From the NCBI RefSeq assembly GCF_031885415.1, contig NZ_CP116871.1, forward strand, positions 1,488,001-1,552,000: a stretch of 64,000 bases of DNA. The letters run 5' to 3'. This document shows positions 1 through 64,000 of the stretch, piece after piece. The notes under the pieces are model-generated. The model was not told the origin of the DNA. It saw only the letters and a list, made by a program, of their open reading frames with translations, and ran no database searches. Made by a program: the position numbers and the translations under genes. Origin of the DNA: Microbacterium forte. GTDB taxonomy: Bacteria; Actinomycetota; Actinomycetes; Actinomycetales; Microbacteriaceae. How positions within the stretch are numbered: position 1 is the first letter of the stretch; the number at the start of each line of letters is the position of its first letter.

Positions 1-231
1 CACAATCACGTCGCTGCCCTCGACGACGGCGAGATCAGAACCGCCGCTCACCGCCGCCGACGTGAACTGCGTGCCGTGCGCCAGGTCGAGCACCTCGGCG
101 TCGACCTTGTCCGTCGCGATGTCGTAGAGCGCGACTTCGGCCGCACTCCCCCGGATCAACGCGGCATAGGCCACGCTCACCCCCACGCTGCCTGCACCGA
201 TAACCGTGATCTTCGTCCGTGCCTTGGTCAT
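1..231 (-). CDS. ldh: L-lactate dehydrogenase, N-terminal part (cut by window edge)
   Basis: Only the first 77 codons lie in the window. They encode a Rossmann NAD-binding start with the glycine motif GAGSVG near residue 12, an acidic residue closing the second strand (LYDI, about residues 35-38) and the DLAHGTQF segment typical of lactate/malate dehydrogenases. The lactate form is favoured by the wording of that segment, but malate dehydrogenase cannot be strictly excluded without the substrate loop. The enzyme would interconvert pyruvate and lactate with NAD(H) in the cytoplasm. The ATG at 231 is the first plausible start. It lies downstream of guaA on the same strand, separated by a strong hairpin, so it is probably a separate transcription unit. 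Confidence 0.85.
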
Positions 232-256
232 ACGCTCATCCTGCCCGAAATACCGC

Positions 257-291
257 GAACGGGCACGGACCGCGATGGTCCGTGCCCGTTC
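257..291 (-). terminator. terminator of guaA
   Basis: A perfect 15-bp stem with a 5-base loop sits 22 bases past the guaA stop and ahead of the ldh start. It should end guaA transcription and isolate ldh. No long T-run follows, as is usual in GC-rich actinobacteria. Confidence 0.85.
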
Positions 292-312
292 ATGGTCATG
301 CGAGCAACGAGC

Positions 313-1899
313 TCACTCCCACTCGATGGTTCCCGGCGGCTTCGACGTCACGTCGAGCACGACGCGGTTGACGTCGCGGACGCCGTTGGTGATGCGGTTC
401 GAGATCTTCGACAACACGTCGTAGGGCAGACGCGTCCAGTCGGCCGTCATGGCGTCTTCGCTCGACACCGGGCGCAGCACGATCGGGTGGCCATAGGTGC
501 GGCCGTCGCCCTGCACGCCCACCGAGCGCACATCGGCGAGCAGCACGACGGGGCACTGCCAGATGTCTTGGTCGAGGCCGGCCTTGGTGAGCTCCTCACG
601 CGCGATCGCGTCGGCTTCGCGAAGGATCTCGAGGCGGTCCTGTGTGACCTCGCCGATGATGCGGATGCCCAGGCCGGGTCCGGGGAACGGCTGACGGCCG
701 ACGATCGCCTCGGGGATGCCGAGCTCGCGGCCGATCGCGCGCACCTCGTCCTTGAACAGGGCCCGCAGCGGCTCGATGAGCTCGAAGTCGAGGTCGTCGG
801 GGAGCCCGCCGACGTTGTGGTGCGACTTGATGTTGGCCGTGCCCGCACCGCCACCCGACTCGACGACGTCGGGGTACAGCGTGCCCTGCACGAGGAACTT
901 GACCGGGGCGCCGCCCGAGGCCTTCGCCTCGGCGACGAGGTCGAGCTGCACCTTCTCGAAGGCGCGGATGAACTCGCGACCGATGACCTTGCGCTTCTCC
1001 TCGGGGTCGGTGACGCCCGCGAGGTGACCGAGGAAGACATCTGCCGCATCGACCGTGATCAGACGCACGCCAGTGGACTCGACGTAATCCTTCTCGACCT
1101 GCTCGCGCTCGCCCTTGCGCAGGAGGCCGTGGTCGACGAAGACCGCGGTCAGCTGGTCGCCGATCGCCTTGTGCACGAGGGCGGTCGAGACCGCCGAGTC
1201 GACGCCGCCGGAGAGCGCTGAGATGACGCGGGCGTCGCCCACCTGCTCGCGGATGCGCTCGACCTGCTCGGCGATCACGTTGCCGCTGTTCCAGTCGGAT
1301 GCGAGACCCGCGCCCTTGTGCAGGAAGTTCTCGATCACGCGCTGGCCGTGGTCGGAGTGCTTGACCTCGGGGTGCCACTGCACGCCGTAGAAGCCGCGCT
1401 CCTCGTTCGCGAATGCCGCGACCTTGGTCGCATCGGTCGTGGCGAGCACGTCGAAGCCCTCCGGTGCCTTGGCGACCTGGTCGCCGTGGCTCATCCACAC
1501 GTTCTGCTCGGCCGGCTGGCCGCCGAGCAGCGTGCCGCCGTCACCCGAGACGACGGCATCCGTCGCTCCGTACTCGCGGAGGCCGGTGTTCGCGACCTCG
1601 CCGCCGAGGGTCTGCGCCATGTACTGGAAGCCGTAGCAGATGCCGAGCGTGGGCACGCCGAGCTCGAAGACCGCGGGGTCGAGGCGCGGAGCGCCCTCCT
1701 CGTAGACCGACGACGGACCACCCGAGAGGATGATCGCGACCGGGTTCTTCTCAGCGATCTCGGCGGCCGTGGCGGTGTGCGGCACGATCTCGCTGTAGAC
1801 GCCGGCCTCACGCACCCGACGGGCGATCAGCTGCGCGTACTGCGCGCCGAAGTCGACGACGAGCGTGGGGCGCTGCTGGGTCTCGGACTGTTCGGTCAC
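313..1899 (-). CDS. guaA: GMP synthase (glutamine-hydrolysing)
   Basis: A 528-residue enzyme that aminates XMP to GMP using glutamine and ATP, the last step of guanine nucleotide synthesis. The class I amidotransferase domain has its nucleophile in GICYGF (Cys88) and the His/Glu pair in WHPE (His176, Glu178). The ATP pyrophosphatase P-loop is SGGVDS at residues 230-235. The protein ends with the family-typical PPGTIEWE. The open frame extends farther upstream, but the GTG at 1899 starts the conserved sequence. It overlaps the stop of the DUF3817 gene in a GTGA arrangement, so the two are translationally coupled. Length matches the family. Confidence 0.98.
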
Positions 1900-2366
1900 C
1901 GGACACCTTCCGTGGCAGGGGCGGGGGCCGAGGCGGCCTCCCTCGAAGCGAGGTAGGCCTTGACGTCGCGGGCGACGATGGCCTCCATGAAGAACGACAG
2001 CAGCGGGATCACGCCGCCGAGCGCGAGCAGGATGAAGCGCAGGAACGGCCAGCGCATGAGGCTCCACATCCGGAAGCACGCGAAGAGGTAGACGACATAG
2101 AACCAGCCGTGCGCGACGAGGATCGAGAGCGAGATGTTGAGTCCGTCGCCGGTCGATTCGAGGCCCTCGGGCCCCTCGACCACGGGTGCGAACCACAGCA
2201 GACCGCCGGATCCCCCTGCGAAGAGCTCGAGTCGGATCGGCGTGTACTTCAGCACCATCTCGGCGACCAGCAGGAGCAGCATGACTCCGGTGATGATCGA
2301 CGCGATCTGGTAGAACTTCAGCGCACCACGGATCGCCGGAAAGCTGGCGACTTTCGGTTCGGGCAT
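1896..2366 (-). CDS. DUF3817 family membrane protein
   Basis: A 156-residue protein with about four hydrophobic segments (around residues 17-37, 75-95, 108-128) and a charged Ala/Pro-rich tail. It matches the actinobacterial DUF3817 integral membrane family, whose function is unknown. It overlaps guaA by four bases and is the first gene of that unit. Its ATG is preceded at six bases by a TAGACT box, which suggests a leaderless transcript, although a GGAG also lies in that gap. Position upstream of guaA is conserved in relatives as far as I recall, but nothing here ties it to purine metabolism mechanistically. Confidence 0.85.
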
Positions 2367-2372
2367 GACTCC

Positions 2373-2378
2373 AGTCTA
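2373..2378 (-). promoter_or_regulatory. -10 box, probable leaderless start of DUF3817-guaA
   Basis: TAGACT on the minus strand, six bases before the ATG at 2366. The geometry places +1 at or next to the start codon. It matches the same arrangement at a dozen other genes in the window. Confidence 0.6.
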
Positions 2379-2384
2379 CCCGGG

Positions 2385-2404
2385 CGGAATCCGCGTCGAT
2401 TCCG
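2385..2404 (-). terminator. weak hairpin after the sugar operon
   Basis: A 7-bp stem (CGGAATC/GATTCCG) with a 6-base loop lies immediately downstream of the manA-like stop codon. It is short, so read-through into DUF3817-guaA is possible. Confidence 0.4.
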
Positions 2405-2407
2405 GCC

Positions 2408-3385
2408 TCAGGGCGTCGGTGGGCGCGCCACGAGCAGCTCGCCGACTCCGGTCGCGTCGAGTGCTCCGGCCGCGTGCGGAACGACGAGAGTGGCCCCCGT
2501 ACGGTGCTCGACGCCTCCGATCACGACGTCGCCCGCGCTCACGATCAGGACCGAGAAGCCCTGGTCGATGACGGTCGGGCCGTCGACGGGGACACGCTCG
2601 AGACGGAAGTACTCGTCGGCGGGGTGAGGGAAGACCGAGTCGGATGCCGGAGCGGGGCCGATGAGCTCTCCGAGGTCGCTGCGCGACCGCCCCCTGCGGT
2701 TCACCGCGGCGAGCGCGACCTCGAAGCCGAGTCCGAGGTGACCGACCGCGGCTCCGTCGATCGCGTAGTCGTGCCACTCGAGGAGGATCGAGAGATCCTC
2801 GGGCTGCTGCAGTTCGAGCAGCAGGATGCCGGCGCCGATGGCGTGCAGCTCACCCGGGGGCACCCAGACGACGTCGCCGGGGTGGACGTCCACCGCGTGG
2901 AGCAGGTCGAGCAGCGCCGCCGAGTCCTGCCGATCGACGAGGTCCGCCAGCACGTCGGCCGCGACGTCGTCTCGCAGTCCGACGTGCACAGTGCCGCCCT
3001 GCAGGATGTACCAGGCCTCCGCCTTGCCGTGTGCGGTACCGAGGTGCGTCGCCGCGAAGTCGTCGTGCGGGTGCGCGTGAACCGGCAGGCGTTGCCCCGC
3101 GTCGAGGAGCTTGACCAGCAGGCGCGTGTCGGCGCCCCATCGTGCGACGTGGCGCTCACCCAGCCACGCGATCGGGTCGTCGGCGACCGCCTCTCGCAGC
3201 AGCCGTCCGTCGGGGAGTCTGGTGAGTCCGACGAGCGCCTCGCCGTTGACGGTGGTCGTCGACGCGATCCAGTCCTCGGGTTCGCGAGGTGCGGAGGCCC
3301 GCTCTCCCCGGAAGCCGCTGACGCGCGCTCCCCCGCGGTAGAAGCGCTCAGCCGGTCGGTTCGACGGCAGCAGGATCGGATTCAC
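2408..3385 (-). CDS. manA: class I mannose-6-phosphate isomerase-type protein
   Basis: A 325-residue cupin-fold protein of the type I phosphomannose isomerase family. The metal-binding HxH is visible in [10 protein letters not shown] (about residue 102), followed by the Glu in GKAEAWYIL and a later His in [11 protein letters not shown]. Such enzymes interconvert mannose-6-phosphate and fructose-6-phosphate. It is the last gene of the sugar operon and overlaps the ADP-dependent kinase gene by four bases (ATGA). That suggests its real substrate is the sugar phosphate handled by this operon, which need not be mannose. Length is on the short side for ManA (about 390), as in other actinobacterial operon-borne members. 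Confidence 0.8.
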
Positions 3386-4590
3386 TCGGTCTCCCTCGAT
3401 CGCACGGCTCCGGCGAGGAATCCCCCGACGAACGTGTCTCCGAGGCCGACCGTGGTCGGCGATGCGACATCGAGCGAGAACGCCGCGACGCCCACGGCAT
3501 CGGGCAGCGCATCCTCGACGGCGGCGACGAGCGCCTGCCCTCCCCCGTGGCGGGGCAGGGCTGAGGTCTCCTCGACGTCGCGCTCGGTCAGCCGGTCGCC
3601 GATGCGGTAACGCGTGGCGGCGACACGCACGGCGCTGTCGAGCGCGGCACGGTGCCGACCGGCATCCGGCCCTGTGGCGATCGCCCAGTAGCGTGTGTGC
3701 ACGACCAGGGCGCGCGCGGGGATGATCATCTGCGCTTCGTGGAGGGCGCGGATGACGTCGGACTGGTCGAGCAGATTCACCGACCGGCCGACGTACTCCT
3801 GCAGCTCGTCTTCGTTCATGCCGTAGACGTCGATCTGCGGTAGCAGGCGAGCCCGGACCGTCTCGGCGAAGCTCCGAGTGTAGAAGCCCGCGTCTTCGTA
3901 GTAGACGAGGGAGTCATCGGGCAGGCTCTGCATCGCCGTTCGCACCTCGGCGAGCCGGAACTCGAGCAGATCATGATCCTGCATCGTGTTGAACCCCGAG
4001 ACGAGGAACACCCCCGCACCCGCGAGGGCGTCGGCGAGGTCGGGCGCCAGCAGCATGCGCCGATTCGGCGGGTCGTTCGCGAAGATCAGGCGGTTGGGTG
4101 CGGGCGACAGGACGTCGCCGTCTGTGAGCCGCACATGCGCGCCGACCGGGTACTGCACGATGAGGTGCGGATCGAGGGTGTCCTCCGTCGCCGAGCAGAT
4201 GTACGACATCGACTCCGGAAGCAGCCGGCGCACGTTGTCGTCGATGCTCACCAGGTGCTGCACGCTCGGGATGCCGAGGGCATCGAGCACGAGACCGGCT
4301 CGCACCCCGGTGCCTCCGAGCGTGATCGTGTGCGCGAAGTGCGACACGAACGCCTCGATCACCTCGGACGAGGCGACGAACCGCTCCGCCCCGGTTCCCG
4401 AGGCGACGAACGCGAGCACCGCCACCAGCAGCGAGCGTTCGTCGATGATCGGCGCCGTGGTCGTCAGTTCATGCCGGCGCACACCGTGCGCGTGCGCCAG
4501 CCTGTCGAACACCGACGAATCCCACGTGAGCTCGTAGTCGACTGTCCCGCCGAGTCCGAGTACGAGCGTTCTGTCCACGTCGCCGATCAT
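3382..4590 (-). CDS. ADP-dependent phosphofructokinase/glucokinase family sugar kinase
   Basis: A 402-residue ribokinase-fold protein resembling the ADP-dependent glucokinase/phosphofructokinase family best known from archaea. Visible hallmarks are a GGTGVRAG loop near residue 93, an NxxE metal motif in GMNEDE, a VHTRYW segment that contacts adenosine in the family, and the catalytic GLGDTF near residue 380. It would phosphorylate a sugar or sugar phosphate using ADP rather than ATP. It sits 18 bases downstream of a class II aldolase gene, which fits making a ketose-1,6-bisphosphate for cleavage. Substrate and true phosphoryl donor cannot be read from the sequence. Confidence 0.8.
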   Translation of the reverse strand: MIGDVDRTLVLGLGGTVDYELTWDSSVFDRLAHAHGVRRHELTTTAPIIDERSLLVAVLAFVASGTGAERFVASSEVIEAFVSHFAHTITLGGTGVRAGLVLDALGIPSVQHLVSIDDNVRRLLPESMSYICSATEDTLDPHLIVQYPVGAHVRLTDGDVLSPAPNRLIFANDPPNRRMLLAPDLADALAGAGVFLVSGFNTMQDHDLLEFRLAEVRTAMQSLPDDSLVYYEDAGFYTRSFAETVRARLLPQIDVYGMNEDELQEYVGRSVNLLDQSDVIRALHEAQMIIPARALVVHTRYWAIATGPDAGRHRAALDSAVRVAATRYRIGDRLTERDVEETSALPRHGGGQALVAAVEDALPDAVGVAAFSLDVASPTTVGLGDTFVGGFLAGAVRSRETE

Positions 4591-4608
4591 CCTTCCGAGG
4601 TCCGAGGT

Positions 4609-5472
4609 TCAGTACAGCGACGCCTTGCCGTCTGCGCCGAACAGGTCGATCTTCTCAGCAGCCGTGGCCTTCATGGCCTCGAGGGCCGCCGGCTGGATCG
4701 CGTTGGGTTCGCGCAGACGCTGATCGGTGCCGAGGATCTCGCGCATGCGGTTGTGGTACGAGACCTTGATGTCGCTCGAGATGTTGATCTTGTTGACGCC
4801 CAGCTCGACGGCGCGGCGGAGCTCGGCATCCGGGTTCGAGGAACCGCCGTGCAGCACCAGGGGGATGCCGACCGCGGCCTTGATCTCCTCGAGCAGATCG
4901 TGACGCAGCTCGGGGTTCTTGTCGCTCGGGTAGAGACCGTGCGAGGTGCCGATCGCGATGGCGAGGCTGTCGACGCCGGTCTCCTCGACGAAACGCACCG
5001 CGTCTTCCGGGTTCGTGTAGATGATCTCCGCGGCACCCGACTCGCCGTAGCTGTCGTTGGCGCCGATCGTGCCGAGCTCGCCTTCGACCTGGATCCCCAC
5101 GGCATGAGCCGCATCGACGACCTTGCGGGTCAGCGCCACGTTCTCGTCGAACGGCAGCAGCGAGGCGTCGATCATGACCGAGGTGAAGCCGGCCTTGATC
5201 GCGGTGATGATCTGCTCGTAGCTGCCGCCGTGGTCCCAGTGGATCGCGACGGGCACGCTCGAGCGGTGCGCACGGGAGTGCATCGCCGCGATCAGATCGG
5301 TGGTGATGTGAGACACCTCGTCGGGGTGGATCGCGATGATGACCGGGGCGGCCTTCTGCTCGCTGATGTCCATGACCCCGTTGAACATCGCCCAGTCGCT
5401 GATGTTGAACGCCGGGATGGCGAAGTTGTTCTCGTTGGCGACATCGAGGATGGATTTGCCGGTGTAGAGCAC
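4609..5472 (-). CDS. class II fructose/tagatose-bisphosphate aldolase family
   Basis: A 287-residue zinc-dependent aldolase of the FbaA/GatY/KbaY family. The family's landmarks are present in order: HWDHGG with the zinc His and catalytic Asp region (about residues 78-83), VEGELG, IGTSHG with a further zinc His, and LHGGSS phosphate-binding loop. It should split a ketose-1,6-bisphosphate into dihydroxyacetone phosphate and an aldehyde (glyceraldehyde-3-phosphate for fructose or tagatose bisphosphate). It lies between the transporter genes and the ADP-dependent kinase, so it is likely the catabolic exit into glycolysis for the imported sugar. Which epimer it uses is not clear from sequence. Confidence 0.88.
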   Translation of the reverse strand: MLYTGKSILDVANENNFAIPAFNISDWAMFNGVMDISEQKAAPVIIAIHPDEVSHITTDLIAAMHSRAHRSSVPVAIHWDHGGSYEQIITAIKAGFTSVMIDASLLPFDENVALTRKVVDAAHAVGIQVEGELGTIGANDSYGESGAAEIIYTNPEDAVRFVEETGVDSLAIAIGTSHGLYPSDKNPELRHDLLEEIKAAVGIPLVLHGGSSNPDAELRRAVELGVNKINISSDIKVSYHNRMREILGTDQRLREPNAIQPAALEAMKATAAEKIDLFGADGKASLY

Positions 5473-5518
5473 GTGTTTTCTCCTGTTTCGTGGTGGTCGG
5501 TTGTCCGTCGGCGCGACG

Positions 5519-6364
5519 TCAGCTCTTCACTGACCCCGCCGTGAGACCGCTGATGAAGTACCGCTGGAAGATGAGGAAGAGGATCAGCACGGGGATGGAC
5601 CCGAGCACGCTCATCGCCATGATCTGGTTCCACTCGTATGAGTGCTGGCCCATGAGCAGCTGGATGCCGATGGGAACCGTGCGCATGTCGATGGTGCGGG
5701 TCAGCGTCAGCGCGAACAGGTACTCGTTCCACGCGATCATGAACGTGTAGATCCCGACTGAGACGATGCCGGGAACCGAGATCGGCACCAGGATCCGCCA
5801 GAGGGCGGTCATGGACCCGGCGCCGTCGACACGGACGGCCTCGTCGAGCTCCTTCGGCAGGGTGTTGAAGTAGCCGGTCATCATGATGATCGCGTAGGGC
5901 AGCGTGAACACCATGTAGGTGAGGATCAGGCCGAGGTACGAGTTGTACAGCCCGAGCGCAACCATGAGTCCGAAGTACGGGATCAACAGCGTGATCGGAG
6001 GCACGGCCTGCACGCTGACGATCACCACGTTCAGGATGCGCTTGCCTCGGAACTCGAACCGGCTGAACGCGTAGGCCGCCTGGATCGCCACCAGCAGGGT
6101 GAGGATCGTAACCGACCCCGCCACGATGTAGCTGTTCAGGAAGAACCGCATGGTCTCGGGGTTCGTGAAGATCGCGATGTAGGCGTCGAACGAGAACGTG
6201 TCGGTGATCAGCCGCGGGGGAAGCTCGAAGATCTGCGTGTTCGATTTGAACGAGCTCGACAGCATCCACAGCACGGGACCGGCGGCGAAGACCGCGCCGA
6301 TGATGAGACCGATGGTCAGGCCCGTCTTGGCGACACGGCGCTGGGCGAGGGCGGTGAGAGCCAT
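5519..6364 (-). CDS. carbohydrate ABC transporter permease (MalG/UgpE type)
   Basis: A 281-residue inner-membrane protein with about six transmembrane segments, the first at residues 17-37. The cytoplasmic EAA loop reads ELDEAVRVDGAGS (near residue 185), the contact for the ATPase subunit. The open frame continues upstream, but the ATG at 6364 begins the conserved N-terminus and is two bases beyond the stop of the partner permease gene. It pairs with the 6367-7290 product to form the membrane channel for the sugar bound by the lipoprotein encoded upstream. No ATPase gene lies in the operon. Confidence 0.95.
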   Translation of the reverse strand: MALTALAQRRVAKTGLTIGLIIGAVFAAGPVLWMLSSSFKSNTQIFELPPRLITDTFSFDAYIAIFTNPETMRFFLNSYIVAGSVTILTLLVAIQAAYAFSRFEFRGKRILNVVIVSVQAVPPITLLIPYFGLMVALGLYNSYLGLILTYMVFTLPYAIIMMTGYFNTLPKELDEAVRVDGAGSMTALWRILVPISVPGIVSVGIYTFMIAWNEYLFALTLTRTIDMRTVPIGIQLLMGQHSYEWNQIMAMSVLGSIPVLILFLIFQRYFISGLTAGSVKS

Positions 6365-6366
6365 GA

Positions 6367-7290
6367 TCAGTCCCTCGCTTTCTGGTGACGGACGTAGAAC
6401 ACGGCGAGCACCATCGACATCAGCAGGACCAGGACCGCGGAGGTCGCCGCGAGCGAGAAGTCGTATTTGGCGAAGGCGAGCTTGTAGGTGAAGGTGCTGA
6501 GCACCTCTGTGACATCGATCGGTCCGCCACCCGTGGTCATCCATATGAGGGCGAACTGCTGCGAGGTCCAGATCAGGTCGAGCAGCACCAGGCTGATGAT
6601 GATGGGACGCAGCTGCGGGATGGTGACGTTCCAGAACCGCTGCACGCTGTTCGCGCCGTCGACGGTCGCAGCCTCGTGCAGTTCGGCCGGAACTCCCTGG
6701 AGGCCCGCGAGCAGGCTCACCATGAAGAACGGGTAGCCGGCCCAGATGTTGATGAAGATGATGGTGCCCAGCGCGAGCTGCGGAGAGGCGAGCCACTCGA
6801 TGTCGGTGTTGAGCAGGAAGTTGACCACGCCGTTCGGGGCGAGGAGCATGCGCCAGAGCACGGCGATCACCGCGACGGTGAAGAGCCACGGCAAGACGTA
6901 GAGAGCCCGGAAGAGCGAACGTGAGAACCGACCGAGCAGGGGGCTGTTGAGCATCATCGCGAACGCGAGACCCAGCACGAGGTGCGCTGCGACGCTCGCC
7001 ACCGTGAAGAGGATGGTGTTGCCCGTCGCCTTCCAGAAACCGGGATCCGAGAGGATCTCGACATAGTTCTGGATTCCGACGAACTCCGGCGACTTGTTCA
7101 GGATCACGTTGTCCTGGAACGAGTACCCGATCACCATCACGATCGGGATGATCATCAGCACGAACAGCAGGATGATCGTCGGCGAGAGGAATCCGTACGA
7201 CTCCGTGGTCTTGCGCAGCTGTCGGCGTCGCCGCGACAGCGCGACCCCTGTGACGATCACCTCGGTGTCGTCTGACATCTTCAGGCTCAT
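6367..7290 (-). CDS. carbohydrate ABC transporter permease (MalF/UgpA type)
   Basis: A 307-residue permease with about six transmembrane helices and an EAA loop ELHEAATVDGANS (about residues 205-217). The start at 7290 is preferred over an upstream in-frame ATG at 7326 because an AAGGAG lies 11 bases before it and because MSLKMSDD fits a cytoplasmic tail. It is the first of two permease genes, following the binding-protein gene by 83 bases. Belongs to the CUT1 class of sugar importers. Confidence 0.94.
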   Translation of the reverse strand: MSLKMSDDTEVIVTGVALSRRRRQLRKTTESYGFLSPTIILLFVLMIIPIVMVIGYSFQDNVILNKSPEFVGIQNYVEILSDPGFWKATGNTILFTVASVAAHLVLGLAFAMMLNSPLLGRFSRSLFRALYVLPWLFTVAVIAVLWRMLLAPNGVVNFLLNTDIEWLASPQLALGTIIFINIWAGYPFFMVSLLAGLQGVPAELHEAATVDGANSVQRFWNVTIPQLRPIIISLVLLDLIWTSQQFALIWMTTGGGPIDVTEVLSTFTYKLAFAKYDFSLAATSAVLVLLMSMVLAVFYVRHQKARD

Positions 7291-7373
7291 GGGAACCGGT
7301 GCTCCTTGGTTGGTCGGGTGCCGCACCGGACTCGTCGCGATGCGGCACCCCGTTCAGGTGGGGAGGCGGAGGA

Positions 7374-8666
7374 TCAGAACTCCGCTTCCCAGGCCCCTTG
7401 CGCGGTCTTGAGCGCGTCGTCGATCGACTGCTGCCCGTCGAAGGCCGACTGCAGCTGCTCACCGAGCAGACGCATCAGCTCTTCGGCGACGGGGAGTCCG
7501 GTGAACTCGTTCGCCGGGTAGCCCGCCTGGTAGATGTCGAACGCCTGCTTGAACAGCTCGTCGTCGTTCACGAAGTCGGGGACCGACTTCGAGTTGCCGG
7601 GGAAGGCCTTCGCCATCGTCGAGAGCTCGGAGTTGGTCTGCTCGCTCATGAGGAACTCGACCAGCTTGAACGCGGCGTCCTTGTGCTCCGAGTTCTCGGC
7701 CACGCCGATCCCCCAGGATGCATACGGGATGCCCCGCTCGCCGTCGTATCCGTCTTCAGCCGGAAGCGCCGAGATCGAGAACTGCAGATCGGGGTTGGTC
7801 TCGCGGATCAGGTTGATGTGCGCCAGCGAGTCGATCATCATGCCGACGCGGCCGTTCGTGAACTCCTCGACCTTGTCCTGCTCCTTCATCGTGAAGGAGC
7901 CCGAGGCGATCGAGCCGTCGTCCCACATGCCGCCGATGAAATCGACCGCCGAGGTCACGTCGTCGTTCGTCAGATCGGGCTGGCCGTCCTTGAGCATCGA
8001 GCCGCCAGAGGCCCAGACCCACGACATGACGTCGTTCTGCACGCCGTTCGGAGCCTCCAACGAGAGGGGGAGGACCCAACCCGAGACGTCGCCACCGAGG
8101 GCCGAGACCTTCGAGGCTGCGTCCGCGAACTCCGTACGGGTGGTGGGTGGAGCAGTGACGCCCGCGTCGGCGAGCAGGGTGTCGTTCGTGAACATCGGGT
8201 AGACGAAGTTCACGACGGGGATCATGTAGGTGCTGCCGTCGACCTGGATCTGACTCGCCAGCTCGCTGTCGTCGTAGTCGTTCTCCTCCATGAGGGCGGT
8301 CAGGTCGGCGATGACGCCCTGCGACGCGAAGTCGTTGACCCATGCGCCGTCGAGGCCGACGACGTCGGGCATGGTGCCGGATGCCGCGCCGGCGAAGAGC
8401 TGCTCCTTGGTCGATGCGTACGGTCCGCTCACGAGCTCGACCGTGATACCGGGGTTCGCGTCTTCGAACTCGTCGATGAGCGCTCGGAACTCGCCGTCGG
8501 GGAGCTCCGGCTCCCACCACTGCGCGAATTCGATCGTGACGTCTCCGCCCCCGCCGTCGGTTCCGCTGTCGCCTGCCGCGCACCCAGCCACGGCCAGGAC
8601 TGTCACGGCTGCTGTCGCGGCGCCGGCGAGCTTGAGAATGCGGCGCCCTCGTCCCACTGTGATCAT
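7374..8666 (-). CDS. sugar-binding lipoprotein of ABC transporter
   Basis: A 430-residue extracellular solute-binding protein of family 1 type. It starts with a lipoprotein signal (basic residues, hydrophobic core, lipobox AVAGC with Cys29), followed by a Gly/Ser/Asp linker and the mature TIEFAQWWEPE opening typical of the class. It captures the sugar and delivers it to the two permeases encoded downstream. The ATG at 8666 has a good AGGAG five bases upstream. A longer frame to 8717 lacks such a site and would spoil the signal peptide. First gene of the operon, expressed from the promoter at 8731-8760. Confidence 0.95.
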   Translation of the reverse strand: MITVGRGRRILKLAGAATAAVTVLAVAGCAAGDSGTDGGGGDVTIEFAQWWEPELPDGEFRALIDEFEDANPGITVELVSGPYASTKEQLFAGAASGTMPDVVGLDGAWVNDFASQGVIADLTALMEENDYDDSELASQIQVDGSTYMIPVVNFVYPMFTNDTLLADAGVTAPPTTRTEFADAASKVSALGGDVSGWVLPLSLEAPNGVQNDVMSWVWASGGSMLKDGQPDLTNDDVTSAVDFIGGMWDDGSIASGSFTMKEQDKVEEFTNGRVGMMIDSLAHINLIRETNPDLQFSISALPAEDGYDGERGIPYASWGIGVAENSEHKDAAFKLVEFLMSEQTNSELSTMAKAFPGNSKSVPDFVNDDELFKQAFDIYQAGYPANEFTGLPVAEELMRLLGEQLQSAFDGQQSIDDALKTAQGAWEAEF

Positions 8667-8730
8667 CACTTCTCCTCTTCGAGATCGTGCCGCACACGCG
8701 CTTCGATGCTTGTTCATGCGGTTTTGAGCA

Positions 8731-8760
8731 ATGTTATGCGTTCATTTGCCGGAACGTCAA
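8731..8760 (-). promoter_or_regulatory. sigma-70-type promoter of the sugar operon
   Basis: Minus-strand -35 TTGACG (8755-8760) and -10 TAACAT (8731-8736) with an 18-base spacer. It lies 65 bases before the binding-protein start, in an unusually AT-rich stretch of the divergent regulator/operon gap. That gap is the expected place for the DeoR operator. Confidence 0.7.
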
Positions 8761-8858
8761 GCATTTCTTTGCACTATTCGGTGGATGTAATCACAGATTC
8801 GTTCCCGTATCGCCGTCACGGCGCGGGCTGCGGACACGATCCGCGCCGCAGCGAATCT

Positions 8859-8870
8859 GCAGTTTTCTGC
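8859..8870. promoter_or_regulatory. short palindrome, candidate DeoR operator
   Basis: GCAG-TTTT-CTGC, a perfect 4-bp inverted repeat with a T4 centre, about 46 bases before the DeoR start. Its short length makes it only a candidate. Confidence 0.3.
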
Positions 8871-8915
8871 TGAACTCTGCCGAATTTCTCGCTCGTATGT
8901 GCTAGAGATGGGTGC

Positions 8916-9719
8916 ATGGAAGCAACCGCACCGTCGCCCAAGCGCCGCCTTCCGGCGGGTCGGAAGGCGGATCTCGCCTCGTATGTAGAGCAGGTGGGAG
9001 AGGTGACCGTCGGCGGCCTCGCCGAGCATTTCCACGTCTCCATCGACACGATTCGCCGCGATCTCGACCAGCTCGACCGTGAAGGCGTCGTCATCCGCAC
9101 ACACGGAGGAGCTGTCAGCGCGGAGGGGCAGCTGAAAGACCGGGCGCTCGACGTCCGCCTGCGGATGCAGACCGAGGAGAAGGAGACGATCGCGCGCCTC
9201 GCCGCGGGACTCATCGACGATGGAGCAGTCGTGATGCTCAACGCCGGCACGACCACCCTGGCCCTCGCCCGGGCGCTCCGCAACCATCGGGATCTCACGA
9301 TCGCGACGAACAACCTGCGGATCCCCGCCGAGATCTCCCCTTCCGCCTTCCGCGACCTCTACGTGTTCGGCGGCGCTGTGCGAGCGATCACCCAGGCCAC
9401 CACCGGACCCGTCACGTTCATGATGACCCCGGGGGGACCCGAGGTGGACATCCGTTGCGATCTGGCACTGATCGCCGTCGGCGCCATCGACGAGGCCGGC
9501 TTCTCGACGTCGAACATGGGCGACGCGAACATGATGGCCGAGATGATCCAGCGCGCCGATCGCACCGCGATCCTCGCGGACTCGTCGAAGTTCGGGCGGC
9601 GACTGTTCGCCCAGGTGACGACTCTGGACCGCGCGGACTACCTGGTGACGGACACTCCCCCGGAATCGGCGTTCGCGACCGCCCTCGCTCAGGCCGAGGT
9701 CGAGGTCATCTCCGCCTGA
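8916..9719 (+). CDS. DeoR/GlpR family sugar-operon regulator
   Basis: A 267-residue DNA-binding protein. The N-terminal winged helix contains the family signature region VGGLAEHFHVSIDTIRRDLDQLDREG (about residues 31-57, split here only for description). The C-terminal DeoR sensor domain has the NAGTTT phosphosugar loop near residue 110. Members usually repress an adjacent catabolic operon and are released by a phosphorylated intermediate. It is divergent from the sugar operon, which strongly suggests that operon is its target. A TAGAGA box seven bases before the ATG hints at a short or absent leader. Confidence 0.92.
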   Translation: MEATAPSPKRRLPAGRKADLASYVEQVGEVTVGGLAEHFHVSIDTIRRDLDQLDREGVVIRTHGGAVSAEGQLKDRALDVRLRMQTEEKETIARLAAGLIDDGAVVMLNAGTTTLALARALRNHRDLTIATNNLRIPAEISPSAFRDLYVFGGAVRAITQATTGPVTFMMTPGGPEVDIRCDLALIAVGAIDEAGFSTSNMGDANMMAEMIQRADRTAILADSSKFGRRLFAQVTTLDRADYLVTDTPPESAFATALAQAEVEVISA

Positions 9720-9743
9720 ACGGCAACCTCGCCCACGCACGAC

Positions 9744-9775
9744 GAAGGCCGCCGGGATCGCTCCCGACGGCCTTC
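9744..9775. terminator. bidirectional terminator between deoR and exeM-like gene
   Basis: Hairpin with arms GAAGGCCG/CGGCCTTC, one mismatch, then CGGGA/TCCCG around a TCGC loop. It lies between two convergent genes and is followed on the plus strand by TTGTGTGT. Confidence 0.85.
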
Positions 9776-9808
9776 TTGTGTGTCAGGCGGGCATGCCGCC
9801 TGTCGAGG

Positions 9809-12800
9809 TCAGAACCAGCCGTTGATGAGATCCCACAGCCAGTCGATGATGCCACCGATGATGCCGCCCGCACGGTTGACGGTGACCGTGGCTGTCGCCT
9901 CGTCGCCGTCCGCCTGCGACACGGCGACCGTGTACTTGCCGGGCTGAGTGCTCTTCGGCACTGTCACGGACGTCGAGAAGGTGCCATCGGCCCTGACCTG
10001 GACGGTGCCGACCTCGACGGCCGAGCCCTTCTTCGGTCGCAGCTCGACGGTCACGGTCTCGCCGGGCTCGTAGCCCTCACCGGTGATCTTCAGCTTCTTG
10101 CCGGCGGCCACCTTCGAGGATCCGAGGTCGATGGAGCCGGCGAACTCGACCGGCTCCTCACCCGCGATCGTGAACGGCACCTGCACGGTCGTCCCCGTAC
10201 CTGCGACGGCCACGGTGAGCAGCTGCTCTCCGAAGACGCCCGAGGGAACCGCGAAGCTGAGCGACGCGCGCCCCACCTCGTCGGTCGTGTCGACGATGGT
10301 CGGGTCGACTGCACCCGAGGCGAGCTGAGTGCCGCCGAGCGACAGAGTCACCTCACCCGGCGCCTGCTCCCCCGCGCTGAACGCCAGCGACGAGAGTGCG
10401 ACGGTCACCTGGTCGCCGGCGCTGTAGCCGTCGGCATCCGGCGCGCTGACCGAGACACCCACCGCACGCTGCGCGAGGTCGGGCGTCGCCGTCTTGTTCG
10501 CGTCGAACCAGTCGACCATCGACTGCAGATCGATCTTGCCGGTGTCGCGCTTGCCCGTCCCCTCCTTGAAGGTGAAGAAGTTGTCTCCACCCGCGGCGAG
10601 GAACGAGTTGGCTGCGACCGTGTAGTTCGCCGCCGGGTCGATCGCGGTTCCGTTGAGGGTGATCGACGTGACGCGCGAGCCCTGGGCCGCGGCCGGGTCG
10701 TACGTGTAGACGAGCCCCTCCGAGACGCCGAGCTTGAGGAACGGACGGGCCGACCCTGCGGGCTGCCACTGCTCCTCGAGCACGCCCTTCAGCTGCACAC
10801 CGGTGAGCGTCAACGTCACCAGCGTGTTGGCGAACGGCTGCACCGTCGCCGCCTCGCGGTAGGTGACGTTGCCATTCGGGTCGCTCGCATTCGACGACGC
10901 GTATGTCAGGTTCGCACGGATGCCACCCGGGTTCATCAGCGCGATGTCCGCACCGGTGGACCACTTCTGCACGTCGGCGACGAAGTTGCCGATGGTGGAC
11001 TCGCCACCGCGGTTCTCCGAGCCGTTCGTCTGGCGAGCCCGGTTGAAGTCGGCCGTGATGTCTCCGACCTTCACCGCACCGAGCACATCCGCCTCGGCCT
11101 TCGCCTTCGCCACGATGTCGGCGACCTCCGGAACCGCTGGGTAGAGCGGCTGGCCGGCGGCGGTGAGGGGCTTGATCTCGTTCGTGATCGAGATCAGGTC
11201 CTTCGTCTTCGGGTCGACCTGGAGGTTCATGAGCCCCAGGTTCTCGCCGTACTGGCCGGCCGAGACGACGGGACGACCGTCGATGACGTGGTTGTACGCG
11301 AGGTGGGTGTGCGCCGACACGATCGCGTCGACATCCTCATCGACCCCGTAGACGATCTCGCCCAGGGGCGAATCCGGAGTGATGCTCGACAGTTCGACGC
11401 TGGACGCGCCCTCGTGGACGAGGAGGATGACGACATCCGCCTCACCGTTGGAGGAATCCCCGTCACGCAGGTCGTCGGCCACGGCGTTCACCGAGTCGAC
11501 GATGCTGCGCACCTCGAGATCGGCGATGCCCTCGGGGGAGACGAGCGAGTCGAGGTCCTCCGTGACAGCCCCCACGAAACCGACTCGCACGCCGTCGAGT
11601 TCCTTGACCCAGGCCGGGGCGAGCGCGGGCTCGCCGGTCTCTGTCACGAACACGTTCGACGAGATGTACTCCCAGTCCGCGCGGTCCTGCACACGGTCGC
11701 GCAGGTCCTCCCAGCCCTGGTCGAACTCGTGGTTGCCCGCCGCGCTGACGTCGAGACCTGCAGCGTTGAGCGCGTCGATCGTCGGGTTGTCGTCGTTGAT
11801 GAACGAGGTGAACGTCGACGCGCCGATCAGGTCGCCGGCTCCGGCGAAGATCGTGTTCGGGTTCTCCTCACGGAACTGCTTGACGGCGCCCGCGACCACT
11901 GCGGCACCGGCGGCAGCGCCGTCGGCTTCGATCCGACCGTGGAAGTCGTTGATCGTGACGACGTCGATGCTCACCGGCGGGATCTCCGAGGAGACGCCGA
12001 CGATGATCGGGTCGTGGTCGCTGGAGCGGAACGGCGTCCCCGCCTCGGTGGCACCGAACGCGTAGCCGCGATCGCTCCACTCCGGAGAGTTGATGCTCCA
12101 CACCCCCGCGCCCGTGATCGACGCGGCCAGCGACGGCGATGCGAGCACGTGGTCGAGCGAGCCGAGCTCGCCGTCGAACGAGTAGGTGTGCTCGTCGGGT
12201 GCCTTCTCGCGCGCGACATCGCTCCAGCCCTCGCTCGTGAAGACCTCGATCGGGTCTTCCTTCGCGTAGGCGTTGAAGTCGCCGATGAGCAGGATGTCGC
12301 TGCTTCCTGTGGTCTCCTCGATCTCCGTGGTGAACCCCTTGAGCGAGTTCGCCTGCTTCACGCGGTCGGCGTTGAAGAAGCCCTGTCCGTCTGCGGGCTC
12401 TGCGCCCCCGCCCTCGGGCGCCGACTTCGACTTGAAGTGGTTCGCGACCACGGTGACCACACGGCCGTCGATGTCGAAGGCCTGCGCGATCGGCTCGCGG
12501 GCGTTGCCCCACACCGTCTCGTCCGTGACAGTGAGGCTCTCGCCCACGGTGCTGACGTCGTCCTTCTTGTAGATGATCGCGCTCGTGATGAAGTCCGTGG
12601 TCGCCGAGTCGTTCAGCTCGTCGGGGGTGCGGACGTAGTCCCACTCCTCGCTGCCCAGAGCATCGTTGAGTCCGTCGACCAGATCGGCGAGCGCCTCGTC
12701 GAGCGAGCCGCCGAGCTTGATCGAGTTCTCGATCTCCATGAGAGAGACGATCTCTGCGTCCAGCCCGTTGATGGCCGCGACGATCTTGGACTTCTGGATG

Positions 12801-14437
12801 TCGAACTGGGCCGCGTTCGCCGCGCCCCGAGCGTTCGAGTTCTCGCTCTTGAGCGTCGTGAAGTAGTTGAACACGTTGAACGACGCGACCTGCACGTCGC
12901 CGCCCACGGTCGGTGCCGTGTCGGGGCGGGGGTTCGTCGCCTCGAAGCCCGCCTTCAGGTCGGCCGACGACGTGCTGTCGATCGGCACGACCGGCTGCAG
13001 ACGCCAGTCGTCGAAACCGTACTGGAGCACATATCCGCTGTCGCTGAAGTCGACGGTGTCGCCGTTGCGGACGACGACGTCCTTCGTGAAGTACGGCTGG
13101 TCGTTCGGGTGCCCGCTGTTCGAGACCTGGATCGACCATCCGTCGTCGAGCAGGATGCGGTTGGCCCGATTCGCCGCCGCGATCGCGGAGGCCTCGGCGC
13201 CGGGACGCACGGTCTCGGTGCTCTTGACGTTCAGGTCGGCTCCGGCGTTCAGCCAGAGCGTGCCGAAGTTGTAGAGCTGGTGGCTGGACGCGAGGCGGTA
13301 GGTGCCCGCGGGCGCCACGTACATGTTCTCGTACTGCTCGCGATCGGTGCCGACGGTGACGTCTGGCAGAGGTGTGGCCTCGGGAACACCGGCCGCTGCC
13401 TGCACCACCGAGATGCCTGACAGCGCAGTCGGGTTGATCTGGGTCTGGCCGAAGTACTCGCTGACCGAGCCGGTGATCGAGACGAGGTCGCCGATCGCGA
13501 GCGTGGGCGCGAGCGCGTTGAGGAAGACGAAGACGCCGTCCGATGCTCCCGGTGTGGCGTCGGTCGCTCCGCCGGATCCCTCGGTCTGGATGACGATGCC
13601 CTTGTAGCCGCCCGTCCGGTAGTCGGCCGTGACGACACCCTCGACCGTGACGGTCTGGCCGTTCAGCGGCGAGACGTCGGTCGTGCCCTGCACGTCGGCG
13701 ATGGACACCTCGGTGGGCTCGGGTTCGGGCTCGGGGTCGGGATCGGGAACCGCGCCGGCGTTCTGCGGCGTGATGGTCGGCGACAGGCTGAAGTCGGCCT
13801 TGTTGTCGTCGGTGTCCTTGCCTCCGGTGCGGTTGAGCGACTTCACGTCGGTGTTGCCCGTGGGCGGCGTCGCCGCTGCGGTCTCGAAGGTGTTCGAGGT
13901 GCCGTAGCCGAGCACGTCGATGACGCCGTCGACCCCGGTGACCGAGCCGGGGGTCAGCGTGACCGCCGCCGTGCCCTCGACCAGTGCGAGCGTGCCGTTC
14001 GTGCCGCTCGGGTTGAGGGTGCTCACGGCATCGGCCGTGGGGAGGGCGGCGCCGTTGGCTCCGTTGCTGCCTGCCTGCACGAGATAGTGGCCCCCGGCGG
14101 GGATGACGCCGGTCAGCGGTGCGACTCCGTTGGAGCCTCCCGTTCCCGTCGCCGATCGGTACTGCAGCGAGAGCCCGTCGAGGGTGACGGGCGCGGCCGT
14201 GGGGTTGTAGAGCTCGATGAACTTGTTCGTGAACGCCGCACCGGCGCTGCCTCCGGAGAGGTACGCCTCGTTGATCACCACCCCCGTCCCTGAGACGTCT
14301 GCGGAGGCTGGCGCGGCGATCAGGGCGCTGGCGCCGAGAGCTGCGACGCAGGTGGCGGCGAGGACGCCGAGACGCCCCCGACTTCTGCGATCTGACCCGG
14401 GAACCTGCTGGTTCGCGGCGTCGGGAGCGGACATCAT
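9809..14437 (-). CDS. secreted ExeM/NucH-type endonuclease fused to 5'-nucleotidase
   Basis: A 1542-residue exported protein. A signal peptide ends near ASA at residues 45-47. A lamin-tail domain spans about 52-190, followed by a Pro/Glu/Asp linker (230-242) and an OB-fold segment (about 247-350). An endonuclease/exonuclease/phosphatase domain covers about 514-815 with LMEIEN, GDFNAY (719-724) and SDHDP (806-810). A metallophosphatase 5'-nucleotidase domain begins at 828 with NDFHG and GNHEFDQ (901-907), then SAHTH, and its C-terminal substrate domain contains NPGGIRA. Ig-like repeats close the protein, with a hydrophobic tail ending WLWDLINGWF. It would cut extracellular DNA and dephosphorylate the nucleotides. 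GAGGAG lies nine bases before the first ATG. Confidence 0.9.
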   Translation of the reverse strand: MMSAPDAANQQVPGSDRRSRGRLGVLAATCVAALGASALIAAPASADVSGTGVVINEAYLSGGSAGAAFTNKFIELYNPTAAPVTLDGLSLQYRSATGTGGSNGVAPLTGVIPAGGHYLVQAGSNGANGAALPTADAVSTLNPSGTNGTLALVEGTAAVTLTPGSVTGVDGVIDVLGYGTSNTFETAAATPPTGNTDVKSLNRTGGKDTDDNKADFSLSPTITPQNAGAVPDPDPEPEPEPTEVSIADVQGTTDVSPLNGQTVTVEGVVTADYRTGGYKGIVIQTEGSGGATDATPGASDGVFVFLNALAPTLAIGDLVSITGSVSEYFGQTQINPTALSGISVVQAAAGVPEATPLPDVTVGTDREQYENMYVAPAGTYRLASSHQLYNFGTLWLNAGADLNVKSTETVRPGAEASAIAAANRANRILLDDGWSIQVSNSGHPNDQPYFTKDVVVRNGDTVDFSDSGYVLQYGFDDWRLQPVVPIDSTSSADLKAGFEATNPRPDTAPTVGGDVQVASFNVFNYFTTLKSENSNARGAANAAQFDIQKSKIVAAINGLDAEIVSLMEIENSIKLGGSLDEALADLVDGLNDALGSEEWDYVRTPDELNDSATTDFITSAIIYKKDDVSTVGESLTVTDETVWGNAREPIAQAFDIDGRVVTVVANHFKSKSAPEGGGAEPADGQGFFNADRVKQANSLKGFTTEIEETTGSSDILLIGDFNAYAKEDPIEVFTSEGWSDVAREKAPDEHTYSFDGELGSLDHVLASPSLAASITGAGVWSINSPEWSDRGYAFGATEAGTPFRSSDHDPIIVGVSSEIPPVSIDVVTINDFHGRIEADGAAAGAAVVAGAVKQFREENPNTIFAGAGDLIGASTFTSFINDDNPTIDALNAAGLDVSAAGNHEFDQGWEDLRDRVQDRADWEYISSNVFVTETGEPALAPAWVKELDGVRVGFVGAVTEDLDSLVSPEGIADLEVRSIVDSVNAVADDLRDGDSSNGEADVVILLVHEGASSVELSSITPDSPLGEIVYGVDEDVDAIVSAHTHLAYNHVIDGRPVVSAGQYGENLGLMNLQVDPKTKDLISITNEIKPLTAAGQPLYPAVPEVADIVAKAKAEADVLGAVKVGDITADFNRARQTNGSENRGGESTIGNFVADVQKWSTGADIALMNPGGIRANLTYASSNASDPNGNVTYREAATVQPFANTLVTLTLTGVQLKGVLEEQWQPAGSARPFLKLGVSEGLVYTYDPAAAQGSRVTSITLNGTAIDPAANYTVAANSFLAAGGDNFFTFKEGTGKRDTGKIDLQSMVDWFDANKTATPDLAQRAVGVSVSAPDADGYSAGDQVTVALSSLAFSAGEQAPGEVTLSLGGTQLASGAVDPTIVDTTDEVGRASLSFAVPSGVFGEQLLTVAVAGTGTTVQVPFTIAGEEPVEFAGSIDLGSSKVAAGKKLKITGEGYEPGETVTVELRPKKGSAVEVGTVQVRADGTFSTSVTVPKSTQPGKYTVAVSQADGDEATATVTVNRAGGIIGGIIDWLWDLINGWF

Positions 14438-14522
14438 CTGTGTTGTCTCCTCGGGTATGGTCTGGCGACGGCTCTCGTGAAACCGCGTCTGTGCGAGCTC
14501 TCAGCCGACGCACATGTGAGCG

Positions 14523-14551
14523 AGCATACGGACGCCTTCGGACATCCTCAA
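14523..14551 (-). promoter_or_regulatory. promoter of the nuclease/nucleotidase gene
   Basis: Minus-strand -35 TTGAGG (14546-14551), 17-base spacer, -10 TATGCT (14523-14528), 85 bases before the start codon. I looked for phosphate-regulon direct repeats around it and saw none that convinced me. Confidence 0.6.
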
Positions 14552-14673
14552 CGGAGTTTTCCGATTGGTAACCAAGCCCTCACCGAACGTCCCAAAGGGC
14601 CCCTGACGAAGGTGGAATATCGCGTGGAGAAGCGCTCAGATGCGCGCGGCCGATCGCGCGAATGCGCGGTGAC

Positions 14674-15474
14674 TCAGGCCGTCCCGCCGGTGCCGGCGGT
14701 TGCGTCCTCGAACTCCTCGACCTCGCGCTCCCACTGGTCCTTCGCGAGTCGGTACCAGAGGTAGAACGCGAACCCGGCGAAGATCGCCCATTCCGCCGCG
14801 TAGAAGATGTTCAGCCAGTTCACCGGCGACTGCTCGTCGGGCGCCGGTGACGAGATGTCGGTGAGACCCGCCGTCGCCGTGACGGAGGCCAAGTACGGCC
14901 GATAGACATCCAGGTCGTCGACGTCGTGCCAGTGGCTGAGGAGCGCCGCGGTCGACATCCGGTCCATGCGCTGCGGATCGTCCTTCGGTGGCAGGGAGGG
15001 GCCCTCGTCCGAGATGACGCGTCCGACGATCGATGCTTCTGCGTCGCCCTCGTTCAGCTCCGCCACGGCCGCATCGGCGACCGCGCGGTCGGCGGTCCAG
15101 CCGATCGCGACCGCTATCGACGTGCGCTCCGCGACTCGCAGCTGACCGGTCACCCAATAGCCTTCGACATCGTCGTTGAATCGGCTCGACACGATGAGGA
15201 AGTCATCGGGGATCCACGTTCCGGTCGTCTCGACCTTCTGCCCGACGAGCGGCTCCGGCAGATACTGCCCCGGCTCGACGACATCGGTCAGCGGCCGCAC
15301 CTGCTCGGTCGCTCCGGCGGGCGGCGGATCGGTCTCGATGGCACGTTCGAGCTGCCATTGGCCGAGCCACGCGAACACGCCGGCGACGACCAGGCACAGC
15401 ACGAGCATCCCGATCCAGCGTCCCCGGAGCATGACCTCTCGGAGGGTCGGCGGGAACAGAGCAGCAGAAGTCAC
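14674..15474 (-). CDS. SURF1 family cytochrome oxidase assembly protein
   Basis: A 266-residue membrane protein with the two-helix SURF1 topology: helix near residues 20-39 followed by GQWQLER, a large extracytoplasmic domain, and a second helix near 222-242 (WLNIFYAAEWAIFAGFAFYL region). SURF1 proteins help assemble the haem a3 centre of aa3-type cytochrome c oxidase. The GTG start at 15474 is 13 bases after the guaB3 stop and has no clear ribosome site, so translation may depend on coupling with guaB3. The acidic C-terminal tail is cytoplasmic. Confidence 0.9.
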   Translation of the reverse strand: MTSAALFPPTLREVMLRGRWIGMLVLCLVVAGVFAWLGQWQLERAIETDPPPAGATEQVRPLTDVVEPGQYLPEPLVGQKVETTGTWIPDDFLIVSSRFNDDVEGYWVTGQLRVAERTSIAVAIGWTADRAVADAAVAELNEGDAEASIVGRVISDEGPSLPPKDDPQRMDRMSTAALLSHWHDVDDLDVYRPYLASVTATAGLTDISSPAPDEQSPVNWLNIFYAAEWAIFAGFAFYLWYRLAKDQWEREVEEFEDATAGTGGTA

Positions 15475-15489
15475 AGCGTCGTGCGTGGC

Positions 15490-16611
15490 TCAGGCCTCGT
15501 AGGGCGCGAGGACGACCTCGACCCGCTGGAACTCCTTGAGGTCGGAGTATCCGGTGGTGGCCATCGACTTGCGCAGCGCCCCGATCAGGTTCGACGTGCC
15601 GTCGGCGACGGGGGCAGGACCGTAGAGGATCTCCTCGAGCGTGCCGATGCCGCCGACCTCGACGCGGCGGCCGCGCGGGAGCTTGGGGTGGTGCGCTTCG
15701 GGACCCCAGTGGAAGCCGCGACCCGGTGCGTCCGTGGCGCGGGCGAGCGCGACGCCGAGCATGACCGCGTCGGCGCCCATCGCGAGCGCCTTGACGATGT
15801 CGCCGGAGGTGCCGACGCCGCCGTCTGCGATCACGTGCACGTAGCGTCCGCCGGACTCGTCGAGGTAGTCACGACGGGCGGCGGCGACGTCCGAGACGGC
15901 CGTGGCCATCGGGGCATGGATGCCGAGCGTGGCCCGGGTGGTCGATGCCGCTCCCCCGCCGAATCCGACGAGGACGCCGGCCGCGCCCGTGCGCATGAGG
16001 TGCAGTGCCGCGGTGTAGGTGGCGGCTCCGCCGACGATGACGGGCACGTCGAGGTCGTAGATGAACTTCTTGAGGTTCAGCGGTTCGTCGACGCTCGAGA
16101 CGTGCTCGGCCGACACCGTGGTGCCGCGGATGACGAACAGGTCGACGCCGGCCGCAGCGACGGTGTCGTAGAACTCCTGCGTGCGCTGCGGGGTCAGGGA
16201 TCCGGCGACGGTCACGCCGGCCTCGCGGATCTCGGCGAGGCGCTGCGTGATGAGCGCCGGCTTGATCGGCTCGGAGTAGAGCTGCTGCATGCGCGCGGTC
16301 GCCTCGCCCTCGTCGAGGGCGGCGATCTCGGCGAGAAGCGGCTCGGGGTTCTCGTAGCGGGTCCACAGGCCCTCGAGGTCGAGGACGCCGAGTCCGCCGA
16401 GCTGCCCGAGCATGATCGCCGTCTGCGGGCTCACGACGGAGTCCATCGGGGCGCCGAGCACCGGGATGCCGAATCCGAAGGCGTCGATGGTCCAGGCCGT
16501 CGACACGTCCTCCGGGTTGCGGGTGCGCCTCGAGGGCACCACCGCGATGTCGTCGAACGTGTACGCGCGACGCGCACGCTTGCCTCGGCCGAGCTCGATC
16601 TCCATGGTCAC
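15490..16611 (-). CDS. guaB3: GuaB3 family IMP dehydrogenase-related protein
   Basis: A 373-residue TIM-barrel protein of the IMPDH/GMP reductase superfamily, lacking the CBS pair. FDDIAVVPSR near the start and HVIADGGVGTSGDIVKALAMGA (phosphate and flap-side region, about residues 263-284) identify the actinobacterial GuaB3 branch. The loop matching GPGSICTT of true IMPDH reads GFGGGAASTTR, with Ser in place of the catalytic Cys, and the protein has no cysteine at all. Its reaction is therefore uncertain. A TAGTCT box lies exactly six bases before the GTG at 16611, which I take as a leaderless start. An ATG six bases farther in (16605), with GGAG at eight bases, is the alternative. Confidence 0.9.
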   Translation of the reverse strand: MTMEIELGRGKRARRAYTFDDIAVVPSRRTRNPEDVSTAWTIDAFGFGIPVLGAPMDSVVSPQTAIMLGQLGGLGVLDLEGLWTRYENPEPLLAEIAALDEGEATARMQQLYSEPIKPALITQRLAEIREAGVTVAGSLTPQRTQEFYDTVAAAGVDLFVIRGTTVSAEHVSSVDEPLNLKKFIYDLDVPVIVGGAATYTAALHLMRTGAAGVLVGFGGGAASTTRATLGIHAPMATAVSDVAAARRDYLDESGGRYVHVIADGGVGTSGDIVKALAMGADAVMLGVALARATDAPGRGFHWGPEAHHPKLPRGRRVEVGGIGTLEEILYGPAPVADGTSNLIGALRKSMATTGYSDLKEFQRVEVVLAPYEA

Positions 16612-16617
16612 CACTCC

Positions 16618-16623
16618 AGACTA
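16618..16623 (-). promoter_or_regulatory. -10 box, probable leaderless start of guaB3
   Basis: TAGTCT on the minus strand, six bases before GTG 16611. It argues for that codon over the neighbouring GTG 16614 and ATG 16605. Confidence 0.55.
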
Positions 16624-16681
16624 CCGGGCGCACGCGATGACACCGACGGCTGGGAGACTGAGAAGGAGCTCGGGAGGCAAT

Positions 16682-17761
16682 ATGTCGGATTCGATGGAGG
16701 TCGCCGTCATCGGCGGCGGCGTGATGGGCCTCGCGACCGCGTGGGAGCTCGCCCGGCGAGGGCTGAAGCCTGTCGTGTTCGACCGTTTCGCCCGCGGACA
16801 CCACCAGGGGGCCTCGCACGGCGCGACACGCAACTTCAACAACGCCTACGACGAAGAGCACTACCTCGACCTGCTCGTGCGCGCGCGTGAGGGGTGGAAT
16901 GCCCTGGGGCAGGTCGACGGCGAGCCGCTGCTGCGCCTCCATGGCCTCGTGACCCACGGCGATGTCGACGTCGCCGTGATCGAGCGGCGTCTGATCGATC
17001 GCGGCATCCACGCCGAGACGCTGACGGCCGGCGAGGCATCGTCTCGCTGGTCGGGCATGCGCTTCGGCGATGATGTGCTGTTCTCCCGCGATGCCGGTGT
17101 CGCCCGTGCATCCGCCGCGCTGGGTGAACTCGAACGACGCATCGTGGCCGCGGGAGGCGAGGTGCGCTGGGAGACCCCGGTGGCGCGCATCGAGGAGACC
17201 GACGAGGGCGTCGACATCATGCTGTCCGAAGAGCGGATGCGGGCAGACGTCGCCGTCGTCACGGTCGGCGCCTGGACAGAGCGGATGCTGCCCGGCATCC
17301 GCCTGCCTCGGCTGGAGGTCACCGAGGAGTTCCCCGCGCACTTCCGCCCCAGAGGGGACGACGTGTGGCCGTCGTTCAATCACTACGTCGACCCCGACCT
17401 CCACCCGGCGACGGTCTACGGCATGCCGACGCCCGGCGAGGGCGTCAAGGTCGGCTTCCACCGCGTGGGCGACGTCGTCGACCCCGATGCCCGTCCGCAC
17501 GCGGTCACGCACGCGGGGGCTCTCGCGGACTACGTGCGCGAGTGGATGCCGGGTCTCGACCCGGCATCCGCCGTTCCCGTCAGCTGCACCTACACCTCGA
17601 CGGATGACAGCGCCTTCGTGCTCGATCGGCGCGGACGGATCGTGGTGGGTGCAGGCTTCTCGGGTCACGGGTTCAAGTTCGCACCGGGGGTCGGCGCGAC
17701 GCTCGCAGACCTGGCGCTGGACCCGACGGCACTCGCGGCTGCGCCCTTCCGCCTGTCCTGA
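16682..17761 (+). CDS. FAD-dependent amine oxidase, monomeric sarcosine oxidase/SolA type
   Basis: A 359-residue DAO-fold flavoenzyme. The dinucleotide-binding motif GGGVMGLATAWE is at residues 11-22, with SHGATR near 45-50. Near the C-terminus PVSCTYTSTDD carries the cysteine that binds FAD covalently in monomeric sarcosine oxidase and N-methyltryptophan oxidase. It would oxidise a secondary N-methyl amine, releasing formaldehyde and H2O2. The start is ATG 16682 with GGGAGG five to six bases upstream. A longer frame runs antisense through guaB3 and is not credible. It converges on the ABC-F gene with a single base between stop codons. No substrate-related neighbours are present. Confidence 0.88.
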   Translation: MSDSMEVAVIGGGVMGLATAWELARRGLKPVVFDRFARGHHQGASHGATRNFNNAYDEEHYLDLLVRAREGWNALGQVDGEPLLRLHGLVTHGDVDVAVIERRLIDRGIHAETLTAGEASSRWSGMRFGDDVLFSRDAGVARASAALGELERRIVAAGGEVRWETPVARIEETDEGVDIMLSEERMRADVAVVTVGAWTERMLPGIRLPRLEVTEEFPAHFRPRGDDVWPSFNHYVDPDLHPATVYGMPTPGEGVKVGFHRVGDVVDPDARPHAVTHAGALADYVREWMPGLDPASAVPVSCTYTSTDDSAFVLDRRGRIVVGAGFSGHGFKFAPGVGATLADLALDPTALAAAPFRLS

Positions 17762-17762
17762 C

Positions 17763-19478
17763 TCAGCGCGCCCGCGCCACCCGACGCTCATCCCACACCG
17801 GAGCGTCGGACTCGTACACCTCTCCGTCTGACCCGAACACGAGGAACCGGTCGAACGAGCGCGCGAACCAGCGATCGTGGGTGACCGCGAGCACGGTTCC
17901 CTCGAAGCGCTGCAGGGCGTCTTCAAGGGCCTCCGCCGACTCGATGTCGAGGTTGTCCGTCGGCTCGTCGAGCAGCAGCAGCGTCGCGCCGGAGAGCTCG
18001 AGCAGCAGCACCTGGAACCGCGCCTGCTGCCCGCCGGAGAGCGATTCGAAGGCCTGCTGCGCCTGGCGGACGAGTCCGTACCGGTCGAGCGCCGAGCTGG
18101 CTGCGTCCCTCGGCATCCCCGCTCGCCGCTCGTCGCCTCTGTGCAGGATCTCGAGCAGAGTGCGGCCGACGAATTCCGGATGCGCATGCGTCTGGGCGAA
18201 CAGCCCCGGCACGACGCGCGCGCCGAGCGTGGCCCGCCCGCTGTGATCGACGGGAGCCAGCTGCTCCCCCGTGGATGTCACGTGGCCCAGCGACGGATCC
18301 GGGTCGCTGCCTCCGCTCGCGAGCAGGCGGAGGAAGTGCGACTTGCCCGAGCCGTTCGACCCGAGCACCGCCACCCGATCGCCGTACCAGACCTCGGCAT
18401 CGAACGGCCGCATCAGGCCGCTGAGCTCGAGCCGCTGCGCGACCACCGCGCGTTTGCCGGTGCGTGCTCCGCGCAGTCGCATGTCGAAGTCCTGAGCCGG
18501 CGGCCGCTCCTCCGGCGGGCCCGCCTCCTCGAACTTGCGCAGACGGGTCTGCGCCGCCTGATACCGCGACGCGAACCCGTCGTTCGCCGATGCCTTGACC
18601 TTGAGGTTCGCGACGAGGGTGCGCAGCTTCTCATGCTGCTCGTCCCACCGACGGCGGAGCTCGTCGAGCCTGTCCATGCGGTCGCTGCGCGCCTGGTGGT
18701 AGGTTGCGAACCCGCCACCGTGCACCCATGCCGAAGCACCGGCACCGCCGGGTTCGAGAGTGATCAGGCGGTCGACCGCCCGCGCCAGCAGCTCCCGATC
18801 GTGCGAGACGAGCAGCACGGTCTTCGGCGTCTGTCTCAGCTGCTCCTCGAGCCAGCGCTTCGTGGGCACGTCGAGGTAGTTGTCGGGCTCGTCGAGCAGC
18901 AGCACCTCGTCCGGTCCGCGCAGCAGCGCCTCCAGAGCGAGCCGCTTCTGCTCGCCGCCCGACAGCGTCGTGAGGTCGCGGAACCGCGCACGCTCGTAGG
19001 GCACGCCGAGAGCGGCGACCGTGCACTGATCCCACACGGTCTCGTGCTCGTACCCGCCGGCGTCCGCGTACTCCGCGATCGCCGTCGCGTAGGCCATCTG
19101 GGTGTCGTGCTCATCCCGTTCGATCAGCGCGTCCTCCGCCGCCTCGAGAGCCACCGCCGCCTGACGGATGCGCCGAGGCGCCACTCTCACGAGCAGTTCG
19201 TGAACGGTCTGGCCGGCCTCGCCGTGGCCGACGAACTGATCCATCACACCGAGCCCGCCGTCGATCGTCACGACCCCGGCGTCTGCGGCCTGATCGCCTC
19301 GGATGATGCGGAGCAGCGTCGTCTTGCCTGCCCCGTTGGGTCCGATGAGCGCGCTCGTCGAACCGGCTCCGACGCGGAACGTCGTCTCGTCCAACAGCGG
19401 TCTGCCGTCAGGAAGGGTCAGCGAGACCCCTGCAACATCTATGTATCCCACCGTGCGTGGCCGTCCTTCCGCCCGCAT
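17763..19478 (-). CDS. ABC-F family ATPase (ribosome-associated or resistance type)
   Basis: A 571-residue soluble protein with two ABC cassettes and no membrane segments. Cassette 1 has Walker A GPNGAGKT, signature LSGGEQ and Walker B LLLDEPDNYLD. Cassette 2 has GSNGSGKS, LSGGQQ and LLLDEPTDNLD. The charged inter-domain linker contains long helices (about residues 255-335). ABC-F proteins act on the ribosome as translation factors or antibiotic protection factors. The drug-facing linker is not diagnostic here. Start uncertain: ATG 19478 sits close behind a TAGCCT -10, while GTG 19451 (GYIDVAGV) has GGAAGG 12 bases upstream and fits family N-termini better. Confidence 0.88.
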   Translation of the reverse strand: MRAEGRPRTVGYIDVAGVSLTLPDGRPLLDETTFRVGAGSTSALIGPNGAGKTTLLRIIRGDQAADAGVVTIDGGLGVMDQFVGHGEAGQTVHELLVRVAPRRIRQAAVALEAAEDALIERDEHDTQMAYATAIAEYADAGGYEHETVWDQCTVAALGVPYERARFRDLTTLSGGEQKRLALEALLRGPDEVLLLDEPDNYLDVPTKRWLEEQLRQTPKTVLLVSHDRELLARAVDRLITLEPGGAGASAWVHGGGFATYHQARSDRMDRLDELRRRWDEQHEKLRTLVANLKVKASANDGFASRYQAAQTRLRKFEEAGPPEERPPAQDFDMRLRGARTGKRAVVAQRLELSGLMRPFDAEVWYGDRVAVLGSNGSGKSHFLRLLASGGSDPDPSLGHVTSTGEQLAPVDHSGRATLGARVVPGLFAQTHAHPEFVGRTLLEILHRGDERRAGMPRDAASSALDRYGLVRQAQQAFESLSGGQQARFQVLLLELSGATLLLLDEPTDNLDIESAEALEDALQRFEGTVLAVTHDRWFARSFDRFLVFGSDGEVYESDAPVWDERRVARAR

Positions 19479-19490
19479 GGCGAGCCGACC

Positions 19491-19496
19491 AGGCTA
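19491..19496 (-). promoter_or_regulatory. -10 box for the ABC-F gene
   Basis: TAGCCT on the minus strand, 12 bases before ATG 19478 and 39 before GTG 19451. With the latter start it would give a leader of roughly 33 bases. Confidence 0.4.
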
Positions 19497-19520
19497 TCAG
19501 CTGCCGGAGCCGACGGCGGG

Positions 19521-21305
19521 TCAGGAGCGACGGCCGACCACCTGGATTGCCTCGGTGCGGGGCGCCACCGGGAGAAGCATCCGGAACTCGGTGCCGACGC
19601 CCTCCCTGCTCGTCACATCCATCGAGCCGCCGTGGGCGAGCACGATCGCCCGAGTGATCGTGAGCCCCAGCCCGACGCCGGGCACCGCGTTCCGGGTCGC
19701 GGTCGACGCGCGGAAGAACCGGGTGAACAGCATGCCCTGCTCGTCTTCGGGGATCCCCACGCCGGTGTCGCGCACCGCGAGCTCGACGGCTCCGTCGACC
19801 TCGCGCAGGCTCGCGGTCACCCGCCCTCCCGCAGCGGTGAACTTGATCGCGTTCGACAGCAGATTGTCGAGGGCCTGCCCGATACGTCCCGAATCCACGG
19901 TCATCAGCACCGGACTCGTCGGGACCTCGGCGAGGATCTCGATGCCCTGCCGCTGCGCGTGCGGCCCCGAAGACGCGACGGCGCTGCGCACCAGCTCGGC
20001 GACGTCGGCTTCTCGGCGTTCGAGCGGGAAGCGACCGGACTCGACCTGGGCGGTGAAGAGCAGGTCGCCGACGAGATTCAGCAGCCGCTGCGCGTTGCGC
20101 TCGATGATGTCGACGAACTCCTGCTGATCCGACGTGAGCGGCTGGGCCGGATCGTTCTGCAGGAGGTCGAGGAATCCGATGATCGCGCTCAGCGGTGTGC
20201 GCAGCTCGTGCGAGATCATCCCGACGAACTCGTCCTTCATGCGTGCGACCTCGACCGCCCGGGTCTCGTCCGTGATCACCAGCAGGTAGCCATGTCGCGA
20301 ACCGTCGGAGTCCTGATAGGGGGTGACGGTGACACGGGCGGGGACCGTCGACCCGCCCTCCCTCGCCACGTCGATGTGCGAATCCACCGGCAGCCCGGCG
20401 TCAGCATCGTCGAAGAGTGCGCGCAGCCCGGGGTGGAGCTCATCGCCCGGCGTCGGCCCATGCTCGGGGACGAACGGGGCGAGCGCGTGCGAGGGGAAGA
20501 ACCGGTCGATCTGCACCGCGGCGAGCGCGTCGGGCACCTCCATGCCGAGCAGCCGCACAGCGCCCGGATTCCAGGCCGTGATGGTTCCGTGGTTGTCGGT
20601 GGCGATGACGGCCTGTCCGGTGATCGAGTTCCACAGGCTCGTGAAGGACTCGGAGAGCGCGCGGTACTGCTGCTCGCTCGACTTCAGCTGCTCGAGGATC
20701 TCCTCGTTGGCCGCCAGGGCCGCCGTGCGCTCGACGACGTGGGCCTCGGCCTGGGTGGTGCGAAGACGCTGCTGGCGCGACAGCTCGTTGACGATGGCCC
20801 CCACCGTCGCGAAGACCAGCGGACCGATCACACCGCGCAGCCAATCGGCCGGGGCCTCCGGCGGGTCGATGAGGTTCGGCATGACCAGGGCGATCGACGA
20901 GAGGACCCCCACGATGAGGACCTGCCTGCGACCGGGAGCGGCGGCGATCCAGACCACGGGGAGGAGGACGAAGGAGGAGAAGAGCGATGCCGGCCCTCCG
21001 GTGCCGGTCCGGATGGCTCCCAGTGCGACGATGTCGATCATCGGGATGAGCATCACGATCCAGCCCTCGTACACACCTCGCACCGAGAGCACGGCCGCAA
21101 GCGCTGTGACGGCGGCGATGGTGACGAGCCCGAAGATCGCGACTGCTGTGTCCGTCACCGGGATCCCCGGGACGGTCCACATGAGCACGGCCGCGATGGC
21201 GACCGCGATCGCCGTCGGCCCCTGCTTCATCAGCGGCGTCGGGTTGTCGAAGTAGCGGCGCCAGCTGCGCTCCATCGACTGCTGCACGGTGCTGGTCGGA
21301 GTCAT
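19521..21305 (-). CDS. membrane PAS sensor histidine kinase
   Basis: A 594-residue kinase with about six hydrophobic segments in residues 30-175 (MASE-like membrane sensor), a short coiled linker, a PAS domain (about 213-350), and a HisKA dimer with phospho-acceptor His366 in MISHELRTPLS. The HATPase domain shows DNLLSNAIKF, DTGVGIP and GVGLGL. It would sense a membrane or cytoplasmic cue and phosphorylate a receiver, most simply the adjacent response regulator or the receiver of the PIG-L fusion. It is the last gene of the seven-gene cluster and overlaps the regulator gene by four bases (ATGA). Confidence 0.93.
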   Translation of the reverse strand: MTPTSTVQQSMERSWRRYFDNPTPLMKQGPTAIAVAIAAVLMWTVPGIPVTDTAVAIFGLVTIAAVTALAAVLSVRGVYEGWIVMLIPMIDIVALGAIRTGTGGPASLFSSFVLLPVVWIAAAPGRRQVLIVGVLSSIALVMPNLIDPPEAPADWLRGVIGPLVFATVGAIVNELSRQQRLRTTQAEAHVVERTAALAANEEILEQLKSSEQQYRALSESFTSLWNSITGQAVIATDNHGTITAWNPGAVRLLGMEVPDALAAVQIDRFFPSHALAPFVPEHGPTPGDELHPGLRALFDDADAGLPVDSHIDVAREGGSTVPARVTVTPYQDSDGSRHGYLLVITDETRAVEVARMKDEFVGMISHELRTPLSAIIGFLDLLQNDPAQPLTSDQQEFVDIIERNAQRLLNLVGDLLFTAQVESGRFPLERREADVAELVRSAVASSGPHAQRQGIEILAEVPTSPVLMTVDSGRIGQALDNLLSNAIKFTAAGGRVTASLREVDGAVELAVRDTGVGIPEDEQGMLFTRFFRASTATRNAVPGVGLGLTITRAIVLAHGGSMDVTSREGVGTEFRMLLPVAPRTEAIQVVGRRS

Positions 21306-21649
21306 CGTGTCGCTTCTCGCAGGAGCGCTCGCAGATCCGCACCGATGATCGGCTTGGGAAGCGCGGCATCGGCGTCGGGGTAGTCCGCGACGTCGAGCAC
21401 CGAGCTCACGATGAGGAAGCAGTCGGGGAAGCGGGTCTTGATGAGACGCGCCAGCTCCGTCCCGCTGATGCCGGGGAGCAGCAGGTCGAGCACCGTGACG
21501 GCCGGAGAGATCGTCGCGAACGCAGCGATCGCCGTCTCGGCATCCGCCGCTGCGAACACGTCGAACCCCTCGCGGTCGAGGTAGCGCTTCAGCAGCGCCG
21601 TCTGGTCTGCGCTGTCCTCGACCACGAGGGCCAGCGGCCGCGCGGTCAT
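21302..21649 (-). CDS. single-domain response regulator (receiver only)
   Basis: A 115-residue CheY-like receiver with no output domain. The acidic pocket is VVEDSAD near residue 9-15, phosphorylation site Asp in VLDLLLPG (about residue 55), conserved Ser in VSS and Lys in LPKP. Stand-alone receivers usually relay phosphate or regulate by protein contact. Coupled on both sides by four-base overlaps, to the histidine kinase downstream and to the 47-residue membrane protein upstream. The ATG at 21649 is fixed by the overlap and by the start of the domain. Confidence 0.9.
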   Translation of the reverse strand: MTARPLALVVEDSADQTALLKRYLDREGFDVFAAADAETAIAAFATISPAVTVLDLLLPGISGTELARLIKTRFPDCFLIVSSVLDVADYPDADAALPKPIIGADLRALLREATR

Positions 21650-21789
21650 CGCAGGAACAGCTCTCGCACGATCACGATGACGACGACGATGCCCAGGGCG
21701 AGGAGCGCCTGCGGGATCAGGAGCTTCTCGCGACGGGCGTCGGCGGCGATCTCCTCCTCCTCGGCGCTTCTCGAAGGTGCTTCGGTCAT
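21646..21789 (-). CDS. 47-residue single-pass membrane protein
   Basis: An acidic N-terminal half (SAEEEEIAADARREK) is followed by one hydrophobic helix (LLIPQALLALGIVVVIVIV, about residues 23-43) and a basic end. The ATG at 21789 overlaps the GT2 stop and its own stop overlaps the regulator start, both as ATGA, so it is a real coupled gene and not noise. No family is recognised. A role as an accessory subunit of the membrane glycosyltransferase or of the histidine kinase is an inference from position only. Confidence 0.75.
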   Translation of the reverse strand: MTEAPSRSAEEEEIAADARREKLLIPQALLALGIVVVIVIVRELFLR

Positions 21790-23273
21790 GAGTCGACCCG
21801 TCCGATCTTCTCGGTCTTGATCCATGCGGCGTCGGCGTGGCGCCACTCTTTGATGTACGAATCCACGGTGATGGCGCACAGAAGCGACCCATACCCGCAG
21901 ACGTAGAGCAGGAGGCCGGCGAAGAAGCGGCCGCCCGGCAGTCGTTCCACCGCGCGTGCGAGCCAGATGCCGAGCATCGAGATCGGCCCCCAGAGATAGA
22001 AGATGACCGCCCAGGTGAACCGGGTCTCATCCGTGACGGCGATTCCGAGGTCGCTCAGCCCCGCCTCGAACAGCCAGGGGAACAGCGCGATCGCCATCAG
22101 GATGAGAGCCCCGAGTCCGGGGAACATCAGCGCCTCGCGCCAGGATTGACGGCCGATCCGCCCGTCGAGCTGCACCGCGTAGAGCATCGAGTACAGATAG
22201 ATGCAGGCTGCGGAGATCCACATGAACCGGAAGACGAACTCGGCGATGTCGCTGTGCAGGACGAGCAGCACGAGCAGCGCCGTGGCGGCGAGGATCATGA
22301 ACGCCGGCAGCAGCAGGATGGTGAACCACGCGAGACCGAACGCGAAGCTGCCCAGGTTGTGCACGCGGCTGGGTCGGAACCAGAGATGGCGGTAGATCGA
22401 GGTCAGCTGCACGTTGCCTCTCGCCCACCGCAGGCGCTGCTTCCAGAGGCTGTCGATGGTGCGGGGCTCCTCGGCGAGCACGACCGCGTGGGGCTCGAAG
22501 ACCATACGGCGCCCCGCCAGCTGACCCTCGAACGTCGTCATCGTGTCTTCGGCGAGCGTGCCGGTCGGGATCCGACCGCCGATGGCTTCGAGGTTCGCCC
22601 GCGAATGCAGCTGCGCGCCGCCGGCCAGGCACGCGATCGCTCCCCCGACGTTCTGGGTGCGCCGGGCCGAGAGCTGTCCGATGACATACTCGATCGCGAT
22701 GAACCGGGTGAGGTAGTTGCGGTCGCGGCTGCCCTCGGCGATGTAGGCCGTGACGGCCCCGACCTTCTCGTCGGCCAGGTGCCGGCTCATCTTCCGCAGC
22801 GAGTCCCGCGCAAAGATCACGTCGGCGTCCATGATCAGGACCGCTTCGGTCCACTCGTCCGCGAGCACGATGTCGAGCCCGTGATTCAGCGTGTGCGCCT
22901 TGCCCTCGCCGCCCTTGTCGCGACGCAGGTGCACGACGCGTCCGGGGTACGCCGCAGCCTTCGCCGCGACCACCTCCGGGGTGTCATCGGTCGACGCATC
23001 GTCGATGACGAAGATCCGCAGCCGGTCGGCCGGGTACTCCAGCTGCGTGAGGCGTTCGATCGCCTGCCCGAGCACGAGCCCCTCGTTCCAGGCGGGGATC
23101 AGCACGGCGATGCGGGGGTGGTGCGGAGCTGCCTTGCCGTAGTGGTTGCGGAAGGCATGGATCGGGAGCACGAGGAACTGCAGGCCCGTGTTGATGACAG
23201 GCAGCGTTCCGACCAGCACGCAGAGGAGCAGGAACACGACGACGACGGTCTCGACCCAGTTCAGCTCGGGCAT
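21786..23273 (-). CDS. processive-type family 2 membrane glycosyltransferase
   Basis: A 495-residue GT2 enzyme. An N-terminal helix (about 8-30) precedes the catalytic domain with Asp-Asp at 91-92 (VIDDAS), DAD at 149-151, the acceptor-side Glu-Asp at 242-243 (LAEDTM) and QRLRW at 279-283. Four or more C-terminal helices follow. This D,D,D,QxxRW set with trailing helices is the hyaluronan/cellulose/poly-GlcNAc synthase layout, so it probably polymerises and exports a sugar chain. The ATG at 23273 has GGAGGG seven bases upstream and shares its A with the stop of the PHP gene. Donor sugar unknown. Confidence 0.9.
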   Translation of the reverse strand: MPELNWVETVVVVFLLLCVLVGTLPVINTGLQFLVLPIHAFRNHYGKAAPHHPRIAVLIPAWNEGLVLGQAIERLTQLEYPADRLRIFVIDDASTDDTPEVVAAKAAAYPGRVVHLRRDKGGEGKAHTLNHGLDIVLADEWTEAVLIMDADVIFARDSLRKMSRHLADEKVGAVTAYIAEGSRDRNYLTRFIAIEYVIGQLSARRTQNVGGAIACLAGGAQLHSRANLEAIGGRIPTGTLAEDTMTTFEGQLAGRRMVFEPHAVVLAEEPRTIDSLWKQRLRWARGNVQLTSIYRHLWFRPSRVHNLGSFAFGLAWFTILLLPAFMILAATALLVLLVLHSDIAEFVFRFMWISAACIYLYSMLYAVQLDGRIGRQSWREALMFPGLGALILMAIALFPWLFEAGLSDLGIAVTDETRFTWAVIFYLWGPISMLGIWLARAVERLPGGRFFAGLLLYVCGYGSLLCAITVDSYIKEWRHADAAWIKTEKIGRVDS

Positions 23274-23986
23274 CAGCGAGCCCTCCATCCGTCGAGGATC
23301 TCCACCACGCGCGAATAGCGTCCGACATCGGAGGCCACATGGCTGTCGGTCGACGCGACGATCTCGGCGCCGGCGCCGTGCAGTGCGTCGAGAAGCGGGA
23401 TACCGGGGCACCCCCACTTCTCGTTCACCTCGACGATCGTGTCGGTCTCGGCCGCCGTCTTCGCCCAGGCCGCGATGCGATCGGCACCGAGGTCGTTCTC
23501 GGAGAGACCGATCTTGGGCAGGATCGAGAAGCAGTGCGCCAGCTGGTTCCCCGGGTGGCGGCGCATGGCCGAGATCAGCGCGGAGACCAGCTGATCGAGC
23601 GCGTCCTCCGGAGCCCAGCCGCCCTCGATCCGCTCTCGGACGACGCTCGGACCGAGCGGTCCGTCGACGCCGGGGAACTGATGATCGGCGATCAGGATGC
23701 GGTCGATCCCGGTGGGCAGCTCGGGGATGTCGAGGTCACCCGAGGCATCGAGGATCTTCGCCTCCACCCCGGTCAGCACGGTGAGACCGTCGGGCACCTG
23801 CAGCGACCGCACGGCCGCGAGATAGTCGGGCACCCAGGGTGTGGATCGGCGCACATGGTCGACCAGGCGCACGGTGGCGAGCCCCGCCGCGGATGCCGCC
23901 GCGACGTTCTCGGCGAGAGTCGAGACCGCGTCGTCCGAGAACGTCGAATGCACGTGGTGATCGCCTCGGAGCAGCGCGTGAGTCAC
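23273..23986 (-). CDS. PHP-domain metal-dependent hydrolase
   Basis: A 237-residue PHP protein. The metal site is seen in DHHVHSTFSDD (residues 9-19), VDH near 43, E in GVEAK, DH in IADHQF, H in LAHCF and the terminal DSH in STDSH. PHP enzymes are phosphoesterases, including histidinol phosphatase and the capsule tyrosine phosphatase CpsB. Coupled by a four-base overlap to the ATP-grasp gene and a one-base overlap to the glycosyltransferase. That context favours a phosphatase acting in glycan or conjugate synthesis over histidine synthesis. Substrate not determinable. Confidence 0.85.
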   Translation of the reverse strand: MTHALLRGDHHVHSTFSDDAVSTLAENVAAASAAGLATVRLVDHVRRSTPWVPDYLAAVRSLQVPDGLTVLTGVEAKILDASGDLDIPELPTGIDRILIADHQFPGVDGPLGPSVVRERIEGGWAPEDALDQLVSALISAMRRHPGNQLAHCFSILPKIGLSENDLGADRIAAWAKTAAETDTIVEVNEKWGCPGIPLLDALHGAGAEIVASTDSHVASDVGRYSRVVEILDGWRAR

Positions 23987-24972
23987 AGCTCCTCCTGGTG
24001 CCCCGCGTGCGCGGAGATGAGGACCTCGTCGACGTCGAGGATCACGTCCTCGAGGAACCGCACCGAGGCGACCTCGCGGAAGGGGATCGTCGACGGGATC
24101 TCACGACCCAGGAACAGATCGGCGACGAGCGAGGGGATGTCGACGCCGGCGGCGATCGTGAGCGGAAGAGCACCCGGGAACCGCGGATTGACCTCGAGCA
24201 GCACGGCACGGCCAGCGCGGTCCCGCCGGAGCTGCACGTTGGCGACGCCCACGAGTCCGATGGCACGCGCGATCGACGCCGCGGCGCTCTCGAGCTCTTC
24301 GTCGTGCACCGTGCGTCCGGCGATCGCGACACCCGAGTCGACCCTGGCGCGGGTGCGCGGCACAGCCGCCACCACCGCACCCGAGGCGTCTGCGATCACA
24401 TCCACGGAGTACTCCTCGCCGGGGAGGAAGTCCTGCACGATGAGTCCCTCATCCTCGGGAAGCGCGTCGAGCGCCGCGCGGTCGGGGACGACTCGCACGC
24501 CACGGCTGCCCGCACCCTGGCGAGGCTTGGCGAAGGCCGGGAACTCCCAGTCGACCGCGCGGGCGTCGGGACCCGCGAGCTCGGTGCGCGGGGTGAGCCC
24601 CGTCGCCTCGCAGCGCTCGGCGAGCAGCAGCTTGTCGAGCGCCACCGAGAGCGTGTCCTGCGAGGGCGCGGCGAGCACTGCCGGGGCGAGCTCGTCGCGT
24701 CGGCCGGCGAGTGCCGCGAGCTCGACATCCACCGTGGAGATCACGAGGTCGAGTCGATCCTCCTCGACCATGCGGGCGATCGTCGAGACGAAGTCCTCGT
24801 CGCGCCCCGGTGGCACGAGACGCCGGTGCGTCGGCGGGACGAGGTAGATGCCGCTGGCCCAGCCGTCCATGTCGGCCGCGAAGACCTCGAGGTCGGATCG
24901 GCGCAGGAGCGAGCGGATCACGGCCACGCCGGCAGGGCCTCCTGCACCGGTCACCAGCACGCGCGCGGTCAT
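23983..24972 (-). CDS. CarB-like ATP-grasp ligase
   Basis: A 329-residue protein with a pre-ATP-grasp Rossmann-like domain (VLVTGAGGPAGVAVIRSL, residues 5-22) and an ATP-grasp fold: FAKPRQGAGSRGV (ATP-binding loop, about 158-170), IVQDFLPGEEYSVDV, and the metal-binding LLEVNPRFPG. It resembles carbamoyl-phosphate-synthase-like ligases that occur in many surface polysaccharide loci and join a carboxylate to an amine or thiol. The start is ATG 24972, one-base overlap with the PIG-L fusion stop, with GGGAG upstream. Substrates unknown. Confidence 0.88.
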   Translation of the reverse strand: MTARVLVTGAGGPAGVAVIRSLLRRSDLEVFAADMDGWASGIYLVPPTHRRLVPPGRDEDFVSTIARMVEEDRLDLVISTVDVELAALAGRRDELAPAVLAAPSQDTLSVALDKLLLAERCEATGLTPRTELAGPDARAVDWEFPAFAKPRQGAGSRGVRVVPDRAALDALPEDEGLIVQDFLPGEEYSVDVIADASGAVVAAVPRTRARVDSGVAIAGRTVHDEELESAAASIARAIGLVGVANVQLRRDRAGRAVLLEVNPRFPGALPLTIAAGVDIPSLVADLFLGREIPSTIPFREVASVRFLEDVILDVDEVLISAHAGHQEEL

Positions 24973-26030
24973 CAGCTCTCCCTTCGAGTGAGCTCGTGGG
25001 CGCCGATGAACTCGGCGGTCTCGCGCACGACCTCGAGCGGCTCCACGGCCGCTCCGCCGCCGAAGCGCGACCAGTATCGAGCGGTGGCCGTCACGAAGTC
25101 GGGGTCCAGGTAGTCGCGCGTCGCCGTCTGCGAGCCGAAGCACTCGAGCAGGCGCAGCTTCTGAGCGATGTACTGATCGATCCGCACGAAGCGCGTCGGA
25201 CGGAAGTCGATGGTGGCCGAGGGGCTCTGGTAGCAGGCGACGGTGCCGACCCTGCGGGTCGCGGCGATCGTCGCCTCGCTCACGGCGCGGTGATCCTGGT
25301 GACGGTCGTTGGACGAGTGGGTGTAGACGATCGTCGGCTGCACCTCCTGAACGACCTCCTCGATCAACCGCACGGTGGCACCGCCGCCGGAGATCTCGGT
25401 GTCCACGAGGTCTTTGACGAACAGGCGCGCGTTGAGGATCTCGGCCGAGGCGAGCGACTCGTGCTGCCGACTGTCGGCGTCTCCACCGCGCGCACCGCGC
25501 GAGAGGGTGAGGATGGTGATCGAGTCGCCGGCCTGGGCGTGCGCCGCGAGGATCCCGCCCACGCCGATCTCGACATCGTCGGGGTGCGCGCCGATGGCGA
25601 GCACGACCTCTTTGGTGCGGCCGGCTTCACGTCGCGCGCGACCCTCGGTCGCCAGCCGCTGCACGGCCTCGACGAGCTTCAGATTGTCGAGCGGCTTCGT
25701 GAGGAACTCGTCGGCCTGCGCGCGCAGGGCCGACACCGCGTACTCGACCGAGACGTGCGCGGTCATCACGATCACAGGCAGCAGGGGATCATTGCGACGC
25801 AGCTCTGCCAACAGCTCGAGGCCGTCGAGACCGGGCATCTCGATGTCGGTGACGACGACGTCAGGGGTGAAGGTCTCGAGTCGCTCGACGGCAGACTGTC
25901 CGTCGTGCGCGACCGCGACCTCACAGCCGGCCCGCCTCTCGAGCACGGTCTTCACGAGCAGGGCGACGTCAGGGTCGTCATCGACGACGAGGACGCGGGG
26001 AGCATCCTGGGGCATATCTGCGGCTCTCAT
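24972..26030 (-). CDS. response-regulator receiver fused to PIG-L (LmbE) deacetylase
   Basis: A 352-residue two-domain protein. Residues about 12-125 are a receiver: acidic DDD at 17-19, phospho-acceptor Asp62 in TDIEMPG, Thr/Ala in MTAH, Lys112 in TKP. Residues about 140-350 are a PIG-L deacetylase: AHPDD at 148-152 and HQDH at 244-247, the zinc and catalytic residues of GlcNAc-type deacetylases. Phosphorylation may gate deacetylation. It heads the seven-gene cluster. The start at 26030 has AGGGGA eight bases upstream. In-frame ATG 26063 (GGGAG at four bases) is an alternative adding 11 residues. I know of no characterised protein with this architecture. Confidence 0.88.
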   Translation of the reverse strand: MRAADMPQDAPRVLVVDDDPDVALLVKTVLERRAGCEVAVAHDGQSAVERLETFTPDVVVTDIEMPGLDGLELLAELRRNDPLLPVIVMTAHVSVEYAVSALRAQADEFLTKPLDNLKLVEAVQRLATEGRARREAGRTKEVVLAIGAHPDDVEIGVGGILAAHAQAGDSITILTLSRGARGGDADSRQHESLASAEILNARLFVKDLVDTEISGGGATVRLIEEVVQEVQPTIVYTHSSNDRHQDHRAVSEATIAATRRVGTVACYQSPSATIDFRPTRFVRIDQYIAQKLRLLECFGSQTATRDYLDPDFVTATARYWSRFGGGAAVEPLEVVRETAEFIGAHELTRRES

Positions 26031-26119
26031 TGGGGAAGTCCCCTGCCGATCAGCGTCCGGCATGTCACTCCCTGCGCCCTTCGCGCCGAGAGCTCGAGGG
26101 GAAGTCGAGCGGGTGTCTC

Positions 26120-26147
26120 TAAATACTGGCATATCAATAGACCGCAA
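26120..26147 (-). promoter_or_regulatory. candidate promoter of the seven-gene cluster
   Basis: Minus-strand -35 TTGCGG (26142-26147), 16-base spacer, -10 TATTTA (26120-26125) in a conspicuously AT-rich patch upstream of the receiver/PIG-L gene. The match is moderate. Confidence 0.4.
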
Positions 26148-26161
26148 CGACCGCGCAGCAC

Positions 26162-26199
26162 GACAGAGGGCCGGATGCTGTCGCATCCGGCCCTCTGTC
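26162..26199 (-). terminator. guaB terminator
   Basis: A perfect 17-bp stem with a TGTC loop ends ten bases before the guaB stop, on the downstream side. It separates guaB from the cluster at 19.5-26 kb. Confidence 0.9.
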
Positions 26200-26208
26200 T
26201 CTTCTGTC

Positions 26209-29327
<3,119 letters not shown>

Positions 29328-29332
29328 TCGCC

Positions 29333-30310
29333 ATGGACTTCGGAAGCATCTTCTCGAACACAGCCGCTTATCTGTTCAGCCCCGTCACCCTGGCGTACGC
29401 TCTGGCGGCGACCGGTCTGGCCGTGCACTTCGGATACGCGGGACTCCTCAACTTCGGTATGGCCGCCTTCATGGCCATCGGCGGGTACGGCTACGCCATC
29501 TCGGTGCTGACCTTCGGTCTCCCCTGGTGGATCGGCATGCTGATCGGCCTGCTCGGCGGCGCGCTGTTCGCCGTCCTCCTCGGCATCCCGACGCTGCGGC
29601 TGCGAGCCGACTACCTCGCCATCGCGACGATCGCGGCCGGTGAGATCGTGCGGCTGCTCTTCACCACCCAGATCTTCGACGAGTACACCAACTCGGCCGA
29701 CGGTCTCGCGCAGTTCAACGGCGGGTTCCGCGACGCCAACCCCTTCCCACCGGGCACCTACGGGTTCGGGCCGTGGACCTACAGCGCGAACGACCTGTGG
29801 AACCGCGTGTTCGGACTCCTCGTGCTGCTCGTCGCGATCCTGCTGGTCTGGTCGCTCATGCGCAGCCCGTGGGGGCGCGTGCTCAAGGGCATCCGTGAGG
29901 ACGAGGACGCCGTGCGCTCGCTCGGCAAGAACGTCTTCGCCTACAAGATGCAGGCGCTCGTGGTCGGTGGTGTGATCGGCGCGGCCGGAGGGATCGTGTT
30001 CGTCCTCCCGTCGGCTGTGGTCCCCGGCAGCTACACGACCTCGCTCACGTTCTTCCTGTGGACCGCCCTGCTGCTCGGTGGAGCAGCCACGGTGTTCGGC
30101 CCGACGCTGGGCGCGATCCTCTTCTGGGTCGTGTTCGCGTTCATGGCCAACCTGCTGCCGTCCATGGCGAAGGCGGGAATCCTGCCGATGTCCGACAGCC
30201 AGGCCTCGACCCTGGTGTTCATCTTCGTCGGCATCGCCCTGATGCTGCTCGTGATCTTCCGACCTCAGGGCATCCTCGGAGACAAGAGGGAGATGACCTT
30301 TGTCAAATGA
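29333..30310 (+). CDS. livM: branched-chain amino acid ABC transporter permease
   Basis: A 325-residue LivM-type permease with about eight to ten helices. The motif GYAGLLNFGMAAFMAIGGYG (residues 34-53) and the cytoplasmic loop LKGIREDEDAVRSLGKNVFAYK identify the family. The open frame extends upstream through livH, but the ATG at 29333 begins the conserved protein five bases after the livH stop. It pairs with the LivH-type subunit. The end overlaps the start of the ATPase gene by 11 bases. Confidence 0.94.
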   Translation: MDFGSIFSNTAAYLFSPVTLAYALAATGLAVHFGYAGLLNFGMAAFMAIGGYGYAISVLTFGLPWWIGMLIGLLGGALFAVLLGIPTLRLRADYLAIATIAAGEIVRLLFTTQIFDEYTNSADGLAQFNGGFRDANPFPPGTYGFGPWTYSANDLWNRVFGLLVLLVAILLVWSLMRSPWGRVLKGIREDEDAVRSLGKNVFAYKMQALVVGGVIGAAGGIVFVLPSAVVPGSYTTSLTFFLWTALLLGGAATVFGPTLGAILFWVVFAFMANLLPSMAKAGILPMSDSQASTLVFIFVGIALMLLVIFRPQGILGDKREMTFVK

Positions 30311-31322
30311 ACTGACCCCCGACGAGAGCGCCGAGACGGCGCCCGCAACCGGGAGCATCCGACGCCCCAAGACCACCGGTCTCGCGAAGGGCCCCGCGGC
30401 CCCCGGCGTGCCGAAGGTCGACCCGATCCTCGTGGCAGACGCCGTGCAGCGACGCTTCGGCGGCCTGACCGCCGTCGACGTCGATCACGTCGAGATCCCG
30501 CGTGGCGCGATCACCGCGCTGATCGGTCCGAACGGCGCGGGCAAGACGACGCTGTTCAACCTGCTGTGCGGGTTCGACAAACCCAACGCAGGCACCTGGT
30601 CGTTCGACGGGGTGAGCCTCTCGGGCGTCCCCTCGTTCAAGGTGGCGCGCATGGGACAGGTGCGCACGTTCCAGCTGACCAAGTCGCTGTCGCTCCTCAC
30701 GGTGCTCGAGAACATGAAGCTCGGGGCTCCGGGGCAGCGCGGCGAGGGCTTCTGGTCGAGCCTCTTCCCGTTCCTGTGGCGCAAGCAGGACCAGGAGATC
30801 GAGGGCAAGGCGCGCGAGCTGCTCGCCCGCTTCAAGCTCGACGCCAAGGAGAAGGACTTCGCCGCATCGCTCTCGGGCGGGCAGCGCAAGCTCCTCGAGA
30901 TGGCCCGCGCTCTGATGAGCGACCCGACCCTGGTGATGCTCGACGAGCCGATGGCCGGTGTCAACCCGGCCCTCACGCAGTCGCTGCTCGACCACATCCT
31001 CGATCTCAAGGGCCTCGGGATGACCGTGCTGTTCGTCGAGCACGACATGCACATGGTCCGCCACATCGCGGACTGGGTCGTGGTCATGGCGGAGGGTCGC
31101 ATCGTCGCCGAGGGACCCCCGGACGAGGTCATGGAAGACCCCGCGGTGGTCGACGCCTACCTCGGCGCGCACCAGGATCTCGATCTCGGTGCCGTCACCG
31201 GTCGCATCCCCGTGATCGAGAATGCCGCAGCCGCCAAGCTCCGCGAGCAGATCGAAGCAGAAGCCGAGGCGGAGCTCGAAGCGACGAGCACCCGCGATTC
31301 CGACCAGAAGGGCACCGCATGA
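30300..31322 (+). CDS. livG: branched-chain amino acid ABC transporter ATP-binding protein
   Basis: A 340-residue ATPase with Walker A GPNGAGKT (about residue 79), Q-loop FQLTKSL, signature LSGGQRK, Walker B LVMLDEP and the LivG-specific switch VEHDMHMV. About 40 extra residues precede the domain and an Ala/Glu-rich tail follows. The start appears to be TTG at 30300, inside the end of livM, with GGGAG upstream. It drives the transporter together with the LivF-type protein that overlaps its stop by four bases. Confidence 0.94.
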   Translation: MSNELTPDESAETAPATGSIRRPKTTGLAKGPAAPGVPKVDPILVADAVQRRFGGLTAVDVDHVEIPRGAITALIGPNGAGKTTLFNLLCGFDKPNAGTWSFDGVSLSGVPSFKVARMGQVRTFQLTKSLSLLTVLENMKLGAPGQRGEGFWSSLFPFLWRKQDQEIEGKARELLARFKLDAKEKDFAASLSGGQRKLLEMARALMSDPTLVMLDEPMAGVNPALTQSLLDHILDLKGLGMTVLFVEHDMHMVRHIADWVVVMAEGRIVAEGPPDEVMEDPAVVDAYLGAHQDLDLGAVTGRIPVIENAAAAKLREQIEAEAEAELEATSTRDSDQKGTA

Positions 31323-32086
31323 GCGCCGCCACCCCCGCAGCGTCGTCGCCGTCACCCGACGACATCGTCGTCGAGCTCAAGGACGTGCACGCCGGATACC
31401 TCCCCGGAGTGAACATCCTCAACGGCGCGAACCTGGTCGCACGTCAAGGAGAGCTGATCGGCATCATCGGCCCCAACGGCGCGGGCAAGTCGACCCTGCT
31501 GAAGGCGATCTTCGGCATGGTCAACATCCGCGGCGGCGACGTCACCCTGAACGGGGACAGCATCGTCGGGTTGAAGGCAGACAAGCTCGTCAAACGCGGC
31601 GTCGCCTTCGTGCCGCAGACGAACAACGTCTTCCCCTCGCTCTCGATCGAGGAGAACCTGCAGATGGGGCTCTATCAGAACCCCAAGATCTACGCAGAGC
31701 GCCTCGAGTTCGTCACCGGCATCTTCGCCGAGCTCGGCAAGCGCCTCAAGCAGCGCGCGGGCTCGCTCTCGGGCGGTGAGCGCCAGATGGTGGCGATGTC
31801 GCGGGCGCTCATGATGGACCCGTCGGTGCTGCTGCTCGACGAGCCCTCCGCCGGCCTCTCCCCCGTGCGCCAGGACGACGCGTTCATCCGCGTCTCCGAC
31901 ATCAACAAGGCGGGAGTGACCACGATCATGGTCGAGCAGAACGCACGTCGCTGCCTGCAGATCTGCGACCGCGGCTACGTGCTCGACCAGGGCAAGGACG
32001 CGTACGAGGGCACAGGGCGCGACCTGCTGAACGATCCGAAGGTCATCGGCCTCTACCTCGGCACGCTCGGCACCGACGCCGCCTGA
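31319..32086 (+). CDS. livF: branched-chain amino acid ABC transporter ATP-binding protein
   Basis: A 255-residue ATPase with Walker A GPNGAGKS, the LivF-type PQTNNVFPSLSIEENL stretch, signature LSGGERQM, Walker B LLLDEPSAGLSP and switch VEQNARR. The ATG at 31319 overlaps the livG stop (ATGA). Last gene of the operon, followed by a strong hairpin. Confidence 0.95.
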   Translation: MSAATPAASSPSPDDIVVELKDVHAGYLPGVNILNGANLVARQGELIGIIGPNGAGKSTLLKAIFGMVNIRGGDVTLNGDSIVGLKADKLVKRGVAFVPQTNNVFPSLSIEENLQMGLYQNPKIYAERLEFVTGIFAELGKRLKQRAGSLSGGERQMVAMSRALMMDPSVLLLDEPSAGLSPVRQDDAFIRVSDINKAGVTTIMVEQNARRCLQICDRGYVLDQGKDAYEGTGRDLLNDPKVIGLYLGTLGTDAA

Positions 32087-32090
32087 GGCG

Positions 32091-32146
32091 GCAGACAGAG
32101 AGAGAGGGGCGGATGCTGCGGCATCCCGCCCCTTCTCTCTGTCTGC
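32091..32146 (+). terminator. liv operon terminator
   Basis: Two 26-base arms separated by a TGCG loop, complementary except for two single-base slips. Begins four bases after the livF stop. Confidence 0.85.
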
Positions 32147-32238
32147 GGCTCTGTCCGGGTCTCAGTCCGGGCCTGCGGGACGGGGAGGGTCGGCCACGCC
32201 CGGTGACCCCGTGGCCTTCGCAGATGCTCGGGACACGA

Positions 32239-32271
32239 CGAAGGCCCCGGATGCTGAATCCGGGGCCTTCG
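32239..32271 (-). terminator. terminator of the amino-acid-binding protein gene
   Basis: A perfect 14-bp stem with a 5-base loop immediately downstream of the minus-strand binding-protein gene. With the previous hairpin it insulates the convergent transcripts. Confidence 0.85.
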
Positions 32272-32278
32272 CTCGTGA

Positions 32279-33553
32279 TCAGTTGGTGCGGGAGATCAGG
32301 TTCTCGGCGTCGTACACGTACGTGCCGATCGAGGCGCCCTGCGGGTCGCCGTTCTCGTCGAACGTGATCTCGCCCGAGTATCCGTCGTAGTCGGCCGTGC
32401 CGCCTCCGTTGATGATCTCGGCGCAGTCGGCGAAGCTGGTGCACTTCTCTCCGTCGCCGGTGCCACCCGAGACCTCAGCCATCTTCGCTGCGATGTCCGC
32501 GCCCTCGGTCGAGCCGGCCGCGAGCGACGCGAGCGAGACGAGCACGACGGCGTCGTACGCCTCAGCCGCGTAGGTGAAGTCGTTGACCTCGGGGTTGCCC
32601 TCGCCGGTCCAGTACGCCTGCAGACGGTCGGTGAAGTCATCCTCGAGTGCCGGGCCGGGCTTGGTGCCCTGTGCGCCCTCGAGCGAGAACGGGAAGTTCG
32701 TGTCGGGCGAAGAGCCGTAGTCCGACAGGTTTCCGTCGACGAGGTAGAACTTGTCCGGCGAGATGCCCGCGTTCACGAGCAGCGGCGCGATCGTCTTGAA
32801 CTGGTCGAACGACACGATCGCGACGGCGTCGGGGTTCTGCGCCTTGATGGTCTCGACCTGTGCGTCGAACTGACCGTCACCGACGTTGTACGACGCGTCG
32901 GCCACGACCTCGCCACCCGCGTTCTCGAACGTCGACTTGATGTTCTCGAAGAGACCGGTGCCGTAGGCGTCGTTCTGGTAGATCACGCCGAGGGTCTTGT
33001 GCCCGTCTTCGGCGATCAGGTTGCCGAGGACCTCGCCCTGCAGCAGGTCGCTGGGAGCGGTGCGGAAGTAGAGTCCGTTGTCGTCCCAGTCGGTGAAGTC
33101 GGGGCCGGTGTTCGAGGCCGAGATCTGGAGGATGCCTGCGCTGACGTTGCCGTCGAGGATCAGACGCGAGACGCCGGACGCCGCGGCACCGACGATGGCC
33201 GTGACGCCTGCGCTCTGCAGCTTGCTGATCGACGTCTCGTAGGCCTTGGTGTCGGTGTCGCCCTCGTCTTCGGCCGTCAGGTTGATCGTGATACCTGCAG
33301 CAGCGTCGTTGACCTCCTTGACGGCGAGGCCGACGCCGGATTCCATGGGCGGGCCGAGGAACGACAGCGAACCGGTCTGCGGCAGCAGCGAGCCGAGCTC
33401 GAGCGTGAGGTCGGCCGTCGATCCGCCGCCTCCGCCGTCGGACGGCTCCTCGGAGGGCGTGCTGCTGCAGCCTGCGACGACGATCGCCGAGGCGCTCAGC
33501 AGCGCGACTCCTGCGAGAATCTTGGCGCTGCGCGAGCGCGTGAATGCGGTCAT
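32279..33553 (-). CDS. livK: branched-chain amino acid-binding lipoprotein
   Basis: A 424-residue type 1 periplasmic-binding-fold protein with a lipoprotein signal and lipobox VVAGC (Cys29), a Gly-rich linker, and the LELGSLLPQTGSLSFLGPP opening of Leu/Ile/Val-binding proteins. It presents amino acids to the LivHMGF transporter encoded convergently next to it. The start is ATG 33553 with AAGGGAG four bases upstream. The frame continues upstream antisense to rarD without sense. The genes have their own promoters, so binding protein and channel may be expressed at different levels. Confidence 0.93.
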   Translation of the reverse strand: MTAFTRSRSAKILAGVALLSASAIVVAGCSSTPSEEPSDGGGGGSTADLTLELGSLLPQTGSLSFLGPPMESGVGLAVKEVNDAAAGITINLTAEDEGDTDTKAYETSISKLQSAGVTAIVGAAASGVSRLILDGNVSAGILQISASNTGPDFTDWDDNGLYFRTAPSDLLQGEVLGNLIAEDGHKTLGVIYQNDAYGTGLFENIKSTFENAGGEVVADASYNVGDGQFDAQVETIKAQNPDAVAIVSFDQFKTIAPLLVNAGISPDKFYLVDGNLSDYGSSPDTNFPFSLEGAQGTKPGPALEDDFTDRLQAYWTGEGNPEVNDFTYAAEAYDAVVLVSLASLAAGSTEGADIAAKMAEVSGGTGDGEKCTSFADCAEIINGGGTADYDGYSGEITFDENGDPQGASIGTYVYDAENLISRTN

Positions 33554-33574
33554 GATGCTCCCTTGCGTGACTGG

Positions 33575-33593
33575 CCGTGGATTGTGACCACGG
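33575..33593. promoter_or_regulatory. inverted repeat in the leader of the binding-protein gene
   Basis: CCGTGG and CCACGG separated by seven bases, 22 bases before the start codon. It could be an operator or a small leader hairpin. A TAGTGT -10 candidate lies at 33606-33611. Confidence 0.35.
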
Positions 33594-33696
33594 TCGGGTG
33601 CTCTAACACTAGGACTGAAAGGCTTCGCGTAGGGGTCGCCGATGTTTCGGTGCGTTAACGATCCGACACCGAGTTCCGCAGGCGTGAACCGGAGGT

Positions 33697-34635
33697 TCAG
33701 ACCAGTGCCGGCTGAGCGATCCGACGCCCTCGCCGCGCGGCGAGCAGCAGGTCGATCACGAACACCAGGATCGCGACCCAGACGATGATGAACCCCGCCC
33801 ACCGCTCGGGCGGCATCGGTTCGCCGAGCACGACCGCACCGATGATGAACTGCATGATCGGCGTGATGAACTGGATCATCCCGATGACGGTCAGGTTGAT
33901 GCGTCGGGTGCCGGCGGCGAACAGCAGCAGCGGCACCGCCGTCGCCACTCCCGCGAATGCGAGGAGCACCGCGTGCCAGACGCCGTGGGAGCCCATCGTG
34001 ATCCCGTCGGGGGTGGCGGCGACGAGGATCAGCTGCACGACGGCGATCGGGATCAGCCAGAACGACTCGAGGGTGAGTCCGCTGACCGCGTCGACTGCGG
34101 GGCCGATCTTCTTCTTGATGAGTCCGTAGACCCCGAACGAGGCCGTCAGCGAGAGAGCGATCCACGGGAACTCGCCGTAGAAGAGGACGATCACGATCAC
34201 CGCGACGGCGGCGATGCCGATCGCGGCCCACTGCAGCCTGCGGATGCGCTCCTTGAGCACGAACACCCCGAGGAGCACCGTCGTGATCGGGTTGATGAAA
34301 TACCCGAGGCTCGTCTCGACGATGTTCTCCGAGAGGGTGCCGATGAGGAACACCTGCCAGTTGACGTAGATCAGGACGCCGGCGAGAGCAGTCCATGCCA
34401 GCAGCCTCGGCTGCCGGATGATCGCGCCGAACGCCGCCCAGCCGCGCATCACGGTGAGAAGCAGAAGACAGAAGACGAGCGACAGCAGCACCCGCCACGC
34501 GACGACCTCCCACGGCCCCGTGGGTGCGAGCAGAAGGAAGTAGAGGGGCAGCACGCCCCAGAGCAGATACGCACCCCCTGCGTACGCGACTCCCGCCGTC
34601 TGAGTGGCTCGGGAGGCGGCGTTCGTCGGGGTCAC
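33697..34635 (-). CDS. rarD: EamA family transporter RarD
   Basis: A 312-residue membrane protein with ten hydrophobic segments in two five-helix EamA repeats. GGAYLLWGVLPLYF near residue 20 and NWQVFLIGTLSENIVETSLGYFINP (about 93-117) match the RarD subfamily. Substrate is unproven. Relatives export amino acids or metabolites or are linked to chloramphenicol sensitivity. The GTG start at 34635 follows a TAGGGT box at six bases, so the mRNA is probably leaderless. Confidence 0.9.
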   Translation of the reverse strand: MTPTNAASRATQTAGVAYAGGAYLLWGVLPLYFLLLAPTGPWEVVAWRVLLSLVFCLLLLTVMRGWAAFGAIIRQPRLLAWTALAGVLIYVNWQVFLIGTLSENIVETSLGYFINPITTVLLGVFVLKERIRRLQWAAIGIAAVAVIVIVLFYGEFPWIALSLTASFGVYGLIKKKIGPAVDAVSGLTLESFWLIPIAVVQLILVAATPDGITMGSHGVWHAVLLAFAGVATAVPLLLFAAGTRRINLTVIGMIQFITPIMQFIIGAVVLGEPMPPERWAGFIIVWVAILVFVIDLLLAARRGRRIAQPALV

Positions 34636-34641
34636 CGCACA

Positions 34642-34647
34642 ACCCTA
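34642..34647 (-). promoter_or_regulatory. -10 box, probable leaderless start of rarD
   Basis: TAGGGT on the minus strand, six bases before GTG 34635. Confidence 0.55.
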
Positions 34648-34735
34648 TGCCCGTCGGTGAGCGGCATCGCACCCGAAGCCGTCGCCGACCGGACATTGGC
34701 AGGAATCGATGCAACGGTGGCGCCTCCCCGGCCGT

Positions 34736-36151
34736 TCAGCGGCCTCGCCGACCCCTGAGCACGACCGCGACGAGGAGGGCGGTCGAGAGCGCCATCGCCG
34801 CATTGAGTCCGATCGCCATCTGCAGCCCGGCGAGAAGACCCGCGGCGGCGAACGCCGCGACCACAGCCGCCATCACCGGCGTGCCCAGTGCGATGCCCAC
34901 CTGCTGGCTCATCGTGACGAGACCGGTCGCCAGGCCCTGCTGTTCAGAGGGAACCGACCCCGTCGCCGTCACGACATAGCCGACGATGGCCACGAGGTTC
35001 GCCACGCCACCGAGGAACGTCAGAACGAGGAGCGGAATCGCCCAGGCATGCTCGTCCGATGCGAAGGCGAGCGGGAACGTGGCGCCGGCCTGCACGATCA
35101 GCCCGACGACGATCGCGCGCGACGATCCGACCCTTCCGATGACGCGGGGCGCGAGAAGGCCACCGAGCACGGTGCCGATACCGAGCACTCCGAGCATGAG
35201 TCCGGCAGCGATCGGGGTGTACCCGAGGATCTCCTGCAGATAGATGGTCAGCAGGAAGACGAGTGACGTCTCAGTGGCGAAGGCGAGGAGACCGGCGAGG
35301 TTGCCCCAGGCGATCTCCCCTCTCCTCAGCAGCGAAGGTGCGATGAGCGGTTCGATCGCTCTCTTCTCGGCGAGCGCGAACAACACGAAGAACACCGCGG
35401 AGACCCCGAGCGGCATCCACGTGCCCGGTTCGCCCCAGCCGACGCGCCCCGCGGAGTCGATGCCGAAGACGAGTGCCACCAGAGCGGCTGTCACGGTGAT
35501 CGCGCCGACGACATCGAGCCGAGCCCGTGCGACGCGACGCGGCTCGTGAAGGACGAACGCCCCGACGAGCAGGGCTGCAGCGGCCATCGCGACGTTGACG
35601 AAGAACGCCCAGCGCCACGAGACGCCTCCGGTGAGCAGCCCGCCGAGCACCGCTCCCGACGTGAAGCCCGCCGCCATGAGCGCACCGTTGAGCCCGAGCG
35701 CCCGCGAGCGCGCCCGCCCCTCGGGGAACATCGTGGTCATCAGCGCGAGAGCCGCCGGAGTGACCATCGCCGTCGCGACGCCCTGGCCGACGCGGGCGGC
35801 CAGGAGAACACCCGGTGTGGTCGCGAGTCCGCCGACGACCGATGCCGCACCGAGCAGCGCGAGCCCGGCGATGAACAGTCGTTTGCGCCCGAGCAGATCG
35901 GCCACCCGCCCGAAGAACAGGGTGAACGACGCGGCGCACACCGCGAACGCGGTCACGATCCACTGGAGCGACGCGGTGTCGAACCCCAGTTCCCGCCCGA
36001 TCGGAGGCAGCGCGACGTTGAGGATCGAGAAGTCCACGGCGAGGGTGAAGTTCGCCGTCAGAAGGACGCCCATGGCGAGCGCCTGCGACGGGGTGAAGCG
36101 ATCGGTCGCCTGCGGCGCCGTGGCGGGGAGAGTCGAGTCGGAATGAGTCAC
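34736..36151 (-). CDS. MFS transporter, DHA2-type drug exporter
   Basis: A 471-residue protein with about 14 hydrophobic segments. Family motifs are DFSILNVALPPIGRELG (motif D1), GRVADLLGRKRLF (motif A) and the helix-5 antiporter motif in GALMAAGFTSGAVLGGLLTG. It probably exports toxic compounds using the proton gradient. The start is taken as GTG 36151 (THSDSTLPATAP), since a longer frame would run into the divergent regulator gene. The 102-base gap to the XRE regulator on the other strand implies control by that regulator. Confidence 0.88.
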   Translation of the reverse strand: MTHSDSTLPATAPQATDRFTPSQALAMGVLLTANFTLAVDFSILNVALPPIGRELGFDTASLQWIVTAFAVCAASFTLFFGRVADLLGRKRLFIAGLALLGAASVVGGLATTPGVLLAARVGQGVATAMVTPAALALMTTMFPEGRARSRALGLNGALMAAGFTSGAVLGGLLTGGVSWRWAFFVNVAMAAAALLVGAFVLHEPRRVARARLDVVGAITVTAALVALVFGIDSAGRVGWGEPGTWMPLGVSAVFFVLFALAEKRAIEPLIAPSLLRRGEIAWGNLAGLLAFATETSLVFLLTIYLQEILGYTPIAAGLMLGVLGIGTVLGGLLAPRVIGRVGSSRAIVVGLIVQAGATFPLAFASDEHAWAIPLLVLTFLGGVANLVAIVGYVVTATGSVPSEQQGLATGLVTMSQQVGIALGTPVMAAVVAAFAAAGLLAGLQMAIGLNAAMALSTALLVAVVLRGRRGR

Positions 36152-36253
36152 GCTGCTCAGACTCCGCCCGGCGGCACGGGGCAACCAGTCCCCTCTCGTG
36201 ACTAGCACCGCCAGGGACAGGCTGCGCGTGCGGCGGTCGTGGAGAATGGCTCC

Positions 36254-37129
36254 ATGGATCCGCACCCCGCGTTCACCAGGCCGATCGCCTCAGAACGGCC
36301 GGTGACCGAGCTCGGCGAGTTCCTGCGCTCCCGGCGGGATCGCGTCACCCCCGACGACGTCGGGGTTGCCAGCTTCGGCCGTCGCAGGGTTCCGGGCCTC
36401 CGTCGCGAAGAGCTCGCACGACTCGCCGGGGTCTCGGTCACCTACCTGACCCGCTTGGAGCAGGGCCAGTCGCAGAACGCATCCGACGCGGTCATCGACA
36501 GTCTCGCCCGCGCGCTCCAGCTCGATGCCGACGAGCATACGCATCTCCGAGCGCTCGCACGCCCGCGATCAGCCGCTCCCCGCCGTCCCCGAAAGACCGA
36601 GCAGCCGCATCGAGGCGCCTCGCAACTGCTGCACGCCATGGGAGTTCCTGCTGTGCTGCTGGGCCGTTTCAACGACATCCTCGACTGGAACAGCGCCGGC
36701 CACCTTCTGATGGCGGGCCACATCGAGGTCGATGCGCCGTCTCGGCCGGCCGGGCGCCCCAACCACCTCCGGATGCTGTTCCTCGATCCGCACACACGAG
36801 ACCTGTACGCCGACTGGAACGAAGAGGCCGCGTTGGCCGTGGCATCGCTGCGCTACGTCGCCGCACGATTCGTCGACGACCGACAGCTCGCCGAACTCAT
36901 CGGCGAGCTCAGCCTGAGCAGTCCCGACTTCGCGAAGCTCTGGGCCGGACACATGGTCAAGCTCTGCACGAGCGGCAGCAAGCGCTTCCGCCATCCTGTC
37001 GTCGGCGAACTCACGCTCGGCTACGAGGTCCTTCACCTACCCGAGGGAGATGGCCAGCGGATCCTCGCATACAGTGCGGCTCCCGGCAGCGCTGCCGCGG
37101 CGGCCGTCGATCTGCTCCAGTCGCGCTGA
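36254..37129 (+). CDS. XRE-family regulator with MmyB-like ligand domain
   Basis: A 291-residue regulator. An N-terminal helix-turn-helix (about residues 15-85) carries GLRREELARLAGVSVTYLTRLEQG, the wording of the MmyB-like actinobacterial group. The C-terminal domain (about 110-285) matches the MmyB-type ligand-binding fold with a DWNSAG and NHLRMLFLDPHTRDLYADW core. It likely represses the divergent MFS exporter until a hydrophobic ligand binds. The ATG at 36254 lies six bases after GAGAAT, a one-mismatch version of the leaderless -10 seen elsewhere here. Confidence 0.9.
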   Translation: MDPHPAFTRPIASERPVTELGEFLRSRRDRVTPDDVGVASFGRRRVPGLRREELARLAGVSVTYLTRLEQGQSQNASDAVIDSLARALQLDADEHTHLRALARPRSAAPRRPRKTEQPHRGASQLLHAMGVPAVLLGRFNDILDWNSAGHLLMAGHIEVDAPSRPAGRPNHLRMLFLDPHTRDLYADWNEEAALAVASLRYVAARFVDDRQLAELIGELSLSSPDFAKLWAGHMVKLCTSGSKRFRHPVVGELTLGYEVLHLPEGDGQRILAYSAAPGSAAAAAVDLLQSR

Positions 37130-37166
37130 ATCCGGCCGCGGTCGTCTGACACGGTCCGGACACGCA

Positions 37167-37201
37167 GGAAGGCCCGGATGCGTGATGCATCCGGGCCTTC
37201 C
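37167..37201. terminator. bidirectional terminator between XRE regulator and groES
   Basis: A perfect 15-bp stem with a GTGAT loop between two convergent genes. It ends groES transcription with no groEL following. Confidence 0.88.
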
Positions 37202-37213
37202 GAAGACGTTGTC

Positions 37214-37510
37214 TCAGCGGACGACGACTGCGAGCACGTCGCGAGCCGACAGGACGAGGTACTCGTCTGCGCCGAACTTCACCTCGGTGCCGCCGTACTT
37301 GCTGTAGAGAACACGGTCGCCCACGGCGACGTCGAGCGGAACGCGGTTGCCGTTGTCATCGATGCGGCCGGGGCCCACGGCCACGACCTCGCCCTCCTGG
37401 GGCTTCTCCTTGGCGGTGTCGGGGATGACCAGGCCACTCGCGGTGGTCTGCTCTGCCTCGACCTGCTTGATGACGATGCGATCCTCGAGCGGCTTGATGG
37501 AAACCGACAC
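37214..37510 (-). CDS. groES: co-chaperonin GroES
   Basis: A 98-residue Hsp10 protein. [34 protein letters not shown] includes the mobile loop (about residues 17-34) that docks on GroEL, and [13 protein letters not shown] near 68-80 is typical. It caps the GroEL chamber during protein folding. The gene is followed by a terminator and not by groEL, so groEL is encoded elsewhere. Two CIRCE-type operators upstream indicate HrcA repression and heat-shock induction. Confidence 0.98.
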
Positions 37511-37548
37511 GGTCTACCTCTTCTTTCTTGACGCTGACAGGAAGACTT

Positions 37549-37575
37549 TTCGCACTCTCAACCCGAGAGTGCTAA
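37549..37575. promoter_or_regulatory. CIRCE element 1 (HrcA operator)
   Basis: TTCGCACTC and GAGTGCTAA separated by nine bases: one mismatch from the CIRCE consensus (TTAGCACTC-N9-GAGTGCTAA). It lies just downstream of the groES -10. Confidence 0.93.
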
Positions 37576-37578
37576 TTC

Positions 37579-37608
37579 AGTCTAGGCGCTCCGCTGGCAC
37601 TCACGCAA
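37579..37608 (-). promoter_or_regulatory. groES promoter
   Basis: Minus-strand -35 TTGCGT (37603-37608), 18-base spacer, -10 TAGACT (37579-37584). The -35 lies inside CIRCE 2 and the start region runs into CIRCE 1, so HrcA at either box would block polymerase. Confidence 0.7.
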
Positions 37609-37620
37609 TGCGAGTGCCAA
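37594..37620. promoter_or_regulatory. CIRCE-like element 2
   Basis: CTGGCACTC and GAGTGCCAA separated by nine bases, centred 45 bases from CIRCE 1. The core arms TGGCACTC/GAGTGCCA are perfect. It also lies 34 bases before the divergent methyltransferase start and could affect that gene. Confidence 0.8.
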
Positions 37621-37642
37621 TCGGACGAACTGACCGCCGCCC

Positions 37643-37648
37643 TAAGCT
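37643..37648 (+). promoter_or_regulatory. -10 box, probable leaderless start of the methyltransferase gene
   Basis: TAAGCT, six bases before GTG 37655. A purine-rich GGAGGC also touches the start codon but is too close to serve as a normal ribosome site. Confidence 0.55.
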
Positions 37649-37654
37649 GGAGGC

Positions 37655-38863
37655 GTGGAGATCTCCGAGCTGCGCGCCCTGCTCACCCCCGAAGGCCTGA
37701 AGGCGCTGGACGAGCTCGGCCCCGTCGATGAGATCGCCGACGTCGCTCGGATCGTGTCTCGGCTGCGCGCCGCAGGGCACTCCCCCGAGCTGGTCTCCGC
37801 CGTGGTGGGGCAGGCACGTCTCCGCGCCAAGGCGAGGGGCAAGTTCGGCGACTTCGCGGCGCGGATGCTGTTCACCCGCGCCGGGCTCGAGCAGGCCACC
37901 CGGCTGAACGTCGCCGCACGGCACGCGCAGCGGCTGCGGCGGGTCGGCATCACCCGTGTCGCCGATCTGGGCTGCGGCATCGGCGGAGACGCCCTCGCGT
38001 TCGCGGGCGCCGGACTCGACGTGATCGCCGTGGATGCCGACGAGGTGACCGCAGCGATCGCCGCCTACAACCTGGCGCCCTTCGGAGACAGCGCGGTCGT
38101 GACGCACGGCACCGCCGAGGCCCACGTGCCCGCCGACGGCGACGAGACTCAGGCGATCTGGATGGACCCGGCCCGCCGCACCGGGGGTCACAGCGAGACG
38201 CGGCGGGTGTCGTCCGATGACTACTCTCCCCCGCTCGACTGGGCATTCGACGTGGCCTCCCGCACCTCGACCGGCATCAAGCTCGGGCCCGGCCACGACC
38301 GGGACTCGCTCCCCGTCGACGCCGAGGCGCAGTGGGTGAGCGCAGAGGGCAGCGTCGTCGAGCTGGTGCTGTGGACGAGAGCGCTCGCTCGCGACGGCAT
38401 CCGCCGGTCCGCTCTCGTGATCCGCGGCGAGCGCTCGCACGAGCTCACCGCAGGAGCAGATGCGGAGGATGAGCCCGTGCGTGAGCTCGGCGCCTTCCTC
38501 CACGAGCCGGACGGCGCGGTGATCCGTGCGCGCCTGATCGGCGACGTCGCGCGCAGTCTCGACGCGGGGATGCTCGATGAGCGCATCGCGTACCTCACCT
38601 CCGACACGGCGCTCACGAGTCCGTTCGTGCAGTCGTTCCGGGTGCGTGAGACGATGCCTGCCAATCCCAAGGCGATCAGCGCCGTCCTCAAGGCGAACGA
38701 TGTCGGGTCTCTCGAGATCAAGAAGCGCGGTATGGACATCGACCCCGCCGCCTTCCGCAAGAAGCTGACGCTGCGGGGCGATCAGGCGGCGACGCTGATC
38801 CTCACCCGCATCGGCGATCAGCGCCGCGCGATCCTCGCCGATCGGGTGCCTGCCGCCGAATAG
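37655..38863 (+). CDS. THUMP-like domain SAM-dependent methyltransferase
   Basis: A 402-residue protein. The Rossmann methyltransferase core has VADLGCGIGGDALAFA (motif I, about residues 102-117) and DVIAVDADE (motif II). WMDPARRTGG (about 168-177) is the motif IV region. The C-terminal part (about 310-395) with SLEIKKRGMDID matches the THUMP-like domain, which suggests an RNA substrate. The family is common in actinobacteria and not well characterised. The start at GTG 37655 is supported by a leaderless -10. Confidence 0.87.
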   Translation: MEISELRALLTPEGLKALDELGPVDEIADVARIVSRLRAAGHSPELVSAVVGQARLRAKARGKFGDFAARMLFTRAGLEQATRLNVAARHAQRLRRVGITRVADLGCGIGGDALAFAGAGLDVIAVDADEVTAAIAAYNLAPFGDSAVVTHGTAEAHVPADGDETQAIWMDPARRTGGHSETRRVSSDDYSPPLDWAFDVASRTSTGIKLGPGHDRDSLPVDAEAQWVSAEGSVVELVLWTRALARDGIRRSALVIRGERSHELTAGADAEDEPVRELGAFLHEPDGAVIRARLIGDVARSLDAGMLDERIAYLTSDTALTSPFVQSFRVRETMPANPKAISAVLKANDVGSLEIKKRGMDIDPAAFRKKLTLRGDQAATLILTRIGDQRRAILADRVPAAE

Positions 38864-38880
38864 CGCCAGGCGAGGCCGCC

Positions 38881-40089
38881 CTAGCCCTCGGAGTCGTCGG
38901 ACGGGATCTCGACCTGGATCGGATCCTGCTTCTCGCCGCCGAGCTCGAGCGTCTCCCCCGGCTCCACCGTCTGCTCGGCGGCTACTGCTGCGTTGTCGCC
39001 GGAGACGACGAGGTATGGCGTACCGCTCGGCGTGTAGGCGAGGCGCACGCTCCACTCCGCGGCGACGGTCCCCGTCTCGTCGACGGTGACCCCTCGGGTC
39101 TCGATGCCGTCGCCGGAGAACTGCTGGTCGCCCGACACGCGGCATTCGACGCTCTCGACGGCGTCGATGATCAGACAGTCCTGGATGTCGTCGCTCTCGA
39201 GGCGCTGTGCACGCCAGACAGGGGCATCGCGGAAGTAGCCGACGACCGAGAACGAGTACTCCTCGAAGCCCTCCTCGATCAGCTGCTCGGCCCGTTCCCG
39301 CTCGTCCCCTTGGAACTGCGACAGCCAGGAGTTCTGGTCCGAGCGCCAGCGCTGGATGATCCCGACGACCTCGCCGTTCATCGCCCGCGCGGCGGATGCC
39401 CAGATCTCCTCCGGACTCTCCTCGCCCTCGCCGGGTGCGGTGACACTCGCACTGATGCCGATGCCGTTCCCGTTGTCGAGATCCGCAGCCGGCTGACACT
39501 GATCCGCCGACTTGCCTGCCGCGTCGAGCGTGATGCAGATCGTCTCGCCGTCTTCCTTGGTGGCGTACCAGACGAGGGCGTCCTCGTCCCGTCCGATCGC
39601 GCGCAGGCTGCCGGGATCGAACCCGCCCTCCGCCTGCAGCTCGGCGCGACGCTGCTGCTGCTCGGAGGTCAGCGCCACGGCGTCACCGGTGTGCCCGAAG
39701 ACCGCCCATCCGACGCCGAGACCGATCACGAGCATCGCGGCGGATGCGGCGACAGCGGCCTTCCAGTGCTGTCGGATCGCTGTGCGAAGTCCGCCGGCCT
39801 CGCGAGGCTGCTGCCGGCCGGCTTCCTCATCGGCGGGGCTCCCGCTCGGTGGGCCGGAGACGGGCGGCTCGGCATGCGGGAGCGGAGCATCCTCTGCTCG
39901 ACGCGGGGCGTCGACCGCGTCGGCGCCCGGGCCGGCCGCAGCTGCGGCGAGGACCGTCGCGTCCGGTTCGACGCGCATGGACTCGAGTTCGCGCAGCCTG
40001 GCCGCTTCGACCTCGGTCAGGCCGCCGTCGCGACCATAGGCCTTGCCCTGCAGGGCGCGCAGCTCGGCAGACTCACTCTCCTGCAGCAT
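38881..40089 (-). CDS. single-pass membrane protein, paralogue of the upstream gene
   Basis: A 402-residue protein of unknown function. The N-terminal cytoplasmic part begins with ESAELRALQGKAYGRDGGLTEVEAARLRELE (residues 5-35), which is repeated almost verbatim in the 40073-41155 product. A Pro/Ala-rich linker, one helix (about 112-131) and a large exported domain with several cysteines (ICITLDAAGKSADQC, QDCLIIDAVESVEC) follow. The acidic tail contains PVEPGETLELGG-like text. It overlaps its paralogue by 17 bases and ends a nine-gene operon. Confidence 0.75.
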   Translation of the reverse strand: MLQESESAELRALQGKAYGRDGGLTEVEAARLRELESMRVEPDATVLAAAAAGPGADAVDAPRRAEDAPLPHAEPPVSGPPSGSPADEEAGRQQPREAGGLRTAIRQHWKAAVAASAAMLVIGLGVGWAVFGHTGDAVALTSEQQQRRAELQAEGGFDPGSLRAIGRDEDALVWYATKEDGETICITLDAAGKSADQCQPAADLDNGNGIGISASVTAPGEGEESPEEIWASAARAMNGEVVGIIQRWRSDQNSWLSQFQGDERERAEQLIEEGFEEYSFSVVGYFRDAPVWRAQRLESDDIQDCLIIDAVESVECRVSGDQQFSGDGIETRGVTVDETGTVAAEWSVRLAYTPSGTPYLVVSGDNAAVAAEQTVEPGETLELGGEKQDPIQVEIPSDDSEG

Positions 40090-41155
40090 CGTCGCTCTCC
40101 CAGCCCCTCGTCACGGTGAGGTACTGCTGACCGTAGCCGAACTGGTACTCATAGCGGGTCGTCTCGCCGTCGTCTGCGACGTCGAGCACGAGCGTCCGGT
40201 CCGCATCCGCGAGCATCAGGCTGTCGTCGCACACCATCGGAGGGTCAGGCATGGACCCGTCATAGACGAGACAGTATCGCTGGGTGGAGGTGTCGATCCC
40301 GGTCCAGATCGGCACCTCGTCGTCATAGCCGACGACGAGGATCGTGCGGCGATCCAATCCGGTCTGCGCGGCGAGCGTCGTCGCGGCTTCCGCCTCCGCC
40401 TCGCTGGCGAACATCGACGTCGACTGCGACGACGTGATGTAGCTGCGGGTGATGACCGCGGGCTCGCCATCCTGCGTGAGGAACATCTGCGCCTGGATGT
40501 CGTAGGCCTGGGCCTCGCTCACGGGCTTCGCGAGCGTCGCGTTCACACCCTGGATCGTCGCCTGCTCCCGCGTCGTGCACGCGGGAGCCGTCGCGTCCTC
40601 GTGGCCGAGCACGAGGCACACGTCCGCGCTCTCGTTCTTCGTCGCGAACCAGATCACGACGCCCTCCTCCTCGGCGACGGCTCGCACGGAACCCGGGTCG
40701 AAGTCGCCCGACGCGACGATCGCGCTCTGCCACCCCTCCTGCTGCGCACTGAGCTGCATCGGGGCAGGACCACGATCGGCGAAGATCAGCCAGCCGAGCA
40801 CGAGGCCCACCACGATGAAGGCTGCGGTGATCGCGACGGCAAGACGCCAGTGCCGTCGCAGCGCGGCGAGGGCGGAGTCGCCGTGGGGCGCCCCGGTGGT
40901 GCGGTCCTCAGACACCGCGGTCCCGGCTCCCTCGACGACGGTCGACGCGGCGGGCTCGATGTGTGCGGGCTCGATGTGTGGGGGTGCAGGCGCAGCCGGC
41001 TCCGGTTCTCTCGGTGCGGGCGGCTCCGTCCGGCGGAGCTTGCCGGCCTCGAGTTCGCGCAGCCGCGCGGCCTCGACCTCATTCAGCGCACCGGCTCGAC
41101 CGTAGGCCCGCGCCTGGAGAGCCCTCAGCTCGACGGATTCATCCGCGTCGAGCAT
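40073..41155 (-). CDS. single-pass membrane protein, paralogue of the downstream gene
   Basis: A 360-residue protein with the same plan as its neighbour: N-terminal ESVELRALQARAYGRAGALNEVEAARLRELE, Pro-rich linker, one helix (about 106-127), then an exported domain with FDPGSVRAVAEEEGVVIWFATKNESADVCLVL paralleling FDPGSLRAIGRDEDALVWYATKEDGETICITL in the other copy. Cys pairs in similar places suggest a shared disulphide fold. No known family is recognised. Tandem duplication is the simplest origin. Confidence 0.75.
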   Translation of the reverse strand: MLDADESVELRALQARAYGRAGALNEVEAARLRELEAGKLRRTEPPAPREPEPAAPAPPHIEPAHIEPAASTVVEGAGTAVSEDRTTGAPHGDSALAALRRHWRLAVAITAAFIVVGLVLGWLIFADRGPAPMQLSAQQEGWQSAIVASGDFDPGSVRAVAEEEGVVIWFATKNESADVCLVLGHEDATAPACTTREQATIQGVNATLAKPVSEAQAYDIQAQMFLTQDGEPAVITRSYITSSQSTSMFASEAEAEAATTLAAQTGLDRRTILVVGYDDEVPIWTGIDTSTQRYCLVYDGSMPDPPMVCDDSLMLADADRTLVLDVADDGETTRYEYQFGYGQQYLTVTRGWESDDAAGE

Positions 41156-41158
41156 CCG

Positions 41159-41665
41159 CTATCCGAGTCTCTCGAACTGCATCCCGGCCCAGACGAGCCA
41201 GCCGAGGCTGTAGACGGTCGCGCACAGACCGAGCACGAGCGCCCAGCGTGCGATGGCGCGGCTCTCGACCGGTCGGCGCAGCGACATGATCGACGCGATC
41301 ACGGCGACGATGGCTATCGGTATGCCCCAGCCGACGAAGAAGGACGAGACCAGGGCCACGATGGCGGCCATCAGAGCCCAGGGCGCGAGGCGGGTGTCGT
41401 CGACGACGGACGCGTCGGTCGACGGCGCCCAGTCGGTGCCGCGCCCGATGTCGTCTGCCACGGGCCCGCTGACGACCACCGGTTCGACTCCGACCGGTCC
41501 CGTCGGCAGCTTCGTGTATCCCTCGCGGCGGGACCCCGGTATCCGCGCCGAACCGGACGGATGCTCGACCTCGCCGCTGAGGCGCTCGATCCTGGTCGGA
41601 GGCAGCACGGCATCGGACCCTGGTTCTGCGCCCACGGGATCGGGCGTGCGTGGCGCGTCGCTCAT
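41159..41665 (-). CDS. DUF4190-like small membrane protein
   Basis: A 168-residue protein. The first 95 residues are polar and Pro/Ser-rich, then two hydrophobic segments (about 95-125 and 140-162) separated by RRPVESRAIAR, the two-helix layout of DUF4190-type proteins. Its ATG overlaps the tsaD stop by one base (TGATG) and it is three bases before the paralogous pair, so all belong to one transcript. Function unknown. Confidence 0.75.
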   Translation of the reverse strand: MSDAPRTPDPVGAEPGSDAVLPPTRIERLSGEVEHPSGSARIPGSRREGYTKLPTGPVGVEPVVVSGPVADDIGRGTDWAPSTDASVVDDTRLAPWALMAAIVALVSSFFVGWGIPIAIVAVIASIMSLRRPVESRAIARWALVLGLCATVYSLGWLVWAGMQFERLG

Positions 41666-42735
41666 CACATCACCGCGACGCGCTCGTCGACCTGGATCTC
41701 GGTGACCGGAAGAGTGGAGTCGGCGCCGAACGCGAGCGTCGACGGGCGTCGGCCCGACGAGATCAGCTCCGCAGCCAGAGCCGCGATCATCGCCCCGTTG
41801 TCGGTGCAGAGCGACAGCGGCGGGATGCGCACGGTCACGCCCGCCTTCTCGGCCCTCGCGAGCGCGACCTCGCGGAGTCGTCGGTTGGCGATGACCCCGC
41901 CGCCGAGAAGCAAGCGCGGCACGCCGAGGTCTGCGCACGCGGCGAGCGCCTTCGTCACGAGCACGTCGACGACCGCCTCGCGGAAGCTCGCGGCGACGTC
42001 GGCCACCGGCACAGGCACGCCGTCTGCCTCGCAGCGTTCGACCCAGCGAGCGACGGCCGTCTTGAGCCCGGAGAACGAGAAGTCGTAGCGGTGCTTCGCC
42101 AGGTCCGATGCGCGAGACAGACCCCGAGGGAACCGGATCGCATCGGGGTCTCCGTCGAGTGCCGCCCGGTCGATCTCGGGGCCACCCGGGTACGGCAGCG
42201 ACAGAAGTCGAGCGACCTTGTCGAACGCCTCCCCCGCAGCGTCGTCCATGGTCTCGCCCAGCATCTCGACGTCGGTCGTGAGGTCGCGCACGTGCAGCAG
42301 CGACGTGTGCCCACCCGACACGAGCAGCGCGATCGTCGGGTACTCGAGAGGCTCGGAGTCGGGGGTGAGGATGTCGGCGGCGATGTGGCCCACCAGGTGA
42401 TTGACCGCATACAGCGGCTTGTCGAGCGAGACGGCGAGGCCCTTCGCGGCGCCGACGCCGACCATGAGCGCCCCTGCGAGGCCCGGCCCGCTGGTCACGG
42501 CGACCGCATCGAGGTCGTCGAGCCGCACCCCGGCCTCCGCCAACGCGGCGTCGATCGACGGCTGCAGGGCTTCGAGGTGGGCTCGGGCGGCGACCTCGGG
42601 CACGACGCCGCCGTAGCGGGCGTGCTCGTCCATGCTCGACGCGATCGTGTTCGACAGCAGCGTGCGTCCGCGGACGATGCCGATGCCCGTCTCGTCGCAG
42701 CTCGTCTCGATGCCCAGCACCAGCGGCTCGGTCAT
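41665..42735 (-). CDS. tsaD: tRNA N6-adenosine threonylcarbamoyltransferase
   Basis: A 356-residue Kae1/TsaD protein that transfers threonylcarbamoyl onto A37 of ANN-decoding tRNAs. The N-terminal [11 protein letters not shown] (residues 7-17) and the iron-binding NHLVGH (His114 and His118) are intact. VSGGHTSL and [12 protein letters not shown] follow. It works with TsaB and TsaE, both encoded just upstream in the same operon. Four-base overlap with rimI. Length matches the family. Confidence 0.97.
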
Positions 42736-43238
42736 GCGGTGGCCTCCTTCGCGGCATCCTCGGCAGGCTCGTCACGATGCGCCGAACGCGGATGCTGCAG
42801 CACGAGGCGCATCACGATCGCATCGACGTCATCGGGCTGGTAATAGCGAGGGCGGCGGCCGATCTCCTCGAACCCCTCGGAGAGGTAGAGGCCCTCGGCG
42901 CCCGGATTGTCGGCGCGCACCTCGAGGAAGACCTCTCGGGCTCCGCGTTCGGCTGCGGCGTCGAGAAGCGAGCGCAGCAGCGCGCGCCCGCGACCGGCGC
43001 CACGGTGCTCGGCGTCGAAGGCGATGGTCTGGATGTCGGCATCACTCGACCCGTGCAGCGCGCGGACTCCGCCATAGCCGATGATGACGCCGTCGTGCTC
43101 GTCGACCAGATACAGGCCGTGCGGGCTGGCGAGCTCCAGCGCCATGGCCTGGGAGCTCCACGCGTCGGTCGGGAACGAGCGATCCTCTATCGCCATGATG
43201 GCGTCGAGGTCGTCGGGCGTCGCTGCACGCAGAGTCAT
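42732..43238 (-). CDS. rimI: ribosomal protein S18 alanine N-acetyltransferase
   Basis: A 168-residue GNAT protein. The acetyl-CoA loop reads [12 protein letters not shown] (about residues 76-87), followed by [30 protein letters not shown], the RimI wording. It acetylates the N-terminus of ribosomal protein S18. It lies between tsaB and tsaD, overlapping each by four bases, the usual actinobacterial arrangement. Confidence 0.92.
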
Positions 43239-43858
43239 CGCCCCACCTTCTTCGGCGCTCCGGGCACGGTGACATCGGGCTGTCGCAGATACAGCGGCTC
43301 GGCCCCCGCGAGCGTGCGCCCCGCCGCCACCGCGCGGGCGCCCACGCGGGCGAGGTCGACAGCCGACAGCGTCTCGACATCGATGCGACGGATGCCATCG
43401 AGGTGCTCGTCCGCATCGACCCTCGCGACCAGCACCGTGTCGGCGACCATGTTCGGGATGCCGTCGGCATCCGTCCCCTCGAACACGGTGACGGCCACCT
43501 CTCGCCGGCGGGCGTCCGTGACGATGGCGAACGGGCCGGTCACGGCGTCTCGATCGATCGCGGTGAGCGCCGCGGCGAAGTGGCTCGGCACGGGAACGAC
43601 CGGGATGCCGCGGCCCATCGCGAACGTGCGCGCGGTCGCGATGCCGATGCGGAGTCCGGTGAAGGGGCCAGGGCCCATGCCCGCCACCACGTGGTCGATC
43701 GATCCGCTTCCGGTCTCGCCGAGAGCTCGCACGAGCAGCTCGCCGATGACCTCCGCGTGACCGAGAGGGTCGGCGGTCGAGGCGTCGGACAGACGGGTGC
43801 CGTCGTCGTCGATGAGGGCGACGGCGGTGCCCAGGGAGGTGTCGACGGCGAGGATCAC
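43235..43858 (-). CDS. tsaB: tRNA threonylcarbamoyladenosine synthesis protein TsaB
   Basis: A 207-residue ASKHA-fold partner of TsaD. ILAVDTSLGTAVALIDDDG opens the protein and GMGPGPFTGLRIGIATA (about residues 59-75) is the family signature. The GTG at 43858 starts the conserved sequence, 20 bases after the tsaE stop. A TACCCT box lies six bases before it, so an internal leaderless promoter may add to read-through from acpS-alr-tsaE. Confidence 0.95.
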   Translation of the reverse strand: MILAVDTSLGTAVALIDDDGTRLSDASTADPLGHAEVIGELLVRALGETGSGSIDHVVAGMGPGPFTGLRIGIATARTFAMGRGIPVVPVPSHFAAALTAIDRDAVTGPFAIVTDARRREVAVTVFEGTDADGIPNMVADTVLVARVDADEHLDGIRRIDVETLSAVDLARVGARAVAAGRTLAGAEPLYLRQPDVTVPGAPKKVGR

Positions 43859-43864
43859 CTCTCC

Positions 43865-43870
43865 AGGGTA
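43865..43870 (-). promoter_or_regulatory. -10 box, possible internal leaderless promoter for tsaB
   Basis: TACCCT on the minus strand six bases before GTG 43858, in the only real gap of the operon. GGAGAG in the same gap could equally act as a ribosome site. Confidence 0.4.
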
Positions 43871-43878
43871 GTCGCCGT

Positions 43879-44376
43879 TCAGCCGGTGATCGCTGAGCGC
43901 CCTGCGCGCGTGATCGTCACGTGCCGCGGGGCATCCGCGTCGAGCTCGGAGGGGTCGAGATCGTCGTCGCCGCCGACCGGGCGCTCGAACTCGATGTCCC
44001 ACCAGGCCTCGGCCAGGTCCTCAGCCATACCGCGTCCCCACTCGACCACGACCACCGATCGTGCGAGGTCGAGGTCGAGGTCGTCGAGCTCGGCGCCTGA
44101 GCCGAGGCGGTAGGCATCCACATGCACCAGGGGGGCCCGTCCGACGAGCGAGGGATGCGTGCGTGCGATCACGAACGTGGGGCTCTGCACCGGCCCTCGC
44201 ACTCCGAGTCCTTCCGCGAGCCCTCGAGTGAACGTCGTTTTCCCGGCCCCGAGGGGACCGGTGAGGATCAGCAGATCTCCGGCTTCGAGCTGCTCGCCGA
44301 TGCGGAAGCCGAGCTGCTCCATGGCATCGGATGTCTCGATCTCGATGTGCCCGAGGAGGGCCGGGTCGACGCTCAT
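43879..44376 (-). CDS. tsaE: tRNA threonylcarbamoyladenosine ATPase TsaE
   Basis: A 165-residue P-loop ATPase needed to recycle the TsaB-TsaD complex. Walker A is GPLGAGKTT at residues 40-48, followed by SPTFVIARTHPS and HVDAYRL. The ATG at 44376 overlaps the alr stop (ATGA). The C-terminal extension (about 145-165) is longer than the E. coli form, as in other actinobacteria. Confidence 0.95.
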   Translation of the reverse strand: MSVDPALLGHIEIETSDAMEQLGFRIGEQLEAGDLLILTGPLGAGKTTFTRGLAEGLGVRGPVQSPTFVIARTHPSLVGRAPLVHVDAYRLGSGAELDDLDLDLARSVVVVEWGRGMAEDLAEAWWDIEFERPVGGDDDLDPSELDADAPRHVTITRAGRSAITG

Positions 44377-45479
44377 GCCGACCGCCGGGGCACGCGCGGG
44401 CCGATGCGCGTGACGATCTCGTAGTCGATGGTCGACGCGGCGTTGGCCCACTCGGCTGCGGAGGGAACCCCGAGGGTCGGGTCGCCGAACAGCACGACCT
44501 CGTCTCCGATCGACACCGGGGAATCGCCGACGTCGACGACGAACTGGTCCATGGCGACCCGGCCGACGTTGGTGAACCGACGACCGCCGATCGACACCGG
44601 CAGGCGTCCGGAGGCGTGGCGAGGCACCCCGTCGGCGTAGCCGAGCGGCACGAGCACCAACGTCGTGTCGTGCGGGGCGCGGTGGTCGTATCCGTACGAC
44701 ACCCCTGCGCCGGCGGGCACGCGGCGCACAGCGGCGATCGCGCCTCGCAGGGTCATCGCAGGACGAAGCCCCAGCTCGGCCGACGAGCGGTCCTCGAAGG
44801 GCGAGAGGCCGTAGATGCCGATGCCGATGCGCACCGCATCCAGTCGCATCTCCGGCAGGTCGATCGCGGCCGCGGTCGCCGCGATGTGCCGGATCTCGGG
44901 GTGGATGCCGAACGAGGCCGCCGCGGCGACCGCCTCCTCGAACTTCGCCAGGGCCTCGCGGTCGTCTTGAGGCGAGGTGTTCGAGAGGTGACTGAAGAGC
45001 CCGATGATGCGCAGTCGTCCGATGCGCTCGAGACGCGCAGCCTCGGCGAGCACGCGCCGCCAGTCGGCCGGTGCGATGCCGTTGCGCGAGAGCCCCGTCT
45101 CGAACTTCAGGTGCACGCCGACCGGACGATCGACCGACGCGACGGCACCGGCAGCCTCGAGCTGGTCGAACGACGAGATGCCCACCTCGACGTCATGAGC
45201 TGCCGCCTGATCGAACCGCTCGCTCGGAGCGTGCAGCCACGCGACGATCGGCGCCGTGATGCCCTGGCGGCGGAGCTCGAGAGCCTCGGGGATCTCGGCG
45301 ACACCGAGACGGGTCGCGCCGCCGGCGAGGGCCGCGACGGCTACGGCCGCGGCGCCGTGACCGTAGGCGTTCGCCTTGACGACCGCGATGACCTGCACGC
45401 CGGTGAGACGGCGGAAGTGGCGGACGTTGTCGCTGATGGCATCCAGCTCGATGCGGGCCTCGCGGAACGGAACGGTCAC
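44373..45479 (-). CDS. alr: alanine racemase
   Basis: A 368-residue PLP enzyme making D-alanine for peptidoglycan. The PLP lysine is Lys35 in VVKANAYGHG, and the second catalytic Tyr is in GVSYGYDH (about residue 262). The C-terminal beta domain with RVAMDQFVVDVGD is complete. The GTG at 45479 overlaps the acpS stop (GTGA), so the gene depends on the acpS promoter. Confidence 0.97.
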   Translation of the reverse strand: MTVPFREARIELDAISDNVRHFRRLTGVQVIAVVKANAYGHGAAAVAVAALAGGATRLGVAEIPEALELRRQGITAPIVAWLHAPSERFDQAAAHDVEVGISSFDQLEAAGAVASVDRPVGVHLKFETGLSRNGIAPADWRRVLAEAARLERIGRLRIIGLFSHLSNTSPQDDREALAKFEEAVAAAASFGIHPEIRHIAATAAAIDLPEMRLDAVRIGIGIYGLSPFEDRSSAELGLRPAMTLRGAIAAVRRVPAGAGVSYGYDHRAPHDTTLVLVPLGYADGVPRHASGRLPVSIGGRRFTNVGRVAMDQFVVDVGDSPVSIGDEVVLFGDPTLGVPSAAEWANAASTIDYEIVTRIGPRVPRRSA

Positions 45480-45835
45480 AGGGGCTCTCCTTCGGCGACG
45501 ACGAACGCGGCGGCGAGTCCTGCGTCATGGGTGAGGGTCAGATGCAGTCGGGTGATCCCGCGCTCGGCGACGACGTCGGCGGTGGATCCAGACAGCACGA
45601 AGTGCGGGCGGCCCGATGCCTCGGAGGCGATCTCGATCTCGATCCAGTGCACCCCGTCAGAGCCGCCCAGGGTCTTGATCAGGGCCTCCTTGGCGGCATA
45701 CCGCGCTGCCAGGGACGGAAGGCGCAGCGCCCGCTCCCCCGGCGCGAACAGCCGCTCCAGCAGCCGCGGCGTGCGCTCCATCGTGCGCTCGAACCGCGGG
45801 ATGTCCACGAGGTCGATGCCGGTCCCGATGATCAC
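45476..45835 (-). CDS. acpS: holo-[acyl-carrier-protein] synthase
   Basis: A 119-residue phosphopantetheinyl transferase that loads ACP from CoA. The magnesium-binding GTGIDLVDI (Asp8 region) and RYAAKEALIKTLGG (Glu near residue 49) are both present. First gene of the nine-gene operon. The GTG at 45835 lies six bases after TAGGCT. Confidence 0.95.
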   Translation of the reverse strand: MIIGTGIDLVDIPRFERTMERTPRLLERLFAPGERALRLPSLAARYAAKEALIKTLGGSDGVHWIEIEIASEASGRPHFVLSGSTADVVAERGITRLHLTLTHDAGLAAAFVVAEGEPL

Positions 45836-45841
45836 CCGTTC

Positions 45842-45847
45842 AGCCTA
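45842..45847 (-). promoter_or_regulatory. -10 box, probable leaderless start of acpS operon
   Basis: TAGGCT on the minus strand, six bases before GTG 45835. Confidence 0.6.
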
Positions 45848-45902
45848 GTCGCGGCATCCGCTTCCTTCGGCTCCTGCCCCGCCCCGACCCCCGAGACGGG
45901 GT

Positions 45903-47750
45903 CTATTCGACGGTGACGGACTTGGCGAGGTTGCGTGGCTGGTCGACGTCGAGGCCCTTGGCCGTGGCGAGGGCCATGGCGAAGATCTGCAGCGGGACGA
46001 CAGCGAGCAGCGGCTCGAACATCGCTCCGGCGAGCGGAATCCGGATGACCTCGTCGGCGAACGGCAGGACCGCCGCATCGCCTTCTTCGGCGACCACGAT
46101 CACGCGCGCTCCGCGAGCACGGATCTCCTGGATGTTCGAGACGACCTTGGAGTGGACCACGGCCGAGTGGCGCGGAGACGGCACCAGGACGAAGACCGGC
46201 TGCCCTGGTTCGATCAGGGCGATCGGACCGTGCTTGAGCTCTCCGGCGGCGAAGCCCTCGGCATGGATGTACGAGATCTCTTTGAGCTTGAGCGCACCCT
46301 CGAGCGCGATCGGGAAGCCGACGTGGCGACCGAGGAACAGGACGGAGCGGGTGTCGGCCATCCAGCCGGCGAGCTGCGTGACGTGCTCCTGCTCGCTCTC
46401 GAGGACCTTGGCGATCTTCTCGGGGAGGGCTGTGAGCTCCGCGACGTCGACGGATGCGTCCTGCACCGATCCGCGCACGCGCCCCATGTGCAGACCGAGC
46501 AGCAGCAGAGCGGTGATCTGCGCCGAGAACGCCTTGGTCGACGCGACCGCGACCTCTGGACCCGCATGCGTGTAGACCACGGCATCGGACTCTCGCGGGA
46601 TGGTCGCTCCCTGGGTGTTGCAGATCGACAGGGTGCGCGCTCCTCGCTCTCGCGCGTACTTGACGGCCATCAGCGTGTCCATGGTCTCGCCGGACTGGCT
46701 GATCGAGATGACGAGCGTGTCATCGCCGATCACCGGGTCGCGGTAGCGGAACTCGTGCGCCAGCTCGACATCGACGGGGATCCGCGCCCACTGCTCGATC
46801 GCGTACTTGCCGACGAGCGCCGAGTACGCGGCCGTGCCGCACGCGGTGATGATGATGCGGTTGATGCCGATGAACAGCTCGTCGAGGCCGTCGAGCTCGG
46901 GGATGACGACCTGATCTCCCCGGATGCGACCGCGGATCGTGTTGGCGACCGCCTCGGGCTGCTCGGCGACCTCCTTGGCCATGAAGCTGGACCATCCGCC
47001 CTTCTCCGCGGCGGCGGCGTCCCAGGAGACGTCGAACGGCTCGGCCTGGACCGGCGTGCCGGCGAAGTCGGTGACCGTGACGGCATCCGGCGTGATCGAG
47101 ACGATCTGGTCCTGCCCGATGGCGAGCGCCTTGCGCGTGTGCTCGATGAATGCGGCGACGTCGGAGCCGAGGAAGTTCTCGCCCTCGCCGAGGCCGATCA
47201 CGAGCGGCGAGTTGCGTCGCGCGCCGACGACGAGTCCGGGGTGGTCCTGGTGCATCGCGAGCAGGGTGAACGCACCCTCGAGGCGGTTGACCACGGCGCG
47301 GAACGCACCCTGCAGGTCGCCGCCGTTGGTGCGGTACTCACGACCGAGCAGCGCTGCTGCGACCTCGGTGTCGGTCTCGCTGCGGAACGCCACGCCGTCG
47401 GCGAGCAGCTCGTCACGCAGCGAGGCGAAGTTCTCGATGATGCCGTTGTGGATCACGGCGAGCTTGTCGTCATCGGCGAGGTGCGGGTGCGCGTTCTCGT
47501 CGGTGGGGCCGCCGTGGGTGGCCCAGCGGGTGTGCCCGATGCCCGTGTTGCCGTCTGCCAGGGCGGCATCCTTCAGCGAGTCGCGCAGCATCGCGAGCTT
47601 TCCCGCCTTCTTGCGCATGCCGAGCGAGCCCTCGCCGTCGATGACCGCGACGCCTGCGGAGTCATAGCCCCGGTACTCGAGACGGGCGAGCCCTGCGAGC
47701 AGGATGTCCTGGCTGGGGCGCGGGCCCACGTATCCGACGATTCCACACAT
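45903..47750 (-). CDS. glmS: glutamine-fructose-6-phosphate aminotransferase (isomerising)
   Basis: A 615-residue enzyme making glucosamine-6-phosphate from fructose-6-phosphate and glutamine, the entry to UDP-GlcNAc. The nucleophile is Cys2 in MCGIVGYVG. The amidotransferase domain continues to about residue 230, and two SIS domains follow with SQSGETMDTL and the ending NLAKSVTVE. It lies close to glmM, the next pathway enzyme, though on a separate transcript. I see no glmS ribozyme upstream. The start is seven bases from a TACTCT box. Confidence 0.98.
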   Translation of the reverse strand: MCGIVGYVGPRPSQDILLAGLARLEYRGYDSAGVAVIDGEGSLGMRKKAGKLAMLRDSLKDAALADGNTGIGHTRWATHGGPTDENAHPHLADDDKLAVIHNGIIENFASLRDELLADGVAFRSETDTEVAAALLGREYRTNGGDLQGAFRAVVNRLEGAFTLLAMHQDHPGLVVGARRNSPLVIGLGEGENFLGSDVAAFIEHTRKALAIGQDQIVSITPDAVTVTDFAGTPVQAEPFDVSWDAAAAEKGGWSSFMAKEVAEQPEAVANTIRGRIRGDQVVIPELDGLDELFIGINRIIITACGTAAYSALVGKYAIEQWARIPVDVELAHEFRYRDPVIGDDTLVISISQSGETMDTLMAVKYARERGARTLSICNTQGATIPRESDAVVYTHAGPEVAVASTKAFSAQITALLLLGLHMGRVRGSVQDASVDVAELTALPEKIAKVLESEQEHVTQLAGWMADTRSVLFLGRHVGFPIALEGALKLKEISYIHAEGFAAGELKHGPIALIEPGQPVFVLVPSPRHSAVVHSKVVSNIQEIRARGARVIVVAEEGDAAVLPFADEVIRIPLAGAMFEPLLAVVPLQIFAMALATAKGLDVDQPRNLAKSVTVE

Positions 47751-47757
47751 GTGGTCA

Positions 47758-47763
47758 AGAGTA
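47758..47763 (-). promoter_or_regulatory. -10 box, probable leaderless start of glmS
   Basis: TACTCT on the minus strand, seven bases before ATG 47750. Confidence 0.55.
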
Positions 47764-47807
47764 AGGCGGGACTTTTGCGAAGGTTCCGAACGAAACCTCG
47801 AGCCTGC

Positions 47808-48752
47808 TCAGAGCTTGCGGAGAAGCACGCTCTCGACGCTGTGATCGACGCCCTTGTTGAGCACGAGACGCGCTCGGTGCTTGGTCGGCATCACGTTCTC
47901 GACCAGGTTCGGCATGTTGATCTCGTTCCAGTAGCCGAGTGCGGTCGTGATCGCCTCCTCGTCGGTGAGGTGCGCGAAGACGTTGAAGTACGACGACGGA
48001 TTCGAGAAGGCTCCCTGGCGCAGGGCGAGGAAGCGGTCGACGTACCACTTCTCGATGTGCGAGGTGTCGGCGTCGACGAAGATCGAGAAGTCGAAGAGAT
48101 CGCTGACGGCCACATCGTTCGGTGCGGGCGGCGGCTGCAGGACGTTCAACCCTTCGACGATCACGACGTCAGGACGCCGGACCACCACGTGCGCATCGGG
48201 GACGATGTCGTAGCGCATGTGCGAGTAGAACGGCGCCCGCACCTCTGCGGCCCCGCTCTTCACCTCGGTGAGGAATTCGAGCAGAGCTCGCCGGTCGTAG
48301 GACTCGGGGAACCCCTTGCGGTCCATCAGACCTCTGCGCTCGAGCTCGGCGTTCGAGTGCAGGAACCCGTCCGTCGTGACGAGCTCGACGCGCGGGGTGC
48401 CCGGCCACCGACTCATCAGCTCACGTAGCAGACGAGCGATGGTCGACTTGCCGACCGCGACGGAGCCCGCGACTCCCACCACGAACGGGGTCGTCGAATC
48501 GTCCTCCTGCAGGAACGAGCTCGTCGCGGCTCCCAGGCGCTTCGTGGCCGTCGCGTAAAGGCTGAGCAGCCGACTCAGGGGCAGATAGACCTCGCGCACC
48601 TCGGCGAGGTCCAGGCGGTCTCCGATGCCGCGGAGCTCGACGACCTCGGTCTCGGTGAGCGGCTGATCGAGACCCGCCGCCAATCGCGCCCATTCGTCGC
48701 GTCCGATCTCGCGATACGGAGACAGAGGCAGCGTGGGGTCGGCGGTGGTCAC
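47808..48752 (-). CDS. coaA: type I pantothenate kinase
   Basis: A 314-residue P-loop kinase for the first step of CoA synthesis. Walker A is GSVAVGKS at residues 96-103. [25 protein letters not shown] and [10 protein letters not shown] are family segments. The frame extends to 48773, but the GTG at 48752 lies exactly six bases after a TACGAT box and fits family N-termini. Divergent from ppx with 36 bases between start codons. Confidence 0.96.
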
Positions 48753-48758
48753 GGATAC

Positions 48759-48764
48759 ATCGTA
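48759..48764 (-). promoter_or_regulatory. -10 box, probable leaderless start of coaA
   Basis: TACGAT on the minus strand, six bases before GTG 48752. It faces the ppx -10 at 48777-48782. Confidence 0.6.
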
Positions 48765-48776
48765 ACGGCGCACGAG

Positions 48777-48782
48777 TAGTCT
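48777..48782 (+). promoter_or_regulatory. -10 box, probable leaderless start of ppx
   Basis: TAGTCT, six bases before GTG 48789. Confidence 0.6.
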
Positions 48783-48788
48783 CTATCC

Positions 48789-49733
48789 GTGCGCCTCGGA
48801 GTCCTCGACATCGGTTCCAACACCGTCCACATGCTCGCCGCCGATGTTCGCCCCGGGGGTCGGCCTCTGGCGACGACCAGCGATCGCACCGTCCTGCGGC
48901 TGATGCGGTACCTCACAGACGACGGTGCGATCTCCGAGGAGGGCGTACGAGCACTCGAGGTGGCTGTGGTTCGGGCGCGAGAGGTCGCGGAGGCCGAGCG
49001 GGTCGACGAGCTGCTCGCCACCGCGACGAGCGCGGTGCGCGACGCCCGGAACGGGGCCGACGTGATCGCCCGCATCGAGGCTGCCCTCGGCCAGCCGTTG
49101 CAGGTGCTCGACGGAGAGACCGAGGCCCAGCTCACCTTCCTCGCCGTGCGGCGCTGGTTCGGCTGGTCGGCCGGACAGCTGCTGCTCCTCGACATCGGCG
49201 GCGGATCGCTCGAGGTCGCGGCGGGCGGGGATGAGCTGCCGGATGCCGCGGCATCCGTCCCCCTCGGAGCCGGCCGGATGACAGTGCAGTTCCTCCCGCA
49301 TGATCCGCCGGGTGAAGACGACGTCGAGCGTCTTCGGGAGCACGCGACCGCGACGCTCGCCGAAGTGCTCCCCCAGTTCGCCGCGCTGCCTCGCCCCGAT
49401 CACGTCGTCGGCTCGTCGAAGGCGATCCGCTCGCTCGCCAGACTCGCGGGCTACCCGGTGCCGGGGTGGTCGGGAATCCAGCGCATGGTGCTCCCGCGGG
49501 TGTCGCTGGGATCGTGGATCCCGCGGCTGGCCCGTCTGCCCGCGTCCGCGCGACAGGAGCTCCCCGGCATCACCGCGGATCGCACGTTCCAGATCGTCGC
49601 CGCGGCGGTATCGCTGCACACCGCCATGACCGCGCTCGATGTCGACGAGCTCGAGGTGTCTCCGTGGGCGCTGCGCGAGGGGGTGCTGCTGCGATACATC
49701 GAGCAGCTGAACTGGAGCGCGCCGCGCGGCTGA
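48789..49733 (+). CDS. Ppx/GppA family phosphatase
   Basis: A 314-residue ASKHA-fold phosphatase. LDIGSNTVHMLAADV (residues 6-20), DGETEAQLTF and LLDIGGGSLEVA (about 138-149) are the phosphate-binding and acidic motifs of exopolyphosphatase/pppGpp phosphatases. It corresponds to the short actinobacterial Ppx form without the C-terminal HD domain. Polyphosphate and pppGpp are both possible substrates. Its last codons form one arm of a long hairpin. Confidence 0.92.
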   Translation: MRLGVLDIGSNTVHMLAADVRPGGRPLATTSDRTVLRLMRYLTDDGAISEEGVRALEVAVVRAREVAEAERVDELLATATSAVRDARNGADVIARIEAALGQPLQVLDGETEAQLTFLAVRRWFGWSAGQLLLLDIGGGSLEVAAGGDELPDAAASVPLGAGRMTVQFLPHDPPGEDDVERLREHATATLAEVLPQFAALPRPDHVVGSSKAIRSLARLAGYPVPGWSGIQRMVLPRVSLGSWIPRLARLPASARQELPGITADRTFQIVAAAVSLHTAMTALDVDELEVSPWALREGVLLRYIEQLNWSAPRG

Positions 49734-49761
49734 CCTGTGGTCGGTGCCGCGCGGCGCGCTC
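49715..49761. terminator. bidirectional terminator overlapping the end of ppx
   Basis: A perfect 16-bp GC-rich stem. The left arm (49715-49730) encodes the last ppx codons, the 15-base loop contains its stop, and the right arm (49746-49761) precedes the convergent glmM stop. Confidence 0.8.
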
Positions 49762-49767
49762 GACGGT

Positions 49768-51126
49768 TCAGAGGGAGAGTCGCTCCCGCACGACGGCGAC
49801 CAGCCGGTCGGCGTACGCCTGAGCGGATTCGGCATCCGCCGCCTCGACCATGACCCTGACGAGGGCCTCGGTTCCGGACTTGCGGAGCAGCACGCGACCG
49901 GTCTCGCCGAGTTCGGCTGCGACCTCGCGCACTGCCGCCTGCACGACGGCGTCGGACTCGAGCGCGTCCTTGTCGACATCGCGCACGTTGATGAGCACCT
50001 GCGGGTACACGGTCATCACGCTCGCGAGTTCGGCGATCGTCTTGTTCTGACGTGCCATCTCGGCAACCAGGTGCAGCCCCGTGAGCAGGCCGTCGCCCGT
50101 CGTGGCGAACTCGCTCATGATGACGTGGCCCGACTGCTCGCCTCCGAGCGCGTAGCCGCCACGGTCCATGTCCTCGAGGACATAGCGGTCGCCGACCGCG
50201 GTCTGGCGCACGGTGATGCCGTGCTCGCGCATGGCGACGTGCAGGCCGAGGTTGCTCATCACCGTGGCGACGAGCGTGTCATCGGTCAGGTGACCGCGCT
50301 GCTTCATCGACACCGCGAGGATGGCCATGATCTGGTCGCCGTCGATGACGTTGCCCTGCGCATCGACAGCCAGGCACCGATCGGCATCGCCGTCGTGGGC
50401 GATCCCGATGTCGGCCCCGAGCCGCACGACGGCCTCGGCGAGCTGGTCGAGGTGGGTCGACCCGACGCCGTCGTTGATGTTCAAACCGTCGGGGTCAGCA
50501 CCGATCACGGTGACATCGGCACCCGCATCGCGGAAGGTCTCGGGAGACACCCCCGATGCGGCGCCGTGGGCGCAGTCGAGCACGACCTTGATGCCGTTCA
50601 GCCGGTTCGGCAGCGAGCCGAGCAGGTGCACGACGTAGCGGTCTTCGGCGTCGGAGAATCGATCGATCCTGCCCACGCCCGCACCGGTGGGGCGCAGCTT
50701 CTCGCCCGCCATCGCCTCTTCGATGCGCTGCTCGACGACGTCGGGCAGCTTCACACCGCCGCGGGCGAAGATCTTGATCCCGTTGTCGGGTGCCGCGTTG
50801 TGCGAGGCGGAGATCATCACACCGAAATCGGCGTCACGGTCGGCGACGAGGAACGCGAGCGCAGGAGTCGGAATGACACCGGCCTCGAGCACGTCGACGC
50901 CGGAGGAGGCGAGCCCTGCGGCGACCGCCGCCGTGAGGAAGTGACCGGAGACACGAGGGTCACGGGCCACCACTGCGGTGAGTCGCTTGCCTTCGGCTTT
51001 GCGGGCCTCCGCAGTACGGCCCTGGCCCAGGACGACAGCAGTCGCCTGGGCCAGGGTGAGCGCGAGGTCGGCGGTGAGGATGCCATTGGCGAGTCCTCGC
51101 ACACCGTCCGTGCCAAAGATCGGCAT
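49768..51126 (-). CDS. glmM: phosphoglucosamine mutase
   Basis: A 452-residue alpha-D-phosphohexomutase converting glucosamine-6-phosphate to the 1-phosphate. The phosphoserine is Ser107 in ISASHN, metal loop GDADRC (in [12 protein letters not shown]), sugar-binding GGEQSGH and phosphate-binding [20 protein letters not shown] at the N-terminus is diagnostic for GlmM. It is transcribed with rpsI, 14 bases downstream of it, the usual actinobacterial order rplM-rpsI-glmM. Confidence 0.98.
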
Positions 51127-51140
51127 CGGAGCGGTTGACC

Positions 51141-51626
51141 TTAACGCTTCGAGTACTGAGGCGCCTTACGGGCCTTCTTGAGTCCAGCCTTCTTGCGCTC
51201 CTTGACGCGAGCGTCGCGCGACAGGAAGCCGGCCTTCTTCAGCGTCGGACGGTTGTTCTCCTCGTCGATGCCGTTGAGCGAACGGGCGATGCCGAGACGC
51301 AGCGCGCCGGCCTGACCCGAGGGGCCACCGCCGGAGATGCGCGCGATGACGTCGTAGCCGCCGGCGAGGTTGAGGATCGTGAACGGGTCGTTGATCAGCT
51401 GCTGGTGCAGCTTGTTCGGGAAGTAGTCCTCGAGCGTGCGGCCGTTGACCGTGATCGTTCCCGAGCCGGGGACGAGACGCACGCGGGCGATGGCCTGCTT
51501 GCGACGGCCGACAGCGGCACCCGGGACGCTGAGCACGGGGCGGGGGGCCGCCTCGACTGCGTCGGTCTCGGGAGTCGAGGTCGAGAAGTTCTGGGGGTTT
51601 TCGGTGGTGTCCTGGATGTCAGCCAC
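51141..51626 (-). CDS. rpsI: 30S ribosomal protein S9
   Basis: A 161-residue ribosomal protein with about 35 extra acidic/Thr-rich N-terminal residues, then the conserved [26 protein letters not shown] and the basic tail ending YSKR that reaches the decoding site. The GTG start at 51626 has AAGGA seven bases upstream. Co-transcribed with rplM. Confidence 0.98.
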
Positions 51627-51653
51627 GAGTATGTCCTTAAGTCTTTACGGCGC

Positions 51654-52100
51654 TTACTGGGCGACCTGGTCGAGGGTGTACGTCTGCGGCTGCTGCGCGG
51701 CGTGCGGGTGCTCGGCACCGACGTACACCTTGAGCTTCGACAGCTGCTGACGGCCCAGGCTGTTCTTGGGGAGCATGCCACGGATGGCCTTCTCGACAGC
51801 GCGGATCGGGTTCTTCTCGAGGAGCTCGGCGTAGGTGACCGACTTCAGTCCGCCCGGGTAACCCGAGTGGCGGTAGGCCAGCTTCTTCTGGAGCTTCTGA
51901 CCGGTGAGCGCGACCTTGTCGGCGTTCACGATGATGACGAAGTCACCCGAGTCGATGTGGTTGGCGAAGGTGGGCTTGTGCTTGCCACGCAGGAGCGTAG
52001 CGGCGTGCGAGGCCAGGCGGCCGAGAACGACGTCAGTGGCGTCGATGACGACCCAGTCACGCTGGACCTCGCCGGCCTTCGGGGAGTAAGTGCGCGTCAC
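51654..52100 (-). CDS. rplM: 50S ribosomal protein L13
   Basis: A 148-residue protein. [29 protein letters not shown] at the start and [19 protein letters not shown] text ([18 protein letters not shown], about 106-123) are the family signatures. It binds 23S rRNA early in assembly. GTG start at 52100 with only a weak ribosome site. A leader of about 125 bases with a hairpin precedes it. Confidence 0.98.
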
Positions 52101-52204
52101 GATAGTGCTGCTTTCTTGTTCGAACGGAGAAGTTCGTGAATCCCACTCCGGGGTGGTTCTTCCCTACAGGGATGAACACGCCAGTGGAGGGCTCACGTTC
52201 GTTA

Positions 52205-52223
52205 GTGCTCGGCAGTCGAGCAC
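52205..52223 (-). promoter_or_regulatory. hairpin in the rplM leader
   Basis: GTGCTCG and CGAGCAC around a five-base loop, inside the transcribed leader between the promoter and rplM. It might take part in ribosomal-protein autocontrol, but this is inference. Confidence 0.4.
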
Positions 52224-52232
52224 CAAAGTGAC

Positions 52233-52261
52233 AGCTTACGTCATTCCGGGCGTTCTCCCAA
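52233..52261 (-). promoter_or_regulatory. promoter of rplM-rpsI-glmM
   Basis: Minus-strand -35 TTGGGA (52256-52261), 17-base spacer, -10 TAAGCT (52233-52238), giving a leader of roughly 125 bases. Confidence 0.65.
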
Positions 52262-52278
52262 ACCGAGCCGGTCGGCGA

Positions 52279-52947
52279 TCAGTCGAACCGGGTCGTCACC
52301 AGGATCGGACGATGGTCGCTCATCCCCTGCGGAAGCGTGGTGACCCGCTGGATCTCGAAGCCGGCGGACGTCGCGAAGTCGTAGTGTCCGCGGAACACGC
52401 GGTACCGGGTGTAGGTGTGGTCGTCGCTCAGCGTCAGCGCGTACCCGTGCTCACGGATCGTCTGACCGAGGTTCTCCTTGAACACCGGGTAGTTGTAGTC
52501 CCCGACCATCAGCTGCGGCAGCTCTTCGCCGAGCGTCGCCAGCTCGGTGAGGGCCGCCCGGATCTGGTGCCGACGCAGGGAGTTCAGCGCTGTCAGCGGC
52601 GCCGCGTGGAACGACGCGGCGATGAACTCGCGCCCCGCGTCGATGTCTCTCAGCCGCGCACCCAGAACCCGCTCATGCGCGGGCTTCGCGATCCGGTCGT
52701 GCAGCGACTTCTTCAGCTCGATCGTCTTGACCTCCTGAAGATGGAACTCGCTGGCCCGATAGAACATCGCGAGTCCCAGCCGATTCCCCTGCGTCGCGTC
52801 GGCGATGGTGAGGTCGCCGATCGCCTCGGGCAGATCCGCGACATCGCACTCCTGGAGACACAGGATGTCAGGATCGTGCGCCGAGACCAGCGCCGCCAGT
52901 TCTCCTGCGGCGCGGTGCTTCTGCAGGTTGTATGAGAGGACCTTCAT
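52279..52947 (-). CDS. endonuclease/exonuclease/phosphatase family protein
   Basis: A 222-residue EEP-fold protein. KVLSYNLQKHR at the start, CLQECD (metal Glu, about residue 37), MVGDYNYP and the final MSDHRPILV are the DNase I-like motifs. No signal peptide or extra domain, so it is probably intracellular. Substrate may be nucleic acid or a phosphoester. The ATG at 52947 has GAGGTG close by and a TAGCGT box eight bases upstream, so the leader is very short or absent. Confidence 0.88.
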   Translation of the reverse strand: MKVLSYNLQKHRAAGELAALVSAHDPDILCLQECDVADLPEAIGDLTIADATQGNRLGLAMFYRASEFHLQEVKTIELKKSLHDRIAKPAHERVLGARLRDIDAGREFIAASFHAAPLTALNSLRRHQIRAALTELATLGEELPQLMVGDYNYPVFKENLGQTIREHGYALTLSDDHTYTRYRVFRGHYDFATSAGFEIQRVTTLPQGMSDHRPILVTTRFD

Positions 52948-53024
52948 CGCACCTCACGCTAGTGGCTCAGTCTTGGATTCCGGTGGAAATCGCCGTTCGA
53001 TCGGTGGAGTTCACCCATTCGGCA

Positions 53025-53918
53025 TCACTCGTCGTATCCCCATCGGAGTCCCAGGATCCCTGGGCCGAACCCGTGCCGGGCGAGATGGACCGAGCCGCTG
53101 TTCGTCGAGCGCATCACCGAGATGTACTCCCCCTCGGTCTCGATGTACTCCTCGCACCAGCTGGGGAGGGCGTCGGGATGGAAGCGCACCCAGATGAGGC
53201 TCTCGCGAGCCGGTCTCGACGTCGCATGCCAGGCCGACTGCCGCGGCGGATATCCGGGCGGGAAGGTCTCGGTGAACTCGAACAGCGTCGTTCCGCCGGT
53301 GGTGATCGGCTCGTCGAGCGCGATGACCACGCCAGACACGAGCCGGCCCCGATGCAGGTATTCTCGATCGATCCTCCCACCGACGACGTCGGAGATCACC
53401 GACATGACATCGGTCTCGATCGGCGCCACGTCGATGAGGGGCACCTCGGTGATCGTGCCTCTCGTCGCCTGCACGAGCGAGCGCATGATCGTCTTCTCGA
53501 CCGCGCCGTCGGCACCGACGAACGCCGTCATGTGGGTCGAGAGGTCGCGCAGGGCGTCCTGCGGCGCGGCACGCAGCTCTCGCAACGTCTCCTCGGTCTC
53601 GCGCTGCTCGCGCTCCTCGTCGAACGGCAGACGTGGAGGTGCGATCGGTCCCAGGCGAGCGGTCGGGATCAGCAGGCTCCCGAGGTGTCCTCGATGCAGA
53701 CCGAGGCGATCCTCTAAGCCGTCGACGACGCTCAGCGATTGCGGGCCTTCGGGCTGCCGATCACCGGAGCGCCAGTAGCTCAACGTCGCCATGGATACCG
53801 GGTTGCCGTCGTCGATCAGCTGGCTCCGCAGCCGCGCGAGGGTGATTCCCCGGTCGGAGATCGCCGCACGGAGCGCAGCGGCGAATGCGCCGCCCTGATC
53901 CCCCAGCCGATCCGTCAC
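53025..53918 (-). CDS. HTH-domain protein of unknown function
   Basis: A 297-residue protein. The first 75 residues (LRAAISDRGITLARLRSQL ... MATLSYWRSGDRQPEG) look like a degenerate Cro/XRE helix-turn-helix as found in many actinobacterial proteins. The rest has no family I recognise. It includes a Glu-rich helix (about 107-125) and a beta-rich C-terminal half with RPARESLIWVRFHPDALP. The GTG at 53918 is chosen because GGGGGA precedes it and a TATGCT box lies 39 bases upstream. The longer frame to 54095 is non-conserved and runs through a terminator. Confidence 0.7.
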   Translation of the reverse strand: MTDRLGDQGGAFAAALRAAISDRGITLARLRSQLIDDGNPVSMATLSYWRSGDRQPEGPQSLSVVDGLEDRLGLHRGHLGSLLIPTARLGPIAPPRLPFDEEREQRETEETLRELRAAPQDALRDLSTHMTAFVGADGAVEKTIMRSLVQATRGTITEVPLIDVAPIETDVMSVISDVVGGRIDREYLHRGRLVSGVVIALDEPITTGGTTLFEFTETFPPGYPPRQSAWHATSRPARESLIWVRFHPDALPSWCEEYIETEGEYISVMRSTNSGSVHLARHGFGPGILGLRWGYDE

Positions 53919-53957
53919 AGTCCCCCGCCGCAGTGTGAAGATGCCCTTCGTACGATC

Positions 53958-53963
53958 AGCATA
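53958..53963 (-). promoter_or_regulatory. candidate -10 for the HTH gene
   Basis: TATGCT on the minus strand in the gap after the terminator of the upstream membrane-protein gene. No convincing -35. Confidence 0.4.
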
Positions 53964-54054
53964 CGGTTCAGCAGTGTCACACCCCTCCGGCCTGCAGGAG
54001 TCGTCACCGCCGCGCCCGGCCTGGGGACCCGCCGTCCGCGGCGGTGCTGCCGCG

Positions 54055-54086
54055 TCGTGGCCGCCCCCGGGGAAGGGCGGCCACGA
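54055..54086 (-). terminator. terminator of the membrane-protein gene
   Basis: A perfect 12-bp stem (arms 54055-54066 and 54075-54086) with an 8-base loop, directly after the stop at 54092. Confidence 0.8.
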
Positions 54087-54091
54087 ACGGG

Positions 54092-55387
54092 TCACCTGCG
54101 GCGTCGGCGCTCCCGCGTGATCGCGGCGGGCTTGTCTTCGTCCACGCGTCCGACGTCGCCCGGGAACAGGGCGTCACGCGCGAGCTGTCGCTCTCTGCGG
54201 CTGCGTCGTGCATCCGCCCACCCGACCGCGAGCCCGAGAGCGATCAGCACCACGGCTGTGAGAAGCACGGCGCGCGTGTCCATGGCGGCCCACTCCGCCC
54301 AGAGCGCCCCCATGCCCACGACGACGGCACCCGCGCCGACGGCCGTCAGACCCAGCTGAAGGCGCACCATCGATCGGTTGCCGGAGAGCAGCGGCTCGAC
54401 CAGGCTCACGTCGACACTGCGTGATGCTCCATCCGAGACCCAGCTCGCCAGAGCACGCTCGCGGGCGAACTGCAGGACCACTCCTCCGACCCAGGCGAGG
54501 ATGCCGAGGGCTGCGCACACGGCGAGCGCCGCTCCGCTGCTGAGGCTCAGCACGTCGATGCCGTTCTCGATCGGCTCGTTCCAGTAGACCGGATCGCAAT
54601 TGCGACACTGCTGACGCATGAAGACCGAGATCATGAAAGCGCCCAGGGAGACGAGTGTGGCGGTGAGCAGCGCCCGGGCCACGCGACCGAGAGTCCGCCT
54701 GCTCGGAGTCGAGAGCCACTGCGGAACGGCCGCTCGGATCGCCGCCTCGCGACGATCCGAGTCGGACGCCTCCGCTCGAGGGACGAGCTGCTTCCACCGC
54801 GACCAGTGGTCGCGCATCCGCGCATCGTCGCGTTCGACGAGTCGTCTCCCCAGCCTCCGCAGCATCGCTGCGGCGAGCGCCAGCACCGCGAAGACGAGCA
54901 GCACCGCCCAGACCACGCCGTCTTCGCGCAGGTCCTCTGTGAAGACGACGGCGAGCGCGAAGAGGGCTCCGAGCCCGACCAGGCACCAGAACAGCACGGT
55001 TCCCGTGGTCTGGAGGTATGCGGCGGGGGCCTTCGCGAGCTCCGTCCTCAGTGATCGCTGCGGCACGGCATCCGGGTTCTCCCGTGCGCTCGCCTCGACC
55101 GCACGGAGGGCGGCGAACCGCTCGGCGACCAGCACGAAGGGCACGACGATCGCGAGCACCGCGGCGATGAGCAGGATCACCCCCATGCTCGCGCGGAACA
55201 GCGGATCGAGGTCGATCTGCCAGTACAGGGAGGACAGTGCCTCCTCCCCCACGATGCCGACCACGACGATGCCGAGGAACGTGTAGAGCGTGCCGATGCT
55301 CAGGCCGACACAGGTGTCGAGCGCCGCCCGCCAGAACGCCCATCCTGGCGACGAGACCTCGACGAACACGGCCGTGGGCCGGGTCAT
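54092..55387 (-). CDS. polytopic membrane protein of unknown function
   Basis: A 431-residue protein with about nine hydrophobic segments: residues 25-48, 68-90, 130-150, 160-178, 235-255, 280-305 and two near 345-390. A soluble loop of about 50 residues sits in the middle, and the tail is rich in Arg. A CxxC-like MRQQCRNCDPVYW (about 258-270) stands out and might bind metal or form a disulphide. No family recognised. Its ATG overlaps the truA stop by four bases, so it shares the truA promoter. Confidence 0.75.
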   Translation of the reverse strand: MTRPTAVFVEVSSPGWAFWRAALDTCVGLSIGTLYTFLGIVVVGIVGEEALSSLYWQIDLDPLFRASMGVILLIAAVLAIVVPFVLVAERFAALRAVEASARENPDAVPQRSLRTELAKAPAAYLQTTGTVLFWCLVGLGALFALAVVFTEDLREDGVVWAVLLVFAVLALAAAMLRRLGRRLVERDDARMRDHWSRWKQLVPRAEASDSDRREAAIRAAVPQWLSTPSRRTLGRVARALLTATLVSLGAFMISVFMRQQCRNCDPVYWNEPIENGIDVLSLSSGAALAVCAALGILAWVGGVVLQFARERALASWVSDGASRSVDVSLVEPLLSGNRSMVRLQLGLTAVGAGAVVVGMGALWAEWAAMDTRAVLLTAVVLIALGLAVGWADARRSRRERQLARDALFPGDVGRVDEDKPAAITRERRRRR

Positions 55388-56232
55388 GCGCTCGTGCCGT
55401 CGCGACGAGCGCGCGTCTGCTCCGCCCTGGTCGACAGGAGCTCGTCGGCCGGGTATCCGACCTCGGTGAGCGTCAGCCCCCTGGCGGCCAGCACCTTGAA
55501 CTCGCTCGTGCGGGTGAGCGCGTCGCGCAGCACGACCAGATCGTCGACGTCGAGACGCCCCTCACCCACGGCGACGCATGCGCCCACCAGCGCCCGCACC
55601 ATGCTGTGGCAGAACGCGTCGGCCTTCACCTCGGCGACGAGCACGCCCTCGGAGTCCCGCGACCATCGGTAGTCGAGGAGGGTCCGGATGGTCGTGGCCT
55701 CCTCGCGGGGCTTGCAGTATGCCGCGAAGTCGTGGAGCCCGATGAGCGTCCGCGCCGCGGCATCCATCGCCTGGTCGTCCAGAACACCCCGGTGCGCGGT
55801 CGTGTCGTGGCGTCGAAGGGGGTCGTAGCCCGCGGTCGAGTCGGCGAGCCGATATCGGTAGCGACGCCAGACCGCCGAGAAGCGGGCGTCGAATCCGTCG
55901 GGAGCGATGGAGGAACGGGTGACGGTCGCATCGGGGTAGGCGCCGAGCACACCGCGCATGCGCCTCGCGATCGACGCCGCGGGGTCTTGCGGGGCGCGGC
56001 CCTGACGCGACTCGATGCGCGACCACTGCGCCTCATCGAGGTCGACGTGCGCCACCTGGCCCACGGCGTGCACTCCGGCATCCGTCCGCCCTGCGACGAC
56101 GAACTGCACGTCGGAGCCGACGATGCGAGCGAGCGCGGCTTCGAGAGTCCCCTGAACGGTGCGCAGGGTCGGCTGCTTCGCCCACCCGCGGAAGTGGGTG
56201 CCGTCGTAGGCGATGTCGAGCCGGATGCGCAC
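55384..56232 (-). CDS. truA: tRNA pseudouridine(38-40) synthase
   Basis: A 282-residue enzyme that isomerises U38-U40 in the anticodon arm. Catalytic Asp51 lies in AGRTDAGVHA. YDGTHFRGWAKQP at residues 9-21 and the terminal FLxHMVR-equivalent AFCHSMVRALVGA are family features. The GTG at 56232 lies exactly six bases after TAGGCT, indicating a leaderless transcript shared with the membrane protein downstream. Confidence 0.96.
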   Translation of the reverse strand: MRIRLDIAYDGTHFRGWAKQPTLRTVQGTLEAALARIVGSDVQFVVAGRTDAGVHAVGQVAHVDLDEAQWSRIESRQGRAPQDPAASIARRMRGVLGAYPDATVTRSSIAPDGFDARFSAVWRRYRYRLADSTAGYDPLRRHDTTAHRGVLDDQAMDAAARTLIGLHDFAAYCKPREEATTIRTLLDYRWSRDSEGVLVAEVKADAFCHSMVRALVGACVAVGEGRLDVDDLVVLRDALTRTSEFKVLAARGLTLTEVGYPADELLSTRAEQTRARRDGTSA

Positions 56233-56238
56233 GGATAA

Positions 56239-56244
56239 AGCCTA
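56239..56244 (-). promoter_or_regulatory. -10 box, probable leaderless start of truA
   Basis: TAGGCT on the minus strand, six bases before GTG 56232. The same hexamer and spacing occur at acpS. Confidence 0.6.
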
Positions 56245-56273
56245 GGGCGTACCCGCGCGCGATCCGGCTCCGC

Positions 56274-57815
56274 TCAGATGCCGCCGTCGATCGAGCGGAT
56301 GACCTCGCCCGGCTCGTCCGGCACCATGACCTGGGTGTCGCGGTTCAGGCTCTCGCCGCGGAAGAACCGCTTAGAACGCGGGAACAGGTACCAGGCGAAC
56401 ATGAGCACGAGACCGAAGGCGAGCGAGCCGATGCCGATCACGAACGTTCCGCCGATGCCGAAGAGCACGGTGTAGCCGTAGTCCACATCCCACATGTCGA
56501 TCGCCGACTGCACGAACGCCCCCGTCAGCATGAGGCCTCCCAGCAACGGGAAGAGGCCCTTGAAGAAGAAGTCACGCGCCGAGGTCGTGAGGTCCTTGCG
56601 GAAGTACCAGACGCAGGCGAAGCCGGTGATCGCGTAGTAGAACGCGATGGCGAGGCCGAGCGACAGGATCGAGTCCTGCAGGATGTTGTCGCTGATCAGG
56701 GTCATGCCGACGTAGTACACCGAGGCGACGACGCCCATGACGATCGTCGAGAACGACGGCGTCTTGTAGGTCGGGTGCACGTCCTTGAACTTCGCGGGCA
56801 GAGCGCGGTAGACGCCCATCGCGAGTGTTCCGCGTGCGGTGGGCAGGATCGTCGTCTGCGTCGAGGAGATCGCCGAGATGATCACGGCGACCACCAGCAC
56901 CCAGCCGAAGGGTCCGAGAAGTCCGTCCTTGATCGCGAGGAAGAAGTCGTCGGCGTTGGCCTCGTTGCCGAGCCCGGTGCCGGTGTCGCCCAGGCCCGCG
57001 TACATCATGGCCGCGATCGTGACGCCCACGTAGGTGAACAGCAGGATGACGGTGGTCAGCAGCGCGGCACGACCCGGGATGCGCTTGGGGTCCTTCGTCT
57101 CCTCGTTGAGCGCGAGGCAGGTGTCCCAGCCCCAGTAGATGAAGAGGGCGAGCAGGATCGACTCGGTGAAGCCCGACCACGAGGTGAATCCGAACGGGTT
57201 GAGCCATTCCATGTCGAACGGGGTGGGATCGGGCGCGGTTCCTGCGAAGAACTGCCACAGGGCGGCCACCACGAAGATCGCCAGTGCGAGGTACTGGATA
57301 CCGAGCAGGACGTTCTGGATGCGCTCGCCGATCTCGACACCGCGCCAGCTCACCCACGTCATGGCGGCGATGAAGAGCACGGCCACCAGGATGATGCGCC
57401 AGTCGTTGTTCTCGAGGTCGAAGCCGATCAGCGACCAGAAGTAGACCGAGGCGATCTGGGCGAGATTCGCGAGCACGACCATTCCGGCGACCGCGACTCC
57501 CCAGCCGCCCATCCAGCCGACCCAGGGCCCGAAGGCCTTGGTGCCCCACGTGAACGTGGTGCCGCAGTCGGGGACGGCGTTGTTCAGCTCGCGGTAGGCG
57601 AAGGCGATCAGCAGCATGGGCACGAAGGCGATGATGAAGGCGATCGGCGCCTGTGCTCCGACCGCGAGCACCACGAATCCGAGCGTGGCCACCAGCGAGT
57701 AGACCGGTGCGGTGGATGCGAGCCCGATGACGGTGGACCCCCACAGCCCGAGCGAACCGGATGCGAGCCCCTTGCCGTCGGGGCGTTCAAGATGGATCGG
57801 CGTCGTAGCTGACAT
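56274..57815 (-). CDS. APC family amino acid/polyamine permease
   Basis: A 513-residue transporter with about 12 helices. The N-terminal GLASTAPVYSLVATLGFVV and the following PDCGTTFTWGTKAFGPWVGWMGGWG (about residues 82-106) are APC-superfamily wording, close to the amino acid or putrescine/GABA permeases of actinobacteria. Substrate cannot be named. It has its own promoter with both -35 and -10, and the ATG lies six bases after the -10. Confidence 0.9.
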   Translation of the reverse strand: MSATTPIHLERPDGKGLASGSLGLWGSTVIGLASTAPVYSLVATLGFVVLAVGAQAPIAFIIAFVPMLLIAFAYRELNNAVPDCGTTFTWGTKAFGPWVGWMGGWGVAVAGMVVLANLAQIASVYFWSLIGFDLENNDWRIILVAVLFIAAMTWVSWRGVEIGERIQNVLLGIQYLALAIFVVAALWQFFAGTAPDPTPFDMEWLNPFGFTSWSGFTESILLALFIYWGWDTCLALNEETKDPKRIPGRAALLTTVILLFTYVGVTIAAMMYAGLGDTGTGLGNEANADDFFLAIKDGLLGPFGWVLVVAVIISAISSTQTTILPTARGTLAMGVYRALPAKFKDVHPTYKTPSFSTIVMGVVASVYYVGMTLISDNILQDSILSLGLAIAFYYAITGFACVWYFRKDLTTSARDFFFKGLFPLLGGLMLTGAFVQSAIDMWDVDYGYTVLFGIGGTFVIGIGSLAFGLVLMFAWYLFPRSKRFFRGESLNRDTQVMVPDEPGEVIRSIDGGI

Positions 57816-57821
57816 GCTCAG

Positions 57822-57851
57822 AACATACGGCTACCACGTATATCGCGTCAA
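57822..57851 (-). promoter_or_regulatory. promoter of the APC permease, leaderless geometry
   Basis: Minus-strand -35 TTGACG (57846-57851), 18-base spacer, -10 TATGTT (57822-57827), with six bases to the ATG. It is the only one of the leaderless set with a near-consensus -35. Confidence 0.72.
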
Positions 57852-57867
57852 TCCTTTTCTCTCACCG

Positions 57868-57911
57868 ACGGATTTCGTGCTCACCTGCGCCTAGAGGCGA
57901 CGGAATCCGTC
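57868..57911 (-). terminator. terminator of the HxlR regulator gene
   Basis: Outer stem GACGGATT/AATCCGTC (8 bp) enclosing a small inner hairpin CGCCT/AGGCG, directly after the regulator stop. Confidence 0.6.
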
Positions 57912-57914
57912 GAA

Positions 57915-58280
57915 CTAGCCCCGATCGATCATGTCATCGGCGTGCTCGGCGACCCACTCGACGAGCGGCAGCATCCGCCGCATGAGGTCACGGCCGAGCG
58001 GAGTCAGGCTGTACTCGACGTGCGGGGGCACCGTCGGGAAGGATTCGCGGCGCACGAGCCCGTCGTCCGCCAGGGTGCGCAGGGTGGAGGCGAGCATCTT
58101 CTCGCTGATGCCGCCGACCTCGCGGCGCAACTCGCCCCAGCGACGGGTCCCGTCGGAGAGCGACGAGAGCACCAGCACTCCCCACTTGCTCATCACGTGG
58201 TCGAGGATCACTCGTGTGCTGCATCCAGGCTCGAAGATCTGCGGGGTGGCTTCCCGGATCTGCGCATAACTAACCGTCAT
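57915..58280 (-). CDS. HxlR/DUF24 family redox-sensing regulator
   Basis: A 121-residue winged-helix protein. CSTRVILDHVMSKWGVLVLSSLSDGTRRWGELRREVGGISEKML is the HxlR core. Cys20 just before it is in the position of the redox-sensing cysteine of QorR/HypR-type members. It is divergent from a QorB-like quinone reductase gene, the same pairing as the corynebacterial qorR-qor2. That suggests it represses both genes and releases DNA on oxidation. The ATG at 58280 lies six bases after TAAGGT. Confidence 0.92.
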   Translation of the reverse strand: MTVSYAQIREATPQIFEPGCSTRVILDHVMSKWGVLVLSSLSDGTRRWGELRREVGGISEKMLASTLRTLADDGLVRRESFPTVPPHVEYSLTPLGRDLMRRMLPLVEWVAEHADDMIDRG

Positions 58281-58284
58281 GTAC

Positions 58285-58307
58285 GTACCTTACTTCAAAG
58301 TGGGTAC
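58285..58307. promoter_or_regulatory. candidate HxlR operator
   Basis: Inverted repeat with arms GTACC-TT-ACTT and its near complement AAGT-GG-GTAC around a CA centre. It overlaps the regulator's own TAAGGT -10 (58287-58292, minus strand), which implies autorepression, and lies 68 bases before the reductase gene. Confidence 0.6.
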
Positions 58308-58374
58308 CCATCAGCTGGAATGTTCGTCGCGGGTGGGGCGGTTGTCGCTCATGTCACCTACGAAAGGACACCCC

Positions 58375-59220
58375 ATGACCATCCTCGTCACCGGCGCGAC
58401 CGGCAACCTCGGACGCCTCGTCATCGCGAGCCTCCTCGAGCGCGGCGCCGACCCGCAGTCGATCGTCGCCGGCGCGCGCGACGTCGCGAAGGCCGAGGAT
58501 CTCGGCGTGCGGGTCGCGCGACTGGACTACACCGACCCCTCGTCCGTCGCTGCAGCCGTCGAGGGCGTCGACAGCGTCCTGCTCATCTCGGGTTCGGAGG
58601 TCGGCCAGCGCGTCGCCCAGCACCAGTCCGTCATCGATGCCGCCAAGGCCGCCGGAGTGACGAAGTTCGTCTACACCAGCGCTCCGAAGGCGACGACGAG
58701 CGATCTCGTGCTCGCCCCCGAGCACAAGGCGACCGAAGAGCTCATCGCGGCCTCGGACCTCCCCTCGGTGATCCTGCGCAACAACTGGTACACCGAGAAC
58801 TACGCCGCCGACGTCGCCCGTGCTGCCGAGACCGGCGTGCTCGCCTCCGGAGCCGGTGACGGACGAGTCGCCTCCGCGAGCCGCAAGGACTTCGCCGAAG
58901 CGGCAGCCGTCGTGCTGCTCGAGGACGGTCACATCGGCCAGGTGTACGAGCTCGGCGGCGACGTCGCGTGGAACTACACCGAACTCGCCGGTGCGATCGC
59001 CGAGGTCACGGGCCGCGAGGTGGAGTACCAGCCGCTCACCGCCGACGAGCAGCTCGCCGGCCTCCAGGCAGCCGGCCTCGACGAGGGCACCGCAGGATTC
59101 GTCGTCGCTCTCGACTCCGGCATCGCCGCAGGCGCGCTCGCAGACACGGACGGCACCCTCGCCCGGCTGATCGGCCGACCGACCACCCCCCTCGTCGACG
59201 GCATCCGCGCGATCGCCTGA
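58375..59220 (+). CDS. NmrA/QorB-like NAD(P)-dependent quinone reductase
   Basis: A 281-residue atypical short-chain dehydrogenase. The NAD(P) motif is TGATGNLG at residues 6-13. VDSVLLISGSEVGQR and ILRNNWYTENY (about 139-149) match QorB-type reductases rather than sugar epimerases. It probably reduces quinones or electrophiles. The ATG at 58375 has AAAGGA six to seven bases upstream. Regulated, by inference, by the divergent HxlR protein. Confidence 0.9.
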   Translation: MTILVTGATGNLGRLVIASLLERGADPQSIVAGARDVAKAEDLGVRVARLDYTDPSSVAAAVEGVDSVLLISGSEVGQRVAQHQSVIDAAKAAGVTKFVYTSAPKATTSDLVLAPEHKATEELIAASDLPSVILRNNWYTENYAADVARAAETGVLASGAGDGRVASASRKDFAEAAAVVLLEDGHIGQVYELGGDVAWNYTELAGAIAEVTGREVEYQPLTADEQLAGLQAAGLDEGTAGFVVALDSGIAAGALADTDGTLARLIGRPTTPLVDGIRAIA

Positions 59221-59266
59221 TCAGCCGTTCACCCTGATCACCCGTTCGCCCTGATCACCCGTTCAC
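59216..59266 (+). repeat. 17-bp tandem repeat at the end of the reductase gene
   Basis: Two full units (59224-59240, 59241-59257) of CCGTTC-N-CCCTGATCA type, differing at two positions, with partial copies on both sides. The first TGATCA includes the stop codon. Each unit carries one TGATCA palindrome. Confidence 0.75.
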
Positions 59267-59273
59267 ACAGCGA

Positions 59274-59306
59274 GAGGCGCCGATCCTCACCCAGGATCGG
59301 CGCCTC
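59274..59306. terminator. bidirectional terminator, reductase gene / Asp23 genes
   Basis: A perfect 14-bp stem with a five-base loop between convergent genes. Confidence 0.88.
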
Positions 59307-59323
59307 CGCGCGCTCACGCGCAC

Positions 59324-59677
59324 TCAGTCCGACGATGCCTCCCGCGGATGGACGTACGCGATCGTGAGCGCGATCTCGACGGGCCCCAGCCCGTCGTCCG
59401 CGAGGACCTTGTCGATCGCCGCGCGGACATCTCGGAGCAGCTCGAGGGCATTCGCCGAGTACTCGACACCGAGCGATGCCTCGACCTCGACCCCGTCGTC
59501 ATCCGTTCGGACGGCCACGAGAGCCTCATCGCTCCGGCTGATGCCGATCGCCACGGCCCCTTCTCCGACGATGTTCGACACCAGCGAGCCCGCTCGGTAG
59601 ACGTTGCGCACGCCGGGCGTCGCCAGCACCGCCGCCTCGATCCGCTCGGCGAGTCCCGGTAGGGCTGTGGTGCTCAT
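59324..59677 (-). CDS. small protein of the sigma/Asp23 operon
   Basis: A 117-residue protein with no membrane segment. LPGLAERIEAAVLATPGVRNVYRAGSLVSNIVGEGAV and ALELLRDVRAAIDKVLADDG recall a diverged Asp23/Gls24-type alpha-beta repeat, but I would not insist on the family. Its ATG overlaps the stop of the 59674-60297 gene by four bases. Last gene of the operon headed by the ECF sigma factor. Confidence 0.75.
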   Translation of the reverse strand: MSTTALPGLAERIEAAVLATPGVRNVYRAGSLVSNIVGEGAVAIGISRSDEALVAVRTDDDGVEVEASLGVEYSANALELLRDVRAAIDKVLADDGLGPVEIALTIAYVHPREASSD

Positions 59678-60297
59678 GAGGTCTCCTCCGCTGCACTGCT
59701 GATCCGTTGGATGTCGCGCACCGTGACGTCGATCGAGGTCACGGTGAGGTCCGTCTGCCGGTGCAGACGCTCCGCGATCTCGGCGCGAAGCCGCTCGACC
59801 GCGGTCGGGATGGACTCCCCGTAGATGGCGTTGACCTCGATCGCGATCCGGATCGGCTCGCCCACGACGGTGACGTCTCCGTCGAGAGTCGACCGACCGA
59901 CCATGATGCCGGGCACGGCGTTCTCCGCCGAGCGGATGAGTCCCCGAACCGCGCCTTCCGTGATGCCGAAGTCCACGGAGGGGTCGGATTCGTCGAACGG
60001 GATGCGGCGTCCTGCACGGGCATCCAGCGCGATCCCCGAGAGGATCCGGTCGACCCAGCTGTCGTCGACCTCCGGCCTCGCCGCGGCATCCGCTTCGATC
60101 AGCTGTCCCCCCAGACCCTGCAGCCGCTCGAGCGCGTCCAGTGCGAGCTGGCACCCCGGCGAGCCCTCGATCGACGGGTCGACGGGAAGCCTGCCGGCCT
60201 CGAGATAGTCGCTCAGCTCTTCGAGGGTGTGCCCGTCGAGATCGCTCGGCTCGAGTCCGAGCTGACGCACGTCGGGAGCCTTCTGCTCTTCAGTCAT
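59674..60297 (-). CDS. Asp23/Gls24 family protein with anti-sigma-like N-terminus
   Basis: A 207-residue protein in two halves. Residues about 22-90 (HTLEELSDYLEAGRLP ... SPGCQLALDALERLQGL) resemble the helical anti-sigma domain layout, with one Cys but no HxxxCxxC zinc set. Residues about 108-200 (FGITEGAVRGLIRSAENAVPG ... VNAIYGESIPTAVERLRAEIAERL) are an Asp23/Gls24 envelope-stress domain. It overlaps the ECF sigma gene stop by four bases. By position and N-terminal half it is the best candidate for the cognate anti-sigma factor. Confidence 0.8.
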   Translation of the reverse strand: MTEEQKAPDVRQLGLEPSDLDGHTLEELSDYLEAGRLPVDPSIEGSPGCQLALDALERLQGLGGQLIEADAAARPEVDDSWVDRILSGIALDARAGRRIPFDESDPSVDFGITEGAVRGLIRSAENAVPGIMVGRSTLDGDVTVVGEPIRIAIEVNAIYGESIPTAVERLRAEIAERLHRQTDLTVTSIDVTVRDIQRISSAAEETS

Positions 60298-60860
60298 CGC
60301 CAGGCCTCCATTCGCACGATCATGAACTTTCTGGCTCGAGCGAGAAGGCCACGTGCCGTCGACACCGAGATGTCGAGCTCCGACGCGATCTCGTCGTACG
60401 AGTAGCCGCCCATCTCCCTCAGCACCCAGCATTCACGCTGAGCAGCGGGCAGCTCCTGCAACGCCGCGCCGAGCGCCTCGATCCCCGCGCGCGCCTCCAC
60501 CACGCGCGCGGGCGCGCTGTGCGACGGAGCCGCCTGCTCCATGTCGTCGACGTCGAGCATCGATCGCAGCGCGCGGATGCGGTCGACCGCCTTGCGGCTC
60601 ACGATGCGCATCAGCCAGCTCTTGACCTTCGCCGGGTCGTCGAGCTCGGAGAACCGCTGCCATGCGGTGACGAACGTCTCCTGGACGATGTCATCGACAT
60701 CGGCCGACGCGTTCAGCATCCGCTGCGTGTACGCACGCATCATCGGCGTGTACCGCCGCACCAGCACGGCGAAGGCGGCCACGTCGCCGTCCATCGCCCG
60801 ACCGGCGACCATCCGGTCATCCGCCTGCTCGAGAGCAGAGCGAAATCGTTCCCCAGCCAT
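60294..60860 (-). CDS. ECF-type RNA polymerase sigma factor
   Basis: A 188-residue sigma-70 family protein with only regions 2 and 4. Region 2 is FAVLVRRYTPMMRAYTQRML ... DVDDIVQETFVTAW (about residues 30-68). Region 4 is LPAAQRECWVLREMGGYSYDEIASELDISVSTARGLLARARK (about 138-180). It should direct transcription of an extracytoplasmic stress regulon. No classical zinc anti-sigma gene follows. Instead an Asp23-domain protein overlaps its stop. An independent Asp23 gene lies 123 bases upstream. Confidence 0.93.
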   Translation of the reverse strand: MAGERFRSALEQADDRMVAGRAMDGDVAAFAVLVRRYTPMMRAYTQRMLNASADVDDIVQETFVTAWQRFSELDDPAKVKSWLMRIVSRKAVDRIRALRSMLDVDDMEQAAPSHSAPARVVEARAGIEALGAALQELPAAQRECWVLREMGGYSYDEIASELDISVSTARGLLARARKFMIVRMEAWR

Positions 60861-60908
60861 ACGTCGACTCCCTCTTCCATGCCCCGTGAGAAGTTCGGAG
60901 CAGACGCA

Positions 60909-60936
60909 CCGTCGGATCGGATCGACGATCCGACGG
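60909..60936 (-). terminator. hairpin between the Asp23 gene and the sigma gene
   Basis: A perfect 11-bp stem with a six-base loop in the 123-base gap. It probably ends or attenuates the Asp23 transcript before the sigma gene. Confidence 0.65.
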
Positions 60937-60983
60937 AGCGGTCACGAGATGCTGATCCGGTCACCCGTACGCATCTCGAGGGG

Positions 60984-61451
60984 CTACAGGACACGTGTCT
61001 CCGTGCCGTCGTCTGTGGCGACCGTGTCGGCGGTCGTGTCGTCGTCGGAGGGGATGTGCACGTCGTTGATGGTGACGTTGACCTCGACAGCCTGCTTGCC
61101 GACGTACTCGCTCATCGCGACGGAGATCGCAGCTCGCACGTCGTCGGCGACCTTCTGCAGCGACACCGGATACTCGGCGACGATGGTCACATCGACGGCG
61201 ACCTGGGTCTCGCCGACCTCGACGCTGATGCCCTGGGTGAGGTCCGTCGAGTTGAGAGCGTCGCGGATGGCACCCACAGCGCGCGCTGCTCCGCCACCGA
61301 GGGCGTAGACGCCGGGAACCTCACGAGCCGCGATGCCGGCGATCTTGGCGACGACGCCGTTCTCGATGATCGTCGCACCTGTCGAGGCGACGGTCGAACC
61401 TGCCGGGGCGACCTGGACCTTGGGCTGCTGTGCGTTCGAGACGTTCGCCAT
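60984..61451 (-). CDS. Asp23/Gls24 family envelope stress protein
   Basis: A 155-residue protein. GVVAKIAGIAAREVPGVYALGGG (about residues 32-54), VAVDVTIVAEYPVSLQKVADDVRAAISVAMSEYVG and VEVNVTINDVHIPSDD are the family hallmarks. Asp23 proteins associate with the membrane or cell wall and rise under alkaline or envelope stress. The start is the third of three nearby ATGs, at 61451, six bases after AAGGAG. It is probably co-regulated with the downstream ECF sigma operon. Confidence 0.92.
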   Translation of the reverse strand: MANVSNAQQPKVQVAPAGSTVASTGATIIENGVVAKIAGIAAREVPGVYALGGGAARAVGAIRDALNSTDLTQGISVEVGETQVAVDVTIVAEYPVSLQKVADDVRAAISVAMSEYVGKQAVEVNVTINDVHIPSDDDTTADTVATDDGTETRVL

Positions 61452-61563
61452 CATGTGCTCCTTCATCAGTGTGGGATCCCCGGCGGGGAGGGCCGCAGTG
61501 CAGCGACACCACTAAGACGGATGCTACGAACGATTCGTCACAAATTGGACGTGAATCATGACG

Positions 61564-61593
61564 GAGGCCGCTCCCCGAGCGGGGAGCGGCCTC
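61564..61593 (-). terminator. terminator of the amidohydrolase gene
   Basis: A perfect 13-bp stem with a GAGC loop just after the stop at 61609. Confidence 0.88.
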
Positions 61594-61608
61594 AGATCAG
61601 AGTCGATG

Positions 61609-62802
61609 TCAGCGCGCCGTGCGGGCGAATGCGACGGATGCCAGTGCCGCGGACTGGTCGCCGAGCACCGCGTCGTCGAACACGACCCGCGGCGAGTGGT
61701 TCCACTCGATCGTGCTCGGAGCGGCATCGGGCGGCGAGGTCATCAACGCGATGAACGTGCCGGGAACCTCGTTCAGCACGAACGCGAAGTCCTCCGACCC
61801 CATCATCGGCGTCGGCATCATCACGACCCGCTGCTCCCCGAACGCACCCCGCAGGACGTCGACCGTCGCGGACGTCTCCTCCGGGTCGTTCACCGTCACC
61901 GGATACATCGTGTCGAACCGGACCTCCGCCGACAGCCCATGGGCGGCCGCCACTCCCTCGATCACTCGAGGGAGCCCCTCCTGCAGCGTCGCGAGCGATG
62001 CCGGCGACATGTTGCGGACCGTCGCCGCCAGCTCGACCTGCTCAGGAATGACGTTGACCGCCCCGTCTCCCGTCGAGAGTCGGGTCACCGACAGCACGAC
62101 GGGGTCGAACGCATCGAACCGCCGTGTCACGAAACTCTGCAGCGCGAGCACGATCTCGGCCGCCGCGGGCACCGGGTCGAGCGTCTGGTGCGGCTGCGAT
62201 CCGTGCCCTCCTCGCCCCCTCACCGTGACGAAGAGCTGATTGGATCCGGCGGCCACCGCTCCGCCTCTCGTCGCGAAGAGGCCTCGGGGCCCCGGGGCCA
62301 CGTGGATCGCGTAGGCGGCGACCGGCCGCTCTCCCGCAGCGTCGAGCAGCCCCTCTTCGATCATGATCTTCGCGCCGCCATGCCCCTCCTCCCCCGGCTG
62401 GAACATGAAGATCACCGAGCCGTGCAGCTCATCACGCCGTGCGGCGAGCAGCTTCGCCGCACCGACCAGCCCTGCGGTGTGCAGGTCGTGACCGCACGCG
62501 TGCATGGTGCCGTTGACGGAGGCGAAGTCGAGGCCGGTCGTCTCCTCGATCGGCAGGGCGTCCATGTCGCCGCGCAGCAGCACCGCAGGCCCCGGCAGCC
62601 CGCCGCGCAGCACCGCGACCACCGAAGTCGTGCGGGTGCCGGTGGTGATCTCCAGCGGCAGCCCTGCGAGGGCGTCGAGCACCTTCTGCTGCGTGCGAGG
62701 GAGGTCGAGTCCGAGCTCGGGGTCGGCGTGCAGGGCGCGCCGCAGCGCGACGAGGTCGGGCAGGATCGCGACGGCATCCGCCGCGAAGTCTGGGGTGGTC
62801 AA
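61609..62802 (-). CDS. M20D family amidohydrolase
   Basis: A 397-residue metal-dependent hydrolase of the indole-acetyl/hippurate hydrolase type. RRALHADPELG (about residues 21-31), LRGDMDALP, the metal-binding HACGHDLHTA (about 100-109) and FQPGEEG carry the Cys/His/Glu ligands. It hydrolyses N-acyl amino acids or similar amides. The start is apparently TTG at 62802, with AAAGG seven bases upstream inside the end of the MFS gene, three bases after that gene's stop. The two are one operon, possibly import and cleavage of an acylated compound. Confidence 0.9.
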   Translation of the reverse strand: MTTPDFAADAVAILPDLVALRRALHADPELGLDLPRTQQKVLDALAGLPLEITTGTRTTSVVAVLRGGLPGPAVLLRGDMDALPIEETTGLDFASVNGTMHACGHDLHTAGLVGAAKLLAARRDELHGSVIFMFQPGEEGHGGAKIMIEEGLLDAAGERPVAAYAIHVAPGPRGLFATRGGAVAAGSNQLFVTVRGRGGHGSQPHQTLDPVPAAAEIVLALQSFVTRRFDAFDPVVLSVTRLSTGDGAVNVIPEQVELAATVRNMSPASLATLQEGLPRVIEGVAAAHGLSAEVRFDTMYPVTVNDPEETSATVDVLRGAFGEQRVVMMPTPMMGSEDFAFVLNEVPGTFIALMTSPPDAAPSTIEWNHSPRVVFDDAVLGDQSAALASVAFARTAR

Positions 62803-62805
62803 GGG

Positions 62806-64000
62806 TCAGCCTTTCGTGAGGGAGGTGTCGGTCTCGTGCGGCATCCGCATGAACGCCAGGGCGAGCGCGGCGACGATGAACGCCCCGGCGCAGACGCTCC
62901 AGATCGTGATGTAGCCGCCGATCGACGAGCTGAGGGATCCGGATGCCGTGAAGCCCGCGAGCAGCACGGCGAACACCGCACCGGCAGCAGAACCTCCGAG
63001 GGTGCGCAACGAGTTGTACACGCCGGTCGCGATGCCGGTCGAGTCGCTCGGAGCCAGTTCGGCGACGAGCGCGGGAAGTGCACCGAGGAGGAACCCCATG
63101 CCGATGCCGTTGATCGCCGAGATCACGAAGATCTGCCAGAGCTCATCGTGGAACGCGATCTGGATGAGAGATCCCGACGCGGCGAGAACCGCACCCGTCA
63201 CCAGCACCGCACGGATGCCGATCCGGCGCGCGATCGGCGCGAAGGTCGCCGCCCCCACGGTCGCGAGGATCGTCACGACCGCCGTGACCGCCGACGCTGT
63301 TCCCGCGGACGCCGCGAAGCCGTAGCCCGCGGTATCGGGATCGGCCGTCAGGAACGTCGTCGAGGGAGCCTGCGCACCGAACATCACCATGCCGAACAGG
63401 AATGCCGTGAGGTAGACGGGCCCGAGGCGCGGCGAGACGATCAGCCGCACATCGATCGCGGGTGACGTGACGCGCAGCTCCCACAGCACCCAGAGCACGA
63501 AGATGACGACTGCCGCAGCGAGGGTGGCGATCGTCGCTGCCGAGGCGAACCCGTCAGTCGACGCCAAGCGCAGACCGAACAGCAGCACGACCATCGCGAG
63601 TCCGATGCCGATGAATCCGACGATGTCGATCTTCGCCCCGGTGCGCGAGGTGGATTCGGGCACCTTGAAGAAGACCGCGTAGACGCTGACTGCGACGAAC
63701 AGCACGGGCACCAGCAGTGTCAGCGTGAGTGTGGGCAGGATCGCGGAGAAGATGCCGGCCGAGATCGTCCCGAGAATGGCGCCGCCCGTCAGGCACGACA
63801 CGAGCAGGCCGATCGAGGTGCGAGCCGTCTCGCCCTTGATGCGGTTGTGCACGAGAGCGATCTCGAGCGGCAGCCACACCGCGAGTGGCCCCACGAGGAT
63901 GCGAGCGGCGAGCACCAGCGGGTAGCTCGGCAGGAACGCGGTGACGAGAGTGCCGATCAGCACCGCGACCACGGCGATCCGGAGCATCCGGCGATGCCCG
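62806..64000 (-). CDS. MFS transporter (N-terminus cut by window edge)
   Basis: About 397 residues in frame to the edge. The edge itself reads GHRR just before MLRIAVVAVLIGTL, the end of MFS motif A, so the first two helices lie outside. About twelve helices remain, and the central helix-5 segment SIGLLVSCLTGGAILGTISAG points to a 14-helix DHA2-like proton antiporter. It precedes the M20 amidohydrolase gene by three bases. Substrate unknown. Confidence 0.88.
   Translation of the reverse strand, partial: GHRRMLRIAVVAVLIGTLVTAFLPSYPLVLAARILVGPLAVWLPLEIALVHNRIKGETARTSIGLLVSCLTGGAILGTISAGIFSAILPTLTLTLLVPVLFVAVSVYAVFFKVPESTSRTGAKIDIVGFIGIGLAMVVLLFGLRLASTDGFASAATIATLAAAVVIFVLWVLWELRVTSPAIDVRLIVSPRLGPVYLTAFLFGMVMFGAQAPSTTFLTADPDTAGYGFAASAGTASAVTAVVTILATVGAATFAPIARRIGIRAVLVTGAVLAASGSLIQIAFHDELWQIFVISAINGIGMGFLLGALPALVAELAPSDSTGIATGVYNSLRTLGGSAAGAVFAVLLAGFTASGSLSSSIGGYITIWSVCAGAFIVAALALAFMRMPHETDTSLTKG

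Follow-up and report, generated by a model that had tools for sequence, protein, structure and literature searches.

A co-inherited gene cluster of Microbacterium forte combines a membrane GT2 glycosyltransferase and a receiver–PIG-L fusion with a sensor histidine kinase

The window analysed here is a stretch of 64,000 nucleotides from the 3.75-Mb chromosome of Microbacterium forte (NZ_CP116871.1, positions 1,488,001 to 1,552,000), and all coordinates refer to it. A preliminary description had placed seven overlapping minus-strand genes at 19521-26030; all seven open reading frames were recovered when the sequence was read again. The genes, two domains and a likely terminator are the following:

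24972..26030, minus strand: receiver–PIG-L fusion, a CheY-like receiver plus an LmbE/PIG-L type metal-dependent N-deacetylase (likely true start 26015)
25659..25994, minus strand: receiver domain, residues 13-124 of the fusion (Pfam PF00072)
25260..25601, minus strand: PIG-L catalytic domain, residues 144-257 of the fusion (Pfam PF02585)
23983..24972, minus strand: ATP-grasp ligase, carbamoyl-phosphate-synthase-like (Pfam; nearest solved chain 2pn1, then PylC)
23273..23986, minus strand: PHP-superfamily metallohydrolase (Pfam; nearest solved chain YcdX)
21786..23273, minus strand: GT2-family membrane glycosyltransferase (D,D,D,QxxRW; transmembrane helices at the C-terminus)
21646..21789, minus strand: single-pass membrane protein of 47 residues, a conserved companion of the GT2 gene (small hydrophobic ORF after GT2)
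21302..21649, minus strand: lone receiver protein (Pfam Response_reg)
19521..21305, minus strand: membrane PAS sensor histidine kinase (Pfam PAS, HisKA and HATPase_c; hydrophobic segments 29-148)
26162..26199, minus strand: inverted repeat behind guaB, likely a terminator parting guaB from the cluster (by eye)

Along the cluster, start and stop codons overlap by 1, 4, 1, 4, 4 and 4 bases, and guaB and an ABC-F gene flank it (window 19478-26209). In one genome of the same genus (G021, locus L217) guaB lies about 0.67 kb before an ABC-F gene (93% identical) with no cluster between them; in the window, the 6.7-kb cluster fills this interval. The search for such empty sites covered 15 of the 51 same-genus genomes without a full-length fusion, and guaB was not found within the 1.5-kb flanks of the other seven ABC-F loci.

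The fusion protein matched the Pfam models Response_reg (1.7e-33) and PIG-L (9.9e-24). With 84.7 bits against a cut-off of 28.2 for PF02585 it belongs to the LmbE/PIG-L superfamily, and D18, D19, D62, T90 and K112 (DDDTK) give it the acidic pair, phospho-Asp, Thr/Ser and Lys of a response-regulator receiver. Its true start is probably Met6 (base 26015), because an identical database protein has 347 rather than 352 amino acids; its closest named database relatives come from Microbacterium. The PIG-L domain carries H149, D151, D152, H244, D246 and H247, six residues that, on a reading of the motifs, would correspond one by one to those of MshB. According to the excerpts available of a study of that enzyme (PMC4101496), the HXDD plus H motif provides the metal ligands and the general base, and alanine mutants of the His/Asp pair keep 1% activity or less. 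Solved relatives of the domain are TT1542, BshB and glycopeptide deacetylases; the BshB1 model TIGR04001 gave 84.6 bits, below its cut-off of 182.5.

Key residues of the ATP-grasp and PHP proteins, the lone receiver and the kinase are likewise conserved. In the ATP-grasp protein (ATPgrasp_Ter 3.4e-31, ATP-grasp_3 8.8e-17), K149, E260 and N262 are kept in 117/117 aligned sequences, redundant copies included, and in the PHP protein (PHP 1.1e-08) eight of nine ligand-like positions are invariant in 99/99 sequences, the ninth being D in 94 and E in 5. One in-frame TGA was reported inside the ATP-grasp match of three genomes of a single genus (G083, G160, G268). The lone receiver (Response_reg 3.3e-13) has E, D, D, S and K at the key positions of a response regulator and keeps the phospho-acceptor Asp and the Lys in all 56 aligned copies chosen at >35% identity. 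The phospho-acceptor His of the kinase is present in 114 of 115 aligned sequences, with a gap in the remaining one; the hydrophobic N-terminal segments of this protein, at residues 29-148, were absent from the preliminary description. At locus L093, which has a fusion without the enzyme genes, four histidine-kinase matches and additional receivers come one after another behind the fusion.

The D,D,D,QxxRW signature earlier ascribed to the GT2 protein (Glyco_tranf_2_3 2e-30) is indeed invariant in 97/97 aligned sequences, redundant copies included. In its predicted structure the protein resembles hyaluronan and cellulose synthases, with fold matches spanning 346-385 residues, and the combination of the signature with the predicted transmembrane bundle of the synthase fold makes it a putative processive membrane GT2 synthase. 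Its best NCBIfam model is the poly-GlcNAc synthase PgaC/IcaA (TIGR03937), at 123.2 bits against a cut-off of 422.3; the cellulose synthase model BcsA (TIGR03030) reached 63.4 of the required 699.1 bits and the Pfam scan showed no PilZ domain. Additional GT2 genes occur in G083 (L133), where a second, unlinked copy 57% identical to that of the window accompanies the clustered one, and as a tandem pair in an actinobacterial locus (L171).

The 47-residue protein had no Pfam or NCBIfam match, and its gene follows the GT2 gene closely. Excluding the window, 78/87 loci have, at the GT2 stop or close to it, a hydrophobic ORF of 33-95 residues, which starts exactly 4 bases before the GT2 end in 74/87. 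The same search used as a control gave 0/127 after the fusion, 1/96 after ATP-grasp, 6/86 after PHP and 1/91 after the kinase; the six matches after PHP arise because six non-redundant loci without a local GT2 gene carry the micro-protein gene there. In 5/31 Microbacteriaceae genomes with the enzyme cassette (ATP-grasp, PHP and GT2), all of one genus (L128-L132), the GT2 gene is unlinked; the micro-protein gene stays in the cluster and was found after the unlinked GT2 in 0/5. Among eight PHP loci without a local GT2 that we examined, it directly follows PHP in seven, one of which, Leifsonia sp. CL147, duplicates one of the unlinked-GT2 genomes; L162 has none. Across 25 copies selected to cover the spread of sequences, the helix is frequently preceded by a D-x-x-x-E-like stretch and frequently followed by an arginine. 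A luciferase-like/FMN-reductase-like gene pair, called with a crude home-made ORF finder and named by eye, beside 4/5 unlinked GT2 genes and the L107/L108 fusion was judged coincidental.

The distribution of the genes was determined with self-chosen thresholds of 1e-50 for the fusion, 1e-60 for GT2, 1e-25 for PHP and 1e-40 for ATP-grasp. A full-length fusion is present in 8/59 genomes of the genus, the window's own included, all 59 of which match by the receiver alone. It is found in 49/299 Microbacteriaceae genomes (E <= 1e-50) and, at E <= 1e-35 with partial matches included, in 17/248 genomes of the order and 4/396 of the phylum. A scan of named genomes returned at least 80 fusion loci, adding Leucobacter, Leifsonia, Cellulomonas, Blastococcus and Nakamurella and, among the matches listed, records named for Lysobacterales, Marinicella, Burkholderiales, Rhodospirillales, Myxococcota, Comamonas and others. 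Among the 299 Microbacteriaceae genomes, those that carry GT2, those that carry PHP and those that carry ATP-grasp are one identical set of 31, all within the 49 with the fusion, a count inflated by relatedness (15/85 genera). The kinase lies within the cluster in 30 of these 31 genomes (G176 has none; the G274 locus is cut by a contig end). The co-occurrence of enzymes and two-component genes, proposed earlier as a check, thus holds in the family. The earlier idea of one system stands in this respect and needs amending in another, since the halves are separable: the enzymes are missing from 18/49 fusion genomes, and in 16 of these 18 loci a kinase is still nearby. Rearranged forms of the cassette occur in other Actinomycetota and in Proteobacteria. 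The gene order recurs across Microbacteriaceae and beyond and the arrangement is therefore more than chance; the seven genes are a conserved unit and a real co-inherited system.

How the halves separate was followed in a non-redundant set of 143 loci, window included, obtained from 153 by merging 10 near-identical copies after L168 (broken frame) and L172 (contig end) had been left out. Kinase, ATP-grasp, PHP and GT2 were counted within the fetched flanks, hence unlinked genes are missed in the following numbers: 65 loci have all four, 12 the three enzymes and no nearby kinase, 12 ATP-grasp and GT2 only, 19 the kinase only, 11 none of the four and 24 other mixtures. Catalytic residues of the PIG-L domain are damaged in 12/30 loci without cassette enzymes versus 0/113 with at least one of them. 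A damaged or missing receiver, a class that includes PIG-L proteins without any receiver, is seen in 24 of the 44 loci with no kinase in the fetched flanks versus 2/99 with one. Crossing the two comparisons gives weak contrasts (catalytic damage in 2/44 without and 10/99 with a kinase; receiver damage in 7/30 without and 19/113 with enzymes). Independent-pairs tests on the tree were not significant and underpowered, the damage patterns amounting to 6 and 9 changes; as counts rather than as a proven correlation, the natural variants point to two modules. Among the 18 cassette-less Microbacteriaceae genomes the PIG-L active site is damaged in 11, with receiver residues intact in 10 of these, and intact in 7. 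Three of the damaged fusions (G066, G298, G331) contain a stop inside the match, for which gene decay is an alternative.

Gram-negative relatives comprise 21 of the 80 listed named loci, assigned by record title and including one 'uncultured bacterium'; 18 were examined with the crude ORF finder mentioned above (L210, L211 and L213 left out). One family of TPR proteins with an exporter-like layout, grouped by single linkage, accompanies 12/18 of them versus 0/11 actinobacterial loci, among the matches listed. Its scanned members match TPR models and fall far below the cut-offs of the PgaA and BcsC models. Outer-membrane barrels often end in F or W, as do 7/12 of these TPR proteins; their identification with YaiO was dropped at an hhalign probability of 1.8%. 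A further family occurs in 4/18 examined loci, and both members scanned match BcsB (PF03170). Only 3/21 Gram-negative loci have a PHP match among those listed. In L101, a distant actinobacterial variant, a UDP-GlcNAc 2-epimerase gene adjoins the ATP-grasp gene. Two further families lie nearby. A secreted-looking one, AA110, is found near fusion or cassette genes (L197, L200, L202-L205) and had no Pfam match in two members scanned; its resemblance to (alpha/alpha)6-type glycosidases was suggestive only, with a weak model (pLDDT 61.9) and low TM-scores. A lipoprotein-like one lies beside a distant GT2/ATP-grasp pair in L109, L115, L116 and L180-L182, and two scanned members from the first three loci, where it follows GT2, had no Pfam match.

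The unit probably assembles a sugar chain for the cell surface and trims it chemically. With moderate confidence, we favour an amino-sugar glycan that is exported, with phosphorylation of the deacetylase setting how far it is deacetylated. The GT2 enzyme, probably with the 47-residue protein, would make a HexNAc-type glycan at the inner membrane face and pass it outward, and the PIG-L domain would take N-acetyl groups off the glycan or its precursor. ATP-grasp may then join a carboxylate such as an amino acid to the amine set free, a step placed here by analogy with thiol biosynthesis, in which GlcNAc transfer is followed by deacetylation and ligation; the PHP enzyme may take phosphate off an intermediate, these two reactions being the weakest links of the account. 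The PAS kinase would sense a cue and phosphorylate both the PIG-L receiver and the lone receiver, and the signal, having no DNA-binding output, would set the degree of deacetylation at the enzyme level, in a direction that could be either up or down. Three observations support the glycan reading: the GT2 model, the TPR and BcsB-like neighbours in Gram-negatives and the epimerase gene of L101.

A less likely alternative to an exported polymer is a short glycolipid: GT2 would transfer HexNAc onto a membrane lipid, PIG-L would deacetylate the product, much as eukaryotic PIG-L deacetylates GlcNAc-PI, and ATP-grasp would acylate the amine. PcManGT is the best fold match of the GT2 model, the glycolipid-type NCBIfam models HpnI and HpnB give further matches under their cut-offs, and the distant PIG-L homologues of L115-L117, beside GT2, show N-terminal hydrophobic stretches (by eye) in the receiver's place. 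The D,D,D,QxxRW signature with several C-terminal helices, the long matches to hyaluronan and cellulose synthases and the TPR and BcsB-like proteins that accompany the cassette in Gram-negatives argue against it. The 18/49 fusion genomes without the enzymes, 11 of them with a damaged active site and 10 of these 11 with intact receiver residues, would fit a fusion that is mainly a signalling protein, its PIG-L fold a phospho-controlled binding module with deacetylation secondary or lost; we consider this improbable, given the absence of damaged sites from all 113 fusions with cassette genes, by which PIG-L chemistry in the window appears constrained. A soluble, mycothiol-like small-molecule pathway that neighbours a two-component system by chance shares the reaction types of mycothiol and bacillithiol synthesis (glycosylation, deacetylation, ligation) and counts BshB among the solved PIG-L relatives, but is very improbable with a GT2 of the membrane synthase type, a BshB1 score below cut-off and a kinase clustered in 30/31 family loci.

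Control of the known exopolysaccharides of the synthase type is mostly through c-di-GMP or at the level of transcription. We tentatively propose, at somewhat less than even confidence, a class of phosphorelay output in which a histidine kinase determines how charged a surface polymer is by phosphorylating a receiver-fused deacetylase inside the cell and ATP-grasp caps freed amines, GT2 depends on a single-pass micro-protein, and the fusion, once the polymer genes are gone, persists as a signalling pseudo-enzyme. If true, the fusion of a receiver to the deacetylase would connect sensor kinase and surface charge directly. Natural variants could serve as controls, among them loci with the cassette and no receiver, loci with the receiver and no cassette, and an unlinked GT2, and the micro-protein is a candidate subunit for this GT2 group in Actinomycetota and Proteobacteria.

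Several known systems share parts of this layout. Poly-beta-1,6-GlcNAc (Pga/Ica) systems, like the cluster, combine a membrane GT2 synthase with a deacetylase and a small membrane partner, and Gram-negatives add a TPR exporter to them, much as the Gram-negative relatives of the cluster have a TPR protein. In the cluster the deacetylase is of the PIG-L type, presumably cytoplasmic because it lies behind a receiver, and ATP-grasp, PHP and a phosphorelay are added. CheB is a response regulator with an enzymatic output, and CheB-type regulators likewise fuse a receiver to a catalytic domain without DNA binding; for an LmbE/PIG-L deacetylase as the output, we found no paper in the open-licence literature. 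MshB and BshB share the HXDD plus H motif and the His/Asp pair with the PIG-L domain, which in the window is fused to a receiver. The yaiS-yaiP-yaiX-yaiO locus of E. coli K-12 (L214) also has a PIG-L deacetylase and a GT2 side by side, together with a putative acyltransferase (broken by IS2) and an outer-membrane barrel. YaiS is 33% identical to the PIG-L domain of the window over 163 aa, whereas the GT2 of the locus reaches 31% over 127 aa only and no ATP-grasp, PHP, receiver or kinase is annotated; a YaiO-family barrel is not expected in a Gram-positive, and hhalign gave no match between it and the TPR proteins of the Gram-negative relatives. The yai locus may be a distant functional analogue. 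Searches of the open-licence PMC literature turned up neither this gene set nor a receiver–PIG-L protein, and we regard the cluster as a variant of the synthase-type glycan systems.
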